A DNA stretch of 33,536 nt, from NCBI GenBank assembly GCA_019721075.1, contig JAHEAD010000020.1:1-33536 (forward strand), read 5' to 3'. This document shows, one piece after another, positions 1-33,536 of this stretch (position 1 is the stretch's first letter; each line of letters begins with the position of its first letter). The notes under the pieces are model-generated. The model was given only the letters and a program-made list of their open reading frames with translations, did not search any database and was not told the origin of the DNA. The DNA comes from Candidatus Sysuiplasma jiujiangense (GTDB lineage: Archaea; Thermoplasmatota; Thermoplasmata; Sysuiplasmatales; Sysuiplasmataceae). A program made the position numbers and the translations under genes.

Positions 1-502
1 TGTGCCGTATCTCATATTCGTGCCGAAGAACGGACCGGTGAAGAGGGCGCTTGCACCGATGCGTTCCGGCGACATGCGCACGGTTGGGCATGAGTTCATT
101 CTCAACATGGACAGGACTGTCATAAAGGGCGAAACCACCTACGCACTTCTCAGGCAGATATATGAGAAGAGGCTGGACAGATGCATCGACTGGGCATTCG
201 CAACAAACCAGCAGGAGATAGACCTGGACGACATCGTTGCCACATACAGGCAGAGATGGAACATAGAGAATGCATTCAAGATGCAGGATGAGGCAACAAT
301 CAGGTCCAAGTCGAAGGATGTGACCATACGTTTCTTCTACTTCGCATATGAGCAGCTGTTGCAGCTGATATGGTCTGTCTTCTACAGAGAGGAGGTGTCA
401 TTCAAGGGGATGCTCATAGCTCTCAGCGACACATGCACAGAGCGTGTGGAACGGGCCGAGGAGAGGGCGGCTGGGAAGCGCTCCGTAGCAAAAGGCATCT
501 GA
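1..502 (+). CDS. IS4-type DDE transposase, C-terminal part (cut by window edge)
   Basis: This is the 3' part of an insertion-sequence transposase; the frame is open to the left edge, so the true start lies outside the window. The visible 166 residues contain the IS4-type signature Y-x2-R-x3-E (Tyr82, Arg85, Glu89, counted from the first full codon), where the Glu is the last acid of the DDE triad. The Lys/Arg often found seven residues after the Glu is Asp96 here. A hydrophobic stretch rich in Phe, Tyr and Leu follows, as usual in archaeal IS4-like enzymes. The N-terminal half and the first two Asp residues cannot be seen, so activity cannot be judged. A short hairpin (GCGTAT/ATACGC, 517-531) follows the stop codon and might belong to the element's end. 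The exact IS family is not assigned. Confidence 0.72.
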   Translation, partial: VPYLIFVPKNGPVKRALAPMRSGDMRTVGHEFILNMDRTVIKGETTYALLRQIYEKRLDRCIDWAFATNQQEIDLDDIVATYRQRWNIENAFKMQDEATIRSKSKDVTIRFFYFAYEQLLQLIWSVFYREEVSFKGMLIALSDTCTERVERAEERAAGKRSVAKGI

Positions 503-630
503 GGAGCGCAGCCGCAGCGTATGGCATACGCGGCAGATTCCTTCTCAAACTCTCAGGAGCCCAAGATAACAACAGGCTGAACCATCAAACTTCAAATCGG
601 CTTCGGAGGTTCTGGCTGAGGCACAGGAGT

Positions 631-638
631 GTTTAATT
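631..638 (+). promoter_or_regulatory. TATA-like box for isocitrate dehydrogenase
   Basis: The A/T-rich octamer GTTTAATT lies about 46 bp before the ATG at 681. With archaeal spacing, transcription would start near 660 and give a leader of about 20 nt that includes a GAGGT ribosome binding site at 670-674. Assigned by eye only. Confidence 0.3.
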
Positions 639-680
639 AGGAACGCCATTCACCGGCAGAACAGTCTGTGAGGTAAGACA

Positions 681-2150
681 ATGTCAAAAATAGATGAGAG
701 ACTGAACCACGCTCCAGTGCCGGTCACCGTCGCGTACGGAGACGGTATCGGCCCGGAAATAATGGAGGCAACGCTCAAAATTATAACGGCCGGCGGTGCT
801 AGCCTGGCAGTGGAGTCCATCCAGATAGGCGAATCCGTTTACAACAGGGGCATTACATCCGGCATAGAACATTCATCCTGGGACTCGCTGCGGCGGACCA
901 GGGTTTTCCTGAAGGCGCCGATAACGACTCCACAGGGCGGCGGCTTCAAAAGCCTGAACGTTACGGTTCGCAAAACGCTGGGCCTGTTCGCCAATGTTCG
1001 TCCATGCCTGTCATACGCTCCCTTTATTGCAACAAAACATCCAGGAATGGATGTTGTAATAATCAGAGAAAACGAGGAAGATCTCTATGGGGGCATAGAG
1101 CATCGGCAGACAGATGAAGTGGTCCAGTGTCTCAAGCTTATTTCCAGGCCGGGATCAGAACGACTGATAAGATATGCGTTTGAATATGCGAGGCGGTATG
1201 GCCGCCGCAAGGTTTCTTGCTTCACCAAGGACAACATAATGAAGATGACCGATGGTATGTTTCACAGGGTGTTCGATGAGGTCGCGGGCGAATATCCGGA
1301 TTTGGCGAGCGAGCACCTGATTGTCGACATAGGGGCGGCCAAACTCGCCGATACTCCAGAGAAGTTCGACGTTATCGTGATGCCCAACCTCTATGGTGAC
1401 ATACTTTCTGATGTGGCAGCCCAGATAGCTGGCTCTGTCGGTCTCGCAGGAAGCGCAAATATTGGCAGCGAGGTGGCAATGTTCGAGGCTATTCATGGCT
1501 CCGCTCCAAAAAGGGCCGGTCAGAACGTTGCAAATCCGTCTGGTCTTCTGCTTGCCGCAGTTCAGATGCTGGTTCATATCGGCCAGGGGGATGTTGCCGC
1601 CCGGGTGCACAATGCCTGGCTGAAAACGATCGAGGATGGCATTCACACATACGATATATACGATCCGTCAATCTCCATGGAAAAGGTGGGCACACGCGAG
1701 TTCGCTGCGGCCGTGATTGCGCGACTCGGAAAAAAGCCACAGACGCTAAAGGCTGTCGATTATCCTGCGCATGACGAGCCCATTTCAGTCAAGTTGAAAA
1801 ATAGACCACTTCAGGTCAAACAGCTGGTGGGCGTGGACGTCTTCGTTGAATGGCGCGGATCGGCCGAAATGCTGGGACAGCAGCTCGAGAAACAGGCAGG
1901 ACCTGATTTTCAGCTTCAGATGATCACAAACAGGGGGACGAAAGTGTATCCCGGCGGCATGTCAGAAACCTTCTGCGTTGACCACTGGCGCTGCCGTTTT
2001 CAGGCTCCGGGCAACGATGGAACGGTAACCCATAAGATGGTTATCGGACTTCTCTCAAGGCTCGTGTCAGCCGACCTGCCTCCCGTTAAGACGGAGGGGC
2101 TGTTCACATTTGACGGTCTGCCTGGATATTCATTAGGCCAGGGACAGTAA
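681..2150 (+). CDS. icd: isocitrate dehydrogenase, Thermus-type with C-terminal extension
   Basis: Oxidatively decarboxylates isocitrate to 2-oxoglutarate in the cytoplasmic citrate cycle. The isopropylmalate/isocitrate dehydrogenase fold covers about residues 12-345. The substrate motif SLNVTVRKTLG contains Ser91, Asn93 and Arg97; Arg107, Arg129, Tyr136 and Lys183 also fit the active site, and Asp240 and Asp244 fit the metal site. The cofactor loop HGSAPKRAGQNVANP (from 272) has Lys276, which in this family favours NADP over NAD. The 489-residue length and the extra domain of about 140 residues match the long Thermus/Rickettsia group rather than the ~410-residue type common in archaea. GAGGT lies 7 bp before the ATG. 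The transposase upstream and a gene-poor stretch downstream fit acquisition by transfer, but this is inference. The family call is firm; the cofactor is less certain. Confidence 0.92.
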   Translation: MSKIDERLNHAPVPVTVAYGDGIGPEIMEATLKIITAGGASLAVESIQIGESVYNRGITSGIEHSSWDSLRRTRVFLKAPITTPQGGGFKSLNVTVRKTLGLFANVRPCLSYAPFIATKHPGMDVVIIRENEEDLYGGIEHRQTDEVVQCLKLISRPGSERLIRYAFEYARRYGRRKVSCFTKDNIMKMTDGMFHRVFDEVAGEYPDLASEHLIVDIGAAKLADTPEKFDVIVMPNLYGDILSDVAAQIAGSVGLAGSANIGSEVAMFEAIHGSAPKRAGQNVANPSGLLLAAVQMLVHIGQGDVAARVHNAWLKTIEDGIHTYDIYDPSISMEKVGTREFAAAVIARLGKKPQTLKAVDYPAHDEPISVKLKNRPLQVKQLVGVDVFVEWRGSAEMLGQQLEKQAGPDFQLQMITNRGTKVYPGGMSETFCVDHWRCRFQAPGNDGTVTHKMVIGLLSRLVSADLPPVKTEGLFTFDGLPGYSLGQGQ

Positions 2151-2161
2151 CAGACTTAGAC

Positions 2162-2167
2162 TTTTTT
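2162..2167 (+). terminator. T-run after isocitrate dehydrogenase
   Basis: Six consecutive T lie 12 bp after the stop codon of the isocitrate dehydrogenase gene. Short U-tracts are the usual archaeal termination signal. No hairpin is needed and none is seen. Confidence 0.35.
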
Positions 2168-3153
2168 GCATTGACTGCTATTCGCCCGACTGATTAGTAG
2201 CGTTAGCGATGACAATACCTGCTGGTCTGCTGCTTGGAATGTGAAAGTCATGAGATGTGTGAAACTGCCCATTTCAAAATACAGAGGGAAAATGCGGAGC
2301 CTGCCGAGCAACCTTCACAATCATCTGCATTTCCGACAATTTAAATGACGGATCGTTCTCATTGAACCGTTTTCCACCCGGGATTGACTGTTTTTGAGAA
2401 TAGATCTGTTGGAGCATCAAGCCACCTTAACATTTGGCATGACATACAAGTCGATGGCATTCATACGCGACCACTGGTATCTCTGTGAGACGAAGTCATA
2501 CTGAGACAGGGAGCAGAAGAAGAGGAGGCAGCGCATTGTCCGCTGCCTGTGTATGCTGCGAATAACATGACAATCTCACCGAACCTGTACACCCTCGTGT
2601 AAACGCTGTGTACACGGCGTTTCCTACCGGTCTCATGGCAGCATTTTATGCATCGGCGCAGGAATTGAGTGTACGCACAATCAGGGTGTGCTGTCACTCG
2701 ACGAACCGTTCGCTACGCTATGCAGCCTTTCATCTTATCATGTACGGAAGCAGCACGATTACGATCTGCAGGATGTGCTGACGTGCCAGTGGCGCGGCAG
2801 CCCACGCGAACTGACGGTATTCTCGTGACTGCTGAGCAGAATCTATGGAAAATGGAGAAGCTCCTGGTCGCAGAACTCATCGTGAAGAGGGATGGAATAC
2901 ATTCAGGGATGAAGCACATGAAGATGGAAGATGCCCGGCATCCATCATCCACCTGTTTATTAGGAGGAGACCGGATTTCCTTGCAGAGACGGCGGTATAT
3001 AAACGACAAAACTTTCAGCCGTACTCATGCCATTTAAGAAATGCCAGATCGGCTAAAGACGTGAATATTTTCGAGATCCCACTTCGGTAGCAATGAGTTA
3101 AGGAAACGCCCTCACTCAGAGAAGTAAACCATGACGAATATCCATGTAGCATA
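2168..3153. other. gene-poor stretch of about 1 kb
   Basis: I see no convincing gene here. The open frames on both strands (longest about 120 codons on plus, 98 on minus) overlap each other, are rich in Cys, Arg and Ser, lack recognisable motifs and have no clear start signals. The stretch separates the isocitrate dehydrogenase gene from the promoter of the peptide transporter operon and may be decayed DNA left by mobile elements. No RNA gene was recognised. Confidence 0.4.
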
Positions 3154-3161
3154 CTTAAATA
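3154..3161 (+). promoter_or_regulatory. TATA-like box for peptide transporter operon
   Basis: CTTAAATA is a good archaeal TATA box. It predicts a start site near 3182-3186 and a leader of about 45 nt. The leader holds GTGAGG (3219-3224), a ribosome binding site 6 bp before the ATG at 3231, and a weak hairpin with ACTTGA/TCAAGT arms (3191-3216). Confidence 0.45.
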
Positions 3162-3230
3162 GCATGGATCGTTTAAACCAAGCAGAGCTTACTTGAGGGG
3201 AACGAATAGAAATTCAAGTGAGGACACTCC

Positions 3231-6200
3231 ATGAAGAGAAAAAGTAGTTACGAATCGATGGGCCAGAGAATTTTGAGCAGCGGCAAAGGGAAAGCTATCG
3301 TTTTGATTGCAGTATTCGCGGTCGCGGTTATGGTCACCTCATCCGCGTTTGGTGCTTTTGTCTTGAGTCCCAAAGCGGGTTACGAACTCCGCAGTGCAAA
3401 GAGTTCTGTTTCTGCTACGCCAAGTGTCACGCCCAATACATGGCCGACCACCACGATGCAGGAACCCGGCTATACCGGCGGTAATTATTCCATGGCTGCT
3501 GTCGCTTCAGTAGAGCATCTCAACATATACCTGGCAGAGGATTTGTATAGTTTCTTCCTTCTCGATGAGATCTACGACTCGCCTGCTGTGACTGCGCCCA
3601 ACAACACACTGATTCCATGGCTCTCCACGGGATGGAGCGAAACCAATGTCACAGGCAAGAATATGACCACTTTTGATCCGCTAAACGCCACGATGCAGAA
3701 TGTGAGCTACATATGGACAGTTCACATCAGGCCTGGTGTACAGTGGACTGACTGGACACCGTCTGGCGCTTCAAGCACTTATATGTTCAGCAATCACACA
3801 TCCTTCGACCTCTATAACTTTACCACAGGCGCCATACAAGGCTTCAATTACACATACAACTGGAGCTCGATGCCTATGCGCACTTATGAAGTCCAGTCGG
3901 CAGATTTTATTCTCACGTGGCTCATGTTGTCTTCTTCATTCGATTTCAGCGGCACATACCTTAACATAGTCAACGTAGAACCTGTAAACAATCTCACTGT
4001 TCAGTATTATCTCAGTGCGCAGTCGGCAAGTTTTGTCGACTATGTTTTACAGGATCCCGTCCTTCCCTACCACATCTGGGTCCAGCACGACTGGTCCAAC
4101 ACCCCGGGGACGTGGAATTACACTGCCTCAGCAAACGGTTACGACACATGGAATATGAATTATAGTGAAGCGACAGGTGTTGCCACTGGACTTGTGGGGA
4201 GTGGTCCTTTCATGATGAACGGCGGCTACGGAATGCCCACCGGAAACTGGAACACCGCAACCGGAAGCTGGGATCTCATTGTGAATCCTCATTATTTTGT
4301 CCAATATGTTCCTTCGCTCGAACAGTGGACGCCAAAGTTCTTTGAACTGAACGTTCCAAAGTATTCTTCCATTTCTGATGCTGCAACGGCTGAAAAGCTC
4401 GGATTGGTGGATACTATTGAACAGGGGCTTCCACCGACTTTCATTCCGACAATTTCGACGATGCCGAACACCTACATATATCACAAGCCTGCATCTTCGT
4501 TCGGCTATATTCAGCTGAACAGCCGCCCGCAGTACGCTCCACTCAACATAACCGCTTTCAGGCAGGCTCTGAACTACGCCACCGACAAGGAGTACATATC
4601 ATCCGTCATTGATGAAGGGTATAACATCAACGGACCAAACGGAATTCCGAGTGCTGATGCTGAATGGTACAATGCGACAGCACCCAATTTCCCATACAAT
4701 CCTTCTCTCGCAAAAAGCATGATAGCCAATATTTCAGGCATGAAATTGGTGAGCGGCGTCTGGAATTACAAGGGCAAGCCTGTTTCAATCACGATTCAGA
4801 TATCGCCTTACAGTGAAGACCCTCTGGCCGTTGAAGGCGCCCAGGTTATCGCGAATGACTGGAACAGTATAGGCGTTCCCACGACTGTTGAACAGATGTC
4901 CTTTACCACGCAGGTTGCTAACACCATCAACTATGCGTTCCAGGCAACAGATCTCGGCATCACAGGGATTTCAGGCGATCCGACGGGCGACTTTATCGTA
5001 TTCTACAACTCGAATTACGCATCGGCAGGCTTCTTCTTCGGACCCTATACAAACATAACCATTGCGGGCAAATTCTACAACACCACCCAGATAACAAATC
5101 TCGTCAACAACCTGACAGTTGAGCTGAATCTAGTTACAAATCTTGCAAAGAGGATAAGCATAGCTGATCAGATTGAAGGAATTGTTGCGCAGGAATCCAC
5201 AATGATTAGCCTGGGCTACCCGATAGACATACTCGAATTCACCAACACTACGTTCACCGGCATAATAAAGGATACTCTTCCGATAGGTTCATTCATGTAC
5301 TGGAACTTCCTGAGCCTCCATCTCAGAAAGAAGCCGTTGCCCATTCCAACCGCCCCACCGGTTCAGCTCAAGGTAGGCATCGTCACACAAAATACCGTCT
5401 ACTGGGACGGGATGTATGGCAACGCAACGGTCCAAGTCAGGAACCAGTATGGCCAGCCGGTTAGCGGCGCAAGTGTTGTAGTTGGCTATACCCCGGCCGG
5501 GCCGCTTGTCAACATTACATCCAACAACGGAACGACGAACAGTGCGGGAATTTACACCTGGGAATTCAAGGTTTCTAATGCAAACGCCATACCCTTCACC
5601 AACGATTACTCGGGGTCAGTAAATATTCAGGCAGCTGCCTCAATGCCTTCCGCAGCCTCTGCATCGGGTCAGACATCGATTGATGTTTCCCCATACCCAG
5701 TAGAGTATAAGACGAGTGGAATGCCCGTCCTCGTAAACGGTTCAGCTCCAAAGGAATTCAACATAACTGTGTTGAACCCCTCCACCAATACACCATTGCC
5801 AAATTACAACTATATAATCCAGGCCCTTAACGGGGCAATCAACATGACGCCGACGAATACTTCTACGCAGACCGTTTCAACGCTCACTTCCTTTAACGCC
5901 TTCGGGTTTGGATTCCAGAACGTGACGATTCTCAATGGAACCTACGATTACAACCTGACTTCAATAAGCGGTTCAACCGGTGCCAATGGTACAATCTCGG
6001 TTTGGTTGGCTGTGAACAGTTCTTCGGTCAACTTTTCAGCGATGGGTGACCCGTTCCAGAGCTGGATCTTCCTTGGCGACTATGCCGGCGGCGGTCCGAT
6101 GAGCGGGCTGTCTGGATTCGCTCCGATTGCACAACTCACTTCCTCCTCAAACAACAACCCGATTAATGGGCCCGAAGGTTTTGGCGTTACTCAGCCGGTA

Positions 6201-7208
6201 GGTCTACCAGTTGAGGTAACAACTTCAGCCCCAACGGTCGAATTGTCCCTCACTTCCAGTGCCGCTACTGTCGGCTATAACGGTAGCGCTTCTGTCTCGA
6301 TCCGTGCAGTTAACGCGACAACGGGCGCCGGCGTACCCAACTACAATGTCACTCTACAGCTTCAGAATGCACTTGGTGCAAATCGCGGAATGCTCCTTAA
6401 TTCAAGCGGCACCGAAATTCAGGCATTTAACCCGAACATATACTTCGCCAGCACTTATCTTCCAGCGATAGAACTCACGACAAGTGCTGGAGGTTATGCA
6501 AACGCGACATTCTCAGCGGATATGTTCACAAGCAACTACAACTCCACAGGAGTGTTCACATCTTATTCGTCAATCCCGTTTACAGATCCGTATCTGGTTC
6601 CGTTCGATGAATTCCAGCTTAGCGCTGTTGGTGCAGACATGCAGGTGGCTTTACTCACTATCACATCCACTGCTTTCGTCAACAGTGTATCACCGGTTCC
6701 TGTAGCCACAGGATATGTACAGAGCTCGCAGCTTGTAAATGGCAACATGGTGATATATGGAAACTCCACCTACAACCTGTATGTGAATTCGACGCTGAAC
6801 TCTCCATACGGGCCATCGACCGCGGGTGTTGCGGCAACTGTGTCCGTAACCGCAGGCAGCGTCAGTTCGGCAACGGTGACCACATCTTCCAACGGCTCTG
6901 CACTGGTGACCTACACATCCCCCAATGTTACGGCAATTGTAGCAGCGACCATAACAGTCTCAACCTCTTCAGGTAACTCGACTCTCACCCTCTACATCCT
7001 GCCGAAACCCTATGTTGCGCCGGTAACTGTCACGAAGTCCAAGACTGTGTCAACGATTCCGGCTACCCTTTATGCAGGACTTGGTGTATTCGTCGTGCTG
7101 ACTGTGATATTTGCAGCACTCTATGTCACTGCAAACCGCAAGCTACACCGTGTCGTGAAGACTGAGGAAAAACCGCCAGAGCATGACGAAGGGCAAGGTA
7201 AGACCTGA
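3231..7208 (+). CDS. giant oligopeptide-binding protein with Ig-like repeats and double membrane anchor
   Basis: Extracellular substrate-binding component of a dipeptide/oligopeptide ABC importer (SBP_bac_5 family). A hydrophobic segment at about residues 22-45 is a signal or anchor helix. The binding domain runs from about 90 to 700 and ends with the typical passage on the last lobe (around YWNFLSLHLRKK). About 570 residues then resemble Ig-like/invasin-type beta domains (for example VQVRNQYGQPVSGASV near 735 and YNGSASVSIRAVN near 1016). A second helix at about 1275-1300 is followed by a charged cytoplasmic tail. Usual family members have 500-700 residues, so 1325 is about double. N-x-S/T sequons are very frequent, fitting a heavily glycosylated surface protein. 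It is the first gene of the operon and has its own TATA box and ribosome binding site. The ligand is not determined by sequence. Confidence 0.88.
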   Translation: MKRKSSYESMGQRILSSGKGKAIVLIAVFAVAVMVTSSAFGAFVLSPKAGYELRSAKSSVSATPSVTPNTWPTTTMQEPGYTGGNYSMAAVASVEHLNIYLAEDLYSFFLLDEIYDSPAVTAPNNTLIPWLSTGWSETNVTGKNMTTFDPLNATMQNVSYIWTVHIRPGVQWTDWTPSGASSTYMFSNHTSFDLYNFTTGAIQGFNYTYNWSSMPMRTYEVQSADFILTWLMLSSSFDFSGTYLNIVNVEPVNNLTVQYYLSAQSASFVDYVLQDPVLPYHIWVQHDWSNTPGTWNYTASANGYDTWNMNYSEATGVATGLVGSGPFMMNGGYGMPTGNWNTATGSWDLIVNPHYFVQYVPSLEQWTPKFFELNVPKYSSISDAATAEKLGLVDTIEQGLPPTFIPTISTMPNTYIYHKPASSFGYIQLNSRPQYAPLNITAFRQALNYATDKEYISSVIDEGYNINGPNGIPSADAEWYNATAPNFPYNPSLAKSMIANISGMKLVSGVWNYKGKPVSITIQISPYSEDPLAVEGAQVIANDWNSIGVPTTVEQMSFTTQVANTINYAFQATDLGITGISGDPTGDFIVFYNSNYASAGFFFGPYTNITIAGKFYNTTQITNLVNNLTVELNLVTNLAKRISIADQIEGIVAQESTMISLGYPIDILEFTNTTFTGIIKDTLPIGSFMYWNFLSLHLRKKPLPIPTAPPVQLKVGIVTQNTVYWDGMYGNATVQVRNQYGQPVSGASVVVGYTPAGPLVNITSNNGTTNSAGIYTWEFKVSNANAIPFTNDYSGSVNIQAAASMPSAASASGQTSIDVSPYPVEYKTSGMPVLVNGSAPKEFNITVLNPSTNTPLPNYNYIIQALNGAINMTPTNTSTQTVSTLTSFNAFGFGFQNVTILNGTYDYNLTSISGSTGANGTISVWLAVNSSSVNFSAMGDPFQSWIFLGDYAGGGPMSGLSGFAPIAQLTSSSNNNPINGPEGFGVTQPVGLPVEVTTSAPTVELSLTSSAATVGYNGSASVSIRAVNATTGAGVPNYNVTLQLQNALGANRGMLLNSSGTEIQAFNPNIYFASTYLPAIELTTSAGGYANATFSADMFTSNYNSTGVFTSYSSIPFTDPYLVPFDEFQLSAVGADMQVALLTITSTAFVNSVSPVPVATGYVQSSQLVNGNMVIYGNSTYNLYVNSTLNSPYGPSTAGVAATVSVTAGSVSSATVTTSSNGSALVTYTSPNVTAIVAATITVSTSSGNSTLTLYILPKPYVAPVTVTKSKTVSTIPATLYAGLGVFVVLTVIFAALYVTANRKLHRVVKTEEKPPEHDEGQGKT

Positions 7209-7243
7209 GCCACCGAAAAACGAGGAAGCTGAGTAATCAAACC

Positions 7244-7265
7244 CTTTTCTTTTCATATTTTGTTT
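7244..7265 (+). terminator. pyrimidine/T-rich stretch between binding protein and permease genes
   Basis: CTTTTCTTTTCATATTTTG lies in the 78-bp gap after the binding-protein gene. U-rich tracts terminate archaeal transcription, so partial termination here could make the binding protein more abundant than the permeases. No new promoter is obvious, so read-through is expected. Confidence 0.25.
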
Positions 7266-7286
7266 AGGGCACAGGGGTGCTGCTGT

Positions 7287-8276
7287 TTGAATGTATATCT
7301 GATAATCAGGAAATTAGTCCAGGTCGTTATACTTCTTGTACTGATGGCCGCCGTACTTTTTGTAATATTCAGGCTGATGCCGGGTAATCCGGTTGATCTC
7401 TTTATTTATGGAGCAAAGACACACTATGCCACATCAACCGAAATAAAGATAGTCGAAGCAAGACTTGGACTGACCGGCGGCAAGTGGAATTTCCACAATT
7501 TCGTCGTGTATATGGTGGATATGTTCACGTTCAATTTCGGCTATGATTACTTTTCACAGGCAACAGTTTGGCAGATTATACTTAATGCCCTTCCATACTC
7601 CCTGCTGCTGCTGGGAACCGCCCTTGCACTTTCATTTGTAATCGGCCTTCCGATAGGCATACTCGCCACCTGGTACCGTGGCAAAAAGAAGGAAGCCGTC
7701 ATAAATACATCAAACCTGATACTCAATTCCATACCATACTTCATACTGGCCATACTGTTCTATCTGTATTTTGTTGCATTCTATCCAATATTTCCTGTCA
7801 ATGGATCGTTCGGAACCTACGATCTGTATCATATGTACTATCCGGCAATTTTTGCCAAGGTGCTCTATAAAATGACACTTCCACTGCTCTCCCTTGTTCT
7901 GGTGGAGGAGGCTGCCCATGTCCTTACAATGAGAGCTGCGATGGTTTCTGTCATGGGCGAGGACTTTATCACAACTGCAAGAGCAAAGGGAGTCGCAGAA
8001 CGGACTATTTTCTTCAGGCATGCTGCCAGAAATGCGATGATACCTGTTTCTACCAGGATGGCTCTCGAGTTTGCGTTTCTGACAAGCGGTGCCATATTTG
8101 TTGAGGTCATATTTTCGTGGCCCGGCATCGGCTCTCTCATCTATACTGCAGCGCTGAATGAGGATTATCCGCTAAGTGAAGGCGCCCTTTTCATCATTTC
8201 TCTTGTCGTGATTCTCACGTACTCTATCATTGATTTTATACATGCGTGGCTAGACCCGAGGATAAGCGCCTCTTAG
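7287..8276 (+). CDS. dppB: peptide ABC transporter permease, DppB type
   Basis: Membrane subunit of the peptide importer. The N-terminal helix followed by FRLMPGNPVDL is the hallmark of the DppB/OppB family. Further helices follow, and the cytoplasmic EAA loop (EDFITTARAKGVAERTIFF, plus-strand 7957-8013) contacts the ATPase. The C-terminus WLDPRI is also typical. The frame is open from a TTG at 7260, but the TTG at 7287 is preferred: CAGGGGTG (7272-7279) precedes it by 7 bp, and the product then starts MNVYLIIRKLVQVV, as DppB proteins usually do. Length is about 329 residues, normal for the family. Unlike its partner DppC, it has no inserted ectodomain. It is followed after 10 bp by the dppC gene. 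Confidence 0.9.
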   Translation: MNVYLIIRKLVQVVILLVLMAAVLFVIFRLMPGNPVDLFIYGAKTHYATSTEIKIVEARLGLTGGKWNFHNFVVYMVDMFTFNFGYDYFSQATVWQIILNALPYSLLLLGTALALSFVIGLPIGILATWYRGKKKEAVINTSNLILNSIPYFILAILFYLYFVAFYPIFPVNGSFGTYDLYHMYYPAIFAKVLYKMTLPLLSLVLVEEAAHVLTMRAAMVSVMGEDFITTARAKGVAERTIFFRHAARNAMIPVSTRMALEFAFLTSGAIFVEVIFSWPGIGSLIYTAALNEDYPLSEGALFIISLVVILTYSIIDFIHAWLDPRISAS

Positions 8277-8286
8277 CGGTGTTCAC

Positions 8287-10557
8287 ATGCCTTCCAAAGA
8301 CCAAGCATCAAATGTAGGGTTTTACAGGATGAGACTGCGATTTGCGCTCATCAACCTGCGCAAACAATGGAGACTCTACTACAGATCGGCCTACGGCAAA
8401 GCAGGACTCTACATGCTTATATTTTTCATCATAATCTCGGTGGCCGCGCCAATCATCACCATGCATCCCCCTGAGACATTTTTTGCCCCGCAGATAGACG
8501 CGTACGTCGCAACACAGGAAATGGCATCTCCCGTTGTGTCTTCAGGAACCTATTCGGCCGCAAATATTTACGCACCTGTTTCATCACTTCTGAGTCCTAC
8601 GGGCAGTTATCTTGTATACGTCAGCACCCCGGGCGGCAGGGTGGTGGCTGTAGGGCTCGGAGCTTCACCGGACACCCCGGAGGGATCTGTTTTCGAAATT
8701 GCGAACGCTTCCGTCCCGAGTGGCGGCTTCGCATTTCCTGCAAGCGTCTTTCCTCTCTCCAATTACCAGTCCCTGATCACGACCTCGACACTGAACTACA
8801 GCAACTACATGATGGTCTCATCAACTGGAGGAGGGATAAGCAGCATAAGAGTCAGCGAGCTGGAATGGTCTGGAGGAATACCAGGATACGGAAAGATACG
8901 CGTTTTGGACAATGAGACTGTCAGATTGAACGGAACGCTCCTCCTTTCTCCGGACACCAATTCGCCTTCGACTGCTGCTCCGCTTCCTCCCTGGGTGCCT
9001 TTCAATAGCCCTTCCGCCGAAATCAATGGTTTCACCTCTGCAATGATCTTTGCCATAATCAGCAATTCGAGCGGCACCTTTCTTGAGGCATACGGCATCA
9101 ATCCGATGACGCTGATGTGGTCTCTTCCACTTCCTGGAAACGGTACAGCTGCAGAACCGCTTTACATGGGATCGTATTACAGTCCTGGCAAGATATCCTC
9201 TGCAACGCTTCTTGTCGAAAGAAGCAATTCCATTGCCGGCCTGAATCCTGTGACGGGCAAAATAGCGTGGCTGCAGGATAATTTCACCTCGCCACTCAAT
9301 ACTACGATCGGCCTAAAGGCACCACAAGATTACCAGATTCTCAACTCACCCAACAACAGCGCGATGTTCGTCTCCGGCAATAGGCTGCTTGGCATAAATG
9401 TGCTGAACGGCAGCGTTTACACCATTTACACTACGAAGACGGATATAACGACCTTTGCCACGACACCCGGCAGCTCAGGCTTTCCTTCTTCGATTATCGC
9501 AGTTACCCATTACCATTTCTACCTCATACGTGGACAGGGGCGTCTTTACGCAGGCGGCAAGATCAAGATACCTGTGGTATCTGGTGATTTCCTCAGTTCG
9601 CCGCTGTATGATCCCAATACCCAGACATTTGTTTTGCTTTCCACTCAGGGATCCATGGTTTCTGTTTCATCAATCGTTGGCAAATATCCCTTCCTCTGGC
9701 ATGCTAGTTATCTTCCCGGGACTCAGGACTCCCCCCCGTCGCTCCTCGCGAATGCGAATACGGGAGGTTACTCCCTCGCGTTCAACAACCGTAATGGCAA
9801 ACTCGTTCTGTACTCGATGGTCGGTTCAGACAAGAATCCGCTCCCCCCGACACTGCACTCTCCATCGGGTAATGTCTATCTCTTCGGCACGAACATTTAC
9901 GGGCAGGACTTGTGGAGTCAGTGGGTCGCCAGTTTTCCCGTTGATTTGGAGGTTGGAATTGTTGTAGCGGCTGGAACGCTGCTGATATCCGTCGTAGTTG
10001 CAATGCTCGTAGGATATCTGGGTGGCTTCGTTGGTTCGTCGCTTGAAACATTCTCGCTAATTATCTTTCTCATTCCGACGATCCCTCTTGTGATAGTAAT
10101 GGCCTCTATCCTTGGAAGCAAATCGCTTTTGAATATCATACTCGTATTCATCGCAGTCGGTTGGCCTTTCACGACATTCACGCTCATCGGAGTTGTCAAA
10201 TCGCTGCGTTCCCGTACGTTCATTGAAGCATCAAAGGCATGCGGAGCTGGGACGATGCAGATCCTCCGAAGACACATGCTTTCAAACATGACACCACTGC
10301 TGGCGTACCTTACGGCGATAGGTATAGGTGCGGCGGTCGGGGGCATTTCAGGTCTGCAGGTGCTTGGAATTGGCCCGACAGACATACCAACATGGGGAGC
10401 AATGCTCAATCCATTTTACACTAATTTCTTTCTTGTGGCAAGAGCATGGTGGTGGGTCATTCCGCCGACAGTAACACTCACTGCGTTTATATTCATGTTC
10501 GTTTTCATATCGCGGGGACTGGACGAAGTGGTCAATCCGCGTCTCAGGAGGCGCTGA
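8287..10557 (+). CDS. dppC: DppC-type permease with a large propeller-like ectodomain insertion
   Basis: Second membrane subunit of the importer. The N-terminal cytoplasmic stretch and first helix (about residues 38-60) are normal. About 460 extra residues (65-525) then follow before the family motif FGTNIYGQDLWSQW (from about 531), which in ordinary DppC lies soon after helix 1. The remaining helices, the EAA loop (EASKACGAGTMQILRRHML, near 647) and the end (VNPRLRR) are canonical. The insertion must lie outside the membrane. It holds repeated segments like PQQ/WD-type blades (SNSIAGLNPVTGKIAW, GNRLLGINVLNGSVY, NRNGKLVLYS), so a beta-propeller is likely but not proven. At 756 residues it is more than twice the usual ~300. 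No frame break is seen; the reading frame crosses both junctions. Confidence 0.88.
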   Translation: MPSKDQASNVGFYRMRLRFALINLRKQWRLYYRSAYGKAGLYMLIFFIIISVAAPIITMHPPETFFAPQIDAYVATQEMASPVVSSGTYSAANIYAPVSSLLSPTGSYLVYVSTPGGRVVAVGLGASPDTPEGSVFEIANASVPSGGFAFPASVFPLSNYQSLITTSTLNYSNYMMVSSTGGGISSIRVSELEWSGGIPGYGKIRVLDNETVRLNGTLLLSPDTNSPSTAAPLPPWVPFNSPSAEINGFTSAMIFAIISNSSGTFLEAYGINPMTLMWSLPLPGNGTAAEPLYMGSYYSPGKISSATLLVERSNSIAGLNPVTGKIAWLQDNFTSPLNTTIGLKAPQDYQILNSPNNSAMFVSGNRLLGINVLNGSVYTIYTTKTDITTFATTPGSSGFPSSIIAVTHYHFYLIRGQGRLYAGGKIKIPVVSGDFLSSPLYDPNTQTFVLLSTQGSMVSVSSIVGKYPFLWHASYLPGTQDSPPSLLANANTGGYSLAFNNRNGKLVLYSMVGSDKNPLPPTLHSPSGNVYLFGTNIYGQDLWSQWVASFPVDLEVGIVVAAGTLLISVVVAMLVGYLGGFVGSSLETFSLIIFLIPTIPLVIVMASILGSKSLLNIILVFIAVGWPFTTFTLIGVVKSLRSRTFIEASKACGAGTMQILRRHMLSNMTPLLAYLTAIGIGAAVGGISGLQVLGIGPTDIPTWGAMLNPFYTNFFLVARAWWWVIPPTVTLTAFIFMFVFISRGLDEVVNPRLRRR

Positions 10558-10558
10558 T

Positions 10559-12790
10559 TTGGTAACTGAAACTATGCTTCACGTAACGCCCAAGCAGACA
10601 GTTTCATCCCCTGTAGTCGAAATTAAAGATTTTTCGGTAAACTTTACCACCGCTGACGGAACACTCAATGCTCTTGACAGGGTGAATCTCACAATTGAGA
10701 AAGGAGAAATATTGGGTATCCTGGGTGAGAGCGGCTCGGGAAAGTCCACACTGGCACTTTCCATGATGGGCATGCTGCCGGAGAACGCGCATGTAACGGG
10801 GGAGGTAATGCTTCTTAACACGACTGTTTCCGCTCCTGATATTTCCGGTGCGGCGTTTCTGAAAATGAAAAGGAGACGTTCAAAGATCCTGAGCGAAAAA
10901 CTCCGCAACATCCGGTGGAAGTCCGTTTCGATGGTCTTCCAGGGTTCGATGAATGCGTTCAATCCTGTTTATACCATCTACAGACAAATAGCCGAAGTAT
11001 ACCGCATACACACAAACTTTGATAAGGAAACAATAAGGAAAAAGGTAACCGAGACTGTGAAGAAGGCGGGTCTCAATCCAGTGATCCTTGATTCATATCC
11101 TCATGAGCTCAGCGGCGGAATGAAACAGAGAGCAGTAATCGCGATGGCGCTTGCGCTTAATCCCACCATGGTCATCGCCGACGAGCCGACAACCGGGCTC
11201 GACGTGGTGACGCAGGCAAGGATCATCGGCGAACTGAAGACAACTGTTAGGAACCAGGTCAAGTCAATGGTCATCATTTCACACGATATCGGAGTTGTTG
11301 CACAGCTTGCGACAAGGGTGATCGTCCTTTATGCAGGCAGAATAATGGAAATAGGCAGCATCGAAGATATCTACATTAACCCGGTAAATCCTTACACGAA
11401 AGCTTCCCTGGAGAGTTATCCTTCCCTTGCAGCAAAGAAGACGTTCATGCGCGGCATACCTGGTGTTCCACCTGATTTGATGTCCATGTCTGCTGGCTGC
11501 AGGTTTGCCCCGCGGTGCATGTATGCGAAGGACATATGCAGCATCGAGGATCCTCCACTTGTTAAGGTCTCAGGTGGGCACTTCAGCCGATGCCATTTTG
11601 CATCAGATATTGCCGCCGGAAAGGGAGAATTGACTTCCTCGCGACAGGCAGCATCCGATATAATGAAACATGCAAAGCCCGAAGAGGAAGTTATGAAAGT
11701 TGAGAGCCTCACAAAGTATTTCGATCTCAGGACTTCCCTTGCCGGCCGCATTTTCAGCAGGCCTGGATCAGCAAGACTGGTAAGAGCTGTAGATCATGTC
11801 AGTTTCGAAGTGATGAGAGGCGAGATACTGGGCGTCGTGGGGGAAAGCGGAAGCGGAAAAACCACATTCGGAAGGACGGCCATATCCTTGATTAAGCCGA
11901 CTTCAGGAAAGGTAATTCTCTCCGTAAAAATTACAAATCAGCCTGAGCTTGCGTCGCCGCCGGATATCAATGTTCTGCGGAATTCCTCCGTCGAAGATCA
12001 CGTGCTCGATGTTTCTGCCGAGCGCAAAGGGAGGAAGGAGATGCGTCTGCTCAGGGAAAAGACACAGATGATCTTCCAGGATCCTTATGATTCACTGGAT
12101 CCGAAAATGACCATATTCGATATCGTGAGGGAACCTATAATCGCGCACAGAACAACGAAGGACCCAAATGAGGAACTCCGGATGGTCAAAGAGGCACTTA
12201 CTGTCGTTAGACTCAATCCGCCTGAGAATTTCATAAACAGGTATCCGCATGAATTATCCGGCGGCGAAAGACAGCGTGTTGCTGCTGCGCGGGCACTAGT
12301 GCTCAAGCCGGATCTTCTTGTCGCGGATGAACCGATATCGATGCTCGATGTTTCTCTCAGGGCCGGATTCATGAATCTTCTTCTTGAGCTGCGCAAAAAT
12401 TACGGTATAACGATAATCTACATAACACACGATCTGGCATCTGCGCGGTATGTCTCAGACAGGATAGTTGTCATGTATCTGGGTGTTGCGGTAGAACTGG
12501 GTGACGCCGAAGAGGTGGTGAGCAGGCCGCTGCATCCTTACACAAAGGCGCTTATTGAGGCTGTTCCTCTTCCAACACCGAACTGGAATCCGAAGGGACT
12601 GAAAATAATAGGCGAGATTGGGAACGCTGTCAATGTACCGAAAGGATGCAGATTCTACGACAGGTGTGTTTACCGGCAGGAAATATGCAGGGATAACGTT
12701 CCACCACGCAGAAGCGAGAAAAATCACTGGTATCTCTGTCACTTCTCACAGGAGGAACTTGAGGGTTTTGAACCCCCGGGACAGTCGTGA
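10559..12790 (+). CDS. fused peptide ABC transporter ATPases (DppD-DppF in one chain)
   Basis: Energises the importer. Two complete nucleotide-binding domains lie in one 743-residue chain. Domain 1 has Walker A GESGSGKS (about 56-63), signature LSGGMKQR (~184), Walker B with DEPTTGLD and the H-loop SHD. Domain 2 has GESGSGKT (~428), LSGGERQR (~566), DEPISMLD and THD. Each ends with the oligopeptide-type C-terminal domain bearing four cysteines (CRFAPRC...C...C, and CRFYDRC...C...HWYLC), a pattern reported to hold an iron-sulfur cluster in some dipeptide transporter ATPases. Usually DppD and DppF are separate proteins. The TTG start at 10559 is chosen because AGGAGG (10546-10551) precedes it by 7 bp and it follows the dppC stop by one base, implying translational coupling; the alternative is ATG at 10574. 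Confidence 0.92.
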   Translation: MVTETMLHVTPKQTVSSPVVEIKDFSVNFTTADGTLNALDRVNLTIEKGEILGILGESGSGKSTLALSMMGMLPENAHVTGEVMLLNTTVSAPDISGAAFLKMKRRRSKILSEKLRNIRWKSVSMVFQGSMNAFNPVYTIYRQIAEVYRIHTNFDKETIRKKVTETVKKAGLNPVILDSYPHELSGGMKQRAVIAMALALNPTMVIADEPTTGLDVVTQARIIGELKTTVRNQVKSMVIISHDIGVVAQLATRVIVLYAGRIMEIGSIEDIYINPVNPYTKASLESYPSLAAKKTFMRGIPGVPPDLMSMSAGCRFAPRCMYAKDICSIEDPPLVKVSGGHFSRCHFASDIAAGKGELTSSRQAASDIMKHAKPEEEVMKVESLTKYFDLRTSLAGRIFSRPGSARLVRAVDHVSFEVMRGEILGVVGESGSGKTTFGRTAISLIKPTSGKVILSVKITNQPELASPPDINVLRNSSVEDHVLDVSAERKGRKEMRLLREKTQMIFQDPYDSLDPKMTIFDIVREPIIAHRTTKDPNEELRMVKEALTVVRLNPPENFINRYPHELSGGERQRVAAARALVLKPDLLVADEPISMLDVSLRAGFMNLLLELRKNYGITIIYITHDLASARYVSDRIVVMYLGVAVELGDAEEVVSRPLHPYTKALIEAVPLPTPNWNPKGLKIIGEIGNAVNVPKGCRFYDRCVYRQEICRDNVPPRRSEKNHWYLCHFSQEELEGFEPPGQS

Positions 12791-12877
12791 TAACCGTTTT
12801 AGGCCGCCCATATAGCCGGGAGTACTGTATCTCCTTCCCGTGAATACCGCACAGTTTTTCTTATGTAGAGTGCACGA

Positions 12878-12885
12878 TTTTATTA
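12878..12885 (+). promoter_or_regulatory. TATA-like box for small membrane protein
   Basis: TTTTATTA is centred 26 bp before the GTG at 12908, the spacing expected when transcription starts at the start codon itself. A T-run at 12855-12859 just upstream may end the transporter transcript. Confidence 0.4.
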
Positions 12886-12907
12886 ACGGAGATGTGGATC
12901 AGGCTGT

Positions 12908-13285
12908 GTGCATTATGAGGAAGAAATACAGCTGGAAATGGCGAAGAAGCAGACAAGACAGGCTTTCATCCGGTATTCATTGTATCCGCTAGCGCTCCTG
13001 GCAATAATGCTGACCTTCCCGCTTCCGCTTTACTATCTTGGACTGTTCCCGTATACCCTTGTCATGCCGGATGTCCTTGCAATTACCGGCATAGTTGTAA
13101 TATTCCTCGGTGCTTTTTACGATTTTGGGGCGAAGAAGTACGTTAGTGAAATTGCAGAAAGCAGACTGCCATTTTCAAATGACGATCTCAATTACATATA
13201 CAAGCAGCAACTTAAGCTGACAGGCGTTTATGCAATTGTTGGGTTCCTCTTTTTTATTTCTGCAGTAATCATATTTGCTTTTTGA
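12908..13285 (+). CDS. small membrane protein, unknown function
   Basis: A 125-residue protein not recognised as a known family. The N-terminal 20 residues are charged and polar. Helix-forming hydrophobic segments occur at about 22-44, 52-72 and 98-124, with a charged segment between the last two (about 75-97). The GTG start at 12908 is supported by a TATA-like box 26 bp upstream, implying a leaderless transcript; the next in-frame ATG is at 12938. The last 17 bp overlap the end of the gene on the opposite strand. It follows the peptide transporter operon but has its own promoter, so a shared role is only a guess. Confidence 0.6.
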   Translation: MHYEEEIQLEMAKKQTRQAFIRYSLYPLALLAIMLTFPLPLYYLGLFPYTLVMPDVLAITGIVVIFLGAFYDFGAKKYVSEIAESRLPFSNDDLNYIYKQQLKLTGVYAIVGFLFFISAVIIFAF

Positions 13286-13802
13286 GGTGTGCCTTCACTG
13301 TCTCGTAGGAAAGCGCGGCTACAACTGTGACAACCCCTGCCACCGCGGACAGCAGGGCATAATTCAGGAAGCCGTGAATATCCACACCCGTGACTGTCAT
13401 GTCGAAAAACGGATTCTGAAGGGGAGACCAGTTGCCCACCAGAAAAAGAGACTCCTGCCTATGCGCTGTTACCGAAAACTTGCCGAAGAGCCCGCTGTAT
13501 TCGCTTATAATCTTCAGTGTCGAGGTATGTCCATTTGCGAATAAAATCCAGGAAGTAGCATTGGCAAAGCCAACCGTTACAGGAAGATCGGAACTGAAGC
13601 TGATGTACAGGGAATCACCGGCAGGCAGGACAATTTCACCTGCCGTATACCAGCCGCTGCGGCCTACAGCAAAGAAAGAATCGCTGGTCAATACGGTAGA
13701 GGTCTTAACCGGAATGAGATAGAGGGAAATGGCCAGTAACAGGAAGATCACTCCGAGTGCCATTACATCGTAGCGGATGATTCCTTTCTTTGCGTGTTTC
13801 AT
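13269..13802 (-). CDS. membrane-anchored protein with external beta-rich domain, unknown function
   Basis: A 177-residue protein not recognised as a known family. It has a short basic N-terminus, one hydrophobic helix at about residues 12-31, then about 110 residues rich in Ser, Thr, Phe and Gly that look like a beta-sandwich, and a second helix at about 146-168 before a basic tail. The topology suggests both ends in the cytoplasm and the middle outside. It is convergent with the preceding small membrane protein and their 3' ends overlap by 17 bp, so the pair cannot share a transcript. Confidence 0.6.
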   Translation of the reverse strand: MKHAKKGIIRYDVMALGVIFLLLAISLYLIPVKTSTVLTSDSFFAVGRSGWYTAGEIVLPAGDSLYISFSSDLPVTVGFANATSWILFANGHTSTLKIISEYSGLFGKFSVTAHRQESLFLVGNWSPLQNPFFDMTVTGVDIHGFLNYALLSAVAGVVTVVAALSYETVKAHLKKQI

Positions 13803-14336
13803 GACCTGCCACCCAATTTGGATTGGCCTCCGCCCAACAGATCCGTGGTGTTTGCGATTGGGGGCATAGAGCCGTCTCCAAATAATCCATGAATCAATGC
13901 ATTACTTCAATTTTGCCAATAATTAAATCTCTGCCGGCACTGTATCACTTTCGGGGCAGTCGGGATACTCTTCCGGCCAAAAACCATTCTTTGAATTATG
14001 GCGCATATCAGCTCTGAAGCAGAGTAAAACATTGCTTCCAGAAGAAAAAACAGAGTCAGGCCCTTCCCGCATAGACGGATAGCTTGTTGCTACAGTGACT
14101 TGGCCAGCAGAGCGGTATTTTTCAGCCGAAAATATCATGACAATGAGCGCTTCGGCCGTCTCTCATGAAAGGTCTGGCATTCATTGCTGCCAACGACTCG
14201 ATATTGTCAGCGGAATAAGTGAATTCCTGCGCCATTCTCCGCTCCAAACACCGGCAATCGGGCATCTTACTGCCATTTCACCTGTGCCGCATTGGGCTGA
14301 CAGGAAACGATCGCGGAAGAAAGGAATGTCACATTA
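13803..14336. other. gene-poor stretch of about 530 bp
   Basis: No convincing gene is seen. A 71-codon frame on the minus strand (13923-14138) and overlapping plus-strand frames have no recognisable motif, no start signal and mutually exclusive coding potential. The upstream region of the membrane-anchored protein on the minus strand must lie in its left part, but I found no clear TATA box there. Confidence 0.35.
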
Positions 14337-14354
14337 GATTCGAGGTATCGAATC
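14337..14354 (-). terminator. perfect 7-bp stem-loop after the Met/Gly-rich protein gene
   Basis: GATTCGA and TCGAATC form perfect arms around a 4-base loop, 12 bp past the stop codon of the minus-strand gene. It may end or stabilise that transcript. No T-run follows, so the terminator role is uncertain. Confidence 0.35.
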
Positions 14355-14366
14355 AATACCGACTTC

Positions 14367-14945
14367 TCAAATCCAGAGTCCGGGACCGCCGATACCTCCA
14401 CCAAACATACCATAACCCATCATGCCCATCATACCGAGGCCACCCATCATCATCATTGGCCCCATCATGGAGTTCTGCTGTGCCGCCATCTGCTGTTGAT
14501 GCGCTTTAACATGTGCGTCCAGTTCCGCCTGGCTTTTGAAAAGCATTCCGTCAATATCACATATTTTCAAAGTGGGGTCTATCTTATTTACTATCTCCTT
14601 CCACAATCTCTTTTCGAATTCATGGCCTGAATGGAGCTCTGCGGCTGTTGCAATACCTGCAGTTGCAATGCCCTCTATGGCCGGTATAGCCAGATCCCTC
14701 CCCCAAATTCCTGCATGAAGCTGCACTTCAAATTTCCCCTGCTTCCCCGCAATAAGGACATCGACGTCCCTGACCTTCCCGAGTACTATCCTCTCCCTGT
14801 TCGACTTTCTTGCATGAATATCCCACAGGTTGTCATTTGCCTCATCTGAAGTTATGGAAAAACCTTCATCGGTCAGAAGTTTGCTGACAAGCGTATGGAC
14901 TTCTTCCGGTGTTATATCCTTTTCAATAAACCCATGCTTGATCAT
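14367..14945 (-). CDS. unknown protein with degenerate zinc-finger segment and Met/Gly-rich tail
   Basis: Not recognised as a named family. With the ATG at 14945 it has 192 residues. The first ~110 form a mixed alpha/beta domain with an amphipathic start (ITPEEVHTLVSKLL). Near residue 127 the segment CDIDGMLFKSQAELDAHVKAH follows the C2H2 zinc-finger pattern, but the second Cys is replaced by Asp. The tail after about residue 150 is almost only Met, Gly, Ala and Gln and ends in Gly/Pro; such tails can bind metals or self-associate. The longest frame begins with GTG at 14966, but a TATA-like box centred near 14971 would put transcription start at about 14945, so the ATG at 14945 is preferred as a leaderless start. 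Confidence 0.62.
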   Translation of the reverse strand: MIKHGFIEKDITPEEVHTLVSKLLTDEGFSITSDEANDNLWDIHARKSNRERIVLGKVRDVDVLIAGKQGKFEVQLHAGIWGRDLAIPAIEGIATAGIATAAELHSGHEFEKRLWKEIVNKIDPTLKICDIDGMLFKSQAELDAHVKAHQQQMAAQQNSMMGPMMMMGGLGMMGMMGYGMFGGGIGGPGLWI

Positions 14946-14966
14946 GGTGTAGCCATGGCTGACCAC

Positions 14967-14975
14967 ACTTAAATA
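14967..14975 (-). promoter_or_regulatory. TATA-like box for Met/Gly-rich protein
   Basis: On the minus strand CTATTTAAG is centred 26 bp before the ATG at 14945. It overlaps the alternative GTG start region, which argues for the shorter protein. Confidence 0.42.
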
Positions 14976-15138
14976 GCCTCTTCAGTCTTCAGCTGTTTCC
15001 GATTTGAAAACCGTTCCCTGCACACATGATCAACACCCTCAACGCTTTCTGGTCGGCAGTCCTGTAGCGGAATCGTCTCCGTGCACAGGAAGCAGCAGGG
15101 ATACGACTTTGTGAGACGGAAATGCGCCAGAGGCCGCA

Positions 15139-16986
15139 TTAATTACCGGAAAGGAGATGTTTACACAGGAAGCGATATGTCCGCATCTGGGAGTCTATGA
15201 TATTTTCCATTTTTTCGAACGAGTGCCCCTCACCCCGGTAGAATTTAAAATCCAACGGAACTCGCATCTTTTCAATTTTTTCCTTTGCCTGAAGGGACTC
15301 CGAAAGCGGGCATCTCGGATCATTTTCGCCTGCAATGATCTGCACCGGGGCACGTATCCTGTCCAGGAAGAAAACAGGGGACGCGCTCCTCAATCTGTCT
15401 GAGTCCCGCACCGGATCTCCCATATTCTGGATGTCCCAGTATCTGAGGTCCTCGCGTTCACTTTCCATTTCTGTGAACCAGTTAAGGAACGGAACGGTCG
15501 CCGAACCAGCGCACCATCTGTCGGGATAAAACACGAGCGAGCACATTGTGAGGTAACCGCCAAACGACGCACCCATCACGGCAATTTTGTTTCCGGAGGC
15601 AAGCCCGTTTTCCGTCAGGTATTTCCAGGCACCCACGCAGTCCGCGAGGTCGGCTGATCCCATTACAAACCTGTTTGCATCCCTGAACTTCCTCCCGTAA
15701 CCTGAACTTCCGCGGTAATTTGGACAAATGACTGAAATGCCGGTTAGGACAAAACTCTGTATCAGCGGATCCCATTTGTCATACGACCTCCAGGTTGGTC
15801 CGCCATGTATCGCAATGACAGCTGCATTTGCGTCCGAATCAGATTTTGCCCTGTAGAGCAGGGCCGGAATTGCCAGCCCGTCATGTTCCGACGGATAGCG
15901 CACCTCTACCGGCGAAACGAAGCCGTCCGTGATTTCCGGAGAAGAAAAACTTTGCGTGAGCCATTTGCCTTTCCCTGATGAAGTGTCGAAAAGACGGATG
16001 TTCGTGGGGCTGCCAGTGTCCTCGGCAAGCATGAAGATCTGTTTTCCATCAGCACTGAGATTGTGCCTGTAGCACCATCCTCCGAGAAAATCTGCCGTGT
16101 CTATTACATTACCGCCGTTCAGGTCAATTATCTTGGGCAGAAGAGAGACGCTTCCTTCCCTGAGACAGGAGAGGAACCTGCCGTCTCCAGAGAAAACTGG
16201 AGAAGAACAATTTTCGTCTTCACCCGTCAACCATCGGATTCCGTTAAGATTGTGATCCGTTATCCCTACTCTTTCTGCGTCACCCTGCATTGACGAAAAT
16301 GCAAGTGTCTTAGAATCGCCGGCCCAGCATGGGGTGGAAGCATCCACGGCGACTCCGTCAATTTCGAGGAACTTTCCGGTGCCACTCCCTTCCTCTTTCG
16401 CCGAGCGTACCGATATGCAATTCTCCTCACCTTCGCGACTGGACGAAACAGCAACGTATCTGCCGTCCGGCGAGATAACTGCTGCATTGTCAGAGAAGGA
16501 ATGGCGCGTAATTCTGCTCATTTTGGAGGATTTCACATCCATAACAAATGCTGCGAATTCCCCTTCACGGTTGGAAACAAATGCCGCCTTCCCTCCTGCC
16601 TCATCGACTGAAAGAGGCGGCAGGATTGAGTAATCTGTATCAGGCGTCAGGTTTCTTACCTCTCCAAGAACGAATTTTCCATCCTTTGGCTTGATTGTCG
16701 AAACAAATATGTCGTTTTTCTCGTCGCCACCGACGTCGCCAAGGAATAGCAAATGGCTGCCCCCGCCGATCAATTTCAGCGACACATAAGATCTGTCCTC
16801 AGCGGAAAGGAGGGATGAGCTGTATTTCCCATCGCTTCGTGGATCAAGTAGATACAGTTTCCTGCCATCGTCCGTATTTACGCTATAGACTATCCTTCCT
16901 GTTGATATCTCAACGTCGAATGAAATCACATATTGGGCGCTGAAAAGCTGTTCAAGCCGATTTTTATTAATTTCCTTCAATGGCAT
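15139..16986 (-). CDS. S9-family serine peptidase (acylaminoacyl-peptidase/prolyl oligopeptidase type)
   Basis: Cleaves oligopeptides, probably in the cytoplasm because no signal peptide is seen. The N-terminal ~350 residues form a beta-propeller with repeated YSVNTDDGRKLYL- and SPDGRYVAVSS-like blades. The C-terminal ~240 residues are an alpha/beta hydrolase containing HGGPTW, the oxyanion-region NYRGSSGYG, the nucleophile Ser474 in GASFGG, Asp556 in ENDPRCP and His588 in GEGHSF, so the triad is complete. The 615-residue length is normal for the family. A TATA-like box at 17028-17037 gives a ~20-nt leader before the ATG. Lying close to a peptide importer, it could degrade imported peptides, though it is on the other strand and about 2.3 kb away. 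The exact specificity (acylpeptide or dipeptidyl release) cannot be told. Confidence 0.9.
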   Translation of the reverse strand: MPLKEINKNRLEQLFSAQYVISFDVEISTGRIVYSVNTDDGRKLYLLDPRSDGKYSSSLLSAEDRSYVSLKLIGGGSHLLFLGDVGGDEKNDIFVSTIKPKDGKFVLGEVRNLTPDTDYSILPPLSVDEAGGKAAFVSNREGEFAAFVMDVKSSKMSRITRHSFSDNAAVISPDGRYVAVSSSREGEENCISVRSAKEEGSGTGKFLEIDGVAVDASTPCWAGDSKTLAFSSMQGDAERVGITDHNLNGIRWLTGEDENCSSPVFSGDGRFLSCLREGSVSLLPKIIDLNGGNVIDTADFLGGWCYRHNLSADGKQIFMLAEDTGSPTNIRLFDTSSGKGKWLTQSFSSPEITDGFVSPVEVRYPSEHDGLAIPALLYRAKSDSDANAAVIAIHGGPTWRSYDKWDPLIQSFVLTGISVICPNYRGSSGYGRKFRDANRFVMGSADLADCVGAWKYLTENGLASGNKIAVMGASFGGYLTMCSLVFYPDRWCAGSATVPFLNWFTEMESEREDLRYWDIQNMGDPVRDSDRLRSASPVFFLDRIRAPVQIIAGENDPRCPLSESLQAKEKIEKMRVPLDFKFYRGEGHSFEKMENIIDSQMRTYRFLCKHLLSGN

Positions 16987-17027
16987 TCACCGAACTGAGT
17001 TTCTACTGAACCACCATTCCTGTTTGG

Positions 17028-17037
17028 TTAATAAAAT
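17028..17037 (-). promoter_or_regulatory. TATA-like box for S9 peptidase
   Basis: On the minus strand ATTTTATTAA lies about 46 bp before the peptidase ATG (16986). It predicts a start near 17006 and a leader of about 20 nt. Confidence 0.38.
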
Positions 17038-17201
17038 TTGGCTTACACTATGCAGTGATGTGGATGTCAACTGTTGGCCAGCAGCTTCGAGACGCAAGTT
17101 ATAACGCCCGCCAGGAGTTGTCTGATTTTGAATTTGCGGGAATCCATGCCACTGCACGCTCGCCGACGGGATGCGACGCTTGTTTCGTTGCAGACAAATG
17201 G

Positions 17202-17208
17202 TTTATAA
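17202..17208 (+). promoter_or_regulatory. TATA-like box for ornithine carbamoyltransferase
   Basis: TTTATAA predicts a start near 17230, after the first in-frame ATG (17215) and just before the second (17239). It therefore decides in favour of the second ATG. Confidence 0.42.
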
Positions 17209-17238
17209 CTACAGATGTCTGTTGCACACCGATCGGCA

Positions 17239-18168
17239 ATGAAACGAGATTTGATATCCATTACGGATGCGGCTGGAAAGGCCAATTCGCTGATTAGGAA
17301 CGCTCTGAAACTCAAAAACGAACAGAAGAACAGCGGAGGGAGAATCAGGGAAAAACCGCTGAAAGACAGACAACTGGCAATGATTTTTGAGAAGCCCTCT
17401 ACAAGGACGCGTGTTTCGTTCGAGGTGGCAATGAGCCAGCTCGGCGGAAACGCATTGTTCCTTAACTCTATAGATATGCAGCTCGGAAGAGGGGAAACGA
17501 TCTCCGATACTGCAAGAGTCCTGAGCAGGTACGTGGACGGAATAGTGTACAGAGCATTTGAAAACAGAATCATGAAGGAGCTGGCCACAAGCGCCACCGT
17601 TCCTGTGATAAACGGCCTCGATGATCTCGAGCACCCCTGTCAGGCACTTGCCGATCTGATGACCATACAGGAGAAATTCGGCAGGCTGAAGGGTCTGAAA
17701 CTTGCCTATGTCGGAGACGGTAACAACGTATGCAATTCACTCATGCTCGGATCCGCCATGACCGGAATACATTTCATTGCCGCCACACCCCCAGGATACG
17801 CTCCTCCACAGGCAATAAGCCAGCTAGCCGCATCAATAGCGCTCGAGCATAAATCAAGAGTGGAGATAGTGACTGAACCCGATGCAGCTGCCAAGAATGC
17901 AGACATACTGTATACCGATGTATGGACTTCAATGGGACAGGAATCCGAAAAAAAAGAAAGGGAAAAGATATTCGGCAAATTCCAGATCAACAGCAGGCTG
18001 CTTTCACAGGCACGGAAGAGTGCGATAGTAATGCACTGTCTTCCCGCTCACAGAGGCCTTGAAATAACGGACGATGTCATCGATGGCCGGAACAGCGTCG
18101 TATTCGACCAGGCGGAAAACAGGCTTCACGCGCAGAAGGCAGTACTACTCTGGCTTATCCGGCACTGA
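17239..18168 (+). CDS. argF: ornithine carbamoyltransferase
   Basis: Transfers the carbamoyl group from carbamoyl phosphate to ornithine, giving citrulline in arginine synthesis; cytoplasmic, normally a trimer or higher oligomer. The carbamoyl-phosphate motif STRTRVSFE, the HPCQALADL motif, DVWTSMGQE and the ornithine-binding HCLPAHRG are all present and in order. DVWTSMGQE with HCLPAHRG separates it from aspartate carbamoyltransferase. The frame opens at ATG 17215, but the TATA-like box at 17202-17208 makes the ATG at 17239 the likelier start (MKRDLISITD, 309 residues), which is also how the family usually begins. No other arginine genes are nearby. Its 3' end overlaps the convergent DHH nuclease gene by 24 bp. 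Confidence 0.95.
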   Translation: MKRDLISITDAAGKANSLIRNALKLKNEQKNSGGRIREKPLKDRQLAMIFEKPSTRTRVSFEVAMSQLGGNALFLNSIDMQLGRGETISDTARVLSRYVDGIVYRAFENRIMKELATSATVPVINGLDDLEHPCQALADLMTIQEKFGRLKGLKLAYVGDGNNVCNSLMLGSAMTGIHFIAATPPGYAPPQAISQLAASIALEHKSRVEIVTEPDAAAKNADILYTDVWTSMGQESEKKEREKIFGKFQINSRLLSQARKSAIVMHCLPAHRGLEITDDVIDGRNSVVFDQAENRLHAQKAVLLWLIRH

Positions 18169-19617
18169 CGTCTGAACGGCATCCGGCCTGAGCTGCTCAT
18201 GGAGAATTGCATCGAGCTCCAGGAGGAAGGCTTCCTCCCTGCCCGTATCAATTGTTGCACCTGCCGCTATGCTGTGCCCCCCGCCCACTCCGCCTACCCG
18301 TTCAGCTGCAGTCCTTACAGCATCCGACAGATTAAGACCATTCTGAACAAGCTCCGTGGTTCCCCTGCATGAAACCTTGACTTTTCCCTCGGAATAGGCA
18401 AAACCTACTACAACCTTTGTCTCGTCGACTTCTTTGGATTTCATCATTATGCCTGCAATTGTTCCGACAATCGAGTCCGGTGCTCTATCTCTGGTGTGGA
18501 AGTACTGAAGACTGCCCATCTGATTCAACCCCTCCAGCTTGACCATCTTTATTGTATTCGCCACATTTTTCCGGTGCTCCTGCAGCAGTGAAATTGCTTC
18601 GTCCAAAACAGTTCCCCTTACACCCAGGCACAATTCGAGACCGGTTGAGTATTTCTCATACCTGCCGCAAGCATTGATCAGCGTTGCAAATTCCTTCGCA
18701 TCCCTTGGCATTCTAGTGTCTTCTTCTGCTCTTGGATCCGTGATTATGTATGTTTCCCCAACTATTGCGTTGATATGTTCCGGAGAAGCATTATCGGCTA
18801 TCAGGCTCTGGACTATGAATGATACGATCCTCCTTCTGTCATCGGCCGAGATCTCATTCCATGTCCTTTCCTTCCCGCCTTCGCGGTAGCTCACGCCAAT
18901 GGAATCCAGCATTCGTACGGACGCACCGGGCTCGGAAGATATGCCGGGAATCGGCGGATCAACAGAGTATTCCAGCAGCTTGCTCAGCGGTCTTGTTTCC
19001 TTTCCGTAGAATCTTGCATCGCGAAGTATCCTGACGCTTCCTGCAGAGACAGCTTCCTCCAGTACGATTCTGTTCAGTCCCGTAAGTCTGCCGTACCTTG
19101 AATCCTGTAGATCGCCGACAGCTCCGACCAGGGAAACCGCGGCCATATCGCTGTTTCTGCTGTCAACAGCTCTTGAAATAAAGAATGCTGTAGTGGATGA
19201 AGATATTTCAGTGGAACCTTCTATGCCGAAAAGGTGGGCATTGAGGTGGTGAATCGTGCTTTCTGCGAGCTTGAAACTGCCGTTGTCAAGCGTCAGCGGA
19301 TTTTCGATTTCGGGTTCATGGTGGTCCGCTATCACCATGTTCATGCCCGAGAATTTGGAAAGATAACCGGAGCCGAGATCATTCATCCAAACCAGGCTGT
19401 CTTTCTTGGATTTGACAAGTTCGATAGCCCTGTCGTCGAGTTTCTTGAGGAAGCTTATTTCGACAGGAATCGAAAGCCTTCGTGCAGTCTCGTAAGCGAT
19501 AGATCCGGAGGTGATGCCGTCCGCATCTATATGCGTGAATATGGAAATCCTGCTAGCCTCCTTCACTGCTCTTGCAACACGTTTGGCTTCTTCGGTGAAA
19601 AGCCTCTGGGCATTCAT
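18145..19617 (-). CDS. DHH-family single-strand nuclease, archaeal RecJ/GAN-like
   Basis: A predicted Mn/Mg-dependent 5'-3' single-strand exonuclease of the RecJ type, acting in DNA replication or repair; archaeal relatives bind the GINS replication complex. Metal ligands are visible: His29-Ile-Asp31-Ala-Asp33 (motif I), Asp80 in NDLGSG, Asp98-His99-His100 (the DHH motif) and an Asp in AVGDLQDSRYG near 168. The DHHA1 domain ends with GGVGGGHSIAAGA near residue 450. At 490 residues without extra OB domains it matches archaeal RecJ homologues rather than bacterial RecJ. Its ATG directly follows the stop codon of the upstream gene (TGA-ATG), so the two are co-translated. An oligoribonuclease-like role is a possible alternative. 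Confidence 0.88.
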   Translation of the reverse strand: MNAQRLFTEEAKRVARAVKEASRISIFTHIDADGITSGSIAYETARRLSIPVEISFLKKLDDRAIELVKSKKDSLVWMNDLGSGYLSKFSGMNMVIADHHEPEIENPLTLDNGSFKLAESTIHHLNAHLFGIEGSTEISSSTTAFFISRAVDSRNSDMAAVSLVGAVGDLQDSRYGRLTGLNRIVLEEAVSAGSVRILRDARFYGKETRPLSKLLEYSVDPPIPGISSEPGASVRMLDSIGVSYREGGKERTWNEISADDRRRIVSFIVQSLIADNASPEHINAIVGETYIITDPRAEEDTRMPRDAKEFATLINACGRYEKYSTGLELCLGVRGTVLDEAISLLQEHRKNVANTIKMVKLEGLNQMGSLQYFHTRDRAPDSIVGTIAGIMMKSKEVDETKVVVGFAYSEGKVKVSCRGTTELVQNGLNLSDAVRTAAERVGGVGGGHSIAAGATIDTGREEAFLLELDAILHEQLRPDAVQTSVPDKPE

Positions 19618-20358
19618 TCAGTACCCCTCCATGTACTCGGAACACATCATATCCCTTATCTTCATTGACAGTGGATAAAGGTTGCAGGTGTCTTCGCTGT
19701 TATATAATGTCAGCATGTTCAGAAATGCTCTTCGCCCCGTTCTTGTCCATGACTTCCACAATTGCACAGCTCTGCCGTTGACGGAGAGTTCTACAATCCT
19801 GCTTCTCTTGATGCAGAGTTCCCTTTCAATCTTTTTCAGACCTCCCCTCAAGCCCAGCTGATTTGCGATGGGAAGTAGGTCCACGGCTGCGTAACTGTCT
19901 TCGATATCCGGAAACAGTCGTTTCAGGAAACGAAGATCATGCCTCGCACCGTTATAGAATACAAGAATCTTTGAATCTCCAAGCTTTTCGGCGATATTCT
20001 TCCTGTTCAGATCCTTTCCCTTCAGCAGGAAGGAGTAGCTGTTATTCCTGCAAATTCCAACAATCGCCGGATTCGCATATTTTCCATAGCCGTCCATTTC
20101 GATATCCACAAACGCGCATGAGTTTTCAAAATCGAACAGCAGGCGCCACCGTTCGGCGGGTCTGAGACGTCTGGCGAAATAGACCGCATCCATCCTTTTG
20201 AAGGCGTTCTCCGCTTCCTCCATTTCATGCCGTAAACGCGGGCTCGCGGAAATTCCAGATTCAGGAAGGTCATTCCAGTCCATGCATCCATTTCTCCAGA
20301 GACCCCTTTCCCTTGCGACTCCAATGCCGCCGAATATTATGAATGTACTGCGCATCAT
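19618..20358 (-). CDS. DEDD-type RNase H-like exonuclease domain protein
   Basis: A predicted 3'-5' exonuclease of the RNase H-like superfamily (YprB-like, RNase_H_2). The first ~75 residues are not conserved to my knowledge. The nuclease core then shows VDIEMDG (Asp85, Glu87), FYNGARHDLRFL (Asp141) and YNSEDTCNLYPL (Asp223), giving the four acids expected for two metal ions. The segment RGGLKKIERELCIKR between the last two motifs is also typical of this group. It starts at tandem ATG codons and its stop touches the start of the DHH nuclease gene, so the two are probably one functional unit. A TATA-like element (minus-strand AACTTAATCT near 20402) lies upstream. The substrate is unknown. Confidence 0.78.
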   Translation of the reverse strand: MMRSTFIIFGGIGVARERGLWRNGCMDWNDLPESGISASPRLRHEMEEAENAFKRMDAVYFARRLRPAERWRLLFDFENSCAFVDIEMDGYGKYANPAIVGICRNNSYSFLLKGKDLNRKNIAEKLGDSKILVFYNGARHDLRFLKRLFPDIEDSYAAVDLLPIANQLGLRGGLKKIERELCIKRSRIVELSVNGRAVQLWKSWTRTGRRAFLNMLTLYNSEDTCNLYPLSMKIRDMMCSEYMEGY

Positions 20359-20483
20359 TCAGAATCAACTGTTCTCCAGTCTTCCAGAGGATGTCATAGA
20401 TTAAGTTTTCCCGGACCGGCCCGAAGCGACGCCGAACAGTCACAGTTTTAGGTTAAGGAGCAATAGGATGCGAAGGTAGAGGC

Positions 20484-21245
20484 ATGAACAGGGAATACCG
20501 TCTGAATGACAATCTGATAATAAGCGGTCTCGGCCTTGTCTACATACCTGACGAAGAGACAGTAGGCATATCCGATCTGCATCTTGGATTCGAGATGTAT
20601 CTCGAGTCTGAAGGCGTGCATCTACCGAGAGTGCAGTTGAAGATTGAGGAGGAGAGACTGAGTACAATCATCGAGGACTATTCCCCCTCGACTGTTCTGA
20701 TAAACGGCGATGTGAAGCATGAATTCAGCAGAAACACGCCGCAGGAATGGATAGAGATCAAGAGGCTCTTCTCGCTTCTTACCAGCAAATGCAGAGTCCT
20801 GATCGTGAGAGGGAATCACGACAATTACATTCTAAACATCGCCAGCAGGTACGGAATCAGGGTGGTGCGATCGGCCAGCATAGGCAACTGCCAATTTTCT
20901 CATGGCGACATGCTTGTGCCATCCAGCGGTGATCGGACGATCGTCATCGGCCATGAGCATCCGTCCATCAGGATAGTTGACAATGTGAGTGCTTCAGTCA
21001 AATTCCCTGCTTTCGTTTACTTCAGGCGAAACCCGCTCCTGATATTGCCGGCTTTCAGCCCTTTTGCTCTCGGAACGGATGTAATCTCAGACTGGTGGAG
21101 CTTTCAGAGTCCGTATCTGAAGGGGAGGGATAGCGGGGATGCTGTGATATATGCCGTTGTCAACAGCAGATTGAGGAAGCTCGGAAAGCTGTCCGATGTC
21201 CGCAATGCGCATTCAGGCACATCAGATGCATGGCAGGAGGATTGA
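20484..21245 (+). CDS. archaeal SbcD-like metallophosphoesterase
   Basis: A calcineurin-type phosphoesterase, probably a nuclease or phosphodiesterase using two metal ions. All motifs are present: GISDLHLG (Asp31, His33), INGDVKH (Asp76), RGNHDN (Asn111, His112), FSHGD (His140) and GHEHP (His157, His159). Length (253) and motif spacing fit the archaeal SbcD-related family of small proteins rather than Mre11, which is longer and linked to Rad50; no Rad50 gene is nearby. It is divergent from the RNase H-like/DHH nuclease pair, separated by about 125 bp, which suggests a shared nucleic-acid task. GTAGAGG precedes the ATG. Confidence 0.85.
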   Translation: MNREYRLNDNLIISGLGLVYIPDEETVGISDLHLGFEMYLESEGVHLPRVQLKIEEERLSTIIEDYSPSTVLINGDVKHEFSRNTPQEWIEIKRLFSLLTSKCRVLIVRGNHDNYILNIASRYGIRVVRSASIGNCQFSHGDMLVPSSGDRTIVIGHEHPSIRIVDNVSASVKFPAFVYFRRNPLLILPAFSPFALGTDVISDWWSFQSPYLKGRDSGDAVIYAVVNSRLRKLGKLSDVRNAHSGTSDAWQED

Positions 21246-21254
21246 ATCCCTCGC

Positions 21255-22214
21255 TCACAGAGGCCTGAGGGTTGCGTTTTTCGGTATGCCGAGTATTTTC
21301 CTCACTCGCATGTGGCTCTGCAAAGGCGTTTCTATCGTATTCAGCAGATAAACGTCCGTCTGCTTTAGCAGCATTCCATATGCCTTCTTTCTCAATTTCA
21401 GCTTTCTTTCGTTTTGAACAAGAAAATGCGGATTGCAGAAGTTGTTTTTCACGAGATAATCAAGCGCCTCCTCTGCATCCATCTTCCGTACGGGCTCCCT
21501 GTCCCTGCTGTCCCTTTTAAGCAGTATGACGTGTTTCAGCGGGACGCTGTCCCTTATGTTTCCGCGCCCGACGATCCGGCTTATATCGACTACGGCCCTG
21601 TCCTTGTTGTCGAATCTTGCAATCTTGACGAGTTTTTCATATTCATGCCACACGTCGCCGACGTCTGCGCGGATGTATGACTCATTCTCTGAACCGTAGG
21701 CAATGACGTCGCCGTTGAAAAAACGGAAGAAATGCCAGTCATCGCCTATGAACCTGACATTTTTAAGCCTCATCAGCCCGTATGCTGTTGTTGTCTTACC
21801 CGTCCCTGACGGCGCAATGATGGAAACGCCGTGTCCGTCCACGTCGAGGCAGGCACCGTGTATTGAATAGATGTCATGGTTCTCCTCCATCACATCCCCT
21901 GCGATTGCAAGGGCAATACTCTTGACATAGCCGTAATAGTCCGTGTCAAGGAGAAAGGCAGTATTGCTCAGCGGATCATACTTAACTGTCTCCTCCCCGC
22001 CTATGTTCCGTACGAAAAGCCTTCCATGGGAATGTATGGTGTGCATTATAGGAAACCAGTTTCTTCTCCACTCGTCAGCCCAGTAGTCTATATCTGTGTT
22101 CAGCTTTATGCAGACGCCCGAGATGTTTGCCTTCAGGCCGTACGGCAGATTGTTTCCCAGATTTTCGAGCAGTTTTTCCCTTTCTTCCGGAGTGATGATT
22201 TCCTTCCTGTACAT
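21255..22214 (-). CDS. HPr-kinase-like P-loop ATPase
   Basis: Resembles the C-terminal catalytic domain of HPr serine kinase/phosphorylase and PEP carboxykinase. The Walker A loop is APSGTGKTT (134-142), preceded by the family pattern HGACLDVDGHGVSI and followed by FIGDDWHFF (155-163), with Asp158/Asp159 likely metal ligands. An N-terminal domain of about 110 residues is unassigned. The frame opens at 22334, but the ATG at 22214 has AGGAG (minus strand) 10 bp upstream, and the extra N-terminus is basic and unlike the family, so 319 residues is preferred. A TATA-like element lies near 22298-22306. No HPr or phosphotransferase gene is in the window, so the target is unknown; small-molecule or other protein phosphorylation are both open. 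Confidence 0.75.
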   Translation of the reverse strand: MYRKEIITPEEREKLLENLGNNLPYGLKANISGVCIKLNTDIDYWADEWRRNWFPIMHTIHSHGRLFVRNIGGEETVKYDPLSNTAFLLDTDYYGYVKSIALAIAGDVMEENHDIYSIHGACLDVDGHGVSIIAPSGTGKTTTAYGLMRLKNVRFIGDDWHFFRFFNGDVIAYGSENESYIRADVGDVWHEYEKLVKIARFDNKDRAVVDISRIVGRGNIRDSVPLKHVILLKRDSRDREPVRKMDAEEALDYLVKNNFCNPHFLVQNERKLKLRKKAYGMLLKQTDVYLLNTIETPLQSHMRVRKILGIPKNATLRPL

Positions 22215-22334
22215 TTTTCCAGTCTCCTGTCGGAACAAATTCCCGGTCCGTGCAACCTGTAAGATTTGTTTTCGATGACACCTTATCAAGGTCACTACTT
22301 TAACTTTTGTAACACGGACTGTCGCATAGTGCAT

Positions 22335-23001
22335 ATCAGCAGGTGCACTATTCCCTGATGAAGCTGTTCAGACAAAGAAAGGTGCGCGATTGAAGCGCAG
22401 ACTGCTGCCACTTAAACTCTTCAGCGACATCATCACTGAATTCGAGATTGCACTCCCCTCCTCCTGGAAACAAAGCACAGGTCCTTCAAATCCTATATCA
22501 GAGCAGCCGCTTTTATGGAAATTGGCTGATGTGAATGCGGCTTCGCCTCCTTCAGCCAGGACACACTGTATCCGCAGCCATCCCCTTCGACATTGCCTGC
22601 TTCTGTGGAAATCCGCGCACCTGTATTGGCCACGATTAGCGCATCCTGATGAGTCGTAAAGATGTATGACGCTTGCATGAATATCCTGTTACTGAGCATG
22701 ATGGGGGTAACGTTGCAGGCGGCATAAATGCAGTCAAAGCGTGTTCCGGGTCTCTTTCGATCTGCTGGAATCCAGTCGGCGGAGTCTATTGGCATCAAAT
22801 AGCCGGAAACTGCCAGTGTTCATGTCGACATTGTTGACTGAAATCGCGAGCTTCGGAAGCGCTGAAACCGTCAGGAGCTAAAACATCTGTTCCCTGTCCA
22901 AGCGGTTTTGCGAAAGCCGGTAACAACGGCACTTTATGGACAGTAAGAGGACTGCAGGACGATGTGAACTGTGCAGCCAGGCCGTCGCGGTCCTGCAACT
23001 T
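22335..23001. other. about 670 bp without a clear gene; possible gene remnant
   Basis: No confident gene lies here. Two minus-strand frames (22795-23022 and 22493-22795) are arranged stop-over-start (TGATG) and the second reads like a real protein, described separately. The promoter of the isopentenyl phosphate kinase gene overlaps the right end. Confidence 0.3.
22493..22795 (-). CDS. possible small or remnant gene, unknown
   Basis: A 100-codon frame starting with ATG at 22795, where the A of the ATG is also the last base of the TGA closing the frame upstream. The product (MPIDSADWIPADRKRPG...) has an even amino-acid mix with passages such as FTTHQDALIVANTGARIS that read like genuine protein, unlike shadow frames. 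No family is recognised, no ribosome binding site or promoter is clear, and the upstream frame runs into the promoter of a divergent gene. It may be the surviving 3' part of a decayed gene. Low confidence. Confidence 0.25.
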   Translation of the reverse strand: MPIDSADWIPADRKRPGTRFDCIYAACNVTPIMLSNRIFMQASYIFTTHQDALIVANTGARISTEAGNVEGDGCGYSVSWLKEAKPHSHQPISIKAAALI

Positions 23002-23010
23002 GTTTTTATG
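23002..23010 (+). promoter_or_regulatory. TATA-like box for isopentenyl phosphate kinase
   Basis: GTTTTTATG is centred 29 bp before the ATG at 23035. It implies a leaderless or nearly leaderless message and argues against the longer frame that opens at 22936. Confidence 0.4.
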
Positions 23011-23034
23011 CAACCTCCACATTCATTTAGCCCG

Positions 23035-23901
23035 ATGAACGGTCATTCGGAATTCAAAATTGCACTTGTCAAACTGGGCGGGAGCGTTCTGACTAACAAG
23101 TCCAGGCTACGGTCTTTTTCAGAATTGGATGGACGAAGACTCGCTTCAGAAGTTAAGGGATATGCACTTAAGGGGGGGAGACGAAGGCTGGTTCTGGTGC
23201 ATGGCGGAGGATCATTCGGGCATATAAGGGCAAAGAAATACGGACTTTCTGCTGGCTTCAAGGAGAGATATCAGCTCGCCGGGTTCGCGCAGGTCAGGAA
23301 CGACATGAGGGATCTGAACGCCAGGGTTGTCGGGAATCTTGTCGACGAGGGGATTCCAGCCATTTCATTTCCACCCGAGACATTTTTAAAGGTGCGTGAC
23401 GGCATTGTGGTAAAAACGGAGACAGAGGCGCTGGAAAGGTGCGTTGCTGCAGGCATTGTGCCGGTGTCCTTTGGTGATGCAGTCATAGACATGGGCAAAA
23501 CATTCGGCATACTTTCCGGTGATGCAGTCATGTTGTCGCTGAGCATTGCGCTGCAACCGGCAATCTCGGTCTTCTGCACAGACGTTGACGGCGTCTTCGA
23601 CTCGAACCCGAAATTGTCAGGCGACGCGAGACTGGTCAGGCGACTGAGCGGGTCTGAGTATGTGAATACGGACGCACAGTACATTCACGATGTCACGGGC
23701 GAAATGGGCGGAAAGCTGAAATTTCTTTTTGACATTGCGGAGAACAGCGGAAGGACTCTCGTCATTAACGGCAAGGTCCGGACAAGACTGGAAAGAGCGC
23801 TTTCGGGCAGGCGCGTTACATCGACCGAAGTTATCCCCCGTTATTCACGATCCGGAGCAGGCGGTCCGGGGGAAGTGACTAGGTTTAATAATTTCCATTG
23901 A
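23035..23901 (+). CDS. ipk: isopentenyl phosphate kinase
   Basis: Phosphorylates isopentenyl phosphate to isopentenyl diphosphate, the last step of the archaeal forms of the mevalonate route. It belongs to the amino-acid kinase fold: KLGGS (Lys13) binds phosphate, HGGGSFGH (56-63) contains the catalytic His63 that marks IPKs, SGDAVMLSLS and CTDVDGVFDSNP line the ATP site, and VTGEMGGKL is the late glycine loop. The frame opens at 22936, but the ATG at 23035 is chosen because a TATA-like box sits 29 bp before it and MNGHSEFKIALVKLGGS fits the family start; the product has 288 residues. It leads a cluster with IPP isomerase and GGPP synthase. In Thermoplasma relatives IPK serves the mevalonate 3-phosphate route, which may apply here. 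Confidence 0.93.
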   Translation: MNGHSEFKIALVKLGGSVLTNKSRLRSFSELDGRRLASEVKGYALKGGRRRLVLVHGGGSFGHIRAKKYGLSAGFKERYQLAGFAQVRNDMRDLNARVVGNLVDEGIPAISFPPETFLKVRDGIVVKTETEALERCVAAGIVPVSFGDAVIDMGKTFGILSGDAVMLSLSIALQPAISVFCTDVDGVFDSNPKLSGDARLVRRLSGSEYVNTDAQYIHDVTGEMGGKLKFLFDIAENSGRTLVINGKVRTRLERALSGRRVTSTEVIPRYSRSGAGGPGEVTRFNNFH

Positions 23902-23920
23902 ATGTCTCAGCAGGATAGGA

Positions 23921-25045
23921 TTGGCAAATTCATCTTTTATTGAAGAGAATGTGAATAACGTACTGCAGGGTGACTGTTCAGACATAATGCAGCGGTTTCC
24001 GCCGGAATCGGTCGATCTGATATTTGCGGATCCGCCCTACAACCTGCAACTGAACGGTGAGCTGCTGAGACCCAACCAGACAGTGGTTGATGCGGTAAGG
24101 GATGAATGGGACAGGTTCGGCAGCTTCGGGGAGTATGACGAATTTACCGGCAGATGGCTCTCCGGGTGCAGAAGAATACTGAAACGAAACGGTGCTATCT
24201 GGGTAATCGGCACATACCACAATATATTCCGCATTGGCAGAATTATGCAGGATCTGGGATTCTGGATACTCAATGACGTGGTTTGGATTAAAACAAATCC
24301 GATGCCGAATTTCAAGGGAACAAGGTTTACCAATGCGCACGAGACACTGATCCTTGCGGTTAAAAATGCAGGCTCGAAATATACATTCCATTATAAATCA
24401 ATGAAAGCCTACAATGACGGGCTCCAGATGCGGAGCGACTGGGAGATTCCGATATGCGGCAGGAAAGAGAGAATCATGTCAGCCGGCAGAAAGGCACACT
24501 CCACGCAGAAACCGCTTGAACTGTTGATGCGCGTACTGCTTTCCACATCGAGTCCTGGAGACCTCGTGCTTGATCCGTTCGCCGGCACAGGCACTACACT
24601 CATTGCGGCAAAACAGCTGGGAAGAAGATATATCGGGATCGAACGTAATGAGACATACGCACGCATCGCGCTCAAACGTCTTGCATCTGTGGCACCGCAT
24701 CCTCCGGGCATACTCGCCTATCCAATGGAACGGCGGGAAGCGAGGATCCCCTTCGGAAGCCTTGTTTCGAATGGATATGCGGCGGCAGGGGAAACGCTAT
24801 ATTCAAAGGACAGGCAGCACTCTGCGACGATTCTCGCAGGCGGAGCGATATTGTCCGGCAATGTGAGCGGAAGCATCCATTATGTGAGCGCCCGCCTGCA
24901 AGGCAAACCGGAATCGAACGGCTGGTCATTCTGGCATGTCGAACGGAATGGAAAACTTGTGTCAATTGATGATCTCAGGAAGAAATTCAGGGAGGAGGTG
25001 TTTGCCTCCCCATGTCCTGTGGATTGGGAAACCCGGCAGGACTGA
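23921..25045 (+). CDS. CcrM/HinfI-like adenine DNA methyltransferase
   Basis: Predicted to methylate adenine N6 in DNA. Motif order is that of beta-class enzymes: the catalytic DPPYNLQL (37-44) comes first, and the AdoMet-binding DPFAGTGTT comes late (near 210). The N-terminus with GDCSDIM and ESVDLIFADPPYNLQL is very close to CcrM and M.HinfI, which modify GANTC. The C-terminal ~100 residues match their extra domain (GSIHYVSARLQG, NGWSFWHVERNGKLVSIDDLR). GANTC is therefore the likely target, by inference. No restriction endonuclease is adjacent, so it looks solitary. The TTG start at 23921 follows the IPK stop by 19 bp; a GTG at 23951 is an alternative. Its place within an isoprenoid cluster is unexpected. 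Confidence 0.9.
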   Translation: MANSSFIEENVNNVLQGDCSDIMQRFPPESVDLIFADPPYNLQLNGELLRPNQTVVDAVRDEWDRFGSFGEYDEFTGRWLSGCRRILKRNGAIWVIGTYHNIFRIGRIMQDLGFWILNDVVWIKTNPMPNFKGTRFTNAHETLILAVKNAGSKYTFHYKSMKAYNDGLQMRSDWEIPICGRKERIMSAGRKAHSTQKPLELLMRVLLSTSSPGDLVLDPFAGTGTTLIAAKQLGRRYIGIERNETYARIALKRLASVAPHPPGILAYPMERREARIPFGSLVSNGYAAAGETLYSKDRQHSATILAGGAILSGNVSGSIHYVSARLQGKPESNGWSFWHVERNGKLVSIDDLRKKFREEVFASPCPVDWETRQD

Positions 25046-25092
25046 ATTTCCGCTCGTTCGTTTCATGACCATTTTGGTAGCAGTTACGAAAC

Positions 25093-25099
25093 TTTTATT
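25093..25099 (+). promoter_or_regulatory. TATA-like box for IPP isomerase
   Basis: TTTTATT is centred 24 bp before the ATG at 25120, so the message is probably leaderless and separate from that of the methyltransferase. Confidence 0.42.
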
Positions 25100-25119
25100 C
25101 ACAGGGCATTAATCCTGTA

Positions 25120-26238
25120 ATGAAACCGCCGGAATTAATGCAACGGAATTGTGATATTGTGCCAGAAAGTTCTTCGAATGGAGTTACCGAGAAGAGAAAA
25201 GGGGAGCATATCGATATTGTGATGAACGAAAAAGTCCGCGCGAACTTCAATTACTGGGATGATATAACCCTCGTGCACAATTCGCTCCCTGAGATGGACT
25301 TCGATTCCATATCGCTGGAAACAAGATTCATGGGTGCAAGGATCGCGGCACCCATAATAATCTCGGGCATGACTGGCGGGTTTGACAGGGCGCTTAAGAT
25401 CAACAGAAATCTTGCCGAGGCCGCTTCGGAGCTGCGCATACCGATGGGTGTGGGCAGCCAGAGAGCAGCAATAGAGAACAGCGACCTGGAGAGAACATAC
25501 AGCGTTGTGTCGGACTATGACATACCTCTGGTCATTGCAAACATCGGTGCTCCGCAGCTCGTGCGACAGTCAGGGAAGAGGGCATACGGCCTCGAGGACG
25601 CCAGGAAGGCCATGAAAATGATAGATGCAGATCTGCTTGCAATTCACCTGAATTACCTGCAGGAGGTTGTCCAGCCGGAGGGGGACAGGGCAGCTAAGGG
25701 TGTCCTCAGGGCGATACGGGAGATAGCCGGCGAGGTGCCGGTGATGGCGAAGGAGACTGGCGGCGGAATAAGCCGTAAGGTTGCATTGAAACTCAAAGGG
25801 GCCGGTGTTGCCGCAATCGATGTCGGCGGTCTCGGAGGAACAAGCTGGTCTGCAGTCGAATATCACAGAGCCAGACGCAAGGGAAACGCGCTTGGAGAGA
25901 AACTGGGCAGTGTGTTCTGGAATTGGGGGATACCGACCCCAGTTTCCGTCATCCAGTCCAGCGTGGGACTGCCGGTAGTGGCAACTGGTGGTATCAGGAA
26001 TGGGCTTGACGCAGCAAAAGCTATTTGCATCGGGGCGTCTTGTGCTGGACTGGCGGGAGCGCTGATAGGGCCTGCGACCGAAGGGAGGAGGGCAGTAATG
26101 AATACACTTTCGGGCATATTGGAAGAGCTGAAAGTCGCGATGTTCCTGACCGGTGCCAGAGATGTGAAGAGGATGGCAGGAAAGGGCTGCCTGCTAAGCG
26201 GCAGAACATGGGAGTGGATTTCGTCCACGGCCCAATGA
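25120..26238 (+). CDS. fni: type 2 isopentenyl-diphosphate isomerase (FMN-dependent)
   Basis: Interconverts isopentenyl and dimethylallyl diphosphate using reduced FMN. It is a TIM barrel of 372 residues. Visible motifs are SGMTGG (FMN contact), GVGSQR, HLNYLQEVVQPEGD (from about 175, with the catalytic Gln and the metal-binding Glu), KETGGGIS, IDVGGLGGTSW and ATGGIRNG (FMN phosphate). An N-terminal extension of about 25 residues precedes the usual KRKGEHIDI start. A TATA-like box 24 bp before the ATG suggests a leaderless message. It is followed after 36 bp by the GGPP synthase gene, so IPP made through IPK next door is isomerised and then condensed. Confidence 0.95.
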   Translation: MKPPELMQRNCDIVPESSSNGVTEKRKGEHIDIVMNEKVRANFNYWDDITLVHNSLPEMDFDSISLETRFMGARIAAPIIISGMTGGFDRALKINRNLAEAASELRIPMGVGSQRAAIENSDLERTYSVVSDYDIPLVIANIGAPQLVRQSGKRAYGLEDARKAMKMIDADLLAIHLNYLQEVVQPEGDRAAKGVLRAIREIAGEVPVMAKETGGGISRKVALKLKGAGVAAIDVGGLGGTSWSAVEYHRARRKGNALGEKLGSVFWNWGIPTPVSVIQSSVGLPVVATGGIRNGLDAAKAICIGASCAGLAGALIGPATEGRRAVMNTLSGILEELKVAMFLTGARDVKRMAGKGCLLSGRTWEWISSTAQ

Positions 26239-26274
26239 AAGTTACTGAAAATATCGGAAGCGGAAGTAGATAAA

Positions 26275-27258
26275 ATGAGTTTGATGGACAGATTGGCGGG
26301 CAGAAAGACAAGCATAAACAGAGAACTTGAGAAGAGCCTTGCTGTCGGTGACAACGAGACACTGAGGGAGGCAATGAAGCATTACCCTCTAGCCGGCGGA
26401 AAGAGGCTGAGACCGCTGCTTGCGTATCTTGTGGCCGAATCCATATCAGGCGACGGAGAGGCGACCATTCCCTTCGGTGTCGGACTTGAGCTCATACACA
26501 ATTTCACGCTGGTCCATGACGACATTATGGACAGATCTGATTTGAGGCGCGGTATTGCTTCGGTTCACAAGAAATTCGATGTTCCTACTGCAATTGTTGC
26601 CGGAGACGCGCTGTTTGCCCTTGCGTTTGAGCAGATATGCAGTCTGCAGATAGAGGACGCCCTCCTGCGGATTATTGTCGGCGACACCGCTCTGGCAGTC
26701 AGGGAAGTTGCGGAGGGTCAGCAGATGGATATGGAATTTGAGAAGAGATCCGATATAACAGTGAAGGACTACCTTTCAATGATAGACAAGAAAACGGCCA
26801 GGCTGTACTTCACCGCGGCAAGAACAGGTGCCATAATTTCAAGGGCGCCGCTGGAGCAGATAAGATCGATGGGAGACATGGGTTACCTCATGGGCATCGG
26901 TTTCCAGATATGGGACGATGTGCTCGACCTTGAAGGTGAGGAGGGCAAGACAGGGAAGCCGTTCGGAGGTGACATCAGGGAGGGCAAAAGGACCCTCATG
27001 GTCGTCTATGCCTTCAGCCATATGAAGGGAGAGGATAAGAAGACATTCCTGAGTGTTCTGGGCAACCAGAAGGCATCAAGGAAGTCGATAGAGGAGGCAG
27101 TCGGGCTGCTGCACAAATGTGGCGCTGTGTCATACGCGAAAAATTTTGCGCTGGAATATGTCAGAGAGGCCAAGGAACGTGCATCGTCCCTCAAATCCTC
27201 TGAAGCAAAGGATCTGCTTCTGGATCTCATCGATTACAGCGTCAGGCGCGACAACTGA
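26275..27258 (+). CDS. geranylgeranyl diphosphate synthase (short-chain prenyltransferase)
   Basis: Condenses isopentenyl diphosphate with allylic diphosphates to make the chains of archaeal membrane lipids. The first Asp-rich motif DDIMD lies at 82-86 and the second, DDVLD, at about 213-217; GGKRLRPLL (41-49) binds substrate phosphate and EGQQMD is also conserved. Phe77, five residues before the first motif, is the position known to set product length at C20 in archaeal GGPP synthases, which supports geranylgeranyl rather than longer products. Length 327 is normal. It is 36 bp after the IPP isomerase gene and probably in the same transcript. Farnesyl product cannot be excluded. Confidence 0.92.
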   Translation: MSLMDRLAGRKTSINRELEKSLAVGDNETLREAMKHYPLAGGKRLRPLLAYLVAESISGDGEATIPFGVGLELIHNFTLVHDDIMDRSDLRRGIASVHKKFDVPTAIVAGDALFALAFEQICSLQIEDALLRIIVGDTALAVREVAEGQQMDMEFEKRSDITVKDYLSMIDKKTARLYFTAARTGAIISRAPLEQIRSMGDMGYLMGIGFQIWDDVLDLEGEEGKTGKPFGGDIREGKRTLMVVYAFSHMKGEDKKTFLSVLGNQKASRKSIEEAVGLLHKCGAVSYAKNFALEYVREAKERASSLKSSEAKDLLLDLIDYSVRRDN

Positions 27259-27269
27259 GACAATCAGCG

Positions 27270-27288
27270 CATCCGCAACGTCCGGATG
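27270..27288. terminator. stem-loop between convergent genes
   Basis: CATCCG and CGGATG form 6-bp arms around a 7-base loop in the 48-bp gap between the convergent GGPP synthase and radB genes. It could serve both transcripts, but there is no T-run. Confidence 0.25.
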
Positions 27289-27306
27289 AGACGGGCTGGG
27301 TGCCCT

Positions 27307-27969
27307 CTACTCTATACCGGCCTGTGTGATCCTGAAATCGACATATTCGGCGTCGCGCAGGTATCTGTGCTTGATTAGTGTTGCTTTCCTGCCGCCGCCG
27401 GAAACCTTTTCGAGGTAAAGTATCGTCTTGGCAGCATGATTGATCGCATGACCTCCAAGCGGTTCAAATGTTCCCTTATCGATGTTCGTATAAACCTGCG
27501 ATGTGACAATTACGGGTATGTCATACTTCCTGGCTGCGGAAAGAAGCATCGTGAGCTGTTCGCTCAGTTCCTTCCTGTCTTCCAGCTCTTCTGTTCTATA
27601 GGAACGAAATAGCATAGTCAGACTGTCGACAACAATGAGGCTTATTTTACCTCTTACTTCGATGAGCTTGATGCCCTTCTCGATGAGTTTTGTCTGCTCC
27701 CTGAAATCGTTCGGAGCGGAAAAAAGTATGCTCTTTGAGACCCTGTCGAAATTCGTGCCGGAGAGCTGCCTGAGCCTGTCCATCGAAACGCCCTCTGTAT
27801 CGATATATATTATCCTGCTGCCTGTAAGCGCGGAATTCCTTGAGGCAAGCAGACACAGGTTTGTCTTGCCGCTTCCGCCTTCCCCGTAAAGAAGGGTAAT
27901 TGTCGACGACTCAAAACCGCCATCCAGTAGCCTGTCTATCTTGGCAGAGCCGGTTGAGAGTTTGACCAC
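27307..27969 (-). CDS. radB: RadB, RecA/RadA-family recombination protein
   Basis: A RadA paralogue found in Euryarchaeota that assists homologous recombination. The protein is essentially the RecA core without the N-terminal helix-hairpin-helix domain of RadA: STGSAKIDRLLDGGFE, Walker A GEGGSGKTN, IDTEG, Walker B SLIVVDSLTML, TSQVYTN and GGHAINHAAKTIL. Open frames extend to 28059 and an ATG lies at 27993, but that ATG overlaps a TATA-like stretch (minus-strand GCATTTATTTATG). This would place transcription start near 27970, so the GTG at 27969 (MVKLSTGSAKI, 220 residues) is preferred; it also fits the usual RadB start. If the ATG is used the protein has 228 residues. It is convergent with the GGPP synthase gene. 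Confidence 0.9.
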   Translation of the reverse strand: MVKLSTGSAKIDRLLDGGFESSTITLLYGEGGSGKTNLCLLASRNSALTGSRIIYIDTEGVSMDRLRQLSGTNFDRVSKSILFSAPNDFREQTKLIEKGIKLIEVRGKISLIVVDSLTMLFRSYRTEELEDRKELSEQLTMLLSAARKYDIPVIVTSQVYTNIDKGTFEPLGGHAINHAAKTILYLEKVSGGGRKATLIKHRYLRDAEYVDFRITQAGIE

Positions 27970-27991
27970 GGTGCGGTTGATGACTTCTTTC

Positions 27992-28002
27992 ATAAATAAA
28001 TG
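27992..28002 (-). promoter_or_regulatory. TATA-like box for radB
   Basis: On the minus strand CATTTATTTAT is centred about 28 bp before the GTG at 27969 and covers most of the upstream ATG, which favours a leaderless GTG start. Confidence 0.35.
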
Positions 28003-28269
28003 CATCAGAAGCACTACAACACAAATCAGCGCGCAGTCAGGTTTGGCGGCGAAGTTCAAAACTGTTCCCGCCGGTCATGAGAAGTGCGATTTTGACTACC
28101 TTTCCCCCTCTGCCGTTATTGCCTGAGGGAATGATCTGCCTGCTGATGCGATTCTTGCAGCCGCAATTATATGGAAATATGAAAATCAATAATATCGTAC
28201 CGTCTGCATGCATACATACAGAAATTGTAAAGTATTGAATCCGCAATTGAAGTTGAGGAGATTGTCTTT

Positions 28270-29466
28270 TTGTCCGGGAAAAAAGTTGCAAAGCTGCGGG
28301 CGGAGAGGCTGGCAACGTCATGCGTCCATGCGGGAGAAATGACTGATTACATGACCGGGTCGGTGACGACTCCAATATTTCAGGCATCTACTTTTTACTA
28401 TCCTTATGCAATAGACAGGGACGGGCGCTATACAGACGCAAAGGCACCCTATTTCTACACCAGGCTTATGAATCCCACTGTCAGGGTGGCGGAACGGAAA
28501 CTCAGCATGATAGAGGGGACAGAGGATGCAGTTGCATTTTCAAGCGGGATGGCCGCGATTTCAACCGCCGTTCTCGAAATAATGCAGACAAGAGGGCACA
28601 TTATCTCAGTAAGGGATCTTTATGGCGGTACGTTCTCTTTATTCACTGAAATTCTGCCTTCGCTCGGCCACAGTGCATCATTTTTCAGCAGGAATGACGT
28701 GGACAGTATCGACACCATGATAAAGGAGAATACGAGGGCCGTTTACGTGGAAACACCGACAAATCCTACTCTCGACATATACGATATTGAACGCATTTTC
28801 AGCGTTGCGCATGAACACGGTCTGGTTACGATCATAGACAACACCTTTCCCTCGCCTGTCAACATGCGCCCCCATAGTTTTGGCGCGGACATCGTTCTCC
28901 ACAGCGCGACAAAATATCTATCCGGCCATTCTGACATTGTCGCCGGAATGGTGGCCGGAGGAAGCGGAATCGTAGGAAGGATCAGGGAAATGCAGTCGGT
29001 TCTAGGCGGAAGCATGGATCCCTTTGCCGGATATCTCCTCGATCGCGGAATGAAGACTCTTGAACTCAGGGTAAAAAGGCAAAACGAGAATGCGATGGCT
29101 ATTGCGCGATTCCTGGAGGATTGCAAGGGCATAGGAAGGGTGCTCTATCCTGGTCTTCCATCTCACGAAGGGCATGATATCGCAAGGAGATTGATGAAAG
29201 GTTACGGAGGGATGGTTTCGTTCGAAGTCGGCAGGAGGATGGAGGACGCAGAACGCTTTATCAGGAAGTTGAAAATACCAAAGGTTGCGGCGAGTCTTGG
29301 AAGTGTCGAGTCGCTAGTGACTATTCCGGCGCAGACTTCGCACAGACAGATGTCCCCTGCCGAGAGGCGTGGGAGGGGGATAAGCGACTGCCTCGTCAGG
29401 CTCTCGGTTGGCGTTGAAGATTGCGAGGATCTGATCGAAGATATATCGTCCGCACTGGGAAAATGA
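28270..29466 (+). CDS. Cys/Met-metabolism PLP-dependent enzyme (cystathionine gamma-synthase/lyase family)
   Basis: A transsulfuration-type enzyme acting on sulfur amino acids or their acyl-homoserine precursors. PLP is bound by Lys215 in SATKYLSGHSD. Other family motifs are YTRLMNPT (phosphate binding from the neighbouring subunit), SSGMAAIS, YVETPTNPTLD, IDNTFPSP and LVTIPAQTSH. Length 398 is normal. The TTG start is supported by GAGGAG (28255-28260) 9 bp upstream. Family members include cystathionine gamma-synthase, gamma-lyase, O-acetylhomoserine sulfhydrylase and methionine gamma-lyase, and sequence alone does not settle which this is. It heads a three-gene operon with the Bud32 and nucleotide pyrophosphatase genes. 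The upstream region is A/T-rich (28160-28200) with several possible TATA boxes. Confidence 0.9.
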   Translation: MSGKKVAKLRAERLATSCVHAGEMTDYMTGSVTTPIFQASTFYYPYAIDRDGRYTDAKAPYFYTRLMNPTVRVAERKLSMIEGTEDAVAFSSGMAAISTAVLEIMQTRGHIISVRDLYGGTFSLFTEILPSLGHSASFFSRNDVDSIDTMIKENTRAVYVETPTNPTLDIYDIERIFSVAHEHGLVTIIDNTFPSPVNMRPHSFGADIVLHSATKYLSGHSDIVAGMVAGGSGIVGRIREMQSVLGGSMDPFAGYLLDRGMKTLELRVKRQNENAMAIARFLEDCKGIGRVLYPGLPSHEGHDIARRLMKGYGGMVSFEVGRRMEDAERFIRKLKIPKVAASLGSVESLVTIPAQTSHRQMSPAERRGRGISDCLVRLSVGVEDCEDLIEDISSALGK

Positions 29467-29470
29467 TGAC

Positions 29471-30094
29471 ATGATCCTGAACGATGACGTGTTGAAGATC
29501 GGTGCTGAAGCGCGGATAAGCCGCACATATTTCCTCGGGCGCAAGGCAGTCGTAAAACAGAGGGTCCGCAAATCCTATCGTGATGAAAGGCTTGACAGGA
29601 GAATTACTGTGCAGCGAATCAGAAATGAGGCCAGGTGTATGGTGGCGGCCAGAAATGCCGGGCTTAATGTTCCAAGAATATATGACGTGGATGAGGACGA
29701 GGGAAGGATAGTCATGGAATTCATTGACGGCCGAAGACTTAACCAGCTGCTCTATGAAGCGGACAGGGAATACCGGATTCTGCTTGAGGCGCTGCTCGGT
29801 TCCTCGATAGGGCTGATGCACAGCTCAGGCATTTCCCATGGTGATATAACAACATCGAATGTCATAGTGCGCAACGGTCTTCTATATTTTATCGATTTTT
29901 CGTTCGCTTCCAGGTCTGCTAACGAAGAGACGATGGGAGTCGATATCAGGCTACTGAGGGAGGTCTACAGATCTACGCACACGGAGTTTGAATCTGAGCT
30001 AGGTCTGATAGAGGACGCATATCTGAGGAACGGCGGAAAGCACGAAATTCTCGAGAAGGCCGATGAAATACAATCCAGGGCACGGTACACGTGA
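29471..30094 (+). CDS. bud32: Bud32, KEOPS-complex atypical kinase
   Basis: Component of the KEOPS complex that, with Kae1, makes the t6A modification at position 37 of tRNAs reading ANN codons. It is a minimal kinase of 207 residues: the ATP-binding Lys29 (AVVKQRV), Glu53, the catalytic loop HGDITTSN (123-130) and the metal site IDFSF (Asp142) in place of DFG, all typical of Bud32. In several archaea Bud32 is fused to Kae1; here it stands alone and Kae1 is not in the window. The ATG is 4 bp after the stop of the PLP enzyme gene, and the end overlaps the next gene by 4 bp, so translation is coupled. Confidence 0.93.
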   Translation: MILNDDVLKIGAEARISRTYFLGRKAVVKQRVRKSYRDERLDRRITVQRIRNEARCMVAARNAGLNVPRIYDVDEDEGRIVMEFIDGRRLNQLLYEADREYRILLEALLGSSIGLMHSSGISHGDITTSNVIVRNGLLYFIDFSFASRSANEETMGVDIRLLREVYRSTHTEFESELGLIEDAYLRNGGKHEILEKADEIQSRARYT

Positions 30095-30660
30095 AAGCGC
30101 TTACTGTAATCACAACAAATGACGGAAAATTCAGGGAGTGTACGGATGCGTTGTCAGTATCAGATATCAGAATTCAAAGGCTGAATGCGCGGTATCCCGA
30201 AATACAGGCCGACAGCCTGGAGGAGGTGGTTGTCTTTGGTATGCAGTGGCTGAATGGAAAGGCGGATCCGCCTTTTGTTATCGATGATTCCGGCCTGTTC
30301 ATCGAAGGTCTCAAGGGATTCCCCGGGGTTTACAGTTCACATGCCTACAGAACGGTGGGGAACGACGGAATACTAAAATTAATGGAAGGCATTAGTGACA
30401 GGAAAGCTGTCTTCATGACGGTTATTGGCCTATTCAGCAACGGTAAGGCCCGGACCTTTAAAGGAGCATGCCATGGGAACATAGCCTATGCAGCGCGCGG
30501 GAACGGCGGGTTTGGTTTCGATCCGATTTTCTGCCCTGCGGGCAGCAGTAGAACCTTCGCAGAATTCAGTGTTTCCGAAAAAAATGAAATTTCGCACAGG
30601 GGTATAGCACTCCGAAAGCTGAAACAAACCCTGATCCGGGACAACGAGGAACAGGCGTAA
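30091..30660 (+). CDS. rdgB: XTP/dITP pyrophosphatase (Ham1/RdgB)
   Basis: Hydrolyses non-canonical purine triphosphates (ITP, dITP, XTP) to monophosphates, cleaning the nucleotide pool. TTNDGKF (8-14) is the phosphate-binding start, DDSGLFIEGLKGFPGVYS holds the metal-binding acids, GFGFDPIFCP marks the base pocket and KNEISHRGIALRKL is the C-terminal signature. Length 189 is normal. The GTG start overlaps the Bud32 stop codon as GTGA and is therefore translationally coupled. The Bud32 and RdgB pairing looks like a housekeeping operon. A tRNA gene with its own promoter follows. Confidence 0.95.
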   Translation: MKALTVITTNDGKFRECTDALSVSDIRIQRLNARYPEIQADSLEEVVVFGMQWLNGKADPPFVIDDSGLFIEGLKGFPGVYSSHAYRTVGNDGILKLMEGISDRKAVFMTVIGLFSNGKARTFKGACHGNIAYAARGNGGFGFDPIFCPAGSSRTFAEFSVSEKNEISHRGIALRKLKQTLIRDNEEQA

Positions 30661-30709
30661 AATGTGTTATCAGCGCCATGCAGTGCCAATTTGGAATTCA
30701 TGCACATAA

Positions 30710-30717
30710 GTTATAAG
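30710..30717 (+). promoter_or_regulatory. TATA-like box for tRNA-Pro
   Basis: GTTATAAG is centred about 28 bp before the tRNA 5' end, the usual archaeal spacing, so the tRNA would have little or no 5' leader. Confidence 0.45.
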
Positions 30718-30741
30718 AGGAAAACATAATTTGCGTCCGCC

Positions 30742-30814
30742 GGGTCCGTGGGGTAGTTTGGTATCCTTCCAGCTTTGGGAGCTGGTGACCCCAGTTCAAA
30801 TCTGGGCGGACCCA
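30742..30814 (+). tRNA. tRNA-Pro (anticodon UGG)
   Basis: A 73-nt cloverleaf. The acceptor arms GGGTCCG and CGGACCC pair fully, with discriminator A at 30814. The anticodon arm CCAGC-TTTGGGA-GCTGG (30769-30785) gives the anticodon TGG in a 7-base loop. The T arm contains GTTCAAATC with pairing CCCAG/CTGGG. CCA is not encoded and no intron is present. A tyrosine recombinase gene begins 51 bp downstream, so the 3' half of this tRNA is the likely attachment site of an integrated element. Confidence 0.96.
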
Positions 30815-30837
30815 ATCCATTTATCGTTCTAAACCGT

Positions 30838-30845
30838 TAAATATT
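30838..30845 (+). promoter_or_regulatory. TATA-like box for integrase
   Basis: TTAAATAT is centred 24-25 bp before the ATG at 30866, so the integrase message is probably leaderless and independent of the tRNA transcript. Confidence 0.42.
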
Positions 30846-30865
30846 GGGCTGAGAATCACTGATTC

Positions 30866-32197
30866 ATGACAAAAAGAGTCAGCCCCCGCGGAAGAGGCAC
30901 AGGGCAGGATTCAAAGCATGGCTATCTGCTGCAGGACGAAGACGTCAGAAGGTGGTACCTGAACGTCGCCCGGGGTTCACAGATAACGGCCGACGTGTAC
31001 CTGAGGCGTCTCGGCAATTTCAGGGAGGACACGAAACTGCTGCCGAAGGATCTTGTCAGGATGAATCAGAAGGCGCTCGGCAACCGTCTTCTGGATTACA
31101 TCGGCGAGAAGGAGGGGACGGTGTCGCCTGGATACCTGAACTCCGTCCTCAAGGCCGTCAGGTCATGGCTCAATTTCTATGGAAAGCCGCTGAAGACGAA
31201 GCTGACGGTGCGCCTGTCAAATTCCAGGCCGACCGTCGACGGCGAACGTGTGCCGACGCAGGATGAACTGAGGAGAATACTGCTCTCAGCGACGAAGAGG
31301 GACAGGGTGAGCGTCGCGCTCATGGCACACTCGGGCCTTCGCCCCGGTGTGCTGGGCAGCTATCTCGGGGACAACGGTCTCAGGGTGAGGGACTTGCCGG
31401 AATTGAAGATAGAGGGGAAGACGGTCAGTTTCGAGAAAATCCCTGCCATAATCGTCATTCCCATGGAACTCAGCAAAACCAGGAACAGGTACACCACATT
31501 CTTGTCGGAGGAAGGATGCGGCTATCTGAAAGAGTATCTTGAGGAACGCATCAGGGGAGGTGAGAAGCTGACGGCAGACAGTTCAGTCATCAGCCCGAAA
31601 TGGCTGGAGGGCAAGCAGTTCATAACAACGATAAAGGTGAGCGACGGCGTCCGTAATGCAATCAGGAAGGCGGGCTTCGAACACCGGCCATATGTTCTCA
31701 GGAGCTTCTTCGACACGCAGCTGCTTCTGGCAGAGAGCAAGATTGGACTGCCTCATGACTATAGAGTTCACTGGATGGGGCACAGCGGGAGCATGGAGGC
31801 TCGTTACACTGTGAACAAGAGTATGCCGGACAGCCTGGTGGAGGACATGCGTGCGTCTTACCTGAAATGCCAGCAGTTCCTGCAAACAATTCCACAGAAG
31901 GAGGAGCATGCGATCGAGAAGAGGCTGATACATGCCCTGCTTAAAATGGCACACTATGACGACAGAGAGATAGAGGCGGTGGATATCTCAAAACTGAGCG
32001 ACGAGCAGCTGGAAGAGATGCTCAGAAAAGGGTTCGGTGCGACAAACGGCGGCGGACAGGGGAACGGCAGCGGACATAACGGCGGTTTCAGGCAGAAACT
32101 GGTCGGTGCGCTCGAGCTTGAACGGTACGTGGAAGAGGGATGGGAAATAGTGCATGAACTGTTAGACGGAAGGATAGCGGTAAAACACAACGGCTGA
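30866..32197 (+). CDS. tyrosine recombinase/integrase with archaeal C-terminal extension
   Basis: Site-specific recombinase, probably the integrase of an element inserted at tRNA-Pro. An N-terminal SAM-like DNA-binding domain spans about residues 20-105. The catalytic domain shows Arg159 (HSGLRPG), Lys204 (SKTR), Arg279 (YVLRSF), His306 (WMGHSG) and the nucleophile Tyr314 (EARYT). The usual His of the HxxR box is Tyr276. After about residue 330 comes an extension with a coiled, charged segment, a Gly/Asn-rich linker (GGGQGNGSGHNGG) and a closing domain (ELERYVEEGWEIVHELLDGRIAV) of a kind seen in many archaeal integrases. All key residues but that His are intact, so activity is plausible. It is convergent with the next gene, 8 bp away. 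A chromosomal Xer-like role is less likely given the tRNA location and length. Confidence 0.9.
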   Translation: MTKRVSPRGRGTGQDSKHGYLLQDEDVRRWYLNVARGSQITADVYLRRLGNFREDTKLLPKDLVRMNQKALGNRLLDYIGEKEGTVSPGYLNSVLKAVRSWLNFYGKPLKTKLTVRLSNSRPTVDGERVPTQDELRRILLSATKRDRVSVALMAHSGLRPGVLGSYLGDNGLRVRDLPELKIEGKTVSFEKIPAIIVIPMELSKTRNRYTTFLSEEGCGYLKEYLEERIRGGEKLTADSSVISPKWLEGKQFITTIKVSDGVRNAIRKAGFEHRPYVLRSFFDTQLLLAESKIGLPHDYRVHWMGHSGSMEARYTVNKSMPDSLVEDMRASYLKCQQFLQTIPQKEEHAIEKRLIHALLKMAHYDDREIEAVDISKLSDEQLEEMLRKGFGATNGGGQGNGSGHNGGFRQKLVGALELERYVEEGWEIVHELLDGRIAVKHNG

Positions 32198-32205
32198 CAG
32201 GTGTG

Positions 32206-32904
32206 TCATTTTCGTCCTTCGCGTTTAATCTGAAAAACCGCTTCCAGCCATTCCTCTATTTCCCTCAAGTGATATGGCATGTCTGCAGCTATCGATTCCC
32301 ACTGGTCGCCGATAATCTTCTCAAAATCATCTCGTCTGCAATTCATGAAGTAAAATGCAATATCGAGAAGTGTACCGAACTCGGCCAGTTCGTCCGCTAG
32401 CTGAAAGACAGCGGCGCTCGCGGAAAAGGTCATGCTGCTGTCGAAAGAAGGTCTGAATGAATATCCCCGTCCGTGCCTGTATCCTTTCTTCCCGAACAGA
32501 TACAGCGGCCTGTCGACGACGGCGTCGTGTGCCAATAGCCATTCGAGGCCACGCCTTACAGACATGCCTGCAACCTTCCGGCCGCAACTGTACCGCCCGG
32601 TGAATTCGAGCTCAATGCTGTCGGACGTGAAAGGGCCGTTACCGGTTATTGGCAGCTGACCGAAAACCAGCAACTTACTCTCATCATCGGCGGATTCTGC
32701 AACACGCCTACCAAGAGCATTCATACATTCCACAACTCGCAAGGCAACCGAAGGGGTTTCGATGCCAATGGGGCGGCCACGACGAGAAACGTTAGTCGAC
32801 AGTCTGAGCGATCCCAGCAATCCCGGATGGAATTTCTCACTTTCCCTGTGCGCAAACAACCAATCGGGGAGCGCCGGCTTTGTCGAATTGCGTTTTCTGT
32901 GCAT
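32206..32904 (-). CDS. unknown protein of the presumed integrated element
   Basis: A 232-residue soluble protein that I do not recognise. The middle (about 60-155) may form a winged-helix DNA-binding fold: ALRVVECMNALGRR, then SVRRGLEWLLAHDAVVD as a possible recognition part, and the turn GKKGYRHGRGYSF as a possible wing. The C-terminal ~70 residues are helical and acidic with aromatic residues. A TATA-like box (minus strand, 32931-32940) puts transcription start near 32910, and a perfect 8-bp palindrome lies directly before the ATG across that start site, which suggests self-regulation. A replication or regulatory role for a mobile element is inferred from position and possible fold only. 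Confidence 0.62.
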   Translation of the reverse strand: MHRKRNSTKPALPDWLFAHRESEKFHPGLLGSLRLSTNVSRRGRPIGIETPSVALRVVECMNALGRRVAESADDESKLLVFGQLPITGNGPFTSDSIELEFTGRYSCGRKVAGMSVRRGLEWLLAHDAVVDRPLYLFGKKGYRHGRGYSFRPSFDSSMTFSASAAVFQLADELAEFGTLLDIAFYFMNCRRDDFEKIIGDQWESIAADMPYHLREIEEWLEAVFQIKREGRK

Positions 32905-32925
32905 AAATGTTGCCTGACAACATTT
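32905..32925. repeat. perfect palindrome AAATGTTG-N5-CAACATTT, candidate operator
   Basis: Two perfect 8-bp arms with a 5-base spacer lie between the divergent genes, touching the ATG of the minus-strand gene and covering its predicted transcription start. Such a site would suit a dimeric repressor, and the neighbouring genes on both sides are candidate DNA-binding proteins. Confidence 0.5.
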
Positions 32926-32930
32926 TCGAG

Positions 32931-32940
32931 CTATATTAAT
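32931..32940. promoter_or_regulatory. shared TATA-like region for divergent genes
   Basis: CTATATTAAT reads as a TATA box both ways. It is about 27 bp before the ATG at 32965 on plus and about 30 bp before the ATG at 32904 on minus, fitting leaderless or near-leaderless messages in both directions. Confidence 0.4.
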
Positions 32941-32964
32941 TCAAATAGTTTATCTAACCTTTTC

Positions 32965-33159
32965 ATGTTTGGCAAAAAATTAAAGGTCGTACGGTTAAAC
33001 AACAATCATTCCAATAGTGTGATAATACCAAAATTTCTCAATGTTGGCAACGTAATTTCCTTCGCAACTGATAATCGATTCGCTTTGATGGATCTTTCAG
33101 GCGAGACGGATCCGAACGAGCTACTGTTGGCGCTCAGTAGCATAGGGGTGAATAAATGA
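32965..33159 (+). CDS. tiny protein, possible AbrB/SpoVT-like regulator
   Basis: A 64-residue product. KVVRLNNNHSNSVIIPKFLN followed by VGNVISF recalls the swapped-hairpin pattern of AbrB/SpoVT DNA-binding proteins (basic strand, NS, V-I-I-P-K, then a glycine and hydrophobic strand); this is a resemblance by eye, not a proven match. The frame opens earlier, but a TATA-like box about 27 bp before the ATG at 32965 supports this start. The stop overlaps the start of the next gene as ATGA, a strong sign of coupled translation. The gene is A/T-richer than its neighbours, as is common for mobile elements. Confidence 0.5.
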   Translation: MFGKKLKVVRLNNNHSNSVIIPKFLNVGNVISFATDNRFALMDLSGETDPNELLLALSSIGVNK

Positions 33160-33335
33160 TCCAGACAGAGCATCTACGAAGTCTGGCAACAGAACTATCC
33201 TCGAAGAGCGAGCTTCGGGTGCTACTGTTCCTGCTGCCGCCCAGAGTAGACACAAATACCCTCCTAATGCAGACGAAATTATTAAGGGCACTCGCGCGAG
33301 CTGAAGACGCCTCAGCGCAATCCGGAGGCCGTTGA
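33156..33335 (+). CDS. tiny protein of 59 residues, coupled to the AbrB-like gene
   Basis: It starts with the ATG inside the ATGA overlap and ends at TGA 33333-33335. The product is helical: LRSLATELSSKSELRVLLFLLP followed by TLLMQTKLLRALARAEDA. The ELRVLLFLL segment resembles the first helix of winged-helix replication or regulatory proteins, but the expected later helices and wing are missing. Another frame, open from 33286 and in register from about LKTPQRNPEAVERLISGSP, could continue the protein if a frameshift occurred near 33290-33300. The tail SAQSGGR looks unstructured. Function unknown. Confidence 0.4.
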   Translation: MIQTEHLRSLATELSSKSELRVLLFLLPPRVDTNTLLMQTKLLRALARAEDASAQSGGR

Positions 33336-33352
33336 AAGGCTGATTTCCGGAA

Positions 33353-33381
33353 GTCCGGCTTCTTTAAGAGGCAAGCCGGAC
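33353..33381. repeat. 9-bp stem-loop GTCCGGCTT/AAGCCGGAC
   Basis: Perfect 9-bp arms flank an 11-base loop 17 bp after the stop of the 59-residue gene, and weaker pairing extends outward with a bulge. It may end the transcript or mark a recombination or replication site. Nothing else recognisable was seen from 33382 to the window end. Confidence 0.4.
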
Positions 33382-33536
33382 CGGAGGCTCTCACTATGTA
33401 TGTTATAGGACACCTGATATTTGTAGTTTCTCACGCTACCTATGGCGGACATAAAGGGTTAGGCAATGAGTGCCGCAGATACATCAGCTTCTGAAACATG
33501 ACCGACCTTCCATTCTTGCAGGAGCAGTGTCAGCCG

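Follow-up and report, generated by a model that had tools for sequence, protein, structure and literature searches.

A DppC-type permease gene in the window (the whole stretch of DNA analysed here, 33,536 nucleotides from Candidatus Sysuiplasma jiujiangense) carries an insert of some 460 residues behind its first transmembrane helix (TM1), and this insert is confidently predicted to fold as a BamB-like beta-propeller. On balance, we lean towards the view that the propeller was inserted ancestrally and acts as a docking platform for the stalked substrate-binding protein (SBP) encoded in the same operon.

A DppC gene interrupted by a large insert

The operon runs in the order SBP_bac_5 protein, DppB, ectodomain DppC and fused DppD-DppF, an arrangement that is repeated in related loci. 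The four genes and the permease parts of DppC are as follows:

3231..7208, forward strand: oversized substrate-binding protein, 1325 aa (Pfam SBP_bac_5, 1.4e-29; hydropathy)
7260..8276, forward strand: DppB permease of ordinary length, 338 aa (BPD_transp_1, 1.6e-34; BPD_transp_1_N; Opp2B/Opp4B models)
8287..10557, forward strand: DppC with inserted ectodomain, 756 aa (frame, Pfam, alignment, model)
8401..8457, forward strand: TM1 of DppC, residues 39-57 (hydropathy; model helix 35-57)
9877..10554, forward strand: core permease domain of DppC, residues 531-756, from the FGTN..GQD motif, with EAA-type loop FIEASKACGAGTMQILRRHMLSNM (BPD_transp_1 569-755; Foldseek)
10559..12790, forward strand: DppD-DppF fusion ATPase, 743 aa (ABC_tran and oligo_HPY each matched in two stretches)

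The DppC gene is a single open frame of 756 codons from its ATG. Pfam places the two halves of a DppC about 460 residues apart in this protein: BPD_transp_1 matches residues 569-755 (50.9 bits, cut-off 26.4), and OppC_N matches residues 28-67 weakly (17.8 bits, cut-off 23.9), reaching E<=0.01 in 17 of 29 homologues, with 4e-6 as the best value. Residues ~60-530 form the interruption between TM1 and the FGTN..GQD motif, and the stretch between the two Pfam matches scores above the cut-off of no curated family. These results confirm an earlier note on this DNA, which had described a continuous 756-codon frame with TM1 and an FGT..G.D motif about 460 residues apart. The note also gave the usual length of DppC as about 300 residues, in agreement with the 287-302 aa of the solved DppC and OppC proteins.

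Against the Opp4C model the window DppC scores 127 bits where 350 are required, and against PRK10913 DppC it scores 78 bits where 483 are required, reaching neither. These sequence scores place it in the wider DppC/OppC family as a divergent member, not as an equivalog of either model. The same genome encodes two ordinary DppC paralogues (frames of 362 and 334 aa), so the long DppC belongs to a special system within the same cell.

Two further observations concern the neighbourhood. The DppD-DppF fusion is also found in the nearest relatives, and more distant ones have two separate genes. An S9 prolyl-oligopeptidase-family peptidase is encoded near the operon (15139-16986, reverse strand) and would fit a peptide-using lifestyle.

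Predicted fold of the insert

AlphaFold2 models were built on an alignment of 29 rows, comprising the window DppC and 28 homologues. The full-length protein gave a pLDDT of 84.7. For the insert alone, the prediction that had been proposed earlier as a check for a compact fold, the result was confident (pLDDT 87.5, pTM 0.87). When the isolated insert was searched with Foldseek, all six top PDB matches were BamB, with E values of 3e-9 to 9e-9 and TM-scores by target length of 0.59-0.66. In the search with the whole model, the insert again matched BamB and the C-terminal part matched DppC/OppC of E. coli and M. tuberculosis. The repeated beta-blade-like units that the earlier note had read in the sequence are thus backed by the pTM of the isolated insert and by its best PDB match. 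In sequence comparisons, Pfam PQQ_2 gives 12.8 bits on the insert, below its cut-off of 27.6, and when the insert profile is searched against PDB sequences, BamB ranks first at a non-significant E of 0.089.

Grouped in threes, the strands of the DSSP secondary structure suggest that the propeller has eight blades, the last of which is probably closed by the N-terminal strand 73-82. The insert lies where it had been placed before, while the propeller proper is narrower (residues ~73-515) and is flanked by separate conserved linker motifs. Conservation is given below as relative entropy in the window-family alignment, where the core transmembrane domain (TMD) stands at 2.55:

8464..8502, forward strand: N-terminal junction linker, residues 60-72, APxxD motif (relative entropy 2.25 for 59-72)
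8503..9831, forward strand: predicted BamB-like beta-propeller, residues ~73-515 (AlphaFold2, Foldseek, hhalign)
9322..9357, forward strand: conserved loop of blade 5, residues 346-357, P..YQ (mean relative entropy 1.79 for 347-357; P346 invariant)
9463..9492, forward strand: conserved loop of blade 6, residues 393-402, GSSGFP (relative entropy 1.99, the highest among the A-B loops; P400 invariant)
9832..9876, forward strand: C-terminal junction linker, residues 516-530, NPLPPT....SGN (relative entropy 2.50 for 516-526)

The two linkers approach the TMD in conservation, which suggests a fixed mount for the propeller. Loops on the chain-end face were slightly more conserved than others (p 0.02, with neighbouring residues taken as independent), and we dropped a conserved propeller face as an argument for docking because this bias is weak.

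The same insert in other Thermoplasmata

The earlier note had proposed a search for the same insertion in other Thermoplasmata DppC proteins, and it was found, with the same junctions and at the identical position, in 28 further homologues with 32-50% identity to the window DppC. Across the 29 aligned rows the frames are open and the insert is 421-472 aa long. Compared with the window protein, the homologues are 21-39% identical over the insert and 46-72% over the core permease. Several of the homologues come from one-contig genomes (G038, G081, G209, G067 and G054). A chimeric assembly, a fusion of neighbouring genes or a chance open frame is therefore ruled out for practical purposes by the recurrence of insert and junctions in other genomes and by the confident predicted fold, even though two related copies are broken and indicate that errors or decay occur in such genomes. 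One of these propeller DppCs has a frame change near residue 560 (L031:6139-8504); in the other (L128, G221:C4:554075-556295) the frame is broken near residue 420 and one TAG lies inside. Either case may reflect decay or sequencing error.

Long DppC frames also occur in other Thermoplasmata families. In 21 distant DppCs, PQQ_2 was detected in 10 and the related ACSF4 propeller in 9 (E<=0.001 for both), Kelch repeats were present in one, and in the DppC of L040 PQQ_2 reaches 70.9 bits, above its cut-off. An hhalign comparison of the window-type with the PQQ-type inserts gave a probability of 97.4 and an E of 9.5e-12 over 319 columns, extending into the shared PLPPT junction. This supports a kinship, read from sequence profiles, between the window insert and the PQQ/BamB-type propellers of distant DppCs. 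The match alone would also be compatible with a second insertion of a related propeller, because the two junctions resemble each other and the blade is common to all propellers. Most ectodomain DppCs have APxxD behind TM1 and PLPP..SGN ahead of the LGTD motif, and nearly all short ones are without both. These shared junctions, together with the conserved linkers, speak for a single ancestral insertion on a fixed mount.

Pfam recognised no propeller in the inserts of L052, L053, L055, L045, L051 and L061. The DppC of L051 (L051:1354-4542) has 1063 aa and an acidic insert of repeated units in which no domain was recognised. Among the longest DppC inserts are those at L041:8656-11982 and L042:8820-12032, the latter of ~790 aa and with Kelch repeats, and a second propeller is likely. 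A different route to an ectodomain is seen at L056:6701-8533, L057:9096-10886 and L127:943-3645, where PKD domains lie N-terminal to DppC TM1. In other loci DppB and DppC share one frame, of 1169 aa with a propeller in the middle at L060:5006-8512 and of 1718 aa at L113:4041-9194; the DppB-DppC fusions of L121 and L122 have no recognised propeller. Given the L121 and L122 fusions and the PKD-bearing proteins, a long frame is by itself no proof of an ectodomain.

Phylogeny and distribution

The tree was computed from the core permease domain only, with the insert excluded, and is unrooted, so a group here means one side of a branch. With the long-branch rows L060 and L061 left out (they were removed after the first tree had been seen) and the short L103 counted as a loss, the ectodomain DppCs form one clade, for which one change is enough (support 90/83; 90% of the bootstrap trees). 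The first tree, which included L060 and L061, placed both rows apart and needed three changes. The L051/L059 type of ectodomain DppC lies outside the clade.

By hand count, long DppC frames are present in 95 genomes and about 21 family-level groups of class Thermoplasmata; the count is approximate as it rests on frame length, to which DppB-DppC fusions can contribute. The ectodomain group also takes in a family from another part of the phylum (f54, L119). A scan of genome contigs for further relatives returned a single one. In a plasmid collection outside Thermoplasmata, no record covered 80% of either query, and the four plasmid matches that we examined are ordinary permeases of 273-314 aa. 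The earlier note had written that the subunit "has gained" an external domain; the gain stands, but it is an old one, shared by one clade over about 21 families, and no local novelty.

Binding proteins and DppBs of the ectodomain operons

The SBP of the window has a hydrophobic segment at its N-terminus (14-32) and an SBP_bac_5 domain at 159-595, followed by a tail of almost 700 residues with a Big_1-like (Ig-like) stretch at 731-794, scoring under the cut-off, and a C-terminal hydrophobic helix at 1282-1300. From this sequence layout, the binding domain appears to be held on a long stalk.

To compare operons, we paired each DppC in 18 genomes with the nearest SBP_bac_5 protein on the same strand within 8 kb. 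In each of the 15 ectodomain operons where such a pair was obtained, the SBP measures 872-2203 aa (median 1339), against a median of 614 aa in 35 short-DppC operons (one-sided Mann-Whitney p 7e-7, with the relatedness of the genomes ignored). There are exceptions, in that some short DppCs stand alongside SBPs of 887-1782 aa, and two of 17 ectodomain DppCs (G019 and G157) have no SBP within 8 kb. Hydropathy indicates a C-terminal hydrophobic helix in 14 of the 14 giant SBPs checked. Such a helix is also found in two SBPs of ordinary length (651 and 623 aa), so anchoring is not peculiar to the giant SBPs; the stalk is.

In several ectodomain operons DppB is enlarged as well, to 476-697 aa, by residues that follow its first helix and precede the core; some of these DppBs show weak Ig-like matches:

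L042:12036-13772: enlarged DppB
L043:6044-7471: enlarged DppB
L044:5601-7559: enlarged DppB
L045:5938-7425: enlarged DppB
L047:6142-8178: enlarged DppB
L050:1054-3144: enlarged DppB

Comparison with known systems

ABC importer permeases usually expose little outside the membrane; scoop loops and MalF-P2 are known exceptions. MalF-P2 lies between TM3 and TM4 and is not a propeller. In bacteria, BamB is a free-standing lipoprotein that belongs to the BAM complex of the outer membrane. The window insert resembles BamB (YfgL) and the PQQ_2 propellers in its predicted fold and, by way of the distant DppCs, in remote sequence kinship; it differs in that the propeller is part of an archaeal permease polypeptide.

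With DppC and OppC of known structure (E. coli DppBCDF, 8z1v; M. tuberculosis OppABCD, 8j5q, and DppABCD, 8wd9), the window protein has in common the core TMD, the FGT..G.D motif, the EAA-type loop and an operon with SBP, DppB and ATPases. Over the TMD, Foldseek gives TMt 0.72-0.75, with 0.75 for E. coli DppC. The solved proteins have a short TM1-TM2 loop where the window protein has its propeller domain, and only the C-terminal part of the profile is matched by them.

The insert would share with MalF-P2 that it is a large extracytoplasmic region of a permease, although MalF-P2 is smaller and belongs to another importer family. In the maltose importer, the permease region MalF-P2 (residues 91-271) is large, folded and extracytoplasmic, and it contacts MalE (PMC3150292). 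In E. coli DppB, the TM1-TM2 region forms a periplasmic scoop after TM1 that contacts DppA (PMC12136057). This scoop comprises ~30 residues in two short helices and is in DppB, whereas the window insert is in DppC, likewise after TM1. We found no publication on such a propeller-bearing permease in a search of mainly open-access literature. The parts are each known, and the combination of a propeller-bearing DppC with a giant stalked SBP appears undescribed, on a survey that was limited outside the phylum.

Proposed role of the propeller

Based on these results, we propose that the short extracellular TM1-TM2 loop of DppC was replaced by a BamB/PQQ-like propeller in a common ancestor of many Thermoplasmata. 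The propeller would sit on the outer face of the transporter, held by its two conserved linkers, and would give the SBP of its own operon a raised platform for docking and guidance; the peptide-binding domain of this SBP would hang from a long stalk anchored through the C-terminal helix. By capturing the stalked SBP near the mouth of the TMD, the propeller may favour the hand-over of peptides in cells that lack a periplasm, in a way comparable to the action of MalF-P2 on MalE, though with another fold and position. The fold and the conservation were computed; the outer-face position and the docking role we infer. Where operons encode giant anchored SBPs, the simplest reading of a folded domain between TM1 and TM2 of DppC is a docking and guiding platform, and this reading gains support from the giant SBPs of the ectodomain operons and from the scoop in the TM1-TM2 region of E. 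coli DppB. The contact of MalF-P2 with MalE and the enlarged DppBs of several such operons also count in its favour. Counted against it are the exceptions to the pairing with long SBPs, the faster divergence of the propeller than of the TMD, the weak face bias, and the ectodomain DppCs in which no propeller is recognised. We consider docking somewhat the better bet.

It is rather unlikely that the propeller is instead a receptor for outside peptides, proteins or glycans that feeds or gates the importer, by capture or by sensing. The insert varies fast, and some lineages add Kelch or other domains in a receptor-like manner; propellers are also described as common scaffolds for ligand binding (PMC3797127). 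However, 15 of 17 ectodomain operons already have a dedicated SBP, we found no conserved polar pocket, and Gly, Pro and Trp of structural type are frequent among the best-conserved residues of the insert.

A spacer or surface scaffold, which would lift or shield the transporter in a glycocalyx or bind, for example, extracellular proteases, with no specific docking of the SBP, is unlikely. Long SBPs with C-terminal helices and enlarged DppB loops do suggest importers that reach far off the membrane, and a polysaccharide coat has been proposed for a relative (PMC10354927). A spacer would nevertheless have no need of conserved junction linkers or of the blade 5 and blade 6 loops, and short-DppC importers are present in the same genomes. 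The earlier suggestion of a wall-contacting unit is improbable, since members of the order Thermoplasmatales are described as largely wall-lacking or wall-deficient, with Picrophilus, which has an S-layer, as the exception (PMC10354927). The window is placed near that order through a same-family relative, a Thermoplasmata MAG.

We regard an enzyme fused to the transporter, such as a PQQ-dependent dehydrogenase, as very unlikely: the distant members do have PQQ_2/ACSF4-type kinship, and tetrathionate hydrolase (6l8a) has the same fold and stands at rank 33 among the 50 matches listed, but the best structural match is the non-enzymatic BamB, no quinoprotein dehydrogenase is among the matches listed, and the four genes of the operon include no redox partner.

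Returning to the docking platform, we tentatively extend it, at a little under an even chance for the picture as a whole, to a "tower and stalk" peptide importer of Thermoplasmata, in which a permease-borne propeller tower and a stalked, anchored SBP, in some cases together with an extra Kelch propeller or a further ectodomain carried by DppB, would be adapted to the lack of a periplasm. A class-wide clade of propeller-bearing DppCs with giant stalked SBPs would show how importers adapt where no periplasm confines the SBP, and it would offer a directly testable case of SBP docking through a domain carried by the permease.
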